This document shows, one piece after another, positions 1-64,000 of a DNA stretch of 64,000 nucleotides. The position numbers and the translations under genes were made by a program. Source of the DNA: Fidelibacterota bacterium (GTDB lineage: Bacteria; Pseudomonadota; Alphaproteobacteria; Rhodospirillales; Rhodospirillaceae); NCBI GenBank assembly GCA_947476625.1, contig CANJRA010000006.1:1-64000 (forward strand), read 5' to 3'. The stretch's first letter is position 1. Each line of letters opens with the position of its first letter. The notes below the pieces were generated by a model, which ran no database searches, had not been told where the DNA came from, and saw only the letters and a list, made by a program, of their open reading frames with translations.

Positions 1-82
1 CAGACTTGCCCTGCGCCATCAGCACCTCGATCTGCCTTAACTTGGAAACAATCTGCTCCGCGCCTAATCCACGTCTCGCCAT
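1..82 (-). CDS. IS3-family transposase OrfA, N-terminal fragment at window edge
   Basis: The first 27 residues are visible, starting MARRGLGAEQIVSKLRQIEV and continuing through LMAQGKS. This is the start of the helix-turn-helix OrfA of IS3-family elements, in which EQIV.KLRQIEVL is a hallmark. OrfA binds the element ends and is normally fused to the DDE integrase OrfB by programmed frameshifting. The gene continues off the left edge, so completeness cannot be judged. It reads away from the disrupted glycosylase gene on its right. Confidence 0.82.
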   Translation of the reverse strand, partial: MARRGLGAEQIVSKLRQIEVLMAQGKS

Positions 83-129
83 GTTCAGCTCCTCCTGTTG
101 GGGTCAATTCTCTCAAATCAACCGGTACA
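1..129 (-). mobile_element. IS3-family insertion sequence, left part outside window
   Basis: The minus strand begins an IS3-type orfA at 82. A plausible element terminus lies outside it: read on the minus strand, the sequence ending at 129 starts TGTACCGGTTGATTTGAGAG, with the TG start usual for IS3-family inverted repeats. Directly right of it, a uracil-DNA glycosylase reading frame resumes mid-protein, which fixes the element edge near 129. The other end and the target duplication are outside the window, so the exact family group and terminus are inferred. Confidence 0.7.
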
Positions 130-350
130 AAAAAAGCCGTCAGGTCAGCTACGCACAAAACTACTATCTCAGGGATCGCCGCAAAAAGACGCTGCACGAA
201 ACCGTCGCGGCGTGGCGCGAATACATGCCGGATTTTCTACCGTTACCGCACCCCAGCTGGCGCAATACCGGTTGGCTCAAGAAAAATCCCTGGTTCGAAG
301 AAGAATTGGTGCCCGAATTACGCAGGCACGTGAAGCGCTTGGTAACTTAA
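130..350 (+). pseudogene. Uracil-DNA glycosylase family, C-terminal remnant cut by IS3
   Basis: About 70 C-terminal residues of a uracil-DNA glycosylase superfamily protein are readable. The segment LPHPSWRNTGWLKKNPWFEE is the conserved C-terminal block of this family, whose His-Pro-Ser loop contacts the uracil-containing strand. It is preceded by a YAQNYYL-like stretch. The 5' two thirds are absent because the IS3 element starts immediately upstream. The reading frame stays open to its natural TAA at 348-350, so the insertion looks recent. The stop overlaps the convergent metallopeptidase gene by 4 nt. No independent start codon or ribosome site is seen. Confidence 0.82.
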
Positions 351-763
351 GCGTCGCGCTCTTCCGCATCGGCGTCGGCTTCCAGCGCTTCCATGTCGTC
401 GTCGGAAAATCCGAAGTGATGGCCGATCTCGTGAATCAGCACATGACGCACGATATAGTTCAAATCCTCGCCGGTTTCGCACCAGTAATCGAGGATCGGG
501 CGACGGTAAAGAAACACCATGTCCGGCAGGTTGCCCGAGGCTTCCATCTGCTTTTCCATCAGGGAAATCCCTGAATACAAACCCATGATCTTGAAGGGCG
601 ATGCCAGGTCCATCTCCTCGCACACGTCATCCTCGGCGAAGTCCATCACCTGCAGCACCACGCCCTTGGTCATTTGCAGCATGGGCTCGGGTAGGGAGGC
701 CAGCGCCGCCCGCGCCATCTCGTCGATATCGGCCAGGGACGGGGGTGATATATGCTGCGTCAC
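347..763 (-). CDS. Zincin-like metallopeptidase family protein (DUF1025/PF06262)
   Basis: A 138-residue protein with the zinc-binding sequence [14 protein letters not shown] at residues 111-124. This HExxH motif followed by a downstream acidic residue is typical of the small metallopeptidase family PF06262. Family members are 110-140 residues long and are soluble; substrates are not established. The start is GTG at 763, with a GAAGG ribosome site 8 nt upstream on the minus strand. The gene is divergent from the pterin dehydratase, with about 30 nt between them, so the two probably share a promoter region. Confidence 0.85.
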
Positions 764-793
764 GGTTCAAACCTTCGGAACGGGAGATGGGTC

Positions 794-1099
794 ATGGTGC
801 AAAAGCTGGATGCAGCCGCGCGCAACGCGGCGCTTACGCAGCTTCCAGAATGGAAGGATGTGCCGGGCCGCGATGCCATTCAACGTACCTTCACTTTCGC
901 CGATTTCAATGCCGCATTCGGCTTCATGAGCCGCGTTGCGCCGATGGCCGAGAAAATGGACCATCATCCCGAATGGTTCAATGTCTACAAACGCGTCGAC
1001 GTCACACTTACCACGCACGACTGCGGCGGCGTGTCCGAACGCGACATCAAACTTGCACGGTTTATGGACAAAGCCGCCGCCGTTATGGCCGTAATTTAG
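794..1099 (+). CDS. phhB: 4a-hydroxytetrahydrobiopterin dehydratase (PCD/DCoH)
   Basis: A 101-residue protein of the pterin-4a-carbinolamine dehydratase family. The signature [20 protein letters not shown] is intact: the paired histidines before Pro-Glu bind and dehydrate the carbinolamine, recycling the cofactor of aromatic amino acid hydroxylases. The second family block, [15 protein letters not shown], follows. The start chosen is ATG 794, which has a GGGAGA ribosome site about 6 nt upstream; an in-frame upstream ATG at 752 would add 14 residues unlike the family. No phenylalanine hydroxylase gene is nearby, as is common for stand-alone copies. Confidence 0.92.
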
Positions 1100-1130
1100 A
1101 TGAAAACGTCAAACACGACGCTCATATATC

Positions 1131-1160
1131 TTCAAGCGCGGCCAATAAGTGCACTATGAT
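1131..1160 (+). promoter_or_regulatory. Candidate sigma70-type promoter of scoAB
   Basis: A TTCAAG -35-like hexamer at 1131-1136 and a TATGAT -10 at 1155-1160 are separated by 18 nt. Transcription would start near 1167, about 45 nt before the scoA start. It is the best promoter match in the gap between phhB and scoA, judged by eye only. Confidence 0.4.
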
Positions 1161-1212
1161 TGGCGCCTAGAAGGGGAATTTGGCAAACCGAAATCCGAAA
1201 AGGAGATGGGGC

Positions 1213-1929
1213 GTGGCAATCAGTAAAATCTACCCGGACGCGACGGCGGCACTGGCCGGACTTTTGCGCGACGACATGACAATCATGGCCGGAGGCTTCG
1301 GCCTCTGCGGCATTCCCGATGCGTTGATCCAGGCGGTTCTGGCGTCCGGCGTCAAAGGGCTCACCATCATCTCGAACAACTGCGGCATCGATGATGCCGG
1401 CCTGGGGGTTTTGCTCAAGACCCGCCAGATCAAGAAAATGGTCAGCTCCTACGTCGGTGAGAACGCGATCTTCGCCAAACAATACCTCGCCGGTGAACTG
1501 GAAATCGAGTTCAACCCGCAAGGCACGCTCGCCGAACGAATCAGGGCAGGCGGGGCCGGTATCCCGGCCTTCTTCACCCCCACGGGCTACGGCACGCTGG
1601 TCGCCGAAGGCAAAGAAACCCGCGAATTCAATGGCCGCCATTACGTCATGGAAACCGGGCTTTTCGCCGATTTGGCGCTGGTGCATGCCTGGAAAGCCGA
1701 TCCCGAAGGCAACCTCGTCTACCGCATGACCGCCCGCAACTTCAACCCGATGATGGCTAGCGCCGCGAAGGTCACTGTCGCTGAAGTCGAGGAGATCGTG
1801 AAGCAAGGCGATTTCGATCCCGATCACATCATCACGCCGGGCATTTTCGTCAAACGCCTGATCAAGCTCAGTACCATCAACAAGCGCATCGAACAGCGCA
1901 CCACGCGCAAACGCGCGGCCGCGGAATAG
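1213..1929 (+). CDS. scoA: 3-oxoacid CoA-transferase (SCOT) subunit A
   Basis: The alpha subunit of succinyl-CoA:3-ketoacid CoA-transferase, which activates acetoacetate with CoA from succinyl-CoA for entry into ketone-body or PHB catabolism. The glycine-rich CoA-binding loop [10 protein letters not shown] lies near residues 27-36, and [12 protein letters not shown] and the SSYVGEN block follow. GTG at 1213 is the chosen start: AGGAGA lies 7 nt upstream and the product [14 protein letters not shown] aligns with family N-termini at 238 residues. A frame-compatible start at 1180 has no ribosome site. It is followed after 11 nt by scoB, forming a two-gene operon. Confidence 0.95.
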
Positions 1930-1940
1930 GGGACACGCAC

Positions 1941-2579
1941 ATGGCTTGGGATAGAGACCAAATGGCCGCGCGCGCGGCGAAAGAATTAAAAGACGGCTTC
2001 TACGTCAACCTCGGCATTGGCATCCCGACGCTGGTGGCCAATCACGTACCGCCCGGCATGTCGATCCAGCTGCAAAGCGAGAACGGCATGCTCGGCATGG
2101 GACCGTTCCCCTATGAAGGCGAGGAAGACGCCGACCTCATCAATGCCGGCAAACAGACCATCACGACGCTGCCGACCTCGAGCTTTTTCGACAGTGCGTT
2201 TTCCTTCGGCATGATCCGCGGCGGCCACATCAACCTGTCTATTCTGGGCGGCATGCAGGTCGACGAAAACGGCAATCTCGCCAACTGGATGATTCCCGGA
2301 AAGATGGTCAAAGGCATGGGCGGCGCCATGGATCTGGTCGCCGGTGTGCCGCGTGTCGTGGTGCTGATGGAGCACGTCGCCAAGGGCGACGAAAAGAAAA
2401 TCCTGAAGCACTGCTCCCTCCCGCTGACCGGCAAGGGTGTGGTTCATATGATCGTCACCGACCTCTGCGTCTTCGAGGTTGGCCGTCCCGGGCTCACGCT
2501 GGTCGATATCGCGCCGGGCGTCACGATCGATGAGATCAAGGCCAAGACCGAGCCGGATTTCAAAAACGCTCTGAAATAA
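1941..2579 (+). CDS. scoB: 3-oxoacid CoA-transferase (SCOT) subunit B
   Basis: The beta subunit of the same CoA-transferase, 212 residues, the usual length. The catalytic glutamate that forms the gamma-glutamyl-CoA thioester is Glu47 in the [10 protein letters not shown] motif. The GGxMDLVAG block and the C-terminal VDIAPGVT segment are also present. It starts 11 nt after scoA and ends in front of a strong intrinsic terminator, so scoAB is a self-contained transcription unit. E-N-G spacing and length leave little doubt; the preferred acyl acceptor (acetoacetate or another 3-oxoacid) cannot be read from sequence. Confidence 0.95.
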
Positions 2580-2597
2580 GACGTTCACGTTTGAGCC

Positions 2598-2630
2598 AAG
2601 AAAGGCGCCGATATCCTCGGCGCCTTTCTT
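2598..2630 (+). terminator. Intrinsic terminator after scoB
   Basis: A perfect 14-bp inverted repeat (AAGAAAGGCGCCGA, loop TATCC, then its complement) ends in CTTTCTTG. It begins 18 nt after the scoB stop. Confidence 0.8.
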
Positions 2631-2712
2631 GTATCAAGACGACAATATTTCCCACACGCCGCCAACGTGGTAAGGCAGCGCTATATTTGGTTTGGCTCCC
2701 GAAAGGTGGGAC

Positions 2713-3270
2713 ATGCGCGGTTATTTTGGCGTTGGCGTCGAGGGCATCAATAAGCCCTTTAATGTGGGCAATCTATTCCGCTCGGCGCATGCGTTTGACG
2801 CGAGCTTCGTCTTCACGATCGCCGCCACCTACCGCCGCGCCGAGGGGGCTCAGACCGATACCTCGGATACACTAGCCAACCTCCCGTTCTACAGCTTCCC
2901 GACGGTCGCTGAGTTTATGCTGCCCAAAGGCTGTGCGTTGGTAGGTGTGGAGCTACATGACGATGCTGTCGAGCTGCCCAGCTTCACGCATCCCCGCTGC
3001 GCGGCTTACGTGATGGGTCCGGAAAAGAGTTCGCTGTCGCCGGGTTTGATGGCGCGTTGCGATCATTTGTTGAAAATTCCCACACGCTTTTGCCTCAACG
3101 TAGGCATCGCCGGCGTCGTCGTGATGTACGACCGGCTGCTGACCGTGGGCCGCTTCCCGCCGCGCCCGGTCATGGCCGGCGGGCCCGGCGGGCTCTCCGC
3201 GCGCTTTCGCAGTCCGGCGCCGCTCGCCGAAGTCGCGCTGGCGGACCGCGACGGCGAACATACCGATTAA
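2713..3270 (+). CDS. TrmH/SpoU-family RNA 2'-O-ribose methyltransferase
   Basis: A 185-residue SPOUT-fold enzyme that would methylate a ribose 2'-OH of tRNA or rRNA using S-adenosylmethionine. Motif 1 is NVGNLFRSA (N17-A25, family N..N..R), motif 2 is YVMGPEKSSLSP, and motif 3, IPTRFCLNVGIAGVVVMYDR, completes the trefoil-knot SAM pocket. The start is ATG 2713. A possible upstream TTG would add seven residues (MAPERWD). The substrate nucleotide cannot be assigned. A proline- and glycine-rich tail of about 40 residues follows the catalytic domain. Confidence 0.85.
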   Translation: MRGYFGVGVEGINKPFNVGNLFRSAHAFDASFVFTIAATYRRAEGAQTDTSDTLANLPFYSFPTVAEFMLPKGCALVGVELHDDAVELPSFTHPRCAAYVMGPEKSSLSPGLMARCDHLLKIPTRFCLNVGIAGVVVMYDRLLTVGRFPPRPVMAGGPGGLSARFRSPAPLAEVALADRDGEHTD

Positions 3271-3338
3271 CGCGCTTTCGCCTTGAGATCGCCCGCTTCA
3301 GCCCCCACTATATTAAAATCGCGTTCGGCCCCCAGGTG

Positions 3339-3854
3339 ATGACCGCCATGCTCCTCCGTTCCCTTGCCGCTGTATTGATTGTCCTATGGGCGGGTTGCGC
3401 CGCCGCCCAGGAAGTCGAAGTTCTCAGCACGCACGGCAAATGGCTGGCGCAGACCTATAAAGAAAACGGCAAGCCCGTCTGCTTTATGTCGGCCAAACCC
3501 GAAAAATCCGACGGTAACTACAAAGCCCGCGGCGAGGTGCTGTTCATGATCACGCACCGTCCCGCCGAGCGCGCCTTTGAAGTAGTCAGCGTGGTCGCGG
3601 GTTATCAGTACTTGCCGGACTCCGATGCGGTTCTGACCATCGGCGGCAAAAAGTTCAATCTCTTCACCAACGGCGAACGCGCCTGGGCGCGCGATGGGCA
3701 GACCGATAAGGCCATCGCGCAGTTATTGATGAAGGGCAGCGCGATGACCGTCAAAGGCACATCGAGCCGCAACAACGTCACCACCGACACGTTCTCCCTG
3801 TCGGGGTTCACAGCGGCCCATAAAGCCATCAGCGATAAGTGCAAGGCACCTTAA
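3339..3854 (+). CDS. Invasion-associated locus B (IalB) family protein, secreted
   Basis: A 171-residue protein with a cleavable signal peptide (MLLRSLAAVLIVLWAGCAAAQ) followed by the IalB fold: WLAQTYKENGKPVCFMSAKP near the start of the mature part, then a central beta-rich region and a C-terminal FSLSGFTAAHKAISDKC. Two cysteines, one in KPVCFM and one near the C-terminus, match the conserved pair of the family. IalB proteins are periplasmic or surface proteins of alphaproteobacteria; their molecular role is unclear outside Bartonella. ATG 3339 is used here; ATG 3348 is equally possible. The stop overlaps the pabC stop by 4 nt. Confidence 0.85.
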   Translation: MTAMLLRSLAAVLIVLWAGCAAAQEVEVLSTHGKWLAQTYKENGKPVCFMSAKPEKSDGNYKARGEVLFMITHRPAERAFEVVSVVAGYQYLPDSDAVLTIGGKKFNLFTNGERAWARDGQTDKAIAQLLMKGSAMTVKGTSSRNNVTTDTFSLSGFTAAHKAISDKCKAP

Positions 3855-4651
3855 AGCCGCGTTGCCAATAACTGCGTGATTAAACCAGGCTCGCCATCGC
3901 CGATTGGCGCGCCGTCGATATGCGTGACGGAGCGCACACCCAACGCATTGGTCAGAAAAACTTCACTCGCCCGCGGCAGCATCTCCACGGCAATCGAGCG
4001 TTCTTCCGCGCGCGCGAGTTTGATGGCTTCTCCGCGTATAATGCCCGGCAGCGCACCGTCTTCCACGGGCGGCGTCAACATATAGCCGTCCACCAGCACA
4101 AAAATATTCGCGACGGTACTTTCAGCAACCCGCCCAGCCGTGTTCAACAGAATGGCATCGTCGGCCCCAGCTTTTGTGGCTTCCTGGCGCGCGAGAATGT
4201 TGTCGAGGTAATTGAGATGCTTGATGCGCGACAAAGGCGAATGCTCGTTGCGCCGTGTCGATGTCGCGACAATTACTTTCGCCGGTTCCGCTTCCGGCGG
4301 CAGGGGCGCGATCGTAATCAGCAACGTCGGTTGCGGATTGGCGGGCGGCACAATGCCGCGCGCGCCCGGTCCGCGCGTCAGCGTCATGCGCACAACGCCT
4401 TCCGTCGCTTTGTTGCCGACGATGGTCGCGCCGATCATGTTGGCAATGGCGTTGTCGTCGCCCGGCAGCGGAATGCCCAGCAGATCGGCACCGCGCTTAA
4501 AACGCGCCAAATGCGCCGCCAAATGCCGCACGGCGTTACGGCGCACGACGATGGTCTCAAAGATGCCGTCGCCGAGCGTAAAGCCGCGATCCGCAGGATC
4601 GATGCGCGCATCTGCTGCTTCGCTCAAAACGCCGTTGATGCTGACAATCAT
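3851..4651 (-). CDS. pabC: Aminodeoxychorismate lyase / class IV aminotransferase
   Basis: A 266-residue fold-type IV PLP enzyme. It probably converts 4-amino-4-deoxychorismate to p-aminobenzoate and pyruvate in folate synthesis. The PLP lysine lies in SRIKHLNYLDNILA; the phosphate-binding ESTVANIF and VFLTNALGVRSV segments follow. Class IV aminotransferases and lyases are hard to separate by sequence, but the start codon overlaps the pabB stop by 4 nt, which fits a pabB-pabC operon with translational coupling. D-amino-acid aminotransferase is the alternative. Confidence 0.85.
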   Translation of the reverse strand: MIVSINGVLSEAADARIDPADRGFTLGDGIFETIVVRRNAVRHLAAHLARFKRGADLLGIPLPGDDNAIANMIGATIVGNKATEGVVRMTLTRGPGARGIVPPANPQPTLLITIAPLPPEAEPAKVIVATSTRRNEHSPLSRIKHLNYLDNILARQEATKAGADDAILLNTAGRVAESTVANIFVLVDGYMLTPPVEDGALPGIIRGEAIKLARAEERSIAVEMLPRASEVFLTNALGVRSVTHIDGAPIGDGEPGLITQLLATRL

Positions 4652-6015
4652 GTCCCGACCAGATTCAAGAGCGCCTGCGCCTTTAACACGCTCTCATCAT
4701 ATTCTTGCGCCGGATTTGACTCCGCCACAATCCCCCCACCGGCTTGGACCGATAACGTATTTTGGTCCCAAACCAGCGTACGAATCACAATCGATGAGTC
4801 CATCGCACCGTCGAAACCCATCCAAGCGATGGTTCCGCAATAAGGTCCGCGCGGCGACAATTCCAGATCGCGGATGATCTCCATGGCCTTGATCTTGGGC
4901 GCGCCGGTGATCGACCCGCCGGGAAACGCCGCGCGCAAAAGATCCATGGCCGTTGCGTCGCTGCGCAATTGTCCGGTGACCACCGAGACCAAATGATGCA
5001 CCACCGGAAAACTTTCCAGCCCGCACAACACCGGCACCTCCACCGATCCCTGCACGCAGACCCGCGCCAGATCGTTGCGCAAAAGATCGACGATCATCAG
5101 ATTTTCGGCGCGGTCTTTGGCGCTGGCGGTCAACTCATCTGCCAATGCGCGGTCGCGCACGGCATCGCTGGCGCGCGGACGCGTCCCCTTGATAGGCCGG
5201 CTTTCGATCTGGCCCTCCGCCGTCACCTTCAAAAACCGTTCCGGCGACGCCGACAGAATGTGCAATCCGTCGTCGGCATTCATAAACGCGGCGAAGGGTG
5301 CCGGCGTCGCCGCGCGTAGGCGCAGGTAAAGATCGAACGGCGTCGTCGCCGGCGGGTCCGTCACAAACCGCTGGGTAATGTTGGCCTGATAAATATCGCC
5401 CGCGTGAATGGCTGCGACAGCGGCAGCAATGCGTTTTTCTTGTTCTGCCCGGCTGGATTCCGCACGCCAGACACCTTGCAGGATCGGTTCACGCGCGCCT
5501 ACCGGCACTGATCCCAAGCCCGCCGCCAGTTGTGCGGCCCGCGCCGCCGCCGGTGCGCGCCCCGGAATATCATGTGCAATCACCCACGCCGCGCGCTGTT
5601 CCAGGTCGAACGCGGCAATGGTGTCATACAGCCCGATCACCATATCGGGCGTTTCCGGCCCGGCCTTCGGCGGCAGCATATGTTCAAGAACACCGCCCAA
5701 TTCATATGCGAAGAATCCAACCGCGCCGCCCGTGAACGGTGTTGGCCCCATCGCGCTGAGCGCATATTTCGCTAATTCCTGCCGTACAGTCTCGAAGGCG
5801 TCTGTCGTGCGCCGAACGCCGTCAACCGTCACCGCCCAGGGATAACCCGCGCAACGAATCACGCTAAAAGGATCGATGGCGATATAAGAGAAGCGGCTCT
5901 GGTTGCCCGGCAGGGCGCTATCCAGAAGCACCGCCATGGGCTGGTCGGCAAACGGCGCGAAGGCCGCCGCGGCATCGCGGAAAGGGATCGGCTGAATGAC
6001 CGGAGAGCGGCTCAA
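4648..6015 (-). CDS. pabB: Aminodeoxychorismate synthase component I
   Basis: A 455-residue chorismate-binding enzyme that aminates chorismate to 4-amino-4-deoxychorismate with ammonia from PabA. The hallmarks of the catalytic domain are present in order: SPERFLKV, the PIKGTRPR block (the family PIAGTR position carries Lys, a PabB-type feature compared with anthranilate synthase), LMIVDLLRNDLARVC, and GGSITGAPKIKAMEII near the end. The length fits a stand-alone PabB without the fused lyase domain; the lyase is encoded by the overlapping downstream gene. PabA is not in the window. Confidence 0.92.
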   Translation of the reverse strand: MSRSPVIQPIPFRDAAAAFAPFADQPMAVLLDSALPGNQSRFSYIAIDPFSVIRCAGYPWAVTVDGVRRTTDAFETVRQELAKYALSAMGPTPFTGGAVGFFAYELGGVLEHMLPPKAGPETPDMVIGLYDTIAAFDLEQRAAWVIAHDIPGRAPAAARAAQLAAGLGSVPVGAREPILQGVWRAESSRAEQEKRIAAAVAAIHAGDIYQANITQRFVTDPPATTPFDLYLRLRAATPAPFAAFMNADDGLHILSASPERFLKVTAEGQIESRPIKGTRPRASDAVRDRALADELTASAKDRAENLMIVDLLRNDLARVCVQGSVEVPVLCGLESFPVVHHLVSVVTGQLRSDATAMDLLRAAFPGGSITGAPKIKAMEIIRDLELSPRGPYCGTIAWMGFDGAMDSSIVIRTLVWDQNTLSVQAGGGIVAESNPAQEYDESVLKAQALLNLVGT

Positions 6016-6027
6016 GAGGCCCCCGCT

Positions 6028-7014
6028 TCAGGTGGCGGGCGGCAGCACACGATCCGGCGGCGCATGGCCGTCGCAGAACGCCCTGATGTTGATGATAACC
6101 TTCTCGCCCATGTTGATGCGGCCTTCGATCGTGGCCGAACCCATATGCGGCAGGAGAATCACATTCTTCATGGCCAGCAGCTTCTGGTTTACCGCCGGCT
6201 CATGTTCGAACACGTCGAGCCCGGCACCCGCCAGGGTGCCTTCCTGCAGCATGCGCACCAGCGCGTTTTCGTCGAGGATTTCGCCGCGCGCGAGATTAAT
6301 GATGTAGCTATTGGGCTTCAGCAGTTTCAGCCGGCGCTCCGAGAGCAGATGGAACGTCGCGGGCGTATGCGGGCAGTGGACCGTAATCACGTCCATGCGC
6401 GCCAGCATCTGATCCAGGCTTTCCCAATATGTCGCCTCGACCTCGGCTTCCAGTTCAGGACGCAGGCGGCGGCGATTGTGATAATGGATCGCCATGCCGA
6501 ACCCGCGCGCGCGCCGCGCCACCGCGGTGCCGATGCGGCCCATGCCGATGATGCCCAGCCGCTTGCCGTACAAGCGGTGCCCCAGCATATGCGTCGGACT
6601 CCAGCCCTTGAACTGGCCGTTGCGAATCATCTCGGCGCCTTCCAGCAGCCGGCGCGGCACGGCCACCATCAAGGCCATGGCCATGTCGGCGGTGTCTTCG
6701 GTTAGCACGTCGGGTGTATTCGTGACGTTGATGCCTTTGGCGCGCGCCGCCGCCACGTCGATATGGTCGACGCCGTTGCCGAAATTGGCGATCAGCTTCA
6801 AGCGCGGCCCGGCCCGGTTAATGACGGCCTTATCGATATTGTCGGTCAGTGTCGGCACCAGCACGTCGCATTTCTGCATGGCGGCTGCCAGCTCATCGGC
6901 ACTGAAGGGCTTATCGTCGACATTCAAATGAACGTCGAACAGCTCCATCATCCGCGTCTCGACGACGTCGGGCAATTTCCGGGTGACGACAACTGTCGGT
7001 TTGGTCCGGGTCAT
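6028..7014 (-). CDS. D-2-hydroxyacid dehydrogenase, glyoxylate/hydroxypyruvate reductase type
   Basis: A 328-residue NAD(P)H-dependent dehydrogenase of the GyaR/GhrB branch, reducing glyoxylate or hydroxypyruvate. The Rossmann motif GIIGMGRIGTAVARRARGFG sits mid-protein; the catalytic Arg, Glu and His are in NLARGEIL, LDVFEHEP and LLPHMGSAT. ATG 7014 gives the family N-terminus (MTRTKPTVVVTRKLP); the frame stays open 59 codons upstream, but those residues look non-coding. It ends 12 nt before the pabB start on the same strand, so it may be co-transcribed with pabBC. Confidence 0.9.
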   Translation of the reverse strand: MTRTKPTVVVTRKLPDVVETRMMELFDVHLNVDDKPFSADELAAAMQKCDVLVPTLTDNIDKAVINRAGPRLKLIANFGNGVDHIDVAAARAKGINVTNTPDVLTEDTADMAMALMVAVPRRLLEGAEMIRNGQFKGWSPTHMLGHRLYGKRLGIIGMGRIGTAVARRARGFGMAIHYHNRRRLRPELEAEVEATYWESLDQMLARMDVITVHCPHTPATFHLLSERRLKLLKPNSYIINLARGEILDENALVRMLQEGTLAGAGLDVFEHEPAVNQKLLAMKNVILLPHMGSATIEGRINMGEKVIINIRAFCDGHAPPDRVLPPAT

Positions 7015-7245
7015 TGTGTTTAAACTTATACTCTCGTCATATACTATAACGCGCAGGCCGCACGGCCGCTGTTGGCCCAAAGGGGTAGCAGCAGCATGGA
7101 TACTTGTCCAGGTAAGGCCAAATATCTTCTGTACTATCAAACCGGATATAGGCGCCGTTGCCAAATGGACAAATCCGGGGCAAAAAACCATGCGCGCCCG
7201 ATGCGGTAATCGGTCACGGTGATCTGCGGGTATCAGGGTGAGTTT

Positions 7246-7932
7246 TTGACAGCGTTGCGAAAATCGCGCGGCATGTGGTTACTGGCGGCGGTGTGGGCGG
7301 TAACGGCAACCTTCTGCGGTGCCGGTCTTGTGCTGGGCGCAGAAAAAGCGCCCCAAAAGCCAGTCGAGAAACACGCCCCGGCTCAGCCATCAGCCAAGGC
7401 GCCACCTCCCAAGCCCGCACCTGAAAAAACGGCGTCCCCAGCCGTCGACGACATCCCAAAAAATACCGAAAGCGGCGATATCGACGAGAATGCCAAAGAC
7501 GAGGCCAAAGGCACGTCGCTGCCGATCCCCCGTTTTGTGTCGCTGCGCACCAACCCCATTAATCTCAGAACCGGCCCGGGTGTGCGCTATCCCGTGGACT
7601 GGGTCTATCTGCGACGACATTTGCCGGTGGAAGTCATCGGCGAATTCGATACCTGGCGCCGCATCCGCGACCCGGCGGGTGCCGAGGGTTGGGTCCACCA
7701 AAGCATGCTGTCGGGAAAACGCACCGCCATTGTCACAGGCGGCGCGCGCGCGCTGAAGCGCACGGCCGATGAAACCGCCGAGACTCTGGCCACCCTGGAA
7801 GCCGGTGTTGTGCTGAATGTGCTCCGCTGCCCGGCCGATACGACTATCTGCCGCGTCGAAGTCAACGGCTTGCAGGGCTGGTTGCCGCGCGATCAGTTCT
7901 GGGGCGTCTATCCCAGCGAAGTCGTGCAGTAG
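7246..7932 (+). CDS. Secreted protein with two bacterial SH3-like domains
   Basis: An N-terminal signal/anchor segment (WLLAAVWAVTATFCGAGLVL) is followed by a Pro/Lys/Ala-rich linker of about 60 residues and then SH3-like repeats. NLRTGPGVRYPVDWVYL is the SH3b signature, ending in GAEGWVHQSML; a second weaker repeat ends in NGLQGWLPRDQFWGVYP. Such proteins sit in the periplasm and bind peptidoglycan or partners; no catalytic domain is present. The start is uncertain. TTG 7246 gives basic residues before the hydrophobic core and has AGGGTGAG just upstream; GTG 7219 and ATG 7273 are alternatives. Confidence 0.8.
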   Translation: MTALRKSRGMWLLAAVWAVTATFCGAGLVLGAEKAPQKPVEKHAPAQPSAKAPPPKPAPEKTASPAVDDIPKNTESGDIDENAKDEAKGTSLPIPRFVSLRTNPINLRTGPGVRYPVDWVYLRRHLPVEVIGEFDTWRRIRDPAGAEGWVHQSMLSGKRTAIVTGGARALKRTADETAETLATLEAGVVLNVLRCPADTTICRVEVNGLQGWLPRDQFWGVYPSEVVQ

Positions 7933-7950
7933 CTAACGGCGCATTCTCAA

Positions 7951-8538
7951 TTAAGCGAAGTCTTCCGATAACGCGGCGCGGCTCTCTTCCGGCAGCATCG
8001 CCAGATGTCCGTACTGTGGATGCATAATCCCAGCCGTGATCTGCGCGCCGGGAGCGCGGAACGCCGCTACCTGTTCCGGCGTGAAGCTGAGGTGCAAGAA
8101 ATGCACCGACGACGTTTTGCCGTCCTCGGTGGTGCGGTCAAGATCCGCCTCGGGCACGCCTTTGATGGTGTGGCCCTCGAAACTTAGCTGCACCATGTTC
8201 TCGACATGCCCCAGCGTCGCCAGCGTGCGCCGCCGCAGGCCTTCGTCTTCAATCTCGATCATCATGGTAGCGACTAACTCGGCACCCTGCGGAATCAGTG
8301 GATTGTAGGCCGACAACTCGCCTTCAACCTGTTCGTCTCCGCCGCGCTCGATAAAAAGCATCTCGTGAACTTGCGCCCACATCGTGTCGTAGTTCTCGAA
8401 ATACAGCGTGACGTGCGGCCCGATATGCGCGCGGCGCTTGCGTTTGACGTCCACAAGTTTGCGCCGGTATTCGCGGCGGATCTTGCCGTATTCCACCATC
8501 GGCATCAGGTCGGCGGCGGTGATTTGAGTGCGGGCCAT
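7951..8538 (-). CDS. DUF3501 family protein
   Basis: A 195-residue soluble protein beginning MARTQITAADLMPMVEYGKIR and containing the family-typical VKRKRRAHIGPHVTLYFEN and HEMLFIERGGDE blocks. DUF3501 proteins have no assigned reaction, but they are repeatedly found next to a GlpC/HdrB-like Fe-S oxidoreductase and a rubrerythrin, exactly as here, so a role in a peroxide- or oxygen-reducing electron chain is a reasonable inference. It lies 40 nt downstream of the oxidoreductase on the same strand. Confidence 0.85.
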   Translation of the reverse strand: MARTQITAADLMPMVEYGKIRREYRRKLVDVKRKRRAHIGPHVTLYFENYDTMWAQVHEMLFIERGGDEQVEGELSAYNPLIPQGAELVATMMIEIEDEGLRRRTLATLGHVENMVQLSFEGHTIKGVPEADLDRTTEDGKTSSVHFLHLSFTPEQVAAFRAPGAQITAGIMHPQYGHLAMLPEESRAALSEDFA

Positions 8539-8578
8539 ATCTATGAATTCCAACTCTTAAACGCGTATCGCGCGCGGC

Positions 8579-9916
8579 TCAGGTCAAGCCATACGCCTTG
8601 GCGAGAATTTCAATCGGGTGATAGGCGCGCTGACCGTCCGATCCGCCTTCCGCATTTTCCATCCCCTGCGCGAGATGCTTGCCGGCCAGCGGACACTCAG
8701 ACGCGAGATAACCTTTCTTCGCATCAACCGCGCGGCGCACCGTTTGCCGCGCGAACTTAGTGGCGATCTCGAAGTTGCCTTTTTTCACACCCCATGACCC
8801 GCCGTGACCCGAACAGCGTTCGATCACCGAGACATCTGTTTCAGGAATCAGCCGCAGCATCTCTGCGCCCATGTTTCCCATAGTTTGCGCGCGCGCGTGA
8901 CATGCCATATGCAGCGCCACGCCGCCCGGCACGGCTTGCAAACCCTCGGCCATGCCTTCCTTGTCGGCGATTTCGACAACGTACTCGGTGATGTCGTAGG
9001 TCGCCTTCGCCAAGGCTTGGACGTTCTCGTCGTCGGGCACGATCAGCGGCCACTCGAATTTCATCATCAGCGCGCAACTCGGCACCAGCGCGATGATGTC
9101 TTTACCTGCGTCGATATAAGGTTTCAGCGCAGCGGCCGTGCTGCGGGCTTTCTCGGCCACGCGCTTCAAATCGCCTTGCTCGAGCTGTGGCATGCCGCAA
9201 CAGCCGGGATAAACCACTTCAGCGTCGACGCCGTTCTTGGCCAGCACGTACAACGCGGCTTCGCCAATGTCGGGATTATTGTAGTTGGCAAAGCACGTCG
9301 CGAAGATCGCGGCCTTGCGACCAAACGCAGGGGCCTTTTGATTGATCTCCGGCGGGGCTTCCTTGGCGCGCGCCATGAAGGTTTTGCCGTGATACTTCGG
9401 CAGCTCCACATTGCGGTCGACGCCCGCCACTTTCTCCAGCACCGGACGAGTCAGCACATTGCCGCGCTTCGAGCCCCAGTTGGCCAGCGCCGGGATCACA
9501 CCGGCGATCTTGCCGTTGCGGTCGGTCTCGGTGATTTGTTCATCAAAGAACGGCGTGCCGTGCTTTTCACGTTCGGCCACACGATAGCGCAACATCAAGT
9601 GCGGAAAGTCGATGTTGAAAGCGTGCGGCGGCACGTATGGACACTTCGTCAGGAAGCACATGTCGCACAACGTGCAGGCGTCGACGACTTTCTTGAAATC
9701 GGCGCTTTTTACGCCGTGTAATTCTTCGTCGCCGGCAGCGTCTACCAAATCAAACAGACGCGGAAAAGAATCGCACAAATTGAAGCAGCGGCGGCAGCCG
9801 TGACAGACGTCGAATTGGCGGCGCATTTCCGCGTCCAGTTTATCGGCGTCGATATAGTCCGGATTGTTCCAATCGATGACGTGCCGCGTCGGGGCTTCGG
9901 GGCTGCCTTCTCTCAT
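8579..9916 (-). CDS. Heterodisulfide reductase/GlpC-type Fe-S oxidoreductase
   Basis: A 445-residue (Fe-S)-binding protein. Two ferredoxin-like clusters are visible: CHGCRRCFNLC (C38, C41, C44, C48) and CTLCDMCFLTKC (C81, C84, C87, C92). The C-terminal half carries CCG-type cysteine motifs, including YPGCCGMPQ and ERCSGHGGSWG, as in HdrB/GlpC proteins that pass electrons between quinones, flavoproteins or thiols. There is no membrane segment. Between rubrerythrin (upstream) and DUF3501 (downstream), it probably supplies electrons to the rubrerythrin. A terminator hairpin separates it from the rubrerythrin gene, so read-through or a separate promoter is needed. Confidence 0.88.
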   Translation of the reverse strand: MREGSPEAPTRHVIDWNNPDYIDADKLDAEMRRQFDVCHGCRRCFNLCDSFPRLFDLVDAAGDEELHGVKSADFKKVVDACTLCDMCFLTKCPYVPPHAFNIDFPHLMLRYRVAEREKHGTPFFDEQITETDRNGKIAGVIPALANWGSKRGNVLTRPVLEKVAGVDRNVELPKYHGKTFMARAKEAPPEINQKAPAFGRKAAIFATCFANYNNPDIGEAALYVLAKNGVDAEVVYPGCCGMPQLEQGDLKRVAEKARSTAAALKPYIDAGKDIIALVPSCALMMKFEWPLIVPDDENVQALAKATYDITEYVVEIADKEGMAEGLQAVPGGVALHMACHARAQTMGNMGAEMLRLIPETDVSVIERCSGHGGSWGVKKGNFEIATKFARQTVRRAVDAKKGYLASECPLAGKHLAQGMENAEGGSDGQRAYHPIEILAKAYGLT

Positions 9917-9962
9917 GTCTGGTCCGCCAAGATGGTGTGGAGATATCCGTTGTTAAAAAAGT

Positions 9963-9997
9963 AAACCGGCCGATGGAGTTTGGTCATCGGCCGGTTT
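9963..9997 (-). terminator. Intrinsic terminator between rubrerythrin and the Fe-S oxidoreductase
   Basis: A perfect 13-bp stem (AAACCGGCCGATG and its complement, 9-nt loop) is followed on the minus strand by ACTTTTTT. It should end rubrerythrin transcripts before the oxidoreductase gene. Confidence 0.8.
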
Positions 9998-10025
9998 GAA
10001 AAGCGTCGCTTAAGACCTCGTTCTC

Positions 10026-10445
10026 TTAGCTAAGGGTATCAAGCGCTTTCTGGAAACGGCCGGCGTGAGACTTTTCAGCCTTCGCCAGTGTCTCAAACCA
10101 ATCGGCGATCTCATCGAAGCCTTCTTCGCGGGCCGACTTGGCCATACCCGGATACATGTCGGTGTACTCATGGGTTTCGCCGGCGACCGAAGCCTTCAAG
10201 TTGTCTTTGGTTTCGCCGATGGGATAACCGGTGGCCGGGTCTCCCACGGCTTCCAGATATTCGAGGTGACCGAACGCATGGCCGGTTTCGCCTTCTGCGG
10301 TCGAGCGGAAGAGGGCGGACACTTCGTTCTGGCCTTCGACGTCGGCCTTCTGCGCGAAATAGAGATAGCGGCGGTTGGCCTGGCTTTCGCCGGCAAAGGC
10401 GGCTTTCAGATTGCCTTCGGTTTTGGAGCCTTTGAGGTTTGCCAT
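10026..10445 (-). CDS. Rubrerythrin family di-iron protein
   Basis: A 139-residue ferritin-like four-helix protein. The di-iron ligands are readable as paired motifs: Glu20 in AGESQANRRY, EGETGHAFGH, AGETHEYTDMYP and AKAEKSHAGRF near the C-terminus. It lacks the C-terminal CxxC rubredoxin domain of classical rubrerythrin, so it needs an external electron donor, plausibly the adjacent Fe-S oxidoreductase. Family function is reduction of hydrogen peroxide or oxygen. The promoter carries a palindrome matching the Irr iron-control element, and irr itself is the next gene upstream. Confidence 0.92.
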   Translation of the reverse strand: MANLKGSKTEGNLKAAFAGESQANRRYLYFAQKADVEGQNEVSALFRSTAEGETGHAFGHLEYLEAVGDPATGYPIGETKDNLKASVAGETHEYTDMYPGMAKSAREEGFDEIADWFETLAKAEKSHAGRFQKALDTLS

Positions 10446-10519
10446 ATGTCCCTCTTCTAATGGAATGAGTTGATGGATTTCCGGAACGCACGGAAAGCGT
10501 GCTCAGCGTTCATCTGTCT

Positions 10520-10568
10520 GATGTACACTGGCGTGGCATCGGTGTCAAGAAGATTAGAATTATTCTAA
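10520..10568 (-). promoter_or_regulatory. Rubrerythrin promoter with Irr (ICE) box
   Basis: The palindrome TTAGAATTATTCTAA at 10554-10568 matches the alphaproteobacterial iron control element bound by Irr (TTAGAA, three bases, TTCTAA). Just downstream on the minus strand lie a consensus -35 TTGACA (10543-10548) and, after 17 nt, a weak -10 TACATC (10520-10525). The box centre falls near -47 relative to the expected start. The palindrome is seen directly; regulation by Irr is inferred from the match and from the adjacent irr gene. Confidence 0.72.
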
Positions 10569-10611
10569 GTTGTTGCGAGCCAGTCGCAAGCAGCCGCCCC
10601 AGATGAAGGAA

Positions 10612-11034
10612 TCAGCCCTTCAGGCGAACAATCACATCAACGCGCGAAATTTTCGCGCCGCCCGGTGGGGCCGGCAAAGCCGCGATGCTGACCTGATGTG
10701 CGGCGATGTCTTCCAAGCGACCCGATTGCTCGAAGTAAAAGTGATGATGATCGCCGGTGTTGGTATCGAAATACGAGCTGCTGGAATCGATCGATATTTC
10801 GCGCAGCAAATCTTTCGACGTGAAATCATGCAGAGCATTATAAACCGTGGCCAGCGATACATCGACGCGCTGGGCTTTGGCTTCATTGAAAAGCTGCTCG
10901 GCGCTGACGTGCCGATGACCGCGCGCGAACAACAACTTGGCCAAGGCGAGACGCTGGCGCGTCGGCCTCAGGCCTGCATCGCGCAGACGCTCCAGAACAG
11001 TGACGTTACCGGCCGATGGGATCTTGGGGCGCAT
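10612..11034 (-). CDS. irr: Fur-family iron response regulator Irr
   Basis: A 140-residue Fur-superfamily regulator. The N-terminal winged helix is GLRPTRQRLALAKLLFARGH. The dimerisation half contains SSYFDTNTGDHHHFYFEQSG, whose three histidines (about 96-98) are the Irr signature used for haem-dependent control rather than the Fur zinc/iron sites. Cysteines of the Fur structural zinc site are absent. In alphaproteobacteria Irr senses haem and binds ICE boxes; one lies just past its stop, in the rubrerythrin promoter. An irr-rubrerythrin pairing is common in this class. Confidence 0.92.
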   Translation of the reverse strand: MRPKIPSAGNVTVLERLRDAGLRPTRQRLALAKLLFARGHRHVSAEQLFNEAKAQRVDVSLATVYNALHDFTSKDLLREISIDSSSSYFDTNTGDHHHFYFEQSGRLEDIAAHQVSIAALPAPPGGAKISRVDVIVRLKG

Positions 11035-11355
11035 GATGAAAACCTAATGTTGTCAGTATACATAAGCCTCTTTCGGATCTTTTTGAAGCCCGGAGGGAGG
11101 GTGACAATAGATATTCACTCAACCCTGCCGGCGAAGGCCCCCGGAAGGAAGTGGTGGATCGACGAGCCGTTTGGGGGGATGAGGGGGAGGGGAAGCGGCC
11201 CGGTCGATCCACCGGCGGTTCCCGAAGGAACCGTAGTCAGAAGGGCGATGCGTCGTTGAAGGAAGGATCACCATGGCGTCCAATTGTGGTTCAACTAGGG
11301 CACGAAACTAACAATTCTGTCAGGTTTTGGGCGCTGAAACGCGCTCATAGACGCG
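11035..11355. other. Gene-free interval with strong secondary structure
   Basis: No credible protein gene is seen in these 321 nt. Two stable stems stand out. GGTGGATCGAC (11153-11163) pairs with GTCGATCCACC (11203-11213), enclosing a purine-rich GGGGGGATGAGGGGGAGGGG track; then CGGTTCC-CGAA-GGAACCG forms a 7-bp hairpin at 11216-11233. The interval must contain the irr promoter (minus strand), but no clear -10/-35 pair was found. A plus-strand ATG at 11273 opens only 12 codons. A small structured RNA or a long irr leader are both possible; I do not recognise a known RNA family. Confidence 0.45.
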
Positions 11356-11399
11356 CCAATAAAAAAGGCGGGAAGCTGACTTCCCTGCGTTTTTATTGG
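11356..11399 (-). terminator. Terminator of the cold-shock gene, possibly bidirectional
   Basis: Two 20-nt arms (starting CCAATAAAAAAGGCGGGAAG) pair around a CTGA loop with only two interior mismatches. A/T tracts on both sides of the GC core make it usable in either direction. It lies 22 nt beyond the cold-shock gene stop. Confidence 0.75.
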
Positions 11400-11420
11400 G
11401 TTATTTCGCGTTCCGGCCGG

Positions 11421-11927
11421 TTACGCCGGCACCGGGCTCAAGATTTCAACGCGGACCGCCATGGGGCCTTTTTTGCCCGGGCGTACATGCATGCGGATGC
11501 GCTTGCCCGATTCAAGCCGGTCAAGATTCGAGCGCTGCAGCGCGCCGATACCGATGAACACATCGGCGCCGCCATCGCTTGGCATGCCGAAACCGTAGCC
11601 CTTATCCACGGCGAAGAATTTGATTTCACCGTCAATGACGATGTCTTCTTCTTCACCGGGCGGCATGTCGTCCGACACGGTTGAATCGTCGACGTCTCCG
11701 ATGGACGCGACCTGCGGTCCGCGCGGTCCACCAGTGAGATCGCATTTCAGCGTCGCGCCCTGTCGCAATGTGCGAAAGCCCGCTCGATGCACAACTGATA
11801 TATGCAGGAATGCGTCCGCCGACCCATCCATCGGCTCCACAAACCCGCATCCCTTCGCCGGGTTAAACCACTTAACCTTAGCGGTCACGCCCGTCTTGGC
11901 GGAATCCGTCGAAGAAGACGACTGCAT
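11421..11927 (-). CDS. Protein with two cold-shock domains
   Basis: A 168-residue protein with two CSD/OB folds joined by an acidic linker (DDMPPGEEEDIVIDG). Domain 1 (about 10-75) has AKVKWFNPAKGCGFVEP, and domain 2 (about 100-165) has GEIKFFAVDKGYGFGMP. The RNP1 cores are KGCGFV and KGYGFG. RNP2 is poorly kept in domain 2, where VFIGIGALQ replaces the usual VFVHISAL, so RNA binding there may differ. Two-domain Csp proteins are typical of alphaproteobacteria. ATG 11927 is chosen; the frame continues to a TTG at 11969, but that stretch lacks family character. Confidence 0.85.
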   Translation of the reverse strand: MQSSSSTDSAKTGVTAKVKWFNPAKGCGFVEPMDGSADAFLHISVVHRAGFRTLRQGATLKCDLTGGPRGPQVASIGDVDDSTVSDDMPPGEEEDIVIDGEIKFFAVDKGYGFGMPSDGGADVFIGIGALQRSNLDRLESGKRIRMHVRPGKKGPMAVRVEILSPVPA

Positions 11928-12112
11928 CGGATTATATTGACCTTTTATTTCCCCACCCCGAGAAACCAAACTTTACACCATATTTTTTGACGGTCTACAC
12001 AAAGTCGGCTTGCTCGCAGAGACACGATGTTCTCGCGCACGACTCACCCTACTTTTTGCAGCGCACACGAAAACACACTGCAGTGCGCTCGTTTGGTGAC
12101 GATGATTTTTGC

Positions 12113-13603
12113 TTAGCGCATGACGCAGTTAACCGCGTCGCGCCAACCTTTCAGCAAGGTCTCGCGGCGCGCGGTGGGCATGCAAGGTTCCGCGCGGAAG
12201 TCCATGCGCCATGCGTTTTTTATTTCATCCAACGATGAAAACAAACCGCAACCCAAGGCCGCCAAAAACGCAGCGCCCAATACTGTTGTCTCACTCACTA
12301 CGGGTCGTTCCACGGGGATGCCGGTGATGTCTGCGAGGAATTGCAGTAACCAGTTATTGGCGGACATTCCGCCGTCAACACGTAGAGCGGGTGGTGGCGC
12401 GATGCCGTCTTGGCGCAACGCGGCGAGCAAGTCGTAGGTCTGATAACAAACAGACTCCAAGCCGGCGCGCACGATATGGGCAATGCCCGAGTCGCGCGTC
12501 AAACCAAGAATCGCGCCGCGCGCATCGGGATTCCAATGCGGCGCGCCCAGTCCGGTGAACGCCGGTACGAAGCAAACCCGCCCCGTTCCGTCAGCGGCAT
12601 CCAACGCCATCGCAAGCTGTTCGGACTCGGCCGCGCTGCCAATCATTTTAGCGTTGTCGCGCAGCCATTGAATCACTGTGCCCGCGTTGAAAATGCTGCC
12701 TTCAAGCGCATAGGTCGTTTGGCCGTTGAGTTGGTAGGCGATCGTCGTCAACAGACGGTTGCGCGAAGGCAACGGACGCGCGCCGGTATTCACCAGAACA
12801 AAACAACCGGTGCCGTAAGTGCTCTTCACCATGCCCGGTTCAAAACACGCCTGACCGACCAGCGCACCCTGTTGATCGCCGACCAGCGCCGTAATCGGAA
12901 TCGCTGCGCCGAATAAAGCCGGCGCGGTGGTGCCGAAGTCACCAGCCGTATCGCGCACCTCCGGCAGCACGCTTTTGGGTACATTGAACAATGCGAACAA
13001 CGCATCATCCCAGCGTCCGGCATGAATGTCATACAGCATGGTCCGCGACGCATTGGTCGCATCGGTGGCGTGCACACGCCCGCCGGTCAAACGCCAAAGC
13101 AAAAATGTATCTATGGTTCCAAATGCCAACTCGCCTTTGTCTGCAGCCGCACGCGCGCCGGCGATGTTGTCGAGCATCCATTGCAGCTTGGTGGCGGAGA
13201 AATAAGAGTCGATCAAAAGCCCGGTTTTGTTTTGAATGGCGCCTGCGTGCCCGGCATCGCGCAAGGCCGCGCACAACGGCGCGCCGCGTCTGTCCTGCCA
13301 AACAATCGCATTCATCAGCGGCAGGCCGGTGCGGCGGTTCCACAAGGCGGTGGTTTCGCGCTGATTGGTAATCCCGAGCGCTGCGATACCGACGCTGCCG
13401 CCGGTCTTGTCGATGACCGCCCGACAAACGGTAAGCGTCGCCGCCCAGATTTCTTCGGGATCGTGTTCGACCCAGCCGTCGGCGGGATACACCTGACGCA
13501 ACGCCAGCTGCGATATCGCCAAAGGACTGCCCTGCGCGTCGAACATGACGGCGCGGGTCGATGTTGTACCCTGGTCGATGGCAAGGATGCGCGGGGCTGT
13601 CAT
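12113..13603 (-). CDS. glpK: Glycerol kinase
   Basis: A 496-residue FGGY-family kinase phosphorylating glycerol to glycerol-3-phosphate. The N-terminal phosphate loop [16 protein letters not shown] is intact, as are NQRETT (glycerol contact), [13 protein letters not shown], and the C-terminal FGGY signature region [19 protein letters not shown]. The length is that of normal GlpK. No glpF or glpD is adjacent, so this is a stand-alone gene. About 185 nt separate it from the cold-shock gene downstream. Confidence 0.96.
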
Positions 13604-13630
13604 GCCCGCAGTTTAGCGTACCGGATGCGC

Positions 13631-15575
13631 TTAGGCGACTTCGCTGACGTGACTGCCGGTGTCGTTTGAACTGCCGCTCAGGAACGAACCCCAATCGAAG
13701 CTGTATGATTCGTCGGTGATGTTAAAGCTCTGCGCCCACACCGGATCCTGGGCGTGCTGTTCGCTGGAGCTGTTGATCTGGCGTTCGGCGCGCTGCAGGT
13801 TGCGCTCGGTGATGATCGCCATGCGTCCGGCATTGTGATCGCGGTAGACCAGCAAGGCCATGCGGAACGCTTCGCCGCTTTGGCGCATGTATTCCCATTC
13901 GCCGCTGTGTTTCGCGAGCAGGAAGAACGCCGATCCCAACGTGTTTTGGATCGATGCCCACTGCAGCGGCGCGGTATCGGGCGTGCGCACTTGCAGCGAT
14001 TGCACGGAGCATTTCACGGCATATTCCAGCACCGGCAAGCTGCGGATGTTATCGCCGTAAACCTGAAGAATCTGCGCCAGGGTATTAGAGACTTCCGACC
14101 AGCGGATCGGATGTGTGTAACGGTTAAACGCCTGCCGCGAGGCTTGGCAGGCGTGGATGGCTTCGCGCAACGCGTTGTCGTCGCCAATCGCCATGTCGAC
14201 TTTATACAGCACGCAGCCGAGGCGGTATTTGATCAAACCCCAATCCGCGGTCTGCTTGCGGCGCGAGATATGCATCAGCGCGCGGCGGTAGGCGTCGGCG
14301 GCTTGTTCGAGGCAGTCGATGTCGTTCGTGCGTTCGGCGATGATCTGCAGCACAAGGCCGAGCTGTTGATAAAGCTGCCCCGTCAGCGGCCGCGCGCCAG
14401 GCTTCAACAGCGGTATGGAACCAGCTGCGGTCGCCTTCCAATTGCGCGCAGGTAGCGCAGACGTAGCCATAACAGAAAAGGATAGCGGCCCGCTCCAACG
14501 GCTCCATGGCCGCGGACTGGTCCAGGCCCATGGCGCGGGCGGATTGTGCAATGGCGGGTAGCGCCGAGCGCAAGATGCGGCCTTGCGGAAAACTGCGCGG
14601 GTCGATCGCGGCCAACGTCACGGCGCGGATCAACGGCACCCAGTCGGTGTAGAAATCCACCGGCACCGTCAGCATTTTCAGCGCCGTGAAACGGCCGGGT
14701 CGTTCGCCGGGGCTCGAAGAGGTCGCGGTAAAGTGCAGCTCGATGTTGCAGCCCGTGGCATCGATGTTGCCCCAGATCAGCAGATCGGCATTTACTTGAT
14801 TCATCCAGGTGCGGGCTTCGCGCGCGGCGCGCTTCATCAGATCATCGTTCAGCGTTGCGCCGACGTCCGTCAGTCCCGGCATCGTCTTGGTCAGATCGCG
14901 GTCGATGCTGGCTGCGCGCACGCCGGGGATACCGTCCAAGGCCCGGATGATGGATTTGTGCTGCAAGTCCTCGTAATCGTCGCGCAGTTTGCCGACCAGG
15001 ATCAGAACATCGGCGGGCGCGGGATTTTTGGCTTTCTTGCCGGGGCGGCGCGTCGGGTCTTTCACCACCGCGTCGAAAATCTTTTCCATGAAGTTAGGCT
15101 TGCGCTCGCCGATCAGGTTGGCGGGCAACGGTCGGCCGACGCGCACCGGCAGCGGCGTGGCGATCAGGGATTCGCTGGCAACCGGAACCGGCAGATTCGC
15201 GACCACGGCTTTATAGGCCGCAGCGCGCACCGGATCGCCGCCCTCGGGCGAACGCATGCGCCGCGCCAGCTTGGTCATGACTTTTAGCGCGGTATTCGGA
15301 TCGGCTTCGACTTGGGCCAGGAACTCGTCGCGCGGGATCGCCTTAACGGTCACGCTGCCGCGGGCGCGCGCCGAGGTCGAGCGCGGCGCGTTATCCAGAA
15401 TGCCCATTTCGCCGAACAGTTCGCCGGCTTTCAGGCGGACGATCACGACGGGGCCGTCGGCGCCTTCTTTGATCAGCTCAACCGCGCCTTCCAATACCTC
15501 GAAGGCCCAGTGGCTATCTTCGCCCTGAAGGTAAATGAACGCGCCGTCTTTGAATGTCTTGGTGACCGTTTTCAC
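13631..15575 (-). pseudogene. Cyclic-nucleotide-binding domain protein with TPR-like tail, one frameshift
   Basis: Residues 1-120 form a cNMP-binding beta-barrel (TFKDGAFIYLQGEDSHWAF, GELFGEMGILDNAPRS). A long middle region follows (DVLILVGKLRDDYEDLQHKS, about residues 190-390), and helical TPR-like repeats make up the C-terminal third. The first frame runs from 15575 and loses sense near 14395; the rest continues in another frame down to 13631. The break sits in the run CGCGCG inside TGGCGCGCGGCC (minus strand). One extra CG there would restore a continuous protein of about 648 residues. Either a real mutation or a sequencing slip; the downstream frame shows no decay. Confidence 0.75.
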
Positions 15576-15709
15576 GGGTGGCTACCCCTACGCTGACGCT
15601 TCTGCGTGACGTTGAGGCAGTAATCTCGGCTGAAACGATTTAATAAAGGTTAAACCCGCTCCACATGGTGAGAGACCAAAACGCGTACTTATTGTTGCAT
15701 ATACAACAT

Positions 15710-16171
15710 TTAGGTAAGGATGCGGGCGACATTCTCTAAAGTCTGCAGCACAGCCCCGCTCAGACTGGTTCCCAGCAGTTGCGTGAGCTGGCCCTGGGCC
15801 TGCTGCCACAGCGGTGTGGCTTCACTCAAAATCGTCCGGCCGGCATAGGTCAGGACCAGCGTATCCGGTCGCCGGCCCGCGCCGCCGCCGCTACTGACAT
15901 AACCGGCCTTGCGCAAAGGCTTGAGGTTGCGGCTGAGGGTGGTGCGATCTAACGCCAGAAGGCGCGAAATGTCTGCGGTTGAAGCACTATCGTGGGCGCC
16001 GATGGCGGCGAGAATGTTGAACTGGCTGACCTTCAGCGCGATGGGCGTAAGGGCTTCATCGAAGAGGCGCGAAATGGCCCGCGCTGCCCGCCGTGTATGG
16101 TGGCAAAGGCAGACCTCCATGATCGCTTGCGGTGAGGCATGAACCGGATCGGGGGCGTATAAGGTGACCAT
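15710..16171 (-). CDS. MarR-family transcriptional regulator
   Basis: A winged-helix repressor of 153 residues. The DNA-recognition part reads SQFNILAAIGAHDSASTADISRLLALDR and TTLSRNLKPLRKAGYVSSGGG, followed by the wing RRPDTLVLTYAGR. The frame is open upstream to a GTG at 16189, but a perfect palindrome occupies 16173-16188, so ATG 16171 (MVTLYAPDP) is the likelier start. The palindrome immediately before it suggests autoregulation. The regulated effector gene is not obvious: the flanking genes are a frameshifted cNMP-binding protein and an 83-residue unknown. Confidence 0.85.
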   Translation of the reverse strand: MVTLYAPDPVHASPQAIMEVCLCHHTRRAARAISRLFDEALTPIALKVSQFNILAAIGAHDSASTADISRLLALDRTTLSRNLKPLRKAGYVSSGGGAGRRPDTLVLTYAGRTILSEATPLWQQAQGQLTQLLGTSLSGAVLQTLENVARILT

Positions 16172-16172
16172 A

Positions 16173-16188
16173 TGATGTACATACATCA
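16173..16188. promoter_or_regulatory. Palindromic operator candidate for the MarR regulator
   Basis: TGATGTACATACATCA is a perfect inverted repeat (arms TGATGTA and TACATCA, 2-nt centre) ending 2 nt before the proposed MarR start codon. Size and symmetry fit a MarR dimer site; binding is inferred. Confidence 0.55.
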
Positions 16189-16227
16189 CAAATGGGGCAT
16201 TGCCCAGCCAATCAGACGCAAAACCGC

Positions 16228-16479
16228 TTAATCACCGCTACGTTTGATGGCGTCTTGGTAAACCCGCGCGGTCTTGCCGCCAAAGGCCGCAACGACATAA
16301 CGGTTGCCGTTGGCGTCTTTGGCAAAATCGAGGGTCATATGTCCGGATTCCAAGGCCTCCGTGGCTTCAGCGTCCTTGAGCGAGAAGGTTTTCGCCAGCG
16401 TGCCGACCAGGGCGGCAATCTCGGCATACATTTCCCGCGGATCTTTGGGCTTTTGCGGCGGCTCAGTGGGATGTGTCAT
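16228..16479 (-). CDS. Hypothetical protein, 83 residues
   Basis: A small, soluble, charged protein (MTHPTEPPQKPKDPREMYAE...). It has a helical stretch EMYAEIAALVGTLAKTFSLKDAEATEALE and a short beta-like end NRYVVAAFGGKTARVYQDAI. No known domain is recognised. Codon use follows the neighbourhood (GC-rich third positions), and no opposing frame is credible, so it is probably real. It lies upstream of the marR gene on the same strand, about 50 nt from the palindrome, and could be the first gene of that unit. Confidence 0.6.
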   Translation of the reverse strand: MTHPTEPPQKPKDPREMYAEIAALVGTLAKTFSLKDAEATEALESGHMTLDFAKDANGNRYVVAAFGGKTARVYQDAIKRSGD

Positions 16480-16662
16480 GGCGGCATCTCAAAAAAGGCG
16501 GTCTTGGGGTGCGCCTGTTTTGCGCCAAGCGATTCGCGCGCACAAGAGGATCTACGATGAGATATTCGCTATTCGTTCCTTGCGCGCGCGCGAGCCTGCC
16601 GGGAGAATGAGGCCCGTTCATAGGCCCGACTATAAGCCCGGCAATAAGAAAGCCTCCCGCAC

Positions 16663-17160
16663 ATGATTCGTCCGCGCCGCGTTCGCTCCCTGCTCGCCGC
16701 CCTGCTCCCCGCTCTGGTGCTGTTGATGGGTCAGCCCCTTGTGGCGCACGCCAAGGACATCATCGGCACCGCCCAAGACGCGGGCACATTTACAATTTTG
16801 CTGCAGGCCATGAAGGCCGCGGGACTGAATGAAGTGCTGATGCAGCCGGGCCCCATTACGCTGTTCGCGCCCACCGACGACACCTTCGCCAAACTGCCGC
16901 GTGAGTCGCTGCAGAATCTGTTGCGGCCGGAGAATAAGGAAAAGCTCAAAGCCATCCTCACCTATCACCTGGTGGACGGCAAAGCGACCTCGCGCGATTT
17001 TCTCGGCAAGCGGCTCGAGGCGGCAACCATGCAGGGTGGTTCGCTGCTGATCGATGCCACCAAGGGTGTCACAGTCGATAACGCCAAGGTCATCAAAGCC
17101 GACATCGTTGCCGATAACGGCTTTATTCACGTCATCGATACGGTGATGATTCCGAAATAA
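16663..17160 (+). CDS. Secreted fasciclin (FAS1) domain protein
   Basis: A 165-residue protein made of a signal peptide (RSLLAALLPALVLLMGQPLVAHA) and one FAS1 domain. The two FAS1 hallmarks are present: H1, TLFAPTDDTFAKLP, and H2, LKAILTYHLVDGK, with the C-terminal NGFIHVIDTVMIPK. Such single-domain proteins are exported and act in adhesion or cell-surface interactions; no enzymatic role is known. It stands alone, with 48 nt to the next gene on the same strand. No clear ribosome site precedes ATG 16663. Confidence 0.9.
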   Translation: MIRPRRVRSLLAALLPALVLLMGQPLVAHAKDIIGTAQDAGTFTILLQAMKAAGLNEVLMQPGPITLFAPTDDTFAKLPRESLQNLLRPENKEKLKAILTYHLVDGKATSRDFLGKRLEAATMQGGSLLIDATKGVTVDNAKVIKADIVADNGFIHVIDTVMIPK

Positions 17161-17208
17161 TCTGTGGATGCTTGCCCTGCGTCGCCACGGCTTTAAGGTG
17201 CGTTGCCT

Positions 17209-18054
17209 GTGAATATGAAATTTGTCAGTTACGAGTACACCCACGGGCCGCGTTTTGGTGCGGTGATCGACAACGCTATCATTGATCTGTCCGATGCCGG
17301 TCCCAGCTTGCGCGCGGTTCTTGCGACAGGCCCGCTAGACAATCTCCAGGCCATCGCCGCGCAGCGCAAGCCGACCGTATCGCTTGACCACGCTGTCATT
17401 TTGCAAGTTATTCCCGACGCCGCGCGCGTGATTTGCGTCGGTAAGAACTATCACGACCATGCCATCGAGATGGGCGGCCCGCCGCCGGAGAAACCCAATC
17501 TTTTTATGCGCACGGTGCAATCCCTTGTCGGTCACCGTCAGTCGATTGTTTGCCCCAGCGCGTCGCACGAATACGACTATGAAGGCGAACTCGCCGTGAT
17601 CATCGGCAAGGGCGGGCGGCGCATCACGCCCGACCGCGCGCTATCGCACGTCGCGGGCTACGCCTGCTTTCTCGACGGCAGCGTGCGCGACTTTCAAAAA
17701 CATTCCTTCACCGCCGGCAAGAATTTCGATTCCTCGGGTGCCTGCGGTCCCTGGTTGATTCCGGCGACAGAAGTGCCCGACCCGCAAAACCTCGCCATCG
17801 CCACCCGCATCAACGGCGAAGTTGTGCAGCAGGCTAATACGTCGCAAATGATCCATTCGGTGGCCGACATCATCACCTACATTTCGACGTTCACGCATCT
17901 TGAACCGGGCGATGTTATTGCCACCGGAACACCGGCCGGCGTTGGCGCCGCGTGTAAGCCGCCGAAATGGCTGAAAGCCGGCGATACCGTCGAAGTCGAA
18001 ATCGAACGCATCGGCGTGCTCTCGAATACCGTTATTTCCGAACCCTCGGTCTAG
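17209..18054 (+). CDS. Fumarylacetoacetate hydrolase family protein
   Basis: A 281-residue FAH-superfamily enzyme. The conserved core is visible: ICVGKNYHDHAIEMG, the metal-binding YDYEGELAVIIGKGGR, YACFLDGSVRDFQKHSFTAG, and the C-terminal PGDVIATGTPAGVGAACKPP. Family members hydrolyse or decarboxylate 2-oxo or diketo acids with a divalent metal; the substrate is not predictable. GTG 17209 is preferred because AAGGTG lies 8 nt upstream; ATG 17215 is the alternative. It is 16 nt before the oppB-like gene, so it probably leads that operon. Confidence 0.88.
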   Translation: MNMKFVSYEYTHGPRFGAVIDNAIIDLSDAGPSLRAVLATGPLDNLQAIAAQRKPTVSLDHAVILQVIPDAARVICVGKNYHDHAIEMGGPPPEKPNLFMRTVQSLVGHRQSIVCPSASHEYDYEGELAVIIGKGGRRITPDRALSHVAGYACFLDGSVRDFQKHSFTAGKNFDSSGACGPWLIPATEVPDPQNLAIATRINGEVVQQANTSQMIHSVADIITYISTFTHLEPGDVIATGTPAGVGAACKPPKWLKAGDTVEVEIERIGVLSNTVISEPSV

Positions 18055-18070
18055 GAAGTCGCCCGCTGTA

Positions 18071-19014
<944 letters not shown>

Positions 19015-19018
<4 letters not shown>

Positions 19019-19929
19019 CGCTCACGCCCATCCTTGCGCAAACCGACGCGCTTGAAGCGGCGCTCGCACCCACCGTCGCCGGACGCAGTCTCTGGCAAGA
19101 CGCCTGGCGCAGATTGCGTGCCAACCGCGCCGCCGTAGCCAGCTTGATCATACTATGCGTCATCGCTTTCGCGTCGTTCATCGGCCCCTACCTTCTGCCC
19201 TGGACCTACGACCAGATAGATTGGGATCACATCGAAGCCCTGCCGCCGGATTTCGCCTTGGGCCATTATCTCGGCACCGATTCCTTGGGTCGCGATCTTT
19301 TGGCGCGCACCTTATACGGCGGACGCGTGTCTCTCAGTGTTGGCATTCTTGCCACCTTCGTCGCCTTGGCGATCGGCGTCTCGGTTGGCGCGATCGCGGG
19401 TTTCATCGGCGGCAAGACCGATCAACTTCTCATGCGCTTCGTCGATCTCCTGTACGCCGTGCCGCTGACGTTCTTTGTCATCATTCTGATGGTCGTGTTC
19501 GGGCGCAACTTCGTTTTGATCTTCCTTGCCATCGGCGCGGTCGAATGGCTGACCATGGCGCGTATCGTGCGCGGTCAGACACTCACCCTGCGCCGCAAGG
19601 AATTCATCGAAGCGGCGCGCGCCTCGGGGGGCTCCACCACCGCCATCATCTTGCGGCACATTCTCCCTAATGTCCTCGGTGTCGTGATCGTCTATGTCAC
19701 GCTGACAATCCCCCAGGTCATTTTGCTGGAAAGCTTTCTCAGCTTCCTCGGCCTCGGTGTGCAGGATCCGCGCACCAGCTGGGGCATGCTGATCAACGAC
19801 GGCGCCGCCGAGCTTGAGATCAATCCGCGCACGCTGATCGTGCCCGCGATCTTCATGACCGCGACGTTGTTCTGCTTCAATTTCCTCGGCGACGGCTTGC
19901 GCGACGCTCTTGACCCGAAAGACCGCTAG
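19015..19929 (+). CDS. oppC: Oligopeptide-type ABC transporter permease (OppC-like)
   Basis: A 304-residue second permease of the same importer, with the DppC/OppC N-terminal domain (SLWQDAWRRLRANRAAVASL), the periplasmic GHYLGTDSLGRDLLARTLYG signature, and the EAA loop FIEAARASGGSTTAIILRH. About six membrane helices are evident. The start overlaps oppB by 4 nt, and 3 nt separate it from oppD, indicating tight translational coupling. Confidence 0.93.
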
Positions 19930-19932
19930 GCC

Positions 19933-20913
19933 GTGCAATCCGTCCTCGATATCAAGAATCTCACGGTGCGCTTTGCCACGGCCGATGGCGAAGTCGCCGC
20001 CGTCAGCGACGTTTCGCTCTCGGTAGGGAAAGGCGAATGTCTCGGCATCGTCGGTGAATCCGGCTCGGGCAAAAGTCAGACCTTTATGGCCGCCATGGGC
20101 TTGCTCGCGCGTAACGGCCGCGCGACGGGCGAGGTGATGTTCGGTTATATGAACCTGCTTACAGCGAAAGAGCAGACCCTCAATACAGTGCGCGGCAATA
20201 AGCTCGCCATGATCTTCCAAGATCCCATGACCTCGCTGACGCCGCACATGAAAGTCGGCCGTCAGTTGACCGAGGTTTTAGTCAGGCATTGTGGTCTCAA
20301 TGCCGCCGCCGCGCGCACCGCCGCCATTGAAATGCTGGGCCGCGTTCGTATCCCCGAAGCCGCGCGACGCTTCGATATGTACCCGCACGAACTCTCCGGC
20401 GGCTTGCGTCAGCGCGTTATGATCGCCATGGCATTACTGTGCGGTCCCGAACTCATTATCGCCGACGAGCCGACGACCGCGCTGGATGTCACCGTCCAGG
20501 CGCAGATCCTTGCGCTTATTCGCAGCACCCGCGAGGAATTCAACACATCGATCATTCTCATCACCCATGATCTTGGCGTTGTCGCCGGGCTGGCCGACCG
20601 CGTGGCTGTCATGTACGCCGGCCGTATTGTTGAAATCGGCGACGTCGATCAAATTTTCAACGCGCCGCGCCATCCCTATACCAAGGGGCTGCTCGCTTGC
20701 ACGCCGCGCCTCGACGATCCCGCGACGGCGACGCTGGCGACCATTCCAGGTCAGCCGCCCAACCTGCAGCATCTGCCGCGCGGCTGCGCCTATCATCCGC
20801 GCTGTCCTTACGTCATGGATCGTTGCCGTGTTGAATCGCCTAAACTCTTGCCCACGGGCGCGGGACAGAATGCCTGCTTTCTCGACGACCTTGATGTGAG
20901 GGCGGCATCATGA
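19933..20913 (+). CDS. oppD: Oligopeptide-type ABC transporter ATPase (OppD-like)
   Basis: A 326-residue nucleotide-binding subunit. Walker A is GESGSGKSQ, the signature is [15 protein letters not shown], Walker B is [12 protein letters not shown], and the switch histidine lies in LITHDLGVV. The C-terminal oligopeptide extension has the CxxxxxxxxxxC-type segment [16 protein letters not shown] seen in OppD/F proteins, which bind an Fe-S cluster in some homologues. The start is GTG 19933. It overlaps oppF by 4 nt. Confidence 0.93.
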
Positions 20914-21893
20914 GTGCGTTACCATTGCTGCAGGTCCGTGATCTCAAGGTGCACTTTCCCGTCCGCGGCGGCGGGCTGTTTCCCACGACCATCCCGCTGA
21001 AAGCCGTCGACGGCGTCAGTTTCGATCTGGCACCCGGCGAAACGCTCGGCATCGTCGGCGAATCCGGCTGCGGTAAATCCACCTTGGGCCGCGCGGTGCT
21101 GCAGCTTCTGCCGGCGACAGCGGGCGCAGTGGCCTGGTTTGGCGAGGATCTCACCAAGCTGGATAAGCACGCCTTGAAAGCGCGCCGCAGGGATATGCAA
21201 ATCGTTTTCCAGGATCCGCTCGCAAGCCTGGACCCGCGCATGACCGCAGGCGACATCATCGCCGAACCCTTGCGCAACTATCATCCCGAATTCTCATCCG
21301 CCGACCGCAAGGCGCGTGTCGCAAAGATGATGGAGCAGGTGGGCCTGCATCCGGCCATGATCAATCGCTATCCTCATGAATTCTCCGGCGGGCAGTGCCA
21401 GCGCATCGGCATCGCGCGTGCCATGATCCTGGGGCCGAAACTCGTGGTCTGCGACGAGCCGGTCAGCGCGCTCGACGTCTCGATCCGGGCTCAGGTCGTC
21501 AATCTTCTGATGGACCTGCAACGCGCCACGGGTGTCGCTATGTTATTCATCAGTCATGATCTTGCGGTTGTGCGCCATATCAGCCACCGCGTCATGGTGC
21601 TTTACCTCGGGCGGGTCATGGAACTTGCCGACCGCGATTCCCTCTACCGCGCGCCGCGCCATCCTTACACGCAGTCTCTCATGTCCGCCGTGCCGATTCC
21701 CGATCCCGCCAAGGAACGTGCGCGGACGCGCGCGCTGCTTACTGGTGATTTACCATCACCACTTTATCCGCCTTCAGGCTGTGTGTTCCGCACCCGCTGC
21801 CCCAAAGCCACCGAGATTTGCAGCGACGTAGTTCCTCCACGCGAATCGGCTGGCCCTCAGCATGAAGTCGCCTGTCATCATTGGCGCGATTAA
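20910..21893 (+). CDS. oppF: Oligopeptide-type ABC transporter ATPase (OppF-like)
   Basis: A 327-residue second ATPase. Walker A is GESGCGKST, the signature is [15 protein letters not shown], Walker B is [12 protein letters not shown], and the switch is FISHDLAVV. The C-terminal extension carries [15 protein letters not shown]. The N-terminus is slightly extended by [18 protein letters not shown], as in OppF. It ends 24 nt before the gamma-glutamyltransferase start, which suggests the transporter imports peptides released by that enzyme. Confidence 0.93.
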
Positions 21894-21916
21894 ACGCTAT
21901 GTGTTATGTCGGTTGG

Positions 21917-23683
21917 ATGAAACGTTTATCGCCGCAACGCTCAATATCCGCCGTGATTATCGTCGCCTTCGCGGCGACGCTCTGTCTCCCGAGCGCTGCC
22001 ATCTCCACATCGCGCGAATACGATTGGTCCGAGGGTGCGACTGGCCGTACAGCAGCAAAAGGCGGCACGGCCAAATCCTATATGGTTGTTGCTGCCAATC
22101 CTTTGGCTGCGCAAGCCGGTATGATGATTCTCAAAGCCGGCGGCAATGCCGCCGATGCCGCCATCGCCGTGCAACTGGTACTCAACATCGTCGAGCCGCA
22201 ATCCTCGGGCATCGGCGGCGGTGCCTTCGCATTGTATTGGGATGCCAAGACTCACGCGGCCAGCAGTTTCGATGGCCGCGAAACCGCTCCTGCCGCCGCC
22301 ATGCAAAATCGTTTCCTCACGCAAGACGGCAAGCCCATGGCGCGCATGCAGGCCATGGTTGGCGGAAAATCCGTAGGTGTACCCGGCGTACTGCGGTTGC
22401 TGGAGCTCTTGCACCAGCGGCACGGACACTTGGCTTGGGCGAAACTCTTCGCTCCTGCCATCGACCTCGCTGAAAATGGTTTTGCCGTATCGCCGCGCCT
22501 CAACAGTTTGCTCGCAAGCGACACCGCATTCCAAAAAAACGAAGCCGCCCGCGCATTTTATTATGAAGCCGATGGCTCGGCCAAAGCCGTCGGTACTGTT
22601 CTTAAAAATCCGGAATTCGCGAAAGTCTTGCGCCTCGTCGCTACAAAAGGCGTGGATGCTTTTTACAATGGAGCGATTGCCGCCGATGTCGTGCGGGCGG
22701 TGAACGGCGCGACCAAAAATCCCGGCGATATGACGGTCGAAGATCTTGCGGCATATAAAGCCGTTGAGCGCGCGCCGGTCTGTGGGCCGTACCGCGGTTA
22801 TAAAGTCTGCAGCATGGGCCCGCCGTCCTCCGGCGGCATCGGCATCGCTCAAATCTTAAGTGCGCTCGAGCCCCACGATCTGCGTACCCTCGGGCCGCAA
22901 ACGGCAGCGTCGGAACATCTGCTGATCGAGGCAAGCCGTATCGCCTTCGCCGACCGTGCGGTTTATATCGCCGATCCCGACCGTATTCCGGTGCCGGTGG
23001 ACGCTTTGATTGCGCCCGATTATCTCAAGGCGCGCGCGGCGCTCATAAACCCCGCGCGCCGCACGCCGACGATCGAAGCCGGTAAGGTGCCGCTCAAGGC
23101 CTCACTCAACCTTGCACCCGCCGACAGCCCCGAACTCCCAGCAACGACACATTTCTCGATTGTCGATAAAGACGGTAACGCCATTGGTCTGACGAGCTCC
23201 GTCGAGAATCAATTTGGTTCGCGGCTGATGGTCCATGGTTTTGTTCTCAATAATCAGCTTACGGATTTTTCCTACGAAGACGTGGCCGAGCATCGCACCG
23301 TCGCCAACCGCGTCGAAGGCGGCAAGCGTCCGCGCAGCTCCATGTCGCCGACGCTGGTCTTTAACGCCACCGGCAAACTCGAAATGGTTCTGGGCTCGCC
23401 CTTGGGTGCATCGATTGTGCCGCTCGTTGTGAAAACACTGGTCTGCATGATCGATTGGCAGATGACGCCGGCGGACGCCGCCGCGGCGCCCGGCTCGATG
23501 TCATTCGGTTCCGGCGTGGTCATCGAAAAACCCCTGGAGGCTATCCAGCCGCAGTTGGAATCCTTGGGTCATCAAGTGCGCGTCGGCGAATTCGCCAGCG
23601 GCATCCACGTCATACGCGTCACCAAAGACGGTCTTATCGGCGGCGCCGATCCGCGCCGCGAAGGTGTCGTGCTGGGAAAGTAG
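21917..23683 (+). CDS. ggt: Gamma-glutamyltransferase (glutathione hydrolase), periplasmic
   Basis: A 588-residue Ntn-hydrolase precursor that cleaves gamma-glutamyl bonds such as that of glutathione. A signal peptide (SAVIIVAFAATLCLPSAA) precedes the large subunit, which has AANPLAAQAGMMILKAGGNA and QSSGIGGGAFALYWD. Autocleavage should occur before the Thr of ATTHFSIVDKDGN, giving the small subunit with RPRSSMSPTLVF and LGSPLGASI. The start is set at ATG 21917 (MKRLSPQRS); ATG 21899 is possible. Directly downstream of oppBCDF. The stop TAG is contributed by a REP-like repeat. Confidence 0.93.
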   Translation: MKRLSPQRSISAVIIVAFAATLCLPSAAISTSREYDWSEGATGRTAAKGGTAKSYMVVAANPLAAQAGMMILKAGGNAADAAIAVQLVLNIVEPQSSGIGGGAFALYWDAKTHAASSFDGRETAPAAAMQNRFLTQDGKPMARMQAMVGGKSVGVPGVLRLLELLHQRHGHLAWAKLFAPAIDLAENGFAVSPRLNSLLASDTAFQKNEAARAFYYEADGSAKAVGTVLKNPEFAKVLRLVATKGVDAFYNGAIAADVVRAVNGATKNPGDMTVEDLAAYKAVERAPVCGPYRGYKVCSMGPPSSGGIGIAQILSALEPHDLRTLGPQTAASEHLLIEASRIAFADRAVYIADPDRIPVPVDALIAPDYLKARAALINPARRTPTIEAGKVPLKASLNLAPADSPELPATTHFSIVDKDGNAIGLTSSVENQFGSRLMVHGFVLNNQLTDFSYEDVAEHRTVANRVEGGKRPRSSMSPTLVFNATGKLEMVLGSPLGASIVPLVVKTLVCMIDWQMTPADAAAAPGSMSFGSGVVIEKPLEAIQPQLESLGHQVRVGEFASGIHVIRVTKDGLIGGADPRREGVVLGK

Positions 23684-23731
23684 AGCATTTTCCGGAAAAG
23701 TGGTTCCCGGTTTTCCTCAGAAAATGCGACC
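23681..23731. repeat. REP-like palindromic repeat, copy 1
   Basis: The repeat begins TAGAGCATTTTCCGGAAAAG and ends AAAATGCGACC, folding into a hairpin with GCATTTTC/GAAAATGC ends. A second copy is at 26214-26265. Sequences of this type are widely scattered in alphaproteobacterial genomes. The first three bases form the ggt stop codon. Confidence 0.8.
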
Positions 23732-23741
23732 AATAAAAAAG

Positions 23742-24302
23742 TTAGCGGCGATCGAGCTGAATCACTTCCACCATGTGTCCATCGGGATCGTAGGCCAGCA
23801 TATGCTGACCACTTTGCGGCGCGCCGTCCGCGCCCGGTTCCGTAAAGCGCACGGGCGGACGTTGAAAGCGCGTGCCGATTTGACTCAAACGGCTATTCAC
23901 AACCTGAATATCAGCGACTTCGATGCCTATAATGACGTCGCCAATGCCGATGCCCATCAAGTTGCCGCGCGCGCTCGGCAGTTGCGGACGGTCGTACCAC
24001 AACAGCGCCAGAACGCCGGTGTCGTTGCCTTTCATCGTGACTACACGGCTCACCTTGGCATCGGCGGTCAGCGGCAAATCGGCGGCGCCGAACACGTCGG
24101 CGCCGGCACTGCTGCCCGCCACGTCCGAGGTTTTCACGAGTCCCATGCGCTGGTAAAAATCGATCGATTTTTCGATATCGCTGACCACCAGCGTGGTGCG
24201 TTGCAGTGTCGCTGCGCGCAGGCCTTGGGCGTACGCCGATGCGACGGGTATCAGCAACGCGACCGTTAGGATCGCTGCCCGAATCAACCTGTGCATCGCC
24301 AT
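23742..24302 (-). CDS. Exported VOC-family (glyoxalase-like) protein
   Basis: A 186-residue protein with a signal peptide (LIRAAILTVALLIPVASAYA) followed by one vicinal-oxygen-chelate unit: RTTLVVSDIEKSIDFYQRMG, the central VVTMKGNDTGVLALLWYD, and the closing HMLAYDPDGHMVEVIQLD. Glyoxalase/dioxygenase folds need paired betaalphabetabetabeta modules, and both halves are present. Export of a VOC protein is unusual; its substrate is unknown. ATG 24302 (MAMHRL) is used; the frame is open 30 codons further up without a plausible signal peptide. Confidence 0.8.
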   Translation of the reverse strand: MAMHRLIRAAILTVALLIPVASAYAQGLRAATLQRTTLVVSDIEKSIDFYQRMGLVKTSDVAGSSAGADVFGAADLPLTADAKVSRVVTMKGNDTGVLALLWYDRPQLPSARGNLMGIGIGDVIIGIEVADIQVVNSRLSQIGTRFQRPPVRFTEPGADGAPQSGQHMLAYDPDGHMVEVIQLDRR

Positions 24303-24577
24303 ATATACGTTCCTGTGTACGAGTCCTGGCCGCGCGAGGACGGAGGCGTCTTGTTTAACCGTGCGCCGGCCGGGTTTCAACTCGGGTTTCAACCGCGACC
24401 CGTCCTTTCCGCCTGTCTTTCGAATCTGAGGTAGAAAACGGTAGCCATAGATGTGGGGGGCGGCTTATCGTCTGCTACTTTCCGTCGTCCGAAGGTCGCG
24501 GGCATCGTTCTTCCGCTGGGCAGGGTGCGCTGAGTTTGCTAAAAGCCCAGAGGATTTAGGGGACGCCAGATTTACCG

Positions 24578-26216
24578 ATGAATACGCCGACCTCCGCACG
24601 CGACCGTTTTGTTGCCTTCGCCTTCTGTTGGGCCGACATCCTTGTCGAGCTGGACACCTCGCGTCAGGTTCTGTTCGCGGTGGGTGCGACCAAGGCGCTG
24701 CTTGGTCTTGGTCCCGAAGGCGTCATCGGCAAGAACTTCATGGATTTGGTTGCGCCGAAAGACCGCATTCTGGTCGATCAGCTTCTGTTTATGACGTCCA
24801 AAAAAGGCCGCATCGATAACGTGACAATTCGCCTGCAGGGCTAAAAGGGCCTTACGGCACCCATGGCCTTCGCCGGCTATATGCAGCCGGATTTGAAAGA
24901 TCACTTCTTCCTGGCGCTGCGCACACAGGCGCACCTCGACGAGAAAGGAGGCACCGAAGAAGGTGTCACGCGCGACAAAGGCACAGGTCTTCTGTCGGGC
25001 GATTCCTTCTCCGAAATGGCCGTCCAGAAGCTGAAAGACAACGGCGCGGAATTGACCCTCGTCAATCTGCCCGGCTTCCAGACCTTCTACCAGACCTTGA
25101 GCGCCGACGAACAGGAAGTCTTGCTCAATACCGTCGGCACCACACTGCGCGCCAATTCACTGGGCGGCGATTCTGCCGGTGAAGTCGGCGACGGTAAATT
25201 CGGTATCGTCCACGAGGCCGGCCTCGACGTAGCGGCCCTCGAAGCGAAGTTGGCCGAAGCCACCAAGGCTTTCGATCCCGCCGGCAAGGGCGTTCAAGTC
25301 CAAGCCGCCACCGTCGAGATGGACATGTCCGGGGTCAACGAGGGCGACCTCGCCAAGGGCCTCGTCTACACGATCAATCATTTCAAGGAGCAGGTCGGCG
25401 ATAAGTTCAACGTCAAGGACATCGCCGCCAACATGGATAACCTGGTCAAGGAAGCCGTGCAGTCCTTGAACAACTTCCGCAACCTGACCTCCGCCAACGA
25501 TTTCCAGGTGGCGTTCCATCCGATTTTGGATGCGCGCACCGGCTCGGTCCACCACTACGAAGCGCTGGTGCGCTTCAACGGCAACTTCGAAGAATCGCCT
25601 TACAAGTACATCACCTTTGCCGAAGAGGCCGGGTTGATCCCCGAGTTCGACATCGCCATGGCGCGCAAATGCGTCGACTGGCCAGCGCAAGAACCGCTCC
25701 GACAAGGTCTCCATCGCCGTCAACATCACCGGCAACTCGGTCGGCAACGATCAGTACAACAACGCGCTGCATGCCATGCTTGATGCCGACACATGGCTGC
25801 GCAACTTCTTGGTCTTCGAAATCACCGAATCCGCGCGCGTCGCCGATCTCACGCAGGCCAACAATTTCGTCCAGGGCCTGCGCAAGAAAGGCTTTCACGT
25901 CTGCCTCGACGACTTCGGCGCCGGGGCTGCCAGCTTCCAATATCTCAGCGTGCTTGAAGTCGATGTCGTCAAGCTCGACGGCAGCGCCGTCAAAAACGCG
26001 CAGACCGCGCCGAAAAGCCGCGCCTTCCTGCGCGCTCTCACCACGCTCTGCAAAACCATGGAAGTCGAGACCATCGCCGAGATGGTCGACAGCAAAGAAG
26101 GCCTTGAATTCGTGCGCGATTGCGGTGTCGAATACGTTCAGGGCTTCTTGTTCGGCAAACCCAATGCCGACCCCTGGAGCTTCATCAAGACGCTCGACCG
26201 CAAATTGTTTGCTTAG
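24578..26216 (+). pseudogene. PAS-EAL signalling protein, broken by a nonsense codon and a frameshift
   Basis: The first part (24578-24844) is PAS-like (WADILVELDTSRQVLFAVGA). It ends at an in-frame TAA at 24842-24844 and resumes in the same frame as KGLTAPMAFAGYMQPD. A degenerate GGDEF-like middle follows. The EAL phosphodiesterase domain starts AFHPILDARTGSVHHYEALV but shifts frame near 25683. From there it continues as QRKNRSDKVSIAVNITGNS through FEITESARV, LDDFGAGAASF, VVKLDGSAV and YVQGFLFGKP to 26216. The catalytic landmarks of cyclic-di-GMP hydrolysis survive, so decay looks recent. Separate short products could in principle be made. Confidence 0.82.
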
Positions 26217-26265
26217 AGCATTTTAGGGAAAAGTGGTTACCGGTTTTCCCGCTAAAAATGCGACC
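26214..26265. repeat. REP-like palindromic repeat, copy 2
   Basis: It begins TAGAGCATTTTAGGGAAAAG and ends AAAAATGCGACC, closely matching the copy at 23681. Here too the first three bases supply the stop codon of the preceding gene (the EAL remnant), and a convergent gene (sufE) ends just after it. Confidence 0.8.
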
Positions 26266-26269
26266 AAAC

Positions 26270-26716
26270 TTAATATGCGGCCTTCGCGTAACTCTTGATC
26301 TTCTCGACCATCGACACCAAGCCGTTCCGGCGGCTGGGGCTGATATGTTGATCAAGGCCCAGCGTGCGGAACGCCTCATCGACGTCGATGTGCGCAATGG
26401 CCTCGGGCGTCTGCCCCGAAAAGAGAATACCAAGCACCGCGATCAGTCCTTTGACAATCACCGCATCGCTGTCGGCCGCGAAGGCAAAGGCTGCGGGCTG
26501 ATCCGCCGGGTGACCGGGCACCATCCACACCTGGCTCATGCAGCCGGGGACTTTATAGTCCTCGGTTTGAAGTTCCTTGGGGAAAGGCGGCAGCTTCCGC
26601 CCCAGGTCGATCAAATAGCTGTAACGGTCGTCCCATTCGTCGAACATGGCGAAATTCTCCGCCAACTCGGCGTAGGTCAGCGCGGGAACAATCATCTGTG
26701 GGGAAACGCCTGTCAT
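26270..26716 (-). CDS. sufE: SufE-family Fe-S cluster assembly sulfur acceptor
   Basis: A 148-residue SufE. The sulfur-accepting cysteine is Cys59 in DYKVPGCMSQVWM. The family core DEWDDRYSYLIDLGRKLPPFP precedes it, and GLDQHISPSRRNGLVSMVEKI closes the protein. SufE takes persulfide from the SufS desulfurase and hands it to the SufBCD scaffold. In alphaproteobacteria sufE is often encoded away from the suf operon, as here. It is divergent from arfB, with 53 nt between the two starts. Confidence 0.93.
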   Translation of the reverse strand: MTGVSPQMIVPALTYAELAENFAMFDEWDDRYSYLIDLGRKLPPFPKELQTEDYKVPGCMSQVWMVPGHPADQPAAFAFAADSDAVIVKGLIAVLGILFSGQTPEAIAHIDVDEAFRTLGLDQHISPSRRNGLVSMVEKIKSYAKAAY

Positions 26717-26769
26717 GTTGGTAAACTAGCCACGCCGCGTTATTGCGCAAGCTGTTTTGAGTTCCTGTC

Positions 26770-27204
26770 ATGCCGCCGTTCATCCCCATCACGCCCGCGC
26801 TCAATCTCGACGAAGCCGAGATCGAGCTCAGCTTTATCCGCTCCTCCGGGCCGGGCGGGCAGAACGTCAACAAGGTCGCCACCGCCGTCCAGCTTCGTTT
26901 CGATGCGCGCCGTTCGCCGTCCTTGCCCAACGCCGTCGCCACACGCCTGATCAAGCTCGCCGGCAAACGCGCGACCCTGGAAGGCGAGATCGTCATGACC
27001 GCCAATCAGCACCGGACACAAGAAGCCAACCGCAAGGACGCCGTCGACCGTTTGATCGAACTCATCCGCCAAGCGACGGTTGTGCAGAAAAAACGCGTCA
27101 AAACCAAGCCCAGCAAGTCGGCCAAGCGCGAGCGCACCGACGCCAAAACCAAACGCGGCGCTGTTAAAAACAAACGCCGCGTTAGTTCGCGCGATTGGGA
27201 TTAA
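26770..27204 (+). CDS. arfB: Alternative ribosome-rescue factor ArfB (peptidyl-tRNA hydrolase)
   Basis: A 144-residue class I release-factor-like protein lacking codon-recognition domains. The catalytic GGQ loop is SSGPGGQNVNKVAT (Gly29-Gly30-Gln31). The C-terminal tail is very basic (KKRVKTKPSKSAKRERTDAK and onward), as needed to enter the empty mRNA channel of stalled ribosomes. Its length is that of ArfB/YaeJ rather than RF1/RF2. It is convergent with the ABC exporter gene, with a gap of 18 nt. Confidence 0.95.
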   Translation: MPPFIPITPALNLDEAEIELSFIRSSGPGGQNVNKVATAVQLRFDARRSPSLPNAVATRLIKLAGKRATLEGEIVMTANQHRTQEANRKDAVDRLIELIRQATVVQKKRVKTKPSKSAKRERTDAKTKRGAVKNKRRVSSRDWD

Positions 27205-27222
27205 AAGCGGCTTCTGCTTAGG

Positions 27223-29046
27223 TTACTGCGCGGCCTCGGCGTGTCCTGCATCAGCCGAGAACTGCAGCTTCGCCACGCGCGCGTAGAGCGGGTTGCTGAT
27301 CAGCAGCTGATCGTGGCGTCCTGTATCCACCAGCTGGCCGTCGTCGATCACCGCAATCCGGTCCGCATTCACCACAGTCGCCAAGCGGTGCGCGATGACC
27401 ATCGTCGTGCGCCCGACCATCAAACGCTCCAGCGCGGTTTGCACCAGACGTTCGTTCTCGGCATCCAACGCGCTGGTTGCCTCATCCAGCAGAAGCAGCG
27501 CCGGGTCGCGCAGAATCGCGCGCGCGATGGCAATGCGCTGTTTCTGGCCGCCGGATAATCTCACGCCGCGCTCGCCCAGAAAGCTCTTCATGCCCTCGGG
27601 CAATTTCGCGATGAACTCCATCGCCGCCGCCGCTTCGGCCGCGGCATACACTTCTGCATCGGTCGCGGTCGGCCGCCCGTAACGAATATTCTCCATCGCG
27701 TCGGCGGCGAAAATCAGCGGGTCTTGCGACACCAGACCAATCCGCGCGCGCGCATCGCGCGGGTCGACATCCTTCAAATCCATACCGTCGATGCGCACGG
27801 TGCCTGACGTCGGATCGTAAAACCGCAGCAGCAATTGAAACACCGTGGTTTTGCCCGCACCCGACGGCCCCACCAGCGCGACGTGTTCGCCTGGCGCGAC
27901 TTTGAGCGTCAAACCTTTCAACGCGGCGGTATCGGGCCGCGAAGGATAATGGAACGTGACATCCTCAAAGCTCACCGCGCCCTGCGCCGGCACCGGCATG
28001 AGTTTCGGCTGTGCGGGCGCCATGATGTCGGGTTTGGTTTCCAGCAGCTCGATCAGGCGCTCCGTCGCACCCGCTGCGCGCTGCATGTCGCCCATGACTT
28101 CCGTCACCGCGCCCACCGACGCCGCCACCATAATGGCGTAGAAAATAAACGCCGAGAGTTCACCCGGCGTAATTTCGCCGCTGATCACGCCGCGTCCACC
28201 GGCCCAGACCACCACCGAGATCGCGGTGAACACCAAGAGGATCACCACCGCGCCCAGCATGGCGCGGGCGTAGATGCGCCGCATGGCGGTGCCGAAGGCA
28301 CCTTCGACATTGCGCGTGAAGAAACTGCGGTCGATATCTTCGTGCACAAACGCCTGCACGGTGCGAATGGCGTTGAGGTTTTCCTCGGCATAGGAGCCGA
28401 CATCGGCCACGCGGTCCTGGCTTTCGCGCGACAGCGTGCGCACTTTGCGGCCGTACCAAATAATCGGCACTAGCACCGCCGGCACCACCAGCGCCACCAG
28501 CGCGGTCAATTTACCATTGGTGACGATCAGCATGATCACCCCGCCGATCAGTGCGACGGTATTGCGAATAGCGATCGAGAACGACGACCCGATCACTTGC
28601 TGCAGCAACGCTGTGTCGGTGGTAATGCGCGACAGGATTTCGCCGGTCTTGGTGGTTTCAAAAAAGCCCGGGCTCAGCTTCAGGATATGGCTGAACACCG
28701 CTTTCCTGATATCGGCCACCACGCGCTCGCCGATCCACGAGATGTAATAGAAGCGCACAAAGCTGCCGACGGAAATCGCCAGCACAACGCCCACCAGCAT
28801 GATCAGTCCCTGGTCCAGCATCTCCTTGCTGCCCGACGACAAGCCCCGGTCGATGACGAATTTCAACCCGGTTCCGACGCTCAACGTCGCCAGCGACGAC
28901 ACCAACAACGCGGCTGCGAAGATCATCAGCTGCTTGGTATAGGGGCGCATAAACGTAAACGTGCGCTTGAGGTAGCCGTAGTTCCGGCTCTTGGGCCGGT
29001 CCGGCATATTCCACCGTGAGGGGCCGCGCTGGGATTGATTGCTCAC
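27223..29046 (-). CDS. ABC exporter, fused permease-ATPase (MsbA/ABCB type)
   Basis: A 607-residue half-transporter. Six hydrophobic segments occupy roughly residues 30-320 (for example QLMIFAAALLVSSLATLSV), with the exporter coupling sequence GFFETTKTGEILSRI. The ATPase domain has Walker A GPSGAGKTT, signature LSGGQKQRIAIARAIL, Walker B LLLDEATSALD and switch VIAHRLATV. It works as a homodimer. Lipid A/phospholipid flipping and multidrug export are both possible, and nothing nearby decides. It is divergent from dinB. Confidence 0.9.
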   Translation of the reverse strand: MSNQSQRGPSRWNMPDRPKSRNYGYLKRTFTFMRPYTKQLMIFAAALLVSSLATLSVGTGLKFVIDRGLSSGSKEMLDQGLIMLVGVVLAISVGSFVRFYYISWIGERVVADIRKAVFSHILKLSPGFFETTKTGEILSRITTDTALLQQVIGSSFSIAIRNTVALIGGVIMLIVTNGKLTALVALVVPAVLVPIIWYGRKVRTLSRESQDRVADVGSYAEENLNAIRTVQAFVHEDIDRSFFTRNVEGAFGTAMRRIYARAMLGAVVILLVFTAISVVVWAGGRGVISGEITPGELSAFIFYAIMVAASVGAVTEVMGDMQRAAGATERLIELLETKPDIMAPAQPKLMPVPAQGAVSFEDVTFHYPSRPDTAALKGLTLKVAPGEHVALVGPSGAGKTTVFQLLLRFYDPTSGTVRIDGMDLKDVDPRDARARIGLVSQDPLIFAADAMENIRYGRPTATDAEVYAAAEAAAAMEFIAKLPEGMKSFLGERGVRLSGGQKQRIAIARAILRDPALLLLDEATSALDAENERLVQTALERLMVGRTTMVIAHRLATVVNADRIAVIDDGQLVDTGRHDQLLISNPLYARVAKLQFSADAGHAEAAQ

Positions 29047-29154
29047 GCCGGATAACCCTTTTCGCCGTTTTTCACGTCATTATTCGCAAAGTTTCCGGTC
29101 CTGAATTGAACCTTTCCCGCGCCGAAGTCAACGCGCGGCGATAAACTCGCTCCC

Positions 29155-30471
29155 ATGGTGCAGCCCCTCCATCCCTCAGACTCAGTCACAACCCTTTGCC
29201 GGGATTGCCTCAGCGAATTCACAACCGCTTTACCGCGCTGCACAAGCTGTGGTTCCGACCGCTTGCTGCACCATCCCGAGCTGGGGCGTCTCACTATTGC
29301 CCATATCGATTGCGATGCTTTCTACGCGTCCATTGAAAAACGCGACAACCCCGCCCTGGCCGATAAACCCGTGCTCGTCGGCGGCGGCGGACGCCGCGGC
29401 GTGGTGTCAACCGCCTGTTATATCGCCCGGCGTTACGGGCCACGCTCCGCCATGCCGATGTTCAAGGCCATGCAGATGTGTCCGCAGGCGGTGGTTATCA
29501 AGCCCGACATGGCGAAATATAAACGCGCGAGCCAGCAGGTGCGCGAGATCTTCGACGCCGCCACGCCGTTGACCGAGCCTTTATCCATCGACGAAGCCTT
29601 CCTGGATCTTACCGGCACGGTGCGCCTGTTCGGCCGGTCTCCCGCCGCCACGCTCGCGTCCATCGCGCGCGATATCGAACGCCGCGTCAACATCACGGTC
29701 TCGGTCGGCCTCAGCTATAATAAATTCCTCGCCAAAATGGCGTCGGATTTTGACAAGCCGCGCGGCTTCTTTGTTGTGGGCCGCACCGACGCCGTACAGG
29801 TTCTCCACGACCTTCCCATTACCCGGCTGCCCGGCGTCGGCTCGTCGCTCGCCGACCGCCTCAAGGTCGATGGCCTCTTCACCATCGGCGATCTGCAGCG
29901 AAAATCCGAAGACGAGCTCGCGGTGCGTTACGGCGATACCGGCCAGCACCTCTCGCGTCTGTCGCGCGGGCTCGATACCCGCCGCGTTACCATCGACCGC
30001 GAAGCCAAAAGCATTTCTTCCGAAACCACGTTTGAGCACGACATCGGCGACGCCGCCGAGCTGCGGCGGCGTTTGTGGTCCCTCAGCGAACGTGTCTCCG
30101 AACGCCTCAAGTCTCACAGCCTTGCCGGGCGCACCGTCACGCTCAAACTCAAGACCACGCGCTTCAAAACCCGCACGCGCAATCACAGCCTGCCCGCGCC
30201 GACCCAACTCGCCGAAGTCATCTTCCGCACAGCCGAACCCTTATTGCTCAGCGAAATGCCGCGCAGTCCTTTCCGGTTGATAGGTGTGGGTGTCGACGTT
30301 CTCTCCGACGCCGTCCCCGGCGAAGAAATCGTCGTCCAACCCGACCTTTTCGCCGTCACGCCCAGCCAATCTTCCAGTCCTCCGCGCGCCGCCAAAGTCG
30401 AACGCGCCATGGACCAGGTCCGCGCCAAATTCGGCCGCACCGCTATTCGTAAAGGCCGGGCTGATAGGTAA
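29155..30471 (+). CDS. dinB: DNA polymerase IV (Y-family) with N-terminal zinc-finger extension
   Basis: A 438-residue translesion polymerase. About 45 residues precede the usual start and hold a CxxC-x10-CxxC zinc-ribbon-like set (Cys15, Cys18, Cys29, Cys32). The polymerase begins at IAHIDCDAFYASIEKRDNP, with metal ligands Asp52 and, later, the SIDEAFLDL pair. The steric-gate region, the helix-hairpin-helix LPGVGSSLADRLKVDG and the little-finger domain follow. The C-terminus lacks a clear beta-clamp QLxLF motif. ATG 29155 is the only start that keeps the cysteines. No clear alphaproteobacterial LexA box (GTTC-N7-GTTC) was seen upstream. Confidence 0.93.
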   Translation: MVQPLHPSDSVTTLCRDCLSEFTTALPRCTSCGSDRLLHHPELGRLTIAHIDCDAFYASIEKRDNPALADKPVLVGGGGRRGVVSTACYIARRYGPRSAMPMFKAMQMCPQAVVIKPDMAKYKRASQQVREIFDAATPLTEPLSIDEAFLDLTGTVRLFGRSPAATLASIARDIERRVNITVSVGLSYNKFLAKMASDFDKPRGFFVVGRTDAVQVLHDLPITRLPGVGSSLADRLKVDGLFTIGDLQRKSEDELAVRYGDTGQHLSRLSRGLDTRRVTIDREAKSISSETTFEHDIGDAAELRRRLWSLSERVSERLKSHSLAGRTVTLKLKTTRFKTRTRNHSLPAPTQLAEVIFRTAEPLLLSEMPRSPFRLIGVGVDVLSDAVPGEEIVVQPDLFAVTPSQSSSPPRAAKVERAMDQVRAKFGRTAIRKGRADR

Positions 30472-30493
30472 GACGACGCTGCCGACACTCCCC

Positions 30494-30522
30494 GTCATCC
30501 CCGGGACAAGCACGGGGATGAC
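30494..30522. repeat. Short REP-like hairpin after dinB
   Basis: GTCATCCCCG and CGGGGATGAC pair perfectly over 10 bp around a 9-nt loop. The motif resembles a GTCATCCCCGG-type repeat common between genes in alphaproteobacteria. It may act as a transcript-end stabiliser for dinB. Confidence 0.6.
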
Positions 30523-30578
30523 AACAGTGTATGTATTGCCGAATTGATTCCCCCACCCATTCCCCACATTCTCTTCTG

Positions 30579-31029
30579 ATGCAGATGTCCGGCGAGTATC
30601 TCGTGCTGTTGCCGCGCGCCACTGTTTGGGCGGCGCTTAACAATGTCGCGGCTGCAGCAATCCATCATCCCCCGCTGCGAAAGTCTCACGCGCCTGTCCG
30701 ACATCGAGATCGCCGCCGTTGTCACCGTCAGGATCGGCCTGATCACCTTGTCCGAGATGGACCCGCCCCACGGCTACTGCATGCGCGGCGAAGGGCAGGG
30801 CGGCGGCGTCGGTTCCGCACATGGCAGCGCGAAGGTCCGCCTCACTGAAATCGCGACCGGCACATTGCTCGCCTATGAAATTGAAGCGGGTGTCGGCGGA
30901 AAATTAGGGCTTATTGGCGGGAAGTTAATCTCCGCCACCGCACACCGTTGGGCCGACGCCTTCCTCGACCGCTTCACGCAACACGCCGCCGCCGCTGCCG
31001 GGTTACCACTCCCGTCGACTGCGCATTAA
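30579..31029 (+). pseudogene. CoxG-family (SRPBCC) protein, decayed
   Basis: The start MQMSGEYLVLLPRATVWAALNN is the N-terminus of the CoxG/SRPBCC family (CO dehydrogenase subunit G type). The frame is then lost near 30645 and continues in another as LQQSIIPRCESLTRLSDIEI, MDPPHGYCMRGEGQGG, SAHGSAKVRLTEIATGT and GVGGKLGLIGGKLISATAHR. Besides the frameshift, the segment between VTVRIG and LITLSEMD lacks the usual 7-9 residues (family GPV.A.FTG). So the gene has both an indel and an in-frame deletion and is unlikely to give a folded protein. No cox genes are nearby. Confidence 0.75.
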
Positions 31030-31135
31030 AAACCCAGTTTTGCGACTGCAAGTTTTTTCATGGCTGTTATACGCATTATGGTGTTCCGTAAGTTTCCCCG
31101 ACGCGGGACAGTCTCGCGAAAGCAAAGGGCCCATC

Positions 31136-31735
31136 ATGTCCGAACCCATTCGGTTCTATTTCGACTTCACGTCGACCTTTTCATACATCGCCGTTCACAA
31201 GATCGACGCGTTAGCCGCGCTCTATGGCCGCGATGTGATCTGGAGCGCGGTGTCGCTGGGCCATCTTTTTCAAGACCTCAGTATTACGCCGCCGCCCGCT
31301 ATCCCGGCGAAATTCAATTATCTTAAGATCGATTTCCCGCGCAGTTGTGCCGCGGCGGGCCTGCCGTGTAATTTCCCTGCGGTGTTTCCGCCCGATGTTA
31401 AACGCGCGCGCTATGCTTTCTTTATGTTGAAAGCCAAGGACGAACAGCTCTCCCACGCTTTCGCGCGCGCACTTCCAAGCCGCGTGTTCGGGCAAGGACA
31501 AAGCATTGCTACCGTCGACGAAATTATGGCCGCCTGCACCGGCCTCTCAGGTATTAAGCGCGCCGACATAGAAGCCGCCGCCACGGATACCGGCGCAAAA
31601 CGTTCCGTCATCAAAGCCGTGGCCGAGGCAAAGGACGTCGGCATGTGCGGCGCGCCCTTTATGATTGTCGACGGCGAACCCTTCTGGGGCGCGGACCGTT
31701 TAGGGGCGCTCGAAAGCAAACTCGCGCAAAAATAA
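31136..31735 (+). CDS. 2-hydroxychromene-2-carboxylate isomerase/DsbA-like protein
   Basis: A 199-residue thioredoxin-fold protein of the HCCA isomerase/kappa-GST group. The N-terminal IRFYFDFTSTFSYIAVHKID matches the family FYFDF.SPYSYLA pattern, but the usual Ser-Pro is Ser-Thr. The C-terminal MCGAPFMIVDGEPFWGADRL is the cis-proline end of the fold. These glutathione-dependent isomerases act in aromatic-ring degradation, although many homologues have unknown substrates. ATG 31136 is chosen; the frame is open upstream. The aspartate dehydrogenase gene follows 44 nt later. Confidence 0.85.
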   Translation: MSEPIRFYFDFTSTFSYIAVHKIDALAALYGRDVIWSAVSLGHLFQDLSITPPPAIPAKFNYLKIDFPRSCAAAGLPCNFPAVFPPDVKRARYAFFMLKAKDEQLSHAFARALPSRVFGQGQSIATVDEIMAACTGLSGIKRADIEAAATDTGAKRSVIKAVAEAKDVGMCGAPFMIVDGEPFWGADRLGALESKLAQK

Positions 31736-31779
31736 TTCCGCAGGCTGCGCGCTCATGCTATGAACCCGCTCCGTTTTAC

Positions 31780-32577
31780 ATGCAGGATATACCCTTGAAA
31801 ATCGCGCTCATCGGCAACGGCGCCATCGCCAAACTCGTTACGCAATTCTGTGCGACGCATGCGAACCTGACAATCGTTGGCGCACTGGGGCTGGCTTCCG
31901 ACACCGTCTCTGTCGGCCAACACAGCCTCGTGTACACCATCGCCGACCTGCTCGCTTTCAAGCCTGATATGGTGGTGGAATGCGCCGGGCACGCCGCGGT
32001 GAAAGAGTGCGCTGGTCCGGTTCTGGCCGCGGGCCTCGATTTTGTCATCGTCTCTACCGGCAGTCTCGCCGATGCCGCATTGTGGGACTCGGTCCAAGCC
32101 GCCGCCGCCAAATCAACCGGCCGCGTCAAACTCGTCGCCGGCGCGCTGCCGGGCGTTGACGCGCTTTCAGCCGGAAAACTCGCGGGGCTGACCAAAGTTA
32201 CGCTGCGCTCGGCCAAACCGCCGAAAGCCTGGAAAGGCACCCCCGCCGAGAAAACCCACGACCTCGACGCCATCACCACACGCACCGTGATCTTCTCCGG
32301 CAACGCCCGCAAAGCCGCTTTGACGTTCCCCAAGAACGCCAACGTCGCCGCCACGGCAGCACTTGCGGGCCTGGGCTTTGAAGCGACTACGGTCGAACTG
32401 GTGGCTGATCCCGGCGTCACCCAAAACGTCCATCACCTCGAAGCCGAAGGCGCCTTCGGCAGCCTCAGCCTCAAAATCAACGCCAACCCATCGCCGGACA
32501 ATCCCAAGACCTCGCATATGGCTGCGTTGTCGATCATGCGTCTGCTTGAGAACGAAGCGACGGCGATTGTTATTTAA
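31780..32577 (+). CDS. nadX: L-aspartate dehydrogenase
   Basis: A 265-residue NAD(P)-dependent enzyme oxidising aspartate to iminoaspartate, the precursor for NAD synthesis. The Rossmann loop IALIGNGAIAKLV is at the N-terminus. DMVVECAGHAAVKECAGPVL, DFVIVSTGSLAD and ALPGVDALSAG are family blocks. The catalytic-domain closure SSPDN-like NPSPDNPKTSHMAALSIMRLL is at the C-terminus. ATG 31780 is used; TTG 31795 (MKIALIG) has a better-placed AGGA and is a serious alternative. The stop overlaps mtgA by 4 nt, tail to tail. Confidence 0.9.
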   Translation: MQDIPLKIALIGNGAIAKLVTQFCATHANLTIVGALGLASDTVSVGQHSLVYTIADLLAFKPDMVVECAGHAAVKECAGPVLAAGLDFVIVSTGSLADAALWDSVQAAAAKSTGRVKLVAGALPGVDALSAGKLAGLTKVTLRSAKPPKAWKGTPAEKTHDLDAITTRTVIFSGNARKAALTFPKNANVAATAALAGLGFEATTVELVADPGVTQNVHHLEAEGAFGSLSLKINANPSPDNPKTSHMAALSIMRLLENEATAIVI

Positions 32578-33242
32578 AAGCAGCTCGCGAGTTCGCCGAC
32601 CCGCGCCGCGCGCCCCTGCAACGTATCCGTACGCGTGCGCACGTAAGGTCCGGGGTTCGAGGCGTTCCATTTACGCGGATTGGGCAGCACCGCTGCTAAT
32701 GCCGCCGCTTCACGTGCTGACAGTTCCGCCGCACTCTTATTAAAATGATGACGCGCGGCAGCTTCGGCGCCGTAAACGCCCGGCGCCCACTCCACCACGT
32801 TCAGATAAATCTCCATGATGCGCTGCTTGGGCCAGAGCGCTTCTATGACAATCGTCATCCACGTTTCCAAGCCCTTGCGCAGCCACGTGCGGCCCGGCCA
32901 CAGGAAGACGTTCTTCGCGGTCTGCTGCGAGATCGTGCTGCCGCCGCGCAAAGTACGGTCTTCTTCATCGTCCAAATATTGATCGAGCGCTTTCTGAATG
33001 GCCTCGGCGTCAAAGCCGTGATGATTGCAGAAGTTCTCGTCCTCCGCCGTCAGCACAGAGCGCGCCAGCACCGGCGCGATCTTTTTGATCGGCACCCAGG
33101 TATAATGAATCTCCCCGCCGCGCAGCAGCATCAAGGGTGTGCCCGGCGACGGCACCACGCGCAATAAAAGCGCAAAGGCCGCGGGCACAATCAGCACCGC
33201 GGCCAAAGCTACGAGCAGATACTTAATGACGCGAACAGCCAT
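32574..33242 (-). CDS. mtgA: Monofunctional biosynthetic peptidoglycan transglycosylase
   Basis: A 222-residue GT51 glycosyltransferase that polymerises lipid II. An N-terminal membrane anchor (YLLVALAAVLIVPAAFALLL) precedes the catalytic domain. Motif 1 is LTAEDENFCNHHGFD, containing the catalytic Glu; motif 2 is LRGGSTISQQTAKNVFLWPG; motif 3 is RKGLETWMTIVIEALWPKQRIMEIYLN. No transpeptidase domain follows, so it is MtgA rather than a class A PBP. It lies downstream of thiC on the same strand, with a gap of 20 nt. Confidence 0.94.
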   Translation of the reverse strand: MAVRVIKYLLVALAAVLIVPAAFALLLRVVPSPGTPLMLLRGGEIHYTWVPIKKIAPVLARSVLTAEDENFCNHHGFDAEAIQKALDQYLDDEEDRTLRGGSTISQQTAKNVFLWPGRTWLRKGLETWMTIVIEALWPKQRIMEIYLNVVEWAPGVYGAEAAARHHFNKSAAELSAREAAALAAVLPNPRKWNASNPGPYVRTRTDTLQGRAARVGELASCF

Positions 33243-33262
33243 GCGCTGCGGCTGCACCGGGG

Positions 33263-35140
<1,878 letters not shown>

Positions 35141-35194
35141 CTAATGGAGATCCGAATTCCGAACGTAGAGGGAAAGGTGGCGAAGCCCGCTATT

Positions 35195-35281
35195 TCCATC
35201 CCTACGCCGGTATCATCCGGATCAGGTTCTAAGGGTTTGCCAAAACGGCCTCTCAGCCCTCAAAACAGGGCACCCCTTGGA
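35195..35281 (-). promoter_or_regulatory. TPP riboswitch (THI element) controlling thiC
   Basis: Reading the minus strand, the THI-box pieces appear in order: GGGGTGCCC, GGGCTGAGAGG, ACCCTTAGAACCTGATCCGG, then TGATACCGGCGTAGGGA. These are the pyrimidine- and pyrophosphate-sensor helices of the aptamer. It ends about 63 nt before the thiC start, room for a ribosome-site sequestering expression platform. Confidence 0.95.
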
Positions 35282-35368
35282 CGAGGCCGCAGTATCGGAC
35301 CTTGCCGCCTTGGGGTCAACGCCCGAGACCGGTTATGCTGGCGCTTTCCACAGATGTGAGGGCGCGCA

Positions 35369-36643
35369 ATGACATCGCAAACCTTATGGCTGGCCTCCGG
35401 CGTCAGAACGCCCTTCGCCAAAGTCGACGGCGCTTTAGCCAAGCGTGACGCCATCTCGCTCTCGGTGCCGGTCGTCCAGGCCATCACCACCGAGAACGCG
35501 GGGATGTAAGGACTAAGACCTGCGTCGAGGGCGATTTCGCGGGCGATATTGCTCCAGTGCAAATTAGGCGCGGCCGTGCCCCAGACGATGAGATCGGGCT
35601 CGTCGTCTTTTTTGAGCGCGCCTGACATGGCCTGCGCCACCAGCATGGTCGGTGTTTTTGCTGCCGCTGAAACCATCGGCAAAACGCCGAACGGTTTGGC
35701 GCTCATTGGCGGTGTCGAAAGCATGAGCGGCATCCAAATCGGCCTCAACCAAAAGCTCTCGACGTGGCTGCGCAAATTCTTTCAGGGCAAGTCCCTCGCG
35801 CAACGCGCCGACATGCTGGCGGACTTGCCGCTGAAAGATGTGAAGCTGCACATTCCCAGCATCACCAACCGCACCACCGGCCTTTCCATGGGCGAGGGCA
35901 CCGAGATCATGTCCAAGACCTGGTCGATCTCACGCGCATCGCAAGACGATCTCGCGTTGCTGACACACCAACGCGCCGTCGCCGCCTGGGACAAAGGCTT
36001 CTTTGCCGATCTGGTGATCCCCGTCGATGGTGTCGCGAAAGACACAATCCCCCGCGCCGACACCACGCGCGAAAAACTCGCCAAGCTGAAACCGGTCTTC
36101 GACACTAGCGCAGCGGGCACGCTCACCGCCGGCAACTCCTCACCGCTCACAGACGGTGCTGCCGGCATTTGGCTCGCCGATGAAGCCGGGCTGAAACGCC
36201 TGCCCGAACATACGCCGCGCGTGCGGCTGGTCGATTGGGAGATGAGCGGCGTCGATATTCTAAAAGACGGCCTGCTCATGGCGCCCGCCTTCGCCATCCC
36301 GCGTCTGCTCGCGCGCCACAACTTGCGCTACGACAGCATCGCCTTGTGGGAAATCCACGAAGCCTTCTCGGCGCAAGTGCTGTGTCACGTCGCGGCGCTC
36401 GAAAGCAAAACCTGGCTGACGGATCGCGTTGGTGTCTCCGCCGACCTGGGCGCGTTCCCGTGGGAGCGCTTCAATCCCAACGGCGGCAGCGTCGCCCTCG
36501 GTCATCCTTTTGGTGCTACAGGCGCGCGCATCCTCAGTCAGACCGTGAAAGAACTGGCCGGCTTCCCGCCGCAAAGCCTCGCCATCGTCAGCATCTGCAC
36601 CGATGGCGGCTTGGGTGCGGTGGTGTTGCTGTCGTCGAGCTAG
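35369..36643 (+). pseudogene. Thiolase (acetyl-CoA C-acyltransferase) split by an internal 142-bp inversion
   Basis: ATG 35369 opens a thiolase N-terminus (TLWLASGVRTPFAKVDGALA) but hits TAA at 35507-35509. The body resumes at 35627 in the same frame (MACATSMVGVFAAAETIGK) and runs to 36643 with IGGVESMSG, TAGNSSPLTDGAAG, IALWEIHEAFSAQVL and PNGGSVALGHPFGATGARIL. The missing stretch is encoded on the opposite strand of 35485-35626 (PDLIVWGTAAPNLHW, SNIAREIALDAGLSPYIPAF). Flipping that segment joins every codon and gives a 424-residue thiolase with catalytic Cys in VVMACATSM. As it stands the gene yields only a 46-residue peptide, or an N-truncated product if an internal start is used. Confidence 0.9.
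35477..35634. repeat. Inverted-repeat-bounded segment inside the thiolase gene
   Basis: CAGGCCAT at 35477-35484 and ATGGCCTG at 35627-35634 are perfect 8-bp inverted repeats flanking 142 bp. The intervening DNA encodes thiolase sense only on the minus strand, so it is inverted relative to its host gene. No recombinase gene lies beside it in the window. Confidence 0.85.
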
Positions 36644-36677
36644 CTCGCTTCAGCCCTAGCTTGCTTCAGCCATGGTC

Positions 36678-37937
36678 TCAATTTGGCGATATTCCACCGC
36701 CGGGCCTTCTTTGGCGGGCATGCGCGACCAGCGCGCGGCGTGCAGCGGCGGCCATCTCGGTATCTATCCCAGCCCGCGGCGCCACACTCACGCCCGCATT
36801 TTCGCGCGCGAATAAATCCAGATGCTCCTGCCACGCTTCCACCGCGCGCACCGCCATGCCGGCGTCGGTGAACGCCGCGACAATGCCGTTGCCGAGGTTA
36901 TGGATCTCGCGGCCCTGAAAGCGCTCCAGCACACCGCCGATGCAAAAATTATGCGCGCGCAAGACACGCAAGCGATCTTCCGGCGTTGTCGCTGTGCCGG
37001 GCGGAACCACGCCCACCGATGTCGCCATAAAGGTCATCGGTTCCGGCGCCTGACAAATACTCTCTTGGATTTTCCACTGCGCCAGCATGTCGATCAGATC
37101 GCCGATGTTCAGAAAACCGTCGTCCTGCAGATGCGCCATGGCCTGATACCCGGCATCGATCGGCCCACGGAAATTCGGCACTTGCGCGAAGGTGTTGGCA
37201 TTAACCGCGAACGCCAACGCCGCGCGTTGCGACAATCCCATGTCGCCCAGCATCGCGACGAGCAATGCCTTGCCCTGCGCCCCCGGTAATGCGTTGCGCC
37301 GCGTCAACTCACCGCATCCGCCTATCACAAATAAATGCAAACAGAATTGCACAAAGAGGTTAGGGGCCTCATCAAAACCAATTGCGGCGGCATTTACGGT
37401 CTGTGTGAACAGCGCCGCGCTGGCATCGTTGTTCACCTGCGTGGCATTGGCGTAACCAACCGGCGCGGGCGGTGCGGCCGTGTCGAACAATCCAGCGGTA
37501 ACATCTGCAGTGGTCGGCGGCGGTGGCGGCGCTTCCTCTGCGTCCTCTGTCAGATGTGACGACGCGGCGTCTGAAAAAATTGGATCAAAAGCCGGCTGTG
37601 TTTCATCCTTACGCCGTTGCGCGCGGCGGCGGTTGAGCGCGGCTGCGGCGCGGGCATCGCGTTCAGCGTCGCGGTGTTCGAAGAATTCCAGCACGACGTA
37701 GGTCGACAACGTAAAAATCAGGAAAATGATCAGCAGCAGTCCGCGAAACTGTTCGCGGTTCAGCTCCATCCCGCTGCGCTTTTCCAGCCACAGGATGACC
37801 AGCGCCATAAGCACGGTGGCCGCTAGGCCACAGGTCAGGGAATTGAGGATCAAGCGCACAAGGCGCGCGACCACGCGGCGGTGCGCGTCAGTCTCGGCGG
37901 CTTCGGATTCGTCCTTGATCACGGCACGCACCAACAA
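36678..37937 (-). CDS. Membrane-anchored protein with degenerate cyclase-like C-terminus, probable late frameshift
   Basis: About 419 residues. Two N-terminal membrane helices (LILNSLTCGLAATVLMALVI and GLLLIIFLIFTLSTYVVLEF) precede a basic stretch, an acidic/proline-rich linker and a soluble domain. Its end, FQGREIHNLGNGIVAAFTDA plus GMAVRAVEAWQEHL, resembles class III nucleotide cyclases but is incomplete. The last codons (AGA AGG GGA ATA) are unlike local usage. In the next frame MPAKEGPAVEYRQIETMAEA continues with normal codons to a stop at 36656. A one-base slip in the CGCCGCGCGC run near 36728 is therefore likely. The start is uncertain (TTG 37937 or GTG 37931/37922). Confidence 0.6.
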   Translation of the reverse strand: MLVRAVIKDESEAAETDAHRRVVARLVRLILNSLTCGLAATVLMALVILWLEKRSGMELNREQFRGLLLIIFLIFTLSTYVVLEFFEHRDAERDARAAAALNRRRAQRRKDETQPAFDPIFSDAASSHLTEDAEEAPPPPPTTADVTAGLFDTAAPPAPVGYANATQVNNDASAALFTQTVNAAAIGFDEAPNLFVQFCLHLFVIGGCGELTRRNALPGAQGKALLVAMLGDMGLSQRAALAFAVNANTFAQVPNFRGPIDAGYQAMAHLQDDGFLNIGDLIDMLAQWKIQESICQAPEPMTFMATSVGVVPPGTATTPEDRLRVLRAHNFCIGGVLERFQGREIHNLGNGIVAAFTDAGMAVRAVEAWQEHLDLFARENAGVSVAPRAGIDTEMAAAARRALVAHARQRRPGGGISPN

Positions 37938-38020
37938 AACACTGCGACAGTGCTCTAGACCATCCGGCGCTCGCGTCGCGTCGGGCCAAGAAGCGCCTTA
38001 CGCTAGTCTACATGTATTCT

Positions 38021-38063
38021 AAAAAGCAACGGCGCGAATGATGCCAAACATCAATCGCGCCGT
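38021..38063 (-). terminator. Intrinsic terminator of the DEAD-box helicase gene
   Basis: ACGGCGCGA pairs with TCGCGCCGT, with an inner TGATG/CATCA stem. On the minus strand the hairpin is followed by GC then TTTTT. It lies 54 nt past the helicase stop. Confidence 0.75.
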
Positions 38064-38116
38064 GTGAATCAACTTAAAGTTATAAATTCCCTATAATGGG
38101 AATGCACAGATAGAAT

Positions 38117-39412
38117 TTAGGCCGCGCGTGAGCGGTTTTCCCAGGGACGACCGCTGCCGCCGCCACCGCTGCCATTGCGACCACCACCACCACCACCGCG
38201 TCCGCTGCGGTTGCGCTGCGGCTGGCGTTGAGGTGTCTTCTGTCCGCCGTTGCGTTCGCTGCGTGTCGCGACGTGCGCGGCATGGAACGCATGTGTTGTA
38301 TCGACCGCGATGCTCTGGCGTGTCGCGCGTTCAATGGCGCGCAGATCGCTGACTTCCTCGGCATCGCAGAACGAGATCGCCGCACCCGTCGTGCCGGCAC
38401 GGGCCGTACGGCCGATGCGGTGCACGTAGCTTTCCGGGTCCGCCGGCAGTTCGTAATTGATGACGTGCGAGATGCCGTCGACATCGATGCCGCGGGCGGC
38501 GATATCGGTCGCCACCAGCACGCGCGCACGGCCCGACTTGAAAGCATCGAGGCTGCGCTGACGCGCGTTCTGCGATTTGTTGCCGTGAATGGCATCGGCG
38601 CTGATACCGCTTTTGGCCAGCACTTCCGCAACGCGATTGGCGCAATGCTTGGTGCGCGTGAAAACCAGCGTCCGCGACATAGATTTGTCTTTCAACAATT
38701 CCACCAGCAGTTTGCGCTTATCGTCGCGCGCCACGAACATGATGCGCTGATCGATACGTTCGACTGTGGTCGACTGCGGCGTCACTTCAACGCGCTCGTA
38801 TTCTTTCAAGATGCCCTTCGCCAGGCTCATCACTGCTTCCGGCATGGTGGCCGAGAACAGCAGTGTTTGACGCTGCGCGACGATCTTCGAAACGATCACC
38901 TTCACATCGCGGATAAAGCCCATGTCCAGCATACGGTCGGCTTCGTCGAGCACGAGGAATTCCACGTGCTGCAGGTTGATGTGGCGCTGATTCATCAGAT
39001 CCAGCAAACGCCCCGGTGTCGCCACCAGAATTTCGACGCCGGCATTCATGGCGCTGACCTGCGGGCCTTGACCGACGCCGCCGTAAATCACGGCGCGCTT
39101 GAAGCCGAGGTGTTTGCCGTAGGTGCCGAAGCCTTCACCAATCTGCACCGCCAGTTCGCGGGTCGGTGTCAGGATCAGCGCGCGCGGACAACGCGGCGCG
39201 GCTTTGGTGCGGTTCTCGGACATACGCTGCAGGATCGGCAGCGCAAAGGCCGCCGTCTTGCCGGTGCCGGTCTGGGCGATGCCCAGCATGTCGCGGCCAG
39301 CCAGCAGCATCGGAATCGCCTGAGTCTGAATCGGGGTCGGGGTGGTGTAACCTTCGGCGGTCAGGGCGCGCAAAAGCGGCTCGATGAGTCCGAGGTCGGT
39401 AAAAGTCGACAT
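38117..39412 (-). CDS. DEAD-box ATP-dependent RNA helicase (RhlE-like)
   Basis: A 431-residue helicase with all core motifs: Q-motif [21 protein letters not shown], Ia [48 protein letters not shown]. The tail is basic and glycine-rich ([16 protein letters not shown]...), as in RhlE/cold-shock helicases that bind structured RNA during ribosome assembly or mRNA decay. The 5' region of about 230 nt without a gene may be a regulated leader. Confidence 0.93.
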
Positions 39413-39644
39413 TATTATTGTTCTTTCAATAGCCGCATACGCACAGCAGGCCGCGCCAATGGGCGCGAATCTTCAGATGGGTCTGCGGAAACCCGGTAGG
39501 CACGCAACCGACGGGAGGGAGAATTAAACTTCTCGAGGAACGGTGCCTAACCCCTCCCCCAATTTTCTGGGGCAGGTGGCACCTGCGCGCGTATCGCGAG
39601 ACGTTGCCGCATGATGCGGGTGGCGGGTTAGTAGGCTCTAAAGG
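39413..39644 (-). other. Gene-free leader region upstream of the DEAD-box helicase
   Basis: These 232 nt hold no protein gene. Hairpins visible include CGCGCC-AATG-GGCGCG (39452-39467) and GCAGGT-GGC-ACCTGC (39572-39586), plus a CCCC/GGGG stem around AATTTTCT near 39560. A long structured 5' untranslated region, as in cold-inducible helicase genes, is possible. No clear promoter was identified. Confidence 0.35.
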
Positions 39645-40106
39645 TTAACAAGTCAAGTCTTTGCGGCGCTTTATCGCTTGAATGGCTGTTTCCAAAGCAT
39701 CCAGGAAGCGCGAGCGGTCCTGTTTCTGGAAGGGGGCCGGGCCGCTGGTGATCTCGCCGGTTTCGCGCAAATGCGTGTGCAGGTTGCGCATGGCCAGCGC
39801 CATGCTGATGGAGTCCTGATCGAGCGGTTTACCGTTCGGCCGCAGAATCTTAGCACCCTTGGCGACGCAGCGTGCGGCCAGGGGAATATCCGAGGTGATC
39901 ACAATATCCCGGTCGGTGACGCGTTCGGCGATCCAGTCGTCGGCGGCATCGGGGTTATTGTTGACGGTGAAACGCTGCACCAAGGGATGGTCGGGCCCGC
40001 GCATCCAGGCATTGCTCACCAGCAGCACCGGCGTCTGATGGCGCTCCGCCACGCGCACAACCGCGTCCTTCACGGGGCAAGCATCGGCATCGACATAAAT
40101 TTGCAT
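39645..40106 (-). CDS. YaiI/YqxD family (DUF188) PIN-like protein
   Basis: A 153-residue protein starting MQIYVDADACPVKDAVVRVA, the family signature with conserved Asp residues. VITSDIPLAARCVAKGAKIL and LRPNGKPLDQDSI supply the other acidic positions typical of the PIN-like NYN superfamily, so nuclease activity is suspected but unproven. ATG 40106 is chosen. The frame extends 22 codons upstream, but that stretch (HTTRFFALKRD) lies in the gap before the divergent glutathione peroxidase gene. Confidence 0.9.
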   Translation of the reverse strand: MQIYVDADACPVKDAVVRVAERHQTPVLLVSNAWMRGPDHPLVQRFTVNNNPDAADDWIAERVTDRDIVITSDIPLAARCVAKGAKILRPNGKPLDQDSISMALAMRNLHTHLRETGEITSGPAPFQKQDRSRFLDALETAIQAIKRRKDLTC

Positions 40107-40232
40107 ATCTCTCTTTAGAGCAAAAAAGCGCGTTGTGTGAATAGCGGGTTTAACTTTCGTTTCCGCTTGCATCGACCCAGCAAAAATATATGCCTTAAAT
40201 ATCTGCTGTGCCGTTCCTTAAAGTCTGGTGCC

Positions 40233-40736
40233 ATGCAAGACGCCGCCAAAACCGCTTTCGATTTTCATCTGCAACACCTCGACGGCAGTCGGCTTTCGCT
40301 CAGTGACTTTGCCGGTCGGCCGATAGTGGTCGTCAACACCGCCTCGCTGTGCGGGTTTACGCCGCAGTACGGGGGCTTGCAAAAAATGTGGAGCGAGCTC
40401 GGCGACAGCGGGCTGGTGATATTAGGTGTTCCGTCAAACGACTTCGGCCGTCAGGAACCCGGCGCGGCCGGCGAGATCAATGACTTTTGCACCTTGAACT
40501 TCCGCGTCACTTTTCCGTTGTCTGCCAAAACGCATGTGCGCGGCGCCAACGCCGACCCCTTTTTTAAATGGCTTGCCGCGGAAGGCGGGTTCTTTGCCCG
40601 CCCGCGCTGGAATTTTTACAAATATCTTATTGGCCGCGACGGCAAGCTCGTCGATTGGTTTTCAAGTTTCACGGATCCGCAGTCGCACCGCTTTCAAGAA
40701 GCCGTGCGCAATTTGCTTAAGGCGCCGCGATTCTAA
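40233..40736 (+). CDS. Glutathione peroxidase (cysteine type)
   Basis: A 167-residue thioredoxin-fold peroxidase. The peroxidatic Cys is in VVNTASLCGFTPQYGGL, the Gln/Trp partners are in LGVPSNDFGRQEPG and RPRWNFYKYLI, and PLSAKTHVRG is a further family segment. Selenocysteine is replaced by Cys, as is normal in bacteria. It reduces hydroperoxides with thioredoxin or glutathione. ATG 40233 gives the usual length; 32 upstream in-frame codons are not family-like. Its stop overlaps a truncated receiver-domain gene by 4 nt. Confidence 0.92.
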   Translation: MQDAAKTAFDFHLQHLDGSRLSLSDFAGRPIVVVNTASLCGFTPQYGGLQKMWSELGDSGLVILGVPSNDFGRQEPGAAGEINDFCTLNFRVTFPLSAKTHVRGANADPFFKWLAAEGGFFARPRWNFYKYLIGRDGKLVDWFSSFTDPQSHRFQEAVRNLLKAPRF

Positions 40737-40965
40737 TTTGCCCACACATTTAATGTAGCAAGTGCTTCGCGCAATCGGTCGCTGAAGTAGGGCTTGCTGA
40801 GAAACGTAATGGCACGGTAATCGCGGAATTTTTCACGTAACGCACTCTCACCCTGGCCGCTGGCAATGATGATCGGCATGTTGGGATATTTCGCTCTAAT
40901 TTCACTCACCAACACATCGCCCGGCCGATGGGGAAGTCCCATGTCGATAACAGCGGCGCAGAAGT
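40733..40965 (-). pseudogene. Response-regulator receiver domain, 5'-truncated
   Basis: Readable as AAVIDMGLPHRPGDVLVSEI, RAKYPNMPIIIASGQGES, then FLSKPYFSDRLREALATL. This is the second half of a CheY-like receiver: the phospho-acceptor Asp in VIDMGLP, the Ser/Thr-equivalent at IIASG and the Lys in LSKPY. Everything upstream of the Asp strand is missing. The frame stops making sense at about 40965, exactly where the divergent SLAM remnant begins, so one deletion probably removed both 5' ends. A 69-residue product from ATG 40942 would lack the acidic pocket. Confidence 0.75.
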
Positions 40966-40969
40966 TTCA

Positions 40970-41539
40970 GTATTGGGAACAGCTTCGCGGCGGTGGTTCG
41001 GCGGGGTACCGCTGACGTATGGCGCGGGTGGCCGCGTTGAAGGACGCATGACGCTGTCGCCGCACTTTCTTTTAGACGGCTCGGTTGGGGCGCAGCATCT
41101 GCATTATAATGCGGCGCGCTATGGGTCTTATACCGGCCCGGTTATTTCTACTAACAGCACGCTGACATACGCGCCAGATTTCGAGAGCTCTGTGCGGGCA
41201 AATGTCGGATATGCGCGCGATTTAACGGCGGTCTCGGCTTTCCGCAATTCGCAAAACGCCGGGGGTTTGGGATATTACCGCGAAAATCTGCCGTTAAAGT
41301 TTGCGGTCTACGGCGGCGTTCAGGCGGCATTTATAAAGTACGACGCGCTGTTGGGAGCCTTCGGCGCCATCCGCTCCGACGTCGCGATGGATTATTGGGT
41401 CACCCTATCGAATACCCAATTCACGATCGGGGGCTTCACGCTGACGCTCAGCTAAGTGCATACCGACCGCTATTCCAACATTCCGATTTACCGCTATAGC
41501 CGCGACCACGTCGAAATCGGCGTCACGCGTACATATTAA
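40970..41539 (+). pseudogene. SLAM-type outer-membrane barrel protein (DUF560), 5'-truncated with nonsense codon
   Basis: The C-terminal part of a surface lipoprotein assembly modifier-like beta-barrel: TYGAGGRVEGRMTLSPHFLL, YAPDFESSVRANVGYARDLT, GGLGYYRENLPLKFAVYGG, GAIRSDVAMDYWVTL and FTIGGFTLTLS. An in-frame TAA at 41453-41455 then interrupts; the frame continues VHTDRYSNIPIYRYSRDHVE and IGVTRTY to the natural stop at 41539, ending in an aromatic as barrels do. TAC to TAA (Tyr) would explain the nonsense codon. The N-terminal TPR/periplasmic part and signal peptide are missing. No substrate lipoprotein gene is seen. Confidence 0.75.
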
Positions 41540-42264
41540 GAAAATATCATCGTTACTTCGGCAGCGTCCATTTGCCGGTATTCACCTTGGCCAAGGTCCG
41601 CGGGAAGCAACAGCGCGCCAATGCGATCGCGGTGGAGGGTTTCAACGTGATTGCCCGTGGCGGCAAACATGCGGCGGACTTGATGATAGCGACCTTCAGT
41701 AACGATGACGCGCGCCGACAGCGGCGACAATGTTTCCATGACGGCCGTGGCGAGCGTTTTGTTCTCGCCTTCGAGCATCAACGTACCCGAAGCGAAGAGC
41801 GCGGCTTCGTTGCCCTGCAGCGGGCGCGCCAAAGTCGCTAGATAATGTTTAGTCACATGCTGTTTGGGCGAAATGATGCGATGGAGCAGCGCGCCGTCGT
41901 CTGTGAGCAACATAAGGCCCGATGTTTCTTTATCAAGGCGTCCGACTGTCGATAGCGCGGGCTTGCGCCGACGCCACCGCGACGGCAGAAAGTCATATAC
42001 CAACGGTCCGAATTCTTTGTGTGAACACGTGGCACCGACCGGCTTGTGCAGCATCAAAACCATTCTAGGCAAGGGATCGAGTGATGTGCCGTCGATCTGC
42101 AAGCGCGCGGGCAAGTCGGCGGTGAGGGAGATGCGCACGCCTACATCTCTCACGGCAGTGCCGTCCAAGGTCACGGCGCCGATGCGCGCAAGATGCTGAA
42201 CTTCGCTACGCGAACCGTACCCCAGATTGGCAAGGAGGCGATCGAGCCTGGCGGTGCCGCTCAT
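41536..42264 (-). CDS. rsuA: 16S rRNA pseudouridine synthase, RsuA family
   Basis: A 242-residue enzyme. The N-terminal S4 RNA-binding domain (RLDRLLANLGYGSRSEVQHL) precedes the catalytic domain with VGRLDKETSGLMLLTDDG, in which the Asp is the nucleophile, and KHYLATLARPL. The C-terminus has EGRYHQVRRMFAATGNHVET. These fit the RsuA/RluB/E/F group; overall length and C-terminal block favour RsuA (16S U516). Its start overlaps the stop of the methyltransferase gene by 4 nt, so the two rRNA modification genes are coupled. Confidence 0.88.
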   Translation of the reverse strand: MSGTARLDRLLANLGYGSRSEVQHLARIGAVTLDGTAVRDVGVRISLTADLPARLQIDGTSLDPLPRMVLMLHKPVGATCSHKEFGPLVYDFLPSRWRRRKPALSTVGRLDKETSGLMLLTDDGALLHRIISPKQHVTKHYLATLARPLQGNEAALFASGTLMLEGENKTLATAVMETLSPLSARVIVTEGRYHQVRRMFAATGNHVETLHRDRIGALLLPADLGQGEYRQMDAAEVTMIFS

Positions 42265-43190
42265 TTTCGGGCCTCATAAACTTTGAATCCATCCCGCTCG
42301 GCGCGCAAAGTCATCTGAGAGAAGGCGGTCGAGAGCGCGGATTCATACGGTAGATGACGATTTGCGACCAGCCACGCTGTTCCGCTACCGCGCAACATTT
42401 GATGGGATTTGTGAACGAATGCTTGTCCCAACGCTCTGTCTTCCACGCCGCCGTCATGAAACGGTGGGTTCATTACAACAAAGTCGAGATCTTTAAGATC
42501 CGTTGGTTTGCGGATATCGGCCCAGTGAAATGTTGCGCGTGCGTCCGTGACATTGCGGCGCGCGGCGTTGATCGCGCGGCGATCAACATCGACTAAGTCC
42601 ATTTGTGTAACGTGCGTACTCGCGAGAGCGGCCTGAGCAATCATACCTATGCCGCACCCCAAATCAGCGCCGTGCCCTGTGAATGAGGGAAGGACCGAAA
42701 GCAGCAACGCTGTTCCGGCATCAATTCTGTTCCAGCTGAAAATGCCCGGCTGACTCCAAAGTCCCATCTCATCAACGAGACACGGCCCGCCGGCTGCGAT
42801 GGCTGCGTCGATCTCAGCTTCGGCGTCGCGGGTCGCGGGGCAGGTGGTTTGGCAGATGCGGTGATGACGATAACTCGACGATTCAACACGGCAGCCAAAC
42901 ATTTCGAGTTCATTGAATATGCGTCCACCGCCGCTTTCTTTCGGCGCCATAGCCGTAAACGGCGCGCCGGCCCGAAGAGCACGCAAACTTAAAGCCAGCG
43001 CATATCTCCGTTCCAAGGTGCCCGGCGGAGCCGCCATCGCCATGCTGTTGAGACTTCCCGGCGCGATATCCTCGAGCGCGTGCGAGCCGGGAGCCAGCGG
43101 CGATAGTTGCGTCGCCTGCGGTGGAATCTCTGCGAGTTCCGGAGGAGGCGCGCCAAACACGCCGGAGAGAGTACTGGAAGAGTCAGACAT
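42261..43190 (-). CDS. RsmC/RlmG-like rRNA (guanine-N2) methyltransferase
   Basis: A 309-residue class I SAM methyltransferase. The N-terminal half is a divergent pseudo-methyltransferase domain, as in RsmC. The C-terminal half has FSWNRIDAGTALLLSVLPSF, the SAM loop HGADLGCGIGMIAQAAL and the catalytic VMNPPFHDGGVEDRALGQAF, whose NPPF motif marks N-methylation of exocyclic amines. RsmC (16S G1207) is the closest description. It is translationally coupled with the rsuA gene downstream and lies 9 nt after the response regulator gene. Confidence 0.82.
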   Translation of the reverse strand: MSDSSSTLSGVFGAPPPELAEIPPQATQLSPLAPGSHALEDIAPGSLNSMAMAAPPGTLERRYALALSLRALRAGAPFTAMAPKESGGGRIFNELEMFGCRVESSSYRHHRICQTTCPATRDAEAEIDAAIAAGGPCLVDEMGLWSQPGIFSWNRIDAGTALLLSVLPSFTGHGADLGCGIGMIAQAALASTHVTQMDLVDVDRRAINAARRNVTDARATFHWADIRKPTDLKDLDFVVMNPPFHDGGVEDRALGQAFVHKSHQMLRGSGTAWLVANRHLPYESALSTAFSQMTLRAERDGFKVYEARK

Positions 43191-43199
43191 GAAGACGCG

Positions 43200-43631
43200 C
43201 TACAGACCTTGCGCCGTCGGTGAGCGGTCGAGGCTTTTCAAAACCGCGTCGACGCGACTCTTGAGGTCGTTAAGAGAAATGGGCTTTACGAGATAGCCGT
43301 TAATCTGAAACTCCTTGGCGAAAGCGACCGTGTCAGGGTTGGAATCGGCCGTCAGAAAAATAATCGGAATGTTTTTTACCCACTCGACTTTCACCGTGCG
43401 CACCATTTTTAGGAACTGGCGACCGTCAACCGGCTTCATGTGAACGTCGCACAGCATCAAAGTCGGACGGGTGTGCGCCAGTTCCGCCAACCCGGCCTTG
43501 CCGTCGGCGGCTTCGATGACAGTTTGAATGCCGATCTGGCGCAACTGGCTGCTAATGCCCGAGTGCGTGGTCGGCTCGTCCTCGACGACCAAAACCGTCA
43601 CGCCTTTATAGAAGTCGCTGTCTGCACTCAT
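43200..43631 (-). CDS. Single-domain response regulator (CheY-like)
   Basis: A 143-residue receiver. The acidic pair is in LVVEDEPTTHSG, the phospho-acceptor Asp in LMLCDVHMKPVDGRQFL, the Thr in IIFLTADSNPDT and the Lys in YLVKPISLNDLKSRV. No output domain is present, so it acts by protein contact. Its start overlaps the stop of the upstream hybrid-kinase remnant by 4 nt, so it was part of one phosphorelay operon; with that kinase cut by an IS5-type element, its phosphate donor may be lost. Confidence 0.9.
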   Translation of the reverse strand: MSADSDFYKGVTVLVVEDEPTTHSGISSQLRQIGIQTVIEAADGKAGLAELAHTRPTLMLCDVHMKPVDGRQFLKMVRTVKVEWVKNIPIIFLTADSNPDTVAFAKEFQINGYLVKPISLNDLKSRVDAVLKSLDRSPTAQGL

Positions 43632-44310
43632 GACTCAACCTGTACTGTCGCAATAAGGGGTTGAACGGCCTCGACTAACTCTTCCAGCGTGGCTTCGAGC
43701 CCGCCCACAAAGAGCGAGGCGGTGTCCGGATCATCGGCGTCGAGGCAGTCTTGGATATCAGACGACAGTTGCCCAAGCCGCACGGCGCCGACGGAACTTC
43801 CCGCACCCTTCAGGGCGTGAGCGTGGTGCCGCGCATCGCTCCAGCTTTCGCCCGCCATGGCAGCATTTAACCCAGCCACGATCTTACGCGCTTCGCCAAT
43901 GAATTGCGCCAGGAATTGAAGGGCCTCGGTATTCACAGCGCCAAAGGTTTCCACCAGGCGGTTGGTGTCGAAAATCTGCGGATCGATTTTCGGCGCCGCG
44001 GCGCTCTTGGTTGTGCGCACCGCCGGTTGCCGCAAGGCCGCCGCCTGAAGCCATTTCTCCAAGGCGGTGGCCAGGAGTTTTGAATCGATGGGTTTGGTGA
44101 GGTAGGCGTCCATGCCCGCTTCAAGGCAGCGCTGCTCGGTGCCGGGCAAGGCATCGGCGGTCAGGGCGACGATTGGAAGATGCCGTCTGCTGCCGGCCTC
44201 GCGCTGGCGAATTTCCGCGGTGAGGGTGAATCTGTCCATCTCCGGCATATGAAAGTCTGTCAGCAGCAGGCCGTAAGACGGATCGGCCTCATACTTGCGC
44301 AAAGCTTCTA
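43628..44310 (-). pseudogene. Hybrid histidine kinase, C-terminal receiver-HPt remnant cut by IS5-type element
   Basis: Readable from the IS border: LEALRKYEADPSYGLLLTDF (the phospho-acceptor Asp), IVALTADALPGTEQRC, YLTKPIDSKLLATALEKWLQ, then an HPt domain with the phospho-histidine in ARHHAHALKGAGSSVGAVRL. The kinase core, the dimerisation domain and the receiver start are gone. The frame runs cleanly into the IS terminus at about 44311 and then stops. An internal TTG at 44302 could still express a receiver-HPt protein able to relay to the overlapping response regulator. Confidence 0.82.
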
Positions 44311-44900
44311 GGGCCCGTCCTCAATTAGGGGGTTCCCGATAAGTATCATAAGTGATTCATAGGCGGTCAGCTCATTTTTTTGGGAGGCTGACCGATGCGT
44401 CGTTAGGGGTTGCGGGATGACCAATGGGAGCGGATCAAGGACGTTTTGCCGGGGCGGGCTGGCCATGTTGGCGCGACCGCCAAAGACAATCGCCTATTTG
44501 TCGAGGCCGTGCTCTATCGATATCGTGCAGGAATGCCCTGGCGGGACTTGCCGGAACGCTTCGGAAACCCGATAAGTATCCACATGCGATTTTCCCGCTG
44601 GGCCAAGAGCGGCGTATGGAAAAGGCTGTTCGAGATGTTGGCGACGGACGCCGACAACGAATATGCAATGATCGACAGCACGATCGTGCGCGCGCATCAG
44701 CACAGCGCCGGCGCCCAAAAAGTCGGCGAAGACCAGGCGATCGGGCGCAGCAAAGGCGGGTTGAGCACCAAAATCCATGCCATGGTTGATGCCCTTGGCA
44801 ATCCGGTTTCCTTTTTCCTGACCCCGGGCCAAGCCCACGATCTGGACGGCGCCGACGCACTTCTGCCTCAAATGAACGCTAACATTCTATTGGCGGACTT
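44311..44900 (+). mobile_element. IS5-family insertion sequence, 3'-truncated
   Basis: The left end lies at the break in the kinase gene and starts GGGCCCGTCCTCAATTAGGG; CTAG directly overlaps or precedes it and could be the target site. The transposase start follows about 80 nt inside. The element loses its 3' half at about 44900, where DUF499-type protein sequence takes over, so no right inverted repeat or target duplication remains. It is therefore immobile. Confidence 0.75.
44395..44900 (+). pseudogene. IS5-family DDE transposase, nonsense at codon 4 and 3'-truncated
   Basis: ATG 44395 (GGGAGG upstream) reads MRR, then TAG at 44404, then GLRDDQWERIKDVLPGRAGH, RYRAGMPWRDLPERFG, a first-Asp region EYAMIDSTIVRAHQHSAGAQ, GRSKGGLSTKIHAMVDALGN and PGQAHDLDGADALLP. 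The TAG replaces the usual Tyr/aromatic before GL. The second Asp and the final Glu of the DDE triad are missing because the frame runs into unrelated sequence at about 44900. TTG 44410 could initiate a chimeric protein of 337 residues that fuses the transposase half to the DUF499 piece. Confidence 0.8.
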
Positions 44901-45400
44901 CAAGCGCGCCGCGGCGGTCAACACCAACTGGCCTCTGCACAAGCTCTCTGCGCTCGATGACCTGAAGGCCGAGTGCATCCGTCGCGATCATTGGCGCGAA
45001 GAGGGCAGTCACATCCGGCGCGGGCCCTTCCCGCCGGCGATGCCTGAAGTCGCTATACGCGAGCTCTCCGTTCAGGATGACGGCGATGGCATCACCTACC
45101 TGAAGATCGAGCCACTGCACGCGCCGACGGTCGTTTATGAGACTGGGAGCGCGGAACCGACCCGGGCGTCAACGCCCGTGCCGACACCAACTCGCTTTGA
45201 AGCGACCGGCCTGCGCTACCGGTTCTTGGCCGTCGATCCAAACGACCTCGCGCGCTGCAGCCCCATCAAAGATTGGACGGCGAAGCTTCGCCTGAAGTAT
45301 CAGATCCACGATCGCGGCGATCACTATGAGATCGAGCTGCTGGCGCTGCCGAAGGCAAACGGCATCGTCATTCACTACACCACTGACGGATCGGCCCCGA
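44899..45400 (+). pseudogene. DUF499-type ATPase (defence-associated), C-terminal fragment
   Basis: In frame with the truncated transposase, the sequence ADFKRAAAVNTNWPLHKLSA, CIRRDHWREEGSHIRRGPFP, VAIRELSVQDDGDGITYLKI and FLAVDPNDLARCSPIKDWTA, ending IVIHYTTDGSAP, matches the C-terminal region of large DUF499 ATP-binding proteins. Those have a TTDGS beta-sandwich resembling chitobiase C-terminal domains. DUF499 proteins occur in phage-defence islands with methylases. The AAA+ part is missing on the left, and on the right it breaks at about 45400 into a different family. The assignment rests on motif memory, not a search. Confidence 0.6.
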
Positions 45401-46027
45401 AAGTCGCATGCCCGTTACGTTGAGGCCCGCCTTATTGCAGATGCCGGCCTGAACCCTCGTTGGCAGCTGCAGAACACCCAGAAGGCCGGCGAGGAGGGCA
45501 AGCTCCCGCTGCCTGACCGGGCGGCCATGGAGGAGTTCATCGATCAGACCAAGACCCTTGTCGGGGCGCTAGGCTGCGACTTGTTCAAGGTCGTTTCGGG
45601 GGACATTTCCAGCCAACCCAAGGGCACCAGCCCAGCACCGTCATGGGCGGAAAGCGTGCTGTTCGAGTTCAGGGGCCAAGGCTTTGCGGGGCAGATGTTG
45701 GTGACGCCCAGCGGCGAAATCGTCGTCAAGAAGGGGTCCAAGGCCAGGCTGAAGACGACCCCGACAATCCCCAAAGGCACGGTCGCGCTTCGAGCGGATC
45801 TGGTGACGAGCGGCATTCTACTCGAGCAGCAAGACGCACTGGTGTTCACCGCGGACTACATGTTCCCTTCGGTCTCATCGGCTGCCGCCGTTGTAACCGG
45901 GGCCAGCGCGAACGGGCGCGTATCTTGGCGTCTGCCGGATGGCCGAACCTATGCGGAGTGGGAGGAAGGACAAAACGCCTCCCCCATCCCCATTGAGGAT
46001 GAGGAGCTGACAGGCGGAGCAATCTAG
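45401..46027 (+). pseudogene. GIY-YIG-type nuclease with DUF4357 domain, N-terminus lost
   Basis: From 45401 a new frame reads KSHARYVEARLIADAGLNPR, then LPDRAAMEEFIDQTKTLVG, which follow the GIY-YIG domain in this nuclease group. The DUF4357 module comes next: GEIVVKKGSKARLKTTPTIP, ALRADLVTSGILLEQQDALV, FTADYMFPSVSSAAAVVTGA and SANGRVSWRLPDGRTYAEWE. The GIY-YIG catalytic segment itself is missing, and the frame is abutted to the DUF499 fragment, so two defence-type genes have been fused by deletion. It ends in a symmetrical hairpin that also holds the stop of the convergent gene. Confidence 0.65.
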
Positions 46028-46045
46028 GCGGCCAGAAGGCCTAGA
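46023..46045. terminator. Shared hairpin between convergent gene remnants
   Basis: TCTAGGC (46023-46029) pairs with GCCTAGA (46039-46045). The left arm contains the TAG stop of the DUF4357 frame and the right arm contains the complement of the TAG stop of the minus-strand frame. No T-run follows. Confidence 0.4.
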
Positions 46046-46442
46046 TGCTGGTCTTGGTGAATGTGGTGCTCCCCGCCGAGACTGTCGCCGCCACCGATCC
46101 CGCCGTCAGTGTCCGCGTCGCGCTGGTCAGGGCGCGCGTGAGCCCTGTCAGCGTCCCCGCCGCCAGGGTCACCGACCCCGCAGCGCCTGTGAATTCGCCC
46201 CAGGCCCCGGTCTTCGATCCGTCCAGCGGCAGCTTGAATATGCTGCTGGCCATGACCATCGAGCCGTTCTTGATCGTGATCCATTCCTGAGCGTTGAACA
46301 CCAGCCCGCCGCCGGCGACCTTGGCCCCGGCGATCTCGACCCAGAACCCGGCCAGGCCGCAAAGATGCTGCGTGGGCTCTGGCGCCAAACGCCGCAGGGT
46401 TCGCCGGTAGTCCGTCTGTTGAAGCCCGGCGGTTTCGAACAT
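46041..46442 (-). CDS. Unknown protein, Thr/Ala-rich C-terminal part, probably truncated
   Basis: The minus-strand frame gives up to 133 residues. The credible part is FWVEIAGAKVAGGGLVFNAQ, EWITIKNGSMVMASSIFKLP, then a low-complexity tail with repeated TLTAG/TLAAG units (GSVTLAAGTLTGLTRALTSA). It looks like the beta-rich end of a phage- or surface-type structural protein, but no family is recognised. The first 30 residues overlap a plus-strand frame that looks more coding, so the real gene probably began elsewhere and was cut near 46370. Its stop lies in the hairpin shared with the DUF4357 remnant. Confidence 0.4.
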   Translation of the reverse strand: MFETAGLQQTDYRRTLRRLAPEPTQHLCGLAGFWVEIAGAKVAGGGLVFNAQEWITIKNGSMVMASSIFKLPLDGSKTGAWGEFTGAAGSVTLAAGTLTGLTRALTSATRTLTAGSVAATVSAGSTTFTKTSI

Positions 46443-46472
46443 CTACCGGACGACCTATTTTTCCTGACCGCA

Positions 46473-46715
46473 ATGAGCCGATGGGCGACGGTCCGTGCGC
46501 TTTTGGCAGTCGCCGGAGTTCCGAGATTGGAGCAACTGGAAAAGATCATTGCCGCAACGGCGGCGGAGGTTTTCCAGGCCACCGTCCTCATCGGCGTCCT
46601 CGATGCCGATGAGGAGGAGGACTTCGTGAGGAGGCTGGACGAAGCTCTTGGATTTTCGGCCGAGCAGACAGCCGACTTCCTGCGTGAGTCCCGCCGCTTT
46701 CTTTCAGGCGGTTGA
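46473..46715 (+). CDS. Hypothetical helical protein, 80 residues, probably an N-truncated remnant
   Basis: ATG 46473 gives MSRWATVRALLAVAGVPRLE, LEKIIAATAAEVFQATVLIG, VLDADEEEDFVRRLDEALGF and SAEQTADFLRESRRFLSGG: an amphipathic, acidic, all-helical sequence with normal codon use. The frame remains open and plausible upstream (PDDLFFLTA), suggesting a longer original gene cut near 46370-46400. No domain is recognised. It lies between defence-type debris and tRNA-Ser, so it is probably island cargo. Confidence 0.45.
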   Translation: MSRWATVRALLAVAGVPRLEQLEKIIAATAAEVFQATVLIGVLDADEEEDFVRRLDEALGFSAEQTADFLRESRRFLSGG

Positions 46716-46993
46716 CGAGTTCGTTGGCTGGGTTCGTTTCGGGTTTGTCTCAGCTACCGCTTGTTCCGCGAACATCCCGGCCTGACGGGCCAAAATCACA
46801 CTGAAATGGCTGATGTTTTCAGCTCCGCACCAAATCGCCACGGTGCGGAGGTCCAGAGACAATCAGCCCGTTCGGAGAGAAAATCGGCCGCTTTACTGAA
46901 AGCGCAGTCCGGAGCCAGCTTGGCGAAACCCCGCAATACAACGGGATTTTCTGACACCGCCCGGCCCACAGAGAGATTTGTGGCGAGGGGCGA
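46716..46993. other. Gene-free stretch downstream of tRNA-Ser
   Basis: No frame here looks coding. GATGTTTTCAGC and two GGTGCGGAGGTCC-like bits are visible but nothing recognised. No second copy of the tRNA 3' end was found here or at the IS5 border, so an att repeat cannot be claimed. Confidence 0.4.
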
Positions 46994-47084
46994 TGGCGGA
47001 GGGGGCGGGATTCGAACCCGCGATACGCTTTTGGCGTATACACACTTTCCAGGCGTGCGCCTTCAACCACTCGGCCACCCCTCC
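46994..47084 (-). tRNA. tRNA-Ser (GGA anticodon)
   Basis: On the minus strand the gene begins GGAGGGGTGGCCGAGTGGTT and has the anticodon loop CTGGAAA (anticodon GGA). A long variable arm (GTGTGTATACGCCAAAAGCG region) marks a class II tRNA, followed by the T-loop GGTTCGAATCC and acceptor CCCCTCCG with CCA encoded. All stems pair. It reads Ser codons UCC/UCU. Its 3' end faces the decayed island at 44311-46715, a common integration arrangement. Confidence 0.97.
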
Positions 47085-47364
47085 GGCACAGATCCCGAGT
47101 CGCGCGGCGCGAGCGGGAGATTAGCCTTTCTGGAAGGCGCAGAACCTAACTGAGTGGGGATACCCCTGCAACAAATCCAGCCGCTTTCTATGCCGCAAAG
47201 CGGCAAATTTTCCACGTTGTCCACAGGGTTGGACAAAATAAGGGGTAAATGTACCGGGGGATAAAAAGTAGCTGATCGAAACCAACCCCAAATCAACTGT
47301 AATTTACGTCCTTTATGGGGTATATCTCATCGAACGGGGTAAGAGTCAGCTACGTGGGGTTGCA
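47085..47364. other. Gene-free interval with tandem DnaA-box-like 9-mers
   Basis: Two adjacent 9-mers, TTTTCCACG (47208-47216) and TTGTCCACA (47217-47225), resemble the DnaA box TTATCCACA (7/9 and 8/9). An 8-bp hairpin GCCGCTTT/AAAGCGGC (47180-47204) directly precedes them. The tRNA promoter (minus) and that of the following plus-strand gene must also lie here; no clear hexamers were identified. Confidence 0.35.
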
Positions 47365-47673
47365 GTGATTTTCGGGCGCACAGCAGGGTGGGCGCTAGTC
47401 GTTCTAGCCATCATTATGGCCTCAGCAGAGGCCGTTATGGCCTTGGGAACAGGCGCTTATAGCGGATTGGCCACAGTGGACGTATGGACGCTGCTGGTTG
47501 GACAGACGCCGTCTTTTGCAACGCAAAATGATTCACAGCAAACACTCGCCTCGGTTGGCGTCGGCCTGATGGCTATGCCCGCATGGGTAGCATTCGGTGC
47601 GATTGGTTTTGTGTTGCTGCATGCGTGCCGCAAGCGCCGTGTGCGCCGTCGCGCTTTCCACCGCGTTCTCTAA
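47365..47673 (+). CDS. Small two-helix membrane protein of unknown function
   Basis: A 102-residue protein with an N-terminal hydrophobic helix (WALVVLAIIMASAEAVMAL), a 40-residue presumably periplasmic loop (SLATVDVWTLLVGQTPSFA-like), a second helix (MPAWVAFGAIGFVLLHACRK) and a strongly basic C-terminus (KRRVRRRAFHRVL) that should face the cytoplasm. The start is GTG 47365. Similar short proteins are frequent in alphaproteobacteria without known function. It is convergent with lepA. Confidence 0.65.
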   Translation: MIFGRTAGWALVVLAIIMASAEAVMALGTGAYSGLATVDVWTLLVGQTPSFATQNDSQQTLASVGVGLMAMPAWVAFGAIGFVLLHACRKRRVRRRAFHRVL

Positions 47674-47712
47674 TAAAATTTCCGAAAATATTTCGCGCAG
47701 CGCGTTTGCGAC

Positions 47713-49515
47713 TTAGTCATCGCTCATGCGCAGCGCGTTGATGAAGGCCGATTGCGGAATTTCGACTTTGCCGAATTGCCGCATGCGCTTTTTGCCTTCT
47801 TTCTGCTTATCGAGCAGCTTCTTCTTACGCGAAATATCGCCGCCGTAGCACTTTGCCGTCACGTCTTTGCGCAAGGCCGCGATGGTTTCGCGCGCGATGA
47901 CTTTGCCGCCAATCGCCGCCTGAATCGGAATCTTGAAGAGGTGGCGCGGAATCAAATCCTTCAAGCGTTCGCAAATTTGGCGTCCGCGATTTTCCGCCTG
48001 ACTGCGGTGCGCCATGAACGACAGGGCGTCGACCAGATCGCCGTTGACGAGAATTGTCACCTTCACCAAGTCAGCTTCGAGATAGTCGGCGACTTCATAA
48101 TCGAAGCTGGCGTAGCCGCGCGATAGCGACTTCAGGCGATCATAGAAATCGAAAACAATTTCATTGAGCGGCAAGCGGTAAACCACCATGGCGCGGTTGC
48201 CGACGTATGTGAGGTCGATCTGCTCGCCGCGACGATCGTTGCAAAGCTTCAGCACGGACCCGAGATATTCGTCGGGCACCAAAATGGTGGCTTTGACCCA
48301 CGGCTCTTCAATGGTCTTTATGCGCGTGACATCGGGCATGTCGGCCGGATTGTGGAGTTCCTCCAGCGTGCCGTCTGTGGAGTGAATACGGTAGACGACG
48401 CTGGGCGCAGTGGTGATGAGGTCGAGATCAAACTCACGCTCCAGGCGTTCCTGAACGATCTCCATATGCAGAAGACCCAAAAATCCGCAGCGGAAACCAA
48501 ATCCCAGCGCTGCACTGCTTTCCATCTGAAAGTGGAAGCTGGCATCGTTCAGGCGCAGTCTGGCGAGGCTTTCGCGCAAAACTTCGAACTGCGCGGCGTC
48601 AACCGGATACAGACCGCACCACACTACCGGAATGCTGGGCTTAAAGCCGGGCAGGGCTTCTGCGGCGGGGCGCGCTTCATCGGTGATCGTGTCGCCAACG
48701 GAGCAGTCAGCGACGGCCTTAATGCCGGCGGTGATAAATCCAAGCTCGCCCGGTTTCAGATCGGGCATTTCCAGGCGCTTCGGCGTAAACACGCCGACGT
48801 GTTCCACGGGGTATACGGTGCCCGAAGACATGAACTGGATTTTAGTGCCTTTTTTGATGCTGCCGTCTTTGATGCGCACCAGAATGACCACGCCGAGATA
48901 AGCGTCGTACCAGGAATCGACCAGCAAAGCTTTCAGCGGCGCTGTTGCGTCACCCTTGGGCGGCGGCAGGCGTGTGACGATAGCTTCCAATACTTCTTTA
49001 ATGCCGATGCCGGTTTTGGCCGATGCCAGCAAGGCCTCCGACGCATCGATGCCAATGACGTCTTCAATTTGCTGGCGCACGCGGTCGGGCTCGGCGGCGG
49101 GCAGATCGACCTTGTTAAGGACAGGCACGATCTCGTGGTTGACGTTGATGGCTTGGTAAACGTTGGCCAACGTCTGTGCTTCCACGCCTTGTGAGGCATC
49201 GACCACCAACAACGAACCTTCACACGCTGCCAGCGAACGGCTGACTTCGTAGGCGAAGTCGACGTGGCCGGGTGTGTCGAGCAGGTTGAGCTGATAGGTT
49301 TTGCCGTCGTCGGCATTGTAATTCAGGCGCACGGTCTGCGCCTTGATGGTGATGCCGCGCTCTTTCTCGATATCCATGGAATCGAGAACCTGTTCGGTCA
49401 TCTCGCGCGCCGCGAGACCGCCGCAGTATTGAATCAAGCGGTCGGCCAGCGTCGACTTGCCATGGTCGATGTGGGCGATGATCGCGAAATTACGGATATG
49501 GGACAGGTCGGTCAT
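47713..49515 (-). CDS. lepA: Elongation factor 4 (LepA, back-translocase)
   Basis: A 600-residue translational GTPase. The G-domain motifs are [14 protein letters not shown] (P-loop), [10 protein letters not shown] (switch I), DTPGHVDF (G3) and NKVD (G4). The LepA-specific C-terminus is intact: [40 protein letters not shown] and [20 protein letters not shown]. Length and the CTD separate it from EF-G. LepA acts on mistranslocated or stalled ribosomes and in 30S assembly. It lies 14 nt downstream of pheT on the same strand, probably in the same transcription unit. Confidence 0.97.
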
Positions 49516-49529
49516 ACGGCTCGATTCAT

Positions 49530-51926
49530 TTATGCGCGCAAACGCCCGTTACAGGTTTTTTCGACGGCGGCGACGATTTTCTTGCTCACAGCATCGATTT
49601 GTTCGTCGGTCAAAGTCGCATCCTTGGGCTGCAAGGTAACAGCCACCGCCAGCGACTTTTTGCCTTCGCCGACATGTGGGCCTTGGTAAATGTCGAACAG
49701 GCCGACGTCTGAAATAAGTTCTTTATCCGCGCTCTTTACGGCCCGCAGAAGCGCCTCGGCCGCAACGGTGGTGTCGACGACGAAAGCGAAGTCGCGCTCG
49801 ACCGGCTGCAAGCTCGAGGCTTTCAACAACGGACGGGCCGCGCCGGCTTTCTTCTTCGGCTGCGGAATACGGTCGAGGAAAACCTCGCAAGCGAAGATGG
49901 GGCCTTTGATGTCCAAGGCGCTCAAGGTGCCGGGGTGCAGTTCACCGAAGGCGGCCAGAACCTGATTGCCCAACTTCAAAACGCCCGACCGGCCGGGATG
50001 GTACCAGCCGGCACCGCCAGCGGTGGTCTGCAATCCCGCGATAGATGCGCCGGCAGCTTCCAGCGCCGCCAAGGCATCGGCTTTGGCGTCTAACGCGTCA
50101 ACCGGGCGACGGCTGCCGCTCCAATGGCGTGCGGTGGTCTGGCCGGAGCGCAGGACAGCCGCGACTTGCACCTGTTGGCCGGGTTTCGAGCCTTCAAAGC
50201 GCGGGCCGACTTCGAACAGGGCGCAATCGGCCATGCCGCGCGCGGCATTGCGGCCGGCGGCAGCGGCAAGATTCGGGATCAGTGAAGGACGCATGGCGTC
50301 GAGATCGGAGCTGATGGGATTGGCAAGGGTCACGAGGGGCAGTTCGCCGCGGAAGAGTTCAGCCTGAGCGCTGGGCAGGAACGACCATGTGGTGGTTTCG
50401 TTCAAGCCGCGCGCGGCAAGGCTGCGGCGGGTGAAAGCGATTTGGCGCTGCTGTGCGGTGAGCGCGACCTTCGGCATCGGCGCGCGCGGCAGCGGGATCG
50501 GCGGGATGTTGTCGTAGCCGTGGATGCGCAGAACTTCTTCCACCAGATCTTGCCAGCCCTCGACGTCGGCGCGCCAGGACGGCGGCGTAACGGTTCGGGC
50601 ATCGCCGGTACCGGCAACGGTGAAGCCGAGTCGTTCGAGAATGGCTTTGCTCTCAGACGCGGGCAGATCCAAACCGCCGAGCGACTTCACACGCGCGGGG
50701 TTGAAGGCGATGGTGCGCGTCGTGTCGGGCGCCGCGCCGCCGGTGACGAGTGTGGAAGCCTCGCCGCCGCAGATGTCGAGAATCATGCGGGTCGCGACTT
50801 CAGCGCCGGGGATGGCAGAGGCCGGATCGACACCGCGTTCGAAACAATAGCGCGCGTCGGAGTTGATCTGCAGCTTACGGCCCGTGCCGGCAATGTTCAT
50901 CGGATCGAACAGTGCGGATTCAAGGAATACAGTGGTTGTGGTTTCGGTGACGCTGGATGGCGCGCCGCCCATGATGCCGGCGATGCCAAGTGCTGCGTTC
51001 GCATCGGCGATCACCACCATGTCAGCATCGAGCGTGTACGTCTTGGCGTTGAGCGCAGCGAGCGTCTCGCCGGAGGTTGCAAGGCGCGGACCAACATCGC
51101 CGTTCAGTTTCGCGTCGTCGAAGGCGTGCAAGGGGCGGCCGAGGTCGATGGTCAGGTATTGCGTAATATCTACAAGAGCTGAAACCGGACGCAGGCCGAT
51201 GGCCGTCAGGCGGTCTTTCAGCCATTGCGGGCTCTCGGTGTTCTTCACGCCGCGGATGGTGCGGCCGACGAACTGCGGGCATTTCTTTTCTTCGCCCGCG
51301 GGCAAAGCCATTTTGACTTTGCGCGGGCTTTCGAATGTTCCGGGCACTGGCGCGTCGTTGATGGGCTTCAGTTTGCCGAGACCGGCGGCGGCGAGATCGC
51401 GCGCAATGCCGCGCACACCCAGCGCATCAACGCGGTTGGGCGTGAGGTTGATCTCGATGACGGGATCGATGGCGAGCACCTGCGTCACCGGTGCGCCGAC
51501 CGGCGCATCGGCAGGCAGTTCGATAATGCCCTCGGATTCTCCGGCAAGCTTCAATTCGCCGAGCGAGCACAACATGCCCTGGCTTTCGACGCCGCGAATG
51601 GCGCCTTTCTTAAGTACGTCACCGGTTGCAGGAATGGTCACGCCGGGGCGCGCCAACACAACTTTGAGTCCGGCACGCGCGTTGGGTGCGCCGCAGACGA
51701 CCTGCAGCGTTTCGCTGCCGGTTTCCACGGTGCATACGCGCAAGCGATCGGCGTTGGGATGCTGATTAGCTTCGGCGATGTGGGCGACGATGAAGGCGTC
51801 CAAACCCGCTGCTGGATTGATAAGGCTTTCAACTTCCAAGCCGGTCGATGTCAGCTTGGCGCTGATGTCATCGACGGAGGCGGTGGTGTCGAGATGATCC
51901 TTCAGCCAGGAGAGGGTGAATTTCAC
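49530..51926 (-). CDS. pheT: Phenylalanyl-tRNA synthetase beta subunit
   Basis: A 798-residue subunit of the alpha2beta2 enzyme. The N-terminal tRNA-binding OB domain covers residues 40-150 ([34 protein letters not shown]). The B3/B4 editing region follows, then B5 and the catalytic-like core ([19 protein letters not shown]), with the FDX-ACB anticodon domain at the end ([20 protein letters not shown]). GTG 51926 is the start and overlaps the stop of the ASCH gene. Full length, so editing and aminoacylation should be normal. Confidence 0.97.
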
Positions 51927-52354
51927 GGCGCCACTCTCCGATATTCAAGGCGCTCGATGACGCGGAAGTGTTCGCACACGATCGCCATGTCGGGCGCGAA
52001 ATACCCTTCGCGCGTAAACGACGCCTGATGGCGTTTGCGCCAGGCGGCCAGCGAGGCTTCACCTTCATCGATGGCAAACTTGGCGTCGACCTCGTCAAAG
52101 GCGATGACATCGACTTCGATGCATTCGATGACACAACGCGGGCGGCCGTCGCCGTCCAGCAAGACGCTGCGATCACCAGGCTCGGGCACCGGATCGTCTT
52201 CATAATGATACAGCGCGGTGCAGGTGGCGGTCTTCTTGCCGTCCAGAACCAATGTGCACAAGGCGTCGGCTTCTTCCTTGGTGTGACCCATCGCCCACTG
52301 CTGCAAATGTGCGTAGACCTGCGGTACGGGTGCCTTAGGAGGTGCGTTGGTCAT
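51923..52354 (-). CDS. ASCH-domain protein between pheS and pheT
   Basis: A 143-residue ASCH-fold protein (PUA-like beta-barrel; predicted RNA binding or nucleotide-modifying). The family core [20 protein letters not shown] is present, with [20 protein letters not shown] and [20 protein letters not shown], ending [15 protein letters not shown]. Some ASCH proteins are ribonucleases or N4-acetylcytidine amidohydrolases; which applies here is unknown. It overlaps both pheS (4 nt, ATGA) and pheT (GTGA), so translation of the synthetase subunits is routed through it. This arrangement is unusual. Confidence 0.88.
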
Positions 52355-53433
52355 CGTGTCAGCCCTCCGGTAACGCTGGGGATATCGAGCGCGGCGAAGC
52401 CGTAATGGCGCAGCCAGCGCAGATCGGATTCAAAGAAAGTCCGCAGATCGGGAATGCCGTACTTCAGCATGGCAATGCGCTCGATGCCCATGCCGGCGGC
52501 GAAACCCTGATAGACGTCGGGGTCGAGACCGCAGGCGCGCAGCACGTTGGGATGCACCATGCCGCAGCCGAGGATTTCCAGCCAATCACCGTAATTGCCG
52601 ATTTTTAGCTCGCCGCCTTTGCGCGAACAGCCGATGTCCATTTCCGCCGATGGCTCGGTGAAGGGGAAAAACGACGGGCGAAAGCGCGTGGTCAGATCGT
52701 CGACGCCGAAATAGGTGCGCACGAATTCCTGCAAGCAGCCGCGCAAGTGACTCATGTTGGTTTCCGTGTCGATCACCAGAAGCTCTACCTGATGAAACAT
52801 GGGCGTGTGCGTCATGTCGTAGTCGCAGCGGTAGGTGCGTCCGGGAATGATCACACGGATCGGCGGCTTCTGACTCATCATGGTGCGGATCTGCACCGGC
52901 GATGTGTGCGTGCGCAGCAGGTAGCGCTCGGCCGCCGAGGGTTCGGTCGGCAGGAAAAAGGTGTCGTGCATTTCGCGCGCCGGATGTCCGGGCGGGAAAT
53001 TCAGCGCGGTGAAATTGTGGAAGTCGTCTTCGATGTCGGGACCGTCGGCGATCTCGAACCCCATCTGGGCGAAAATCGCTGCGACTTCTTCCATGGTCTG
53101 GCTGATGGGATGCAGTGTGCCCCGCGCTTCGGGACGCGCCGATACCGTGACGTCCATGCTCTCGCTGGCAAGGCGCGCGTTGAGTGCGGCGCTGTCGAAT
53201 CCCTGCTTGCGTACATCGAGCGCCGCAGCGACTTCATCCTTGAGGACATTCAGGCGCTGACCGAAGGTCTTGCGCTCTTCGGGGGCCATACCGCCCAGAC
53301 CCTTCATCAGGTCGGTGATGCGGCCTTTTTTGCCGAGAGCCGAGACGCGCACGTCTTCCAAAGCGCCCGCATCCGCCGCGTCAGAAACGGCGGCCAGGAG
53401 TTCGGTACGAAGCTGGTCGATGTTGTCGGTCAT
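52351..53433 (-). CDS. pheS: Phenylalanyl-tRNA synthetase alpha subunit
   Basis: A 360-residue class II synthetase subunit. The N-terminal coiled coil is followed by motif 2 ([20 protein letters not shown] region), [20 protein letters not shown] and motif 3 ([20 protein letters not shown]). The phenylalanine pocket Phe/Gly residues in [12 protein letters not shown] are in place. Unlike the classic pheST pair, its stop overlaps an ASCH gene rather than pheT. A terminator-like hairpin precedes it in the rplT-pheS gap. Confidence 0.97.
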
Positions 53434-53466
53434 TGGATTCTCACATCCATCGTCGTGCGTAAAACA

Positions 53467-53494
53467 AAGGGGCTGCCTGGTCAGGCGGCCCCTT
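53467..53494 (-). terminator. Terminator or attenuator between rplT and pheS
   Basis: AAGGGGCTGCCTG pairs with CAGGCGGCCCCTT across a 2-nt loop with one mismatch, followed on the minus strand by TGTTTTA. It could end the rpmI-rplT transcript or attenuate pheS. No Phe-rich leader peptide was recognised in the 97-nt gap. Confidence 0.65.
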
Positions 53495-53530
53495 CATTCG
53501 ACAGCGGGTAGATTGGATAAGTTCGAGAAC

Positions 53531-53887
53531 TTAACCGAGCGCCGCTTGGGCCTGCTTCACCAAGTTGGCGAAGGTCGCGGGCTCTTTCAGGGCGATGTCG
53601 GCAAGGACCTTACGATCGAGCTCGACGCCGGCCTTCTTGAGCCCGTTGATAAAGCGCGAATACGTCAGGCCGTGTTCACGAACACCGGCGTTGATACGCT
53701 GAATCCAAAGCGCACGATAATCGCGCTTCTTGAGGCGGCGGTCGTTGTAAGCATGCTGCAGGCCTTTTTCGAGGCGCGTGCGGGCGGGCTTGTAAGCGGT
53801 CGAATGTCGGCCGCGATAGCCTTTGGCCTGCTTAAGAACTTTTTTGTGGCGGGCGTGTTTCGTTACGCCGCGTTTGACACGTGACAT
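53531..53887 (-). CDS. rplT: 50S ribosomal protein L20
   Basis: A 118-residue L20. The basic N-terminus ([20 protein letters not shown]) that threads into 23S rRNA and the globular C-terminal half ([20 protein letters not shown]) are complete. L20 starts 50S assembly and in many bacteria represses its own operon by binding the rpmI leader. It is 21 nt downstream of rpmI. Confidence 0.98.
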
Positions 53888-53908
53888 GGTGGTGCTCCGT
53901 TACCTGGC

Positions 53909-54109
53909 TCAGCCGTAAGGCATGAAATTGCGTTTGATGATGATACCGTCGGCTTTGGAGAGCACGCTGGTACGGCGCGATTGGCGCTTCATCTTCGTGG
54001 GCTTAGACGTCAGCCGGTGGCGCTTATTCGCGGCCCCTGCCTTCACCTTTCCCGTGCCGGTAATCCGGAACCGCTTTTTAGCGGCGCTTTTGGTCTTCAT
54101 CTTGGGCAT
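53909..54109 (-). CDS. rpmI: 50S ribosomal protein L35
   Basis: A 66-residue basic protein ([20 protein letters not shown], then [20 protein letters not shown]), the normal L35. It is the first gene of the rpmI-rplT operon, preceded by a leader of about 157 nt and a good sigma70-type promoter. Confidence 0.97.
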
Positions 54110-54301
54110 TTTGGCGTCCTTTCGTAAGCATGACGGTTTTTGAACCCGGCGCGAGGCATGCCCTAAAATCCTGATATTATTGGATTTTTAGCCTTTTAGC
54201 CGGTGGACCCGGGTATAGCACCCGGCCCCTATGTCTGACGGAGGGACGAGTCCCTATCGCCAGGTAGGCGCGCTTATACCGGGGGAACCCAGGATTTGCA
54301 A
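54110..54301 (-). promoter_or_regulatory. rpmI-rplT promoter and structured leader
   Basis: On the minus strand, TTGCAA (54296-54301) and TATAAG (54273-54278) are spaced by 17 nt, placing the start near 54266. The leader contains the hairpins GGGAC-TC-GTCCC (54242-54253) and CCGGGT/ACCCGG further down, plus a TAAAAGGCTAAAAATCC stretch. L20 autoregulation acts on such leaders in other bacteria; here it is inferred. The remaining gap (54302-54458) shows no gene and should hold the promoter of the divergent DUF3016 gene. Confidence 0.6.
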
Positions 54302-54458
54302 GGCGGGCCGGGATTTATGGCTTTGCCGGCTGGAGGGAGGCTGTTACCGGTGAAGGCTGCAAACCTGCCCTGCGGGGACCGCACGGATGGGCTGAGCGAT
54401 GAACCACAATCCCACCATAAATTGCCCTTAGGTTGGCGGGAACGGATGAGGACATGAC

Positions 54459-54983
54459 ATGAGGTCAAAAATGCGCGGGCTCAAATATCTTCTGGTCCTG
54501 GCCGCCGTTGCGGCTCCCCTGGCATTACCGGTCGCCGCCAAGGCTGGGCCGGTCGAGGTGGTTTTCGTCAATCCGAACAAATTTCACGACGCCAGCCCGA
54601 GCGGCTTTAGCGGCAAAGAGCGCGATTCGACGCTGAATGAGATTCGCGTGTTTCTGGAAAAGAAGGCTGCGGCTTACCTCCGGCCCGGCCAATCGCTGAA
54701 GATCGAAGTGCTCGATGTCGATCTGGCGGGCCGCACGGAGCCGTGGAATGTGAGATTGCCGGACGTACGCATCATGCGCGATATCGACTCGCCGTCGATG
54801 AAGGTGCGTTACGTGCTCGAGGAAAACGCCATGGTCAGTGACGGCGGCGAAGAGCGAATCTCCGACATGAGCTATTTGTGGGGTGTCAGGCCCGCGCGAT
54901 ATGAAGGTGACCGCCTGAAGTACGAAAAGGTCATGCTCGATAAGTGGCTTCGCAAACGTTTTGGAACTGCAGCGAAAAACTAG
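54459..54983 (+). CDS. Exported DUF3016 family protein
   Basis: A 174-residue protein with a signal peptide (YLLVLAAVAAPLALPVAAKA) followed by the DUF3016 pattern: VEVVFVNPNKFHDA, IRVFLEKKAAAYLRPGQSLK, the conserved VLDVDLAGRTEPW, VRIMRDIDSPSMKVRYVLEE and a C-terminal LKYEKVMLDKWLRKRFG. The function of the family is unknown. ATG 54471 (MRGLKYLL, with GAGG 6 nt upstream) is an equally good start. It lies in opposite orientation between doxX and rpmI, breaking up the translation cluster. Confidence 0.82.
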   Translation: MRSKMRGLKYLLVLAAVAAPLALPVAAKAGPVEVVFVNPNKFHDASPSGFSGKERDSTLNEIRVFLEKKAAAYLRPGQSLKIEVLDVDLAGRTEPWNVRLPDVRIMRDIDSPSMKVRYVLEENAMVSDGGEERISDMSYLWGVRPARYEGDRLKYEKVMLDKWLRKRFGTAAKN

Positions 54984-55004
54984 ATGCGGCCAACTCAAAA
55001 AAAT

Positions 55005-55037
55005 AAAGCGCAGTCCGTATAAAGCGGACTGCGCTTT
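55005..55037. terminator. Bidirectional terminator between DUF3016 and doxX genes
   Basis: AAAGCGCAGTCCG and CGGACTGCGCTTT pair perfectly (13 bp, 7-nt loop) with an A-tract before and TTTTGTTTTG after, so it can serve both convergent genes. Confidence 0.88.
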
Positions 55038-55057
55038 TGTTTTGTGCGGCTAGCTTC

Positions 55058-55477
55058 TTAGGCGGCGGACTTTTTGCGCGCGATCACGGCATCGATGCTC
55101 CAGGGACCAGCGCCGGAACAGACAAAATAGAGATAGACAAAGCAGAACAGAATCGCGAGATCGCCGCGATTGTTGATCGGGAAAAACCCGTTGGGGGCGT
55201 GAACCATAAAGTACGCCACGGCCATCATGCCGGAGAGAATAAACGCCACCGGCCGTGTAAAAAGCCCCGCAACGAATAACGCCCCACCACCAGCTTCCAA
55301 TATGCCGGACGCCAGAATTAACGGCGATAACGCACCACCACCTCCGCCGCCCGTGCGCTCGGGGAAGTCGAACAGTTTTTGCGTACCGTGCTGAACGTAC
55401 AAAAGGCCGGTCATGATGCGCAGTACGGACAAGGCGCGCGGAGCCCATATGGTTTGCAGCTCTTCAATTTTCGACAT
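55058..55477 (-). CDS. DoxX-family integral membrane protein
   Basis: A 139-residue protein with four hydrophobic segments. The DoxX start ALSVLRIMTGLLYVQHGTQK LFDFP is followed by a glycine run (TGGGGGGALSP), LILASGILEAGGGALFVAGL, FILSGMMAVAYFMVHAPNGF and LAILFCFVYLYFVCSGAGPW. DoxX proteins are inner-membrane proteins linked to redox or sulfur stress in some bacteria; no specific reaction can be given. It has its own position between infC and rpmI on the minus strand. Confidence 0.88.
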   Translation of the reverse strand: MSKIEELQTIWAPRALSVLRIMTGLLYVQHGTQKLFDFPERTGGGGGGALSPLILASGILEAGGGALFVAGLFTRPVAFILSGMMAVAYFMVHAPNGFFPINNRGDLAILFCFVYLYFVCSGAGPWSIDAVIARKKSAA

Positions 55478-55551
55478 GATCTACCCCCTGCATTGTAAGC
55501 GTTAAATCAGTGGTTATTGTGTTTCACAACAGCCGGGGCCCACAAATCACG

Positions 55552-55611
55552 AGAGCGCGATCTAAAATATAGATCGCGCTCTTAATGTCGTCGGAGACGC
55601 TCGAGTCTCCG
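55552..55611 (-). terminator. Two hairpins downstream of infC
   Basis: CGGAGAC-GCTCGA-GTCTCCG (55592-55611) lies 13 nt past the infC stop, and AGAGCGCGATCTA/TAGATCGCGCTCT (55552-55582, 13 bp perfect) follows. Neither has a long T-run on the minus strand, so they may stabilise the transcript end rather than terminate it. Confidence 0.55.
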
Positions 55612-55623
55612 AATTCCAATTCG

Positions 55624-56163
55624 TTATTTCGGCGCGACGACCATCACGATCTGACGGCCTTCGGAGCGCGGTTCTTGCTCCACTTTCGCACTTTCTTCGA
55701 AGTCGGCTTTAACGCGCGCGAGAAGGCGGTGACCGATTTCCATGTGGGCCATTTCGCGGCCTCGGAAGCGCAAAGTCACTTTCACTTTGTCGCCTTCTTC
55801 GAGGAAGCGCTTCATGGCGCGCATCTTCACATCGTAATCGTGGTCATCGATGCTGGGCCGCAGCTTGATTTCCTTGACCTCGATGACCTTCTGCTTTTTG
55901 CGCGCTTCGTTTTTGCGCTTCTGTTCCTCGTATTTGTACTTACCAATATCGAGGATCTTGCATACCGGTGGATCGGCATTGGGGGAGATTTCCACCAAGT
56001 CCAGTCCGGCTTCTTCTGCTTTGCGGAGGGCTATTTCGCGATCTACGACGCCGACGTTTTCGCCGTCGGCATCGATCAGGCGCACTGTACGATTGTCGAT
56101 CTGATGATTCATGCGCGGTCCATCGTTTTTGGACGGCGGCGCCTGTTGGTCGAACCTAGCTAT
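55624..56163 (-). CDS. infC: Translation initiation factor IF-3, non-canonical ATA start
   Basis: A 179-residue IF-3. The N-domain reads [40 protein letters not shown] and [17 protein letters not shown]; the C-domain reads [20 protein letters not shown] through [17 protein letters not shown]. The first ATG (56112) would cut off the N-terminal residues [16 protein letters not shown], which match IF-3 tails. In frame 17 codons upstream is ATA (56161-56163), with AGGAGA 7 nt before it. Near-cognate starts (AUU, AUA, AUC) are the basis of IF-3 autoregulation, so ATA is preferred. It is 54 nt downstream of thrS. Confidence 0.9.
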
Positions 56164-56217
56164 GTACCAATCTCCTGTTGTTGTTTTCTACCAATGTAAA
56201 ACCGCGGCTCACGGGCC

Positions 56218-58191
56218 TTACGCACCCGGAACCGCAGCTTCTTTCGCAAGTCTATCGGTTGCTTCATCCAGCGCAAGGATTTCTTGGTTTGCGCCACCCA
56301 GGCGGCGCAGCGCAACCCCCCGGTTTTCTTGCTCTTTCTTGCCCACAACGACCAATACCGGCACCTTGGCCAGAGAGTGTTCGCGGACCTTGAAATTGAT
56401 CTTTTCGTTGCGCAGATCGACTTCGACTCGGAGACCGTTGGCGCGCAGTGTCGCGGCGACTTCCTCGGCGTAATCGTTGGCATCGCTCGTGATGGTGCAG
56501 ACCGTGGCCTGGACCGGCGCCAGCCACATCGGGAAGCGACCGGCGTGGTGTTCGATCAGAATCCCTAAGAAACGTTCGAAGGTGCCGAGAATGGCGCGGT
56601 GCAGCATGACAGGGCGGTGCTTGGCGCCGTCCTCGCCGATATAACTGGCGTCCAGGCGCTCGGGCAGCACGTAATCGAGCTGAATGGTGCCGCACTGCCA
56701 TGTGCGCCCGATGGCGTCGGTGAGGTGGAACTCGAGCTTGGGCGAATAGAACGCCCCTTCGCCGGGGAGTTCCTGCCAGCCGTATTCGGGGCCTTGGCGT
56801 CCGGCGAGGCGTACGGCTTCGCGCAGATTGTTTTCAGCGCGGTCCCACATCTCATCGGTGCCGAAGCGTTTTTCGGGACGCAGCGCAAGCTTAATGGCGT
56901 ATTTCTCGAAGCCGAGGTCTTTGTAAACCACGTCGAGCAGTTCGCAGAACCTGCGGACTTCATCGACGATCTGGTCTTCGGTACAGAAAATGTGCGCGTC
57001 ATCCTGCGTGAACTGGCGCACCCGCATGATGCCGTGCAGTGCGCCGTGCGGTTCGTTGCGATGACAACAGCCGAACTCCGCCATGCGGATCGGCAGGTCG
57101 CGGTAGCTCTTGATGCCCTGACGGAAAATCAGGATGTGGGCCGGGCAGTTCATGGGCTTCAGCGCCATGAGATCGCCTTGGCCCGACAGCACCGGTCCTT
57201 CGTCTTCGGTGTTGGGCACTTCATCGGGCACCACGAACATATTCTCGCGGTATTTGCCCCAGTGACCGGAGGCTTCCCACTGCTTTGAATTCATGAGCTG
57301 CGGGGTTTTTACTTCGACGTAACCGGCGGCGTCGAGACGGCGGCGCATGTATTGTTCCAACTGGCGCCAGAGCATGTAGCCCTTCGGATGCCAGAAGACG
57401 CTGCCTTGCGCTTCGGACTGTAGATGGAACAAGTCCATCTCCTGGCCGATCTTGCGGTGATCGCGCTTCTCGGCCTCTTCAAGCATGGTGAGGTAATTAG
57501 CGAGTTGCTTTTCGTCAGCCCAAGCCGTGCCGTAAATCCGCTGCAGCATGGCGTTGTTGGAATCGCCGCGCCAATACGCGCCCGCGAGCTTGGTCAGTTT
57601 GAAAGCCTTGCCGAGCTTGCTGGTGGACGGAAGATGCGGGCCGCGGCAGAGATCGAGCCACTTCTCGCCCTGGCGGTAAATGCTGATGGGCTCGTCTTGC
57701 GGAAAGCCTTCGATCAATTCGGCTTTGTATTGCTCGCCGATGCTTTTGAAGTGCGCGATGGCTTTGTCGCGTGGCCAGACTTCACGCACGATAGGTTCGT
57801 CGCGGTCGACGATTTCGCGCATCTTGGCTTCGATTTTGGCGAAGTCGTCGGTGGAGAACGGCTCCTTGCGCGCGAAGTCGTAATAAAAGCCGTTCTCGAT
57901 GGCTGGCCCGATGGTGACCTGCGTGCCGGGAAAAAGCTCCTGCACGGCCTCGGCTAAAACGTGCGCGGCGTCGTGGCGCAGCAGCTCGAGTGCGTCGGGG
58001 TCCTTGCGCGTGACGATGGCGAGATTGGTGTTCTCGGTCAGCGGCAGAAGGAGGTCCTTCATCTCGCCGTTAATGCGCACAGCCAAGGCCGCCTTGGCGA
58101 GGCCGGGGCCGATATCGGCGGCCACGTCGGCGCCGGTGACCGGCCGGTCGTACTGGCGCACGCTGCCGTCGGGAAGGGTAATCGCAACCAT
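56218..58191 (-). CDS. thrS: Threonyl-tRNA synthetase
   Basis: A 657-residue class II synthetase. Domains in order: TGS (residues 1-62), the editing domain with the H-x3-H site ([20 protein letters not shown]), the core with motif 2 [20 protein letters not shown] and zinc ligands including Cys in [10 protein letters not shown], motif 3 ([21 protein letters not shown]) and the anticodon-binding domain ([20 protein letters not shown]). Full length. It is the first gene of the thrS-infC unit. Confidence 0.97.
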
Positions 58192-58248
58192 TATTTAAGG
58201 GCCTAAAAGGGCTAAAGTCGGCGGAATCTAGAGGTAGGACGCGGGTTG

Positions 58249-58875
58249 TCAAGCAAACGGATTGAGCTTCTTCAGCCAACGCGACCATTTGGCGGTCCGT
58301 GTCTTGTGGGCGACCTTGGAGGCATCGATCAGCCACGTTACCTGCAGCACCTTGCGCTCGCCGGCGAAAGGCAGGTGGCCGTGCCAGGAATTATCGGCCC
58401 GCCGGAATCCGAAAATTGTGCCGACCACGGGGCTGATTTCGGCGGTGTAGTCCTCGAAATTGTCGGCGCTACGCAATACCCGCAACCGCCCGGCGCCGCT
58501 GTCGCGCCAGCTTTCGTTCAGATAGATCAGGACGGTGGCAATCTTACTTAAGCTGTCGGTGTGGATGCGCCCATCCGACGCCGCCGACCAGTGTCTCAAG
58601 GTAATCAGCCGGGGTTTATCGGTCAGATCGAGCCCAAGTTTTTCACTGACGGCGGCGCTGAAAGCCGGGTGGTTGACGTCGTCGATCAATTCCTGAAATG
58701 CGCCGCTGATGTCGAGATCCGTTACCGGAAAAAAGCCGGTCTGTTTGATGGGCGGAAAATCCGCCAGCACCGCAGCCTCGCGGTCGGGTTTTAAGGCCGC
58801 GCTACCGATAAAGTGGCGATAGGGCTCGTTGAGCGGCAGGGCGGCGGTGAGGGCTTCAAGATTCAGAACGTGCAT
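58249..58875 (-). CDS. 2-oxoglutarate/Fe(II)-dependent oxygenase family protein
   Basis: A 208-residue protein with the double-stranded beta-helix pattern: His/Asp in GRIHTDSLSKIATVLIYLNE, GRLRVLRSADNFEDYTAEIS, and the distal His in GFRRADNSWHGHLPFAGERK, followed by VLQVTWLIDASK. These resemble the 2OG-Fe(II) oxygenases found next to sugar transferase genes. The substrate is unknown. ATG 58875 (MHVLNLEAL) is chosen over a longer frame. It is downstream of two glycosyltransferase genes on the same strand and may modify the same glycan. Confidence 0.75.
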   Translation of the reverse strand: MHVLNLEALTAALPLNEPYRHFIGSAALKPDREAAVLADFPPIKQTGFFPVTDLDISGAFQELIDDVNHPAFSAAVSEKLGLDLTDKPRLITLRHWSAASDGRIHTDSLSKIATVLIYLNESWRDSGAGRLRVLRSADNFEDYTAEISPVVGTIFGFRRADNSWHGHLPFAGERKVLQVTWLIDASKVAHKTRTAKWSRWLKKLNPFA

Positions 58876-58909
58876 GGCGCGATTATAATGCAGAGAGCAT
58901 GAAGAGTGT

Positions 58910-59887
58910 TCACTTCTGTGACATGACCGCTGCCAAAACTTCGCCGACGGGAATTTCGGCAAGCTGCGGCCGGCGCAGGATCGTCAATTTAGCACCGCGC
59001 TGGCCGACGAGGGCCGGATCGGACGCGTTATTATACATGACAAGGCTGCGGCACCCCGCGACAGCGGTCAGGTGCATAATGCCGTTATCGGGCCCTACCG
59101 CCGCGGTCGCCGCCCAACTCAGGAAAGCCAGCTCGTTGACGGTGGTGCTGCCGCTAAGATCGACGATGTTGTCGCAATGATCCTGGATGGCTTGGCGGAG
59201 TACGGAGGATACATCCAGTCCTACCAGCACCGGAATTTGTCCTTGCGCGGACAGGCCGCGCGCCAGTTCGCCGTATCGTTCCGCCGGCCACGGCGCGCCG
59301 GGACCAGGCACGGCGGCGATCATGACGAAAGGCGCGGTCATGCGGAAGGGCACGGCAAAGGACGTCACCTGGCGTGCGACCCAGGATAGTTCCGGGCGTA
59401 AGATCGCGCCAATGCCGGCGATCTTCAACTGTGCGGCCCAGCGATCAACCAGATGCATAGCGCCGCGCCGCGGATCTTCGTGAGACAGCGCCGTTCCGGC
59501 GATCGCGCCGGACCATGGAATGTCGCGGCGGTTGAGCGGCAGGGCGCGGCTACCATACATTAGCCAGAACAGGCGTTTGCTGTGGGGCGTACTATCTAAA
59601 TCATAAACGCGCGTGAAATCCCGACCATTCATCAGGCCGTGCAAGCGTTTGCGCAATGCCCACAATTTCGACAAATGAAACATCCCATCGGTTTCATCGG
59701 TCCAGACGTCATCGAAATAAGGTACGGTCGCCGCGAAAGCGGATGTGACGCGTGCTGTCAGCAGAATGATTTTCGCATCGCGGTGATTGGCGCGGATGGC
59801 GCCCAGTGCTGGAATAAAACGCTCAAGACCGGCCGTCGAGATAACGAGTATGCGTGGTTTTTCGGCCGCCGAATCTGTGCCGCTCAT
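58910..59887 (-). CDS. GT9 glycosyltransferase (heptosyltransferase-like)
   Basis: A 325-residue GT-B fold protein. The N-terminal RILVISTAGLERFIPALGAI aligns with ADP-heptose:LPS heptosyltransferases (iGDvi...P.l..lr). The C-terminal donor-binding part has FVMIAAVPGPGAPWPAERYG, IVDLSGSTTVNELAFLSWAA and VGPDNGIMHLTAVAGCRSLV, in which the Asp in PDNGIMHL is characteristic. It probably adds a heptose or other sugar to the LPS core. ATG 59887 overlaps the upstream transferase stop (ATGA). Confidence 0.85.
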   Translation of the reverse strand: MSGTDSAAEKPRILVISTAGLERFIPALGAIRANHRDAKIILLTARVTSAFAATVPYFDDVWTDETDGMFHLSKLWALRKRLHGLMNGRDFTRVYDLDSTPHSKRLFWLMYGSRALPLNRRDIPWSGAIAGTALSHEDPRRGAMHLVDRWAAQLKIAGIGAILRPELSWVARQVTSFAVPFRMTAPFVMIAAVPGPGAPWPAERYGELARGLSAQGQIPVLVGLDVSSVLRQAIQDHCDNIVDLSGSTTVNELAFLSWAATAAVGPDNGIMHLTAVAGCRSLVMYNNASDPALVGQRGAKLTILRRPQLAEIPVGEVLAAVMSQK

Positions 59888-61062
59888 ACGTGCTTTGCCA
59901 GCACTTCGTCGTAAACTTTGAGCGTGTGTGCGCACATCTCGGCTTTGCTGAAGAGTTCGCGCGCGCGTGTAATCGCGGCATCGGCCATGCGGATGCGGTC
60001 ATCTTGATTCAAACGCAACGCGCGCTCCAGCGCATCCGCCAACGAAACCGGATCGCTCGGGGTGAACAGCCAGCCGGTCACGCCGGGTATGATGATTTCT
60101 TTGGCGCCGCCGTGCGAGGGCGCCACAACCGGGCGGCCCATGGCTTGTGCTTCCGCGACAACCCGGCCAAAGGCTTCGGGGCGCGTCGAGGCTGACACAA
60201 CAACATCCGTCGCCATATACGCTGCAGGCAAATCGTTGCAGTCGTCGATAATGTGCACGTCGGCACCGCGTGCGGCGGCATAACTCATGATGTGGTTGCG
60301 GTGATTGGGGCGACCGTGATCTTGACCGACCATGATGCAGCGCGCGGCGGTCTGTCCGCCATTGCGCCGTTTCAGCTCGGCCATGGCGTCGATCAGGACG
60401 TCATGGCCCTTCCAACTGGTCAATCGCCCCGGCAGCATGATGACTTGCGAGGATTCCTGCAGGCGCCATTTGGCGGTGACTTGAATCAAGCGTGTCGCGG
60501 AAACGCGGTTGGCATCGAAAAGATCGACATCGACGCCGCGGTGGATAACGCGAATGCGTTCTGCCGGAACGTGATATTCAGCGATCAGATGGTCGCGAAT
60601 AAACTCGGACACGGCGATGACGATCTCGCCTGTGGCCATGACCCGGTTGTAGAGTTTTTTGAGACCAAAAGGCCCCAAGCCATAGACGCCGTGAAAGGTC
60701 GTGATGAACGGCACGTTCGCGATCTTTGCGGCTTCGCGGGCGCTCCAGGCCGGCGCGCGGCTGCGGCCGTGAACGATATTCACACCCTGATCGCGGATCA
60801 GCGCCGTCAATGTCTCGACGTTCCGGCGCATGGCCAAAGGATTCTTAGTATTGAGCGGCAGTATGATGTGCTCGGCGCCGGCGCGTTCCAGCTCGCGCAC
60901 CATCGGGCCGCCGGCGGATACCACCAGCGCGCGCCATCCTGCCTGCACCAGGGCCGCGGCAACATCGATCGTGCCGCGCTCTACCCCGCCTGAAATCAGG
61001 TTGGGGAGCACCTGCAGGCTGGTCTTGCGCCTTGCGGCTATATCGCTATCTGCCATAGACAT
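59884..61062 (-). CDS. GT4 glycosyltransferase (LPS/capsule type)
   Basis: A 392-residue retaining GT-B enzyme. The acceptor domain contains QVLPNLISGGVERGTIDVAA and VHGRSRAPAWSAREAAKIAN; the donor domain has IMLPGRLTSWKGHDVLIDAM and the nucleotide-sugar signature STRPEAFGRVVAEAQAMGRP, with the E-x7-E glutamates, then GGAKEIIIPGVTGWLFTP. It transfers a sugar in envelope glycan synthesis; the specific linkage is unknown. It is the first of a three-gene unit with the GT9 and oxygenase genes. Confidence 0.88.
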   Translation of the reverse strand: MSMADSDIAARRKTSLQVLPNLISGGVERGTIDVAAALVQAGWRALVVSAGGPMVRELERAGAEHIILPLNTKNPLAMRRNVETLTALIRDQGVNIVHGRSRAPAWSAREAAKIANVPFITTFHGVYGLGPFGLKKLYNRVMATGEIVIAVSEFIRDHLIAEYHVPAERIRVIHRGVDVDLFDANRVSATRLIQVTAKWRLQESSQVIMLPGRLTSWKGHDVLIDAMAELKRRNGGQTAARCIMVGQDHGRPNHRNHIMSYAAARGADVHIIDDCNDLPAAYMATDVVVSASTRPEAFGRVVAEAQAMGRPVVAPSHGGAKEIIIPGVTGWLFTPSDPVSLADALERALRLNQDDRIRMADAAITRARELFSKAEMCAHTLKVYDEVLAKHV

Positions 61063-61097
61063 GGCCGTGTTGTAACACGCTCCGCGGTGAATTTACG

Positions 61098-61868
61098 ATG
61101 ACTTCCGATCCGTCATATTTGCGCCGTTCGGACGGCGCGACCATAGCTTACGACGTCGTCGCACCGGCATCCATGTCCCTGCCGGGTGTGGTCTTTTTAC
61201 ACGGACTGATGTCGGACAGAAATGGCACCAAGGCGTTAGCCCTGGCGGATCATTGCCGCCGGAAAGGCTACGGCTGCGTACGGTTCGATATGTTCGGCCA
61301 CGGCGTATCCTCCGGCCGTTTCGAGGATGGGACGATTTCGCGCTGGACCGCGGATACAATCGCGGTGCTGGATGAGCTGACGCAGGGTCCGCAGATTCTG
61401 GTGGGCTCAAGCATGGGTGGCTGGGTCATGGTCCGCACAGCGCTCGCACGCGCCGCGCGTATCGCCGGTATGGTCGGAATCGCGGTGGCGCCGGACTTCA
61501 CCGACGATATGATGGCGCGGGAGCTGACCGCCGCGCAGCGGTCCGAGCTTGCCAGCAAAGGTATCGTCCACGTGCAAAGCGACTACGAAACAGGGCCCTA
61601 CCCGATCACACGCAATTTTGTCGACGACGGCCGTCGCAATTTTGTGCTGACCGGTCCAGTGGCGGTGTCGTGCCCGGTGCGGCTTCTGCACGGTCAGCGC
61701 GACACGGTTGTGCCCTATCAAAAGTCGCTGAGCCTGGCCGAGAAGATGAGCGGAGATAATGTGCATATTTTACTGATTAAGGACGGCGATCATCGTTTGT
61801 CGCGGCCTCAGGATCTTGCGCAGTTATGCGGCGCGCTCGATGATGTGATTTCACAGGTGCGGATATGA
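61098..61868 (+). CDS. Alpha/beta hydrolase
   Basis: A 256-residue serine hydrolase. The oxyanion segment is VVFLHGLMSDRNGTKALALA, the nucleophile elbow ILVGSSMGGWVMVRTALA (Ser of GSSMGG), the acid Asp in LLHGQRDTVVPYQKS and the His in IKDGDHRLSRPQDLAQL. FDMFGHGVSSGRFEDGTISR is the loop before the elbow. It is closest to the acyl-ester/peptidase-like hydrolases with no assigned substrate. Its stop overlaps the TPR gene start by 4 nt. Confidence 0.9.
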   Translation: MTSDPSYLRRSDGATIAYDVVAPASMSLPGVVFLHGLMSDRNGTKALALADHCRRKGYGCVRFDMFGHGVSSGRFEDGTISRWTADTIAVLDELTQGPQILVGSSMGGWVMVRTALARAARIAGMVGIAVAPDFTDDMMARELTAAQRSELASKGIVHVQSDYETGPYPITRNFVDDGRRNFVLTGPVAVSCPVRLLHGQRDTVVPYQKSLSLAEKMSGDNVHILLIKDGDHRLSRPQDLAQLCGALDDVISQVRI

Positions 61869-62665
61869 AATTTATTGCGTTGATGGTTTTGTTGATATGC
61901 GCGCCGGCGATATCTTTCGCGGCGGAGCCTGCGCCCAAACAGAATCTTGCGCCGGATCCGGATCTCAATAATCCCGCATTCACCTACAAATTCTGTCTCG
62001 CCCTGGCGCAAGAGCAGCCCGACAAAGCGATTGAGCTTGCCGGCAAGTGGGTGGGGCTTGCCGGCGGTGAGCCTGCTAAACATTGTCAGGCGCTTTCGCT
62101 GATAGGCATTAAGGAGTATGGCGAGGGGGCCACGCGGCTCGACGAATTAGCAACGGCATCGCGTCAGGAACCCGCCGTGCGCGCCAGCATGCTTGCACAA
62201 GCCGGTCAGGCTTGGTTGAAAGAGGGCGAGCTGTCTCATGCTTACGCTTCGCAAAGTGCTGCGCTGAAAATTGTGCCGGCGGGCAGTAAGCAGCAAATGG
62301 AAGTTCTGCTGGATCGCGCCTTGACCTTGGCGGATGCCGGAAAATATGACGAAGTGATCGCCGATTGCGATGCTGCGTTAATCATCGATCCCGACAATGC
62401 CGATGCCCTGGCCTACCGCGCCGCCGCCCATCGGCTGCAGGGTCATGAGGATGAAGCCTTCGCCGATGCCGACCGGGCCGTCAAAGCCGACACCACAAAT
62501 GTTGCGGCGTTGCTGGAGCGCGGCAACTTATGGCGCATGAAGAAGCGTCTCGCCGCGGCGCGCCGCGACTGGCTGCGCATTCTGGAACTGGAACCGGATT
62601 CGCTTGCCGCCGATGCCGCCCGGGCCAACATCGAACATCTCGATGTTGATGTGCATGCCCACTAG
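61865..62665 (+). CDS. Exported TPR-repeat protein
   Basis: A 266-residue protein with a signal peptide (IALMVLLICAPAISFAAEPA) and helical repeats. Three TPR-like units are readable towards the C-terminus: AGKYDEVIADCDAALIIDPD, NADALAYRAAAHRLQGHEDE and NVAALLERGNLWRMKKRLAA, ending in RDWLRILELEPDSLAADAAR. A periplasmic scaffold role is likely. It is translationally coupled to the alpha/beta hydrolase upstream. Confidence 0.85.
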   Translation: MKFIALMVLLICAPAISFAAEPAPKQNLAPDPDLNNPAFTYKFCLALAQEQPDKAIELAGKWVGLAGGEPAKHCQALSLIGIKEYGEGATRLDELATASRQEPAVRASMLAQAGQAWLKEGELSHAYASQSAALKIVPAGSKQQMEVLLDRALTLADAGKYDEVIADCDAALIIDPDNADALAYRAAAHRLQGHEDEAFADADRAVKADTTNVAALLERGNLWRMKKRLAAARRDWLRILELEPDSLAADAARANIEHLDVDVHAH

Positions 62666-62677
62666 AGCGGGGAAAAT

Positions 62678-63346
62678 CTAAAAATCGAGATCGGCGTAAA
62701 TTTTGGCCGGCTGTATGCCGGGCACCGTATCTTTCAAAAGAGCGCGGAAAGAGGGGCGTGATTTAACGCGGACGTACCATTCCTTCGTCAAAGGATGGTC
62801 GTTCCACGGCACGTCGCCGGAATAATCCACCAGCGACAAATGCGCGGCGGCGGCGAGATCGGCAACACTCAGGTGATCACCGGCCAGCCAGCTGCGCCGT
62901 TCGGTAAGCCAGGCGATATATTGTAGGTGCGTGTGAATGTTCTCGCGGCCGGCTTTGAGCGCGCGGGAGTCGGGCGGGGCATTGCTGCGCGCGCGACGTG
63001 TGAGTTTTTCACCCGCCAGGTGCTGCGTGACTTCGCGCTGAAATTTTTCATCGAACCATGCCGCGAGGCGGCGCGCTTCGGCGCGTATGGCCGGCGTGCC
63101 GCCGTACAAGGACGCTTCGGGATAAGCTTCGTCGAGGTATTCGCAAATCGCGTTGTGGCCACAGACGATTGTGTCGTCGTCGTCTACCAGCACGGGAAGT
63201 TCACCTGCTGGGTTGAACGTCAGCAGATCATCGTCTATGCGCCAAGGCTCGATGCTATGCTCGGCGAACTCTAGGAGCTTTTCATGAAGCGCTAGACGAA
63301 CCTTGCGGCACTCGGGCAGAAGCGTGTGATGAAAAAGCCTGCGCAT
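62678..63346 (-). CDS. Glutathione S-transferase family protein
   Basis: A 222-residue GST. The N-terminal thioredoxin fold starts FHHTLLPECRKVRLALHEKL; the gamma-Glu/Gly-binding segment is AGELPVLVDDDDTIVCGHNA plus ICEYLDEAYPEASLYG. The all-helical C-domain includes RRSWLAGDHLSVADLAAAAH, the N-capping/hydrophobic staple region. The catalytic residue would be Ser/Cys near Leu-Leu-Pro-Glu-Cys. The specific class is uncertain (beta- or zeta-like). It is convergent with the TPR gene. Confidence 0.9.
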   Translation of the reverse strand: MRRLFHHTLLPECRKVRLALHEKLLEFAEHSIEPWRIDDDLLTFNPAGELPVLVDDDDTIVCGHNAICEYLDEAYPEASLYGGTPAIRAEARRLAAWFDEKFQREVTQHLAGEKLTRRARSNAPPDSRALKAGRENIHTHLQYIAWLTERRSWLAGDHLSVADLAAAAHLSLVDYSGDVPWNDHPLTKEWYVRVKSRPSFRALLKDTVPGIQPAKIYADLDF

Positions 63347-63431
63347 GAATGTCGCTAAAATTGTAACAGTGCGACGTGTTTTAGAAGATCGCGGCCTGAT
63401 CTTCCAGAGGCAATATGGAGAAGGATAAGGA

Positions 63432-63710
63432 TTATTCGCCCTGGTTGTAGATCGACTTGACCAATTCGGTCAGGGTCACGCCGATTTTGTCGCCCGAGGT
63501 GATGACGACTTCGCCGCGCGCAATCAGCACTTCGTTGGCGAAGATTTCCACAGGGTCGGAGGTCTTTTGCTCCAATTCCACCACGGCGCCGCGGCCGAGT
63601 TTGAGGAGCTGGTTGACCCGCAAGCTCGCCTGGCCCAGCACGACGGAAATATCGACGTCGACGCCGTAAAGCGCCTGTTTGCTCTTTTCCTCGTCGTCGT
63701 CTCTGGCCAT
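63432..63710 (-). CDS. fliN: Flagellar motor switch protein FliN
   Basis: A 92-residue SpoA-fold protein: YGVDVDISVVLGQASLRVNQ, LLKLGRGAVVELEQKTSDPV and IFANEVLIARGEVVITSGDK match FliN throughout. FliN forms the lower C-ring and binds FliH and CheY-P. ATG 63710 has GGAAG about 5 nt upstream; GTG 63761 would add 17 unstructured residues and cannot be excluded. It is the only flagellar gene in view, at the end of the window. Confidence 0.92.
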   Translation of the reverse strand: MARDDDEEKSKQALYGVDVDISVVLGQASLRVNQLLKLGRGAVVELEQKTSDPVEIFANEVLIARGEVVITSGDKIGVTLTELVKSIYNQGE

Positions 63711-63826
63711 CGTCGCTTCCGTGTCGCTTTTGTTCGGCGGGATTGGGTTACTATGAGCCACGCTTTATCGCGCGGCAAGGGCGGCTAAACCGCCTAATTT
63801 CCCAATTTTATCCTAGGAATGATTGT

Positions 63827-64000
63827 TTAAGAAGGCGTAACCGCCAAATGCAGCGCCGCCGCCATCAGGGCCTTGGTATACGGATCCTGCGGCGCGGTGA
63901 AAACCTGCTCGGCTGTGCCCGATTCCCGAACCGTGCCGTCCTTCATGACAATCAATGTATCGGCCAGCGCGCGGACAACGCGCAGATCATGGCTGATGAA
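63827..64000 (-). CDS. yejF: Peptide/microcin-type ABC transporter ATPase (YejF-like), 3' end only
   Basis: The last 57 residues are visible, starting at the window edge: FISHDLRVVRALADTLIVMK, then DGTVRESGTAEQVFTAPQDP and YTKALMAAALHLAVTPS. This includes the switch histidine of the second ABC domain and the C-terminal PYT.ALMAAA motif of YejF/DppF-type ATPases. The HDLRVVRAL wording fits the fused double-ATPase YejF of the yejABEF importer. The rest lies outside the window, so the assignment within the family is tentative. Confidence 0.75.
   Translation of the reverse strand, partial: FISHDLRVVRALADTLIVMKDGTVRESGTAEQVFTAPQDPYTKALMAAALHLAVTPS

Follow-up and report, generated by a model that had tools for sequence, protein, structure and literature searches.

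Phase switches of the fim, Mpi and Hin/Gin type turn over a segment between short inverted repeats; they rely on a dedicated recombinase and conserved sites, and they mostly move promoters or surface genes. Invertons that lie inside genes reportedly include examples in metabolic genes such as thiC, and both of their orientations are said to have been seen in reads. Intragenic inversions of this kind have been published for bacteria (Chanin et al. 2024, as cited in PMC11868660 and PMC13343947), and PMC11892184 gives invertons repeats of 10-40 bases. Microinversions made by polymerase template switching also reverse a spacer exactly, with no net gain or loss, as described in PMC5218489, PMC8755829 and PMC8604942. 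The first of these describes PCR polymerases that make single- and double-switch inversions at a lacZ repeat ('Inversion 2') with a stem of 10 and a loop of 129. The second describes primate microinversions that abut inverted repeats, 50% of them with arms of 4-8 bases; the inversions are 17-33 bases long, and its authors favour break-induced replication for many of them. The third describes spacer inversions within yeast genes.

Here we describe a thiolase gene that has been interrupted, in a bacterial genome assembly, by an exact internal reversal. The window, by which we mean the whole 64,000-base stretch of DNA that was analysed, is contig C6:1-64000 of genome G000, a draft of 2,616,184 bases in 50 contigs that is listed as 100% complete with 0.48% contamination. 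Like the intragenic invertons, this inversion lies wholly within a coding sequence, between inverted repeats, and changes the content of the frame; like the fim, Mpi and Hin/Gin-type switches, it involves a segment between short inverted repeats; and like the template-switch microinversions, it reverses a spacer exactly. Its geometry, with arms of 8 bases and a spacer of 142, is near that of the lacZ inversion. In contrast to the published microinversions, which arose in vitro in the lacZ cases and are far shorter than 142 bases in the primate cases, the reversal here sits in an assembled bacterial genome and inactivates a gene. Unlike the intragenic invertons, it is known in one orientation, from the assembly, and its arms fall below the range given for invertons. 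The features of the locus are collected in Table 1.

Table 1. Features of the thiolase locus, in window coordinates
Feature	Position	Strand	Remark
Thiolase gene	35369-36643	+	between thiC/TPP riboswitch and ORF 36678-37937
Thiolase 5' part: ATG, codons 1-38, plus bases 1-2 of codon 39	35369-35484	+	matches orthologue N-termini
Left inverted-repeat arm CAGGCCAT, codons Q-A-M (residues 37-39)	35477-35484	+	
Reversed 142-base piece; minus strand encodes thiolase residues 39-86	35485-35626	-	
In-frame TAA arising from the reversal	35507-35509	+	
Right inverted-repeat arm ATGGCCTG, codons M-A-C (residues 87-89)	35627-35634	+	
Thiolase 3' part, in frame with the 5' part	35627-36643	+	
Residual ORF, 364 aa from TTG, without the native N-terminal part	35549-36643	+	
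thiC, divergent neighbour	33263-35131	-	NF006763, 1059 bits (cut-off 650)
TPP riboswitch upstream of thiC	35182-35287	-	82.9 bits (gathering 54.3)
ORF without clear family	36678-37937	-	no match in Pfam

As assembled, the thiolase frame meets one stop, the TAA, after 46 codons. Reverse-complementing the piece between the arms gives 424 codons without a stop, and the turned-round protein matches the thiolase family TIGR01930 over its whole length with 315 bits (cut-off 240.55), where the residual ORF alone scores 262 bits. It also matches PF00108 (144.2 bits) and PF02803 (94.4 bits). The thiolase is FadI-like, the top raw scores being those of NF006740 and NF006516, each under its own cut-off. 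An exhaustive trial of inversions gave 13,238 that leave the frame open and is therefore unspecific, so that the open frame alone proves little; it is the agreement with orthologues that does. In a DNA comparison, positions 35466-35645 align to the opposite strand of the relative G016 at 81% over 180 bases, with the flanks matching forward, and the G016 protein finds the piece reversed by tblastn with E = 3e-25. Judged by this alignment, the reversed match is far beyond chance. A reading of this DNA made from its letters alone (the sequence-only reading) had put codons 1-38 and, in the same frame, everything from 35627 on the plus strand, the missing piece on the minus strand between them, and a perfect inverted repeat at the borders, and had proposed that flipping the piece restores an uninterrupted thiolase. 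Coordinates and orthologue N-termini, the opposite-strand alignment, the arms themselves and the family match agree with it on all of these points.

The arms, CAGGCCAT on the left and ATGGCCTG on the right, form a perfect 8-base inverted repeat. Such a repeat is not in itself beyond chance: counting the members of longer repeats singly, the window holds 1,078 inverted 8-mer pairs at spacings of 50-500 bases, and 21 of them lie within the thiolase gene. The coincidence of both break points with the arms of a single pair, by contrast, is not chance, and it marks this pair as the likely site of the event. Since the arms are identical, the breaks could lie anywhere within them, with 142 to 158 bases inverted and the same product in every case.

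To get an evolutionary perspective on the reversal, we compared the gene across 61 genomes, G000 and 60 relatives. Some DNA match was present in 27, and a long orthologous match in 15 genomes other than G000, 14 of the same genus and one (G020) of the same family. This count includes G005, a frameshifted copy in which a single frame covers just the latter two thirds of the piece and which is absent from the codon alignment of 14 orthologues, and it leaves out a second, partial match in G007 (L032, residues 296-424 only). A collection of viral contigs yielded no relative. The sequence-only reading had proposed the orientation in orthologues as a check, and the answer is uniform: all 15, which come from other species than G000, carry the intact orientation, with the residues of the piece on the gene's own strand. 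The reversal is therefore derived and arose in the G000 lineage, and the reversed order is seen only in G000. In a tree of thiC from seven genomes, G000 joins G016 (95/95), whose thiolase is intact.

Given these orthologues, we consider it scarcely credible that the reversed arrangement is functional as it stands, with either the residual ORF or read-through of the TAA yielding a working variant protein. The residual ORF is indeed open and in the thiolase frame; it retains Thiolase_N positions 82-259, Thiolase_C and the MACATS motif, whose cysteine, the C of the right-arm M-A-C, is presumably the catalytic residue. Against this, it lacks the Thiolase_N positions before 82, residues 39-86 are conserved and in normal orientation in 15/15 orthologues, and the sequence comparison offers no support for expression or selection of a new form.

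The same alignment speaks to the nature of the arms. They are perfect in three of the 14 aligned orthologues (L006, L007 and L013), with the same 142-base span and an intact gene in all three, and in the remaining 11 they match at 5 to 7 of the 8 bases; the inner span is 142 in 12 of the 14, and 130 and 139 in the other two. We also considered an extended inverted repeat that might serve as a recombinase site. It matches at 15 of 20 bases, but its outer 12 bases contribute only 7 matches, a count within the 5 to 9 of the 14 relatives, and we rejected it. The arms appear to be ordinary codons of conserved residues, with no site visible that would be kept for its own sake.

These observations bear on the proposal of the sequence-only reading that the locus is a reversible ON/OFF switch, an intragenic inverton, with a site-specific recombinase turning over the 142 bases that the arms enclose. 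The clean reversal with an arm at each border would fit such a switch, and reversible switching would also explain why the frame has not decayed further. The genome does encode tyrosine and serine recombinases, as that reading had thought worth looking for. A Pfam search of G000 found two proteins over the cut-off of PF00239, both large serine recombinases (contigs C34 and C28), and six over that of PF00589, tyrosine recombinases on C5, C1, C20, C34, C49 and C9; among NCBIfam models, the C5 protein passes XerD, and the C1 protein is best matched by XerC, under its cut-off. Nor are arms of 8 bases impossibly short, as fimS works with 9-base arms. Yet none of the eight recombinases lies within the window and none reaches the cut-off of an invertase model in NCBIfam (best 55.6 bits of 222, and 27.4 of 272); neither the cognate invertase that usually lies near an inverton nor a dedicated recombinase with a conserved site, as in the fim, Mpi and Hin/Gin-type systems, was found for the thiolase inversion. 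A distant or promiscuous recombinase, for instance one of the Xer type, may still act on arms of 8 bases. The perfect arms fall short of the repeats that act as recombinase sites in invertons, they are codons of conserved residues and vary in most orthologues, the three orthologues that share them are all intact, no second inverted site was found in about 413 kb, and other species have lost the gene or carry damaged copies. We therefore judge the switch very improbable. In its most specific form, a metabolic-enzyme switch with 8-base arms embedded in codons, flipped by a general recombinase of the Xer type or from a mobile element, in a thiolase that the genus has repeatedly dispensed with, it would in our estimate face long odds indeed. 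The further suggestion that an inversion switch of a metabolic enzyme would be new was too strong, as intragenic inversions in bacteria are already published; even a true switch at this locus would not be a new kind.

We searched for further inversions by comparing 685,661 bases of G000 with 798,475 bases of G016 and G015, of which 412,849 bases aligned. The scan recovered the thiolase inversion against both relatives and found no second one in the roughly 413 kb aligned. Its sensitivity, measured on simulated inversions in contig C1, was 35/40 at 70 bases, 39/40 at 100, 39/40 at 142 and 40/40 at 300, and a control comparison of G015 with G016 (65,121 bases) gave 0 inversions. A 39-base hit at 55005-55043 was rejected as a second inversion, being a self-complementary, terminator-like hairpin. 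At the protein level, a reversed piece occurred in 1 of 332 compared genes, and in 0 of 317 in the reverse direction. The event is single within the quarter or so of the genome that was scanned, and for inversions of some 70 bases upwards.

The same comparison recorded other lesions. G000 has 17 lesion rows against G016 in 332 genes, and the reverse comparison has 8 in 317; the 17 are an upper guide, as several look like antisense ORFs or share one gene. G000 thus has somewhat more broken genes than G016, whether by decay or by sequence error. Two adjoining genes at G000:C6:106721-107947 (L124), which by eye we take to be transporter-like, are disrupted by a frameshift and a stop when set against G016, and about 2 kb at G000:C1:167347-169427 (L061) holds three lesion rows against G016, one frameshift and two stops. 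Within the window, a gene at 24863-26218, presumably EAL-like judging by eye, has a frameshift near 25684 and is 88% and 93% similar to its G016 counterpart on the two sides. At 26211-26268 lies an intergenic repeat with the form of an imperfect palindrome; the 685,661 bases of G000 that were compared contain 4 copies of it, and relatives give many matches.

The exact reversal is real in the assembly, and the gene is most likely a young pseudogene. In our view the best explanation, to which we give a probability of about three in four, is a microinversion that happened once, recently and outside any programme, when a polymerase switched templates at an inverted repeat present by chance. The polymerase would have switched strand at the 8-base repeat, the new end would have paired with the other arm, and the 142-base spacer would have been copied backwards from the other strand before the polymerase switched back, two template switches in total; break-induced replication at the arms would be an alternative route with the same outcome. 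The reversal puts a TAA after codon 46 and takes residues 39-86 out of the reading frame, which would leave the thiolase of the assembled genome a young pseudogene. The spacer is exactly reversed, its borders lie on inverted repeats and nothing is gained or lost; the change is derived, specific to one lineage (15/15 orthologues intact) and, with 1 of 332 genes affected, single. The route by template switching is suggested by this geometry and by its likeness to the in vitro inversions described in PMC5218489. The change is presumably fixed or common in the population, which may also be mixed, and is probably not reversed by any enzyme.

Because template switching also happens in the tube, the main rival to this reading is an artefact, in which the true gene is intact and the reversed form comes from a double-switch molecule made during library preparation or PCR, or from an error in the draft consensus. 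In PMC5218489, double-switch reads reach 0.16-0.18% with one polymerase, and PMC10908179 describes chimeric reads that arise at inverted repeats when DNA has been sonicated. The assembly is a draft of 50 contigs, its lesion rows are about twice those of the reverse comparison and could partly be sequence error, and the reversed piece is not clearly decayed. Set against this, the published frequencies amount to few of the reads, but both junctions are present in the consensus here; a repeat of 8 bases is probably too short to mislead an assembler by itself; a systematic error would be expected to produce more than the one inversion found in about 413 kb; and relatives have lost or damaged the gene in other ways, so that a true loss is plausible. 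We regard an artefact as unlikely.

The sequence-only reading had taken the lack of decay to mean that the flip is very recent or reversible. Between G000 and six relatives, raw pN/pS within the reversed piece is 0.19-0.31, based on 44-48 codons, and to the right of it 0.20-0.30; between relatives (five pairs) it is 0.09-0.22 within the piece. The G000 values within the piece are slightly above those between relatives, which counts against an undecayed piece, but residues private to G000 show no clear excess, with 1 of 25 within the piece and 4 of 228 outside. The reversed piece thus appears to show no clear relaxation. The inversion would then be young relative to the divergence of the species, unless the gene is still in use in the other orientation. 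Of the two readings offered earlier, a recent flip is in keeping with the absence of clear relaxation, and a reversible one fares poorly on the features of a switch.

Under the preferred reading of a microinversion, the fate of the gene in relatives is of interest. In G010 (97% complete), thiC and the helicase that in G000 lies beyond the thiolase are joined on one contig, and both the thiolase and the next ORF are missing between them. In G009 (also 97%), about 30 thiolase codons are left, followed by a 180-base end of a multicopy element at the end of a contig (L134 1-180, G009:C34), and the search for further orthologous sequence gave no stretch longer than 28 bases. This element is present several times in G009, G000, G011 and G016, and once in G010. 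The 53-residue fragment next to the start of the G009 thiolase has no Pfam match, so that only copy number and contig ends speak for an IS element. The G005 gene lacks one base in a run of G after codon 54, a frameshift that could be sequence error. Neither G017 nor G018 gave a match, in genomes that are 76% and 89% complete. By comparative sequence evidence, then, the thiolase appears dispensable in the genus, having been lost or damaged in G010, G009 and G005. Such other routes of loss make a true loss in G000 plausible, and the inversion would have been tolerated because the gene is dispensable. G000 itself has six PF00108 matches, strong on C7, C14, C2 and C6, borderline on C8 and under the cut-off on C1, and the one on C14 (L131, G000:C14:31740-32513, minus strand) has an in-frame TAA at a position that encodes Q in the copy of G010.

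A reversible inversion, if that is what this is, would extend the known range of intragenic inversion to a beta-oxidation-type enzyme and to arms of very short length. Most likely, a bacterial gene was here inactivated by a single, exact microinversion at an inverted repeat present by chance, and the case is a clear one, seen before the gene could decay further; relatives have lost the same gene or carry it damaged, through a deletion, an inserted element or a frameshift. The locus is also a caution: a segment cleanly turned round inside a gene, with short repeats at its ends, is on its own no sign of phase variation.
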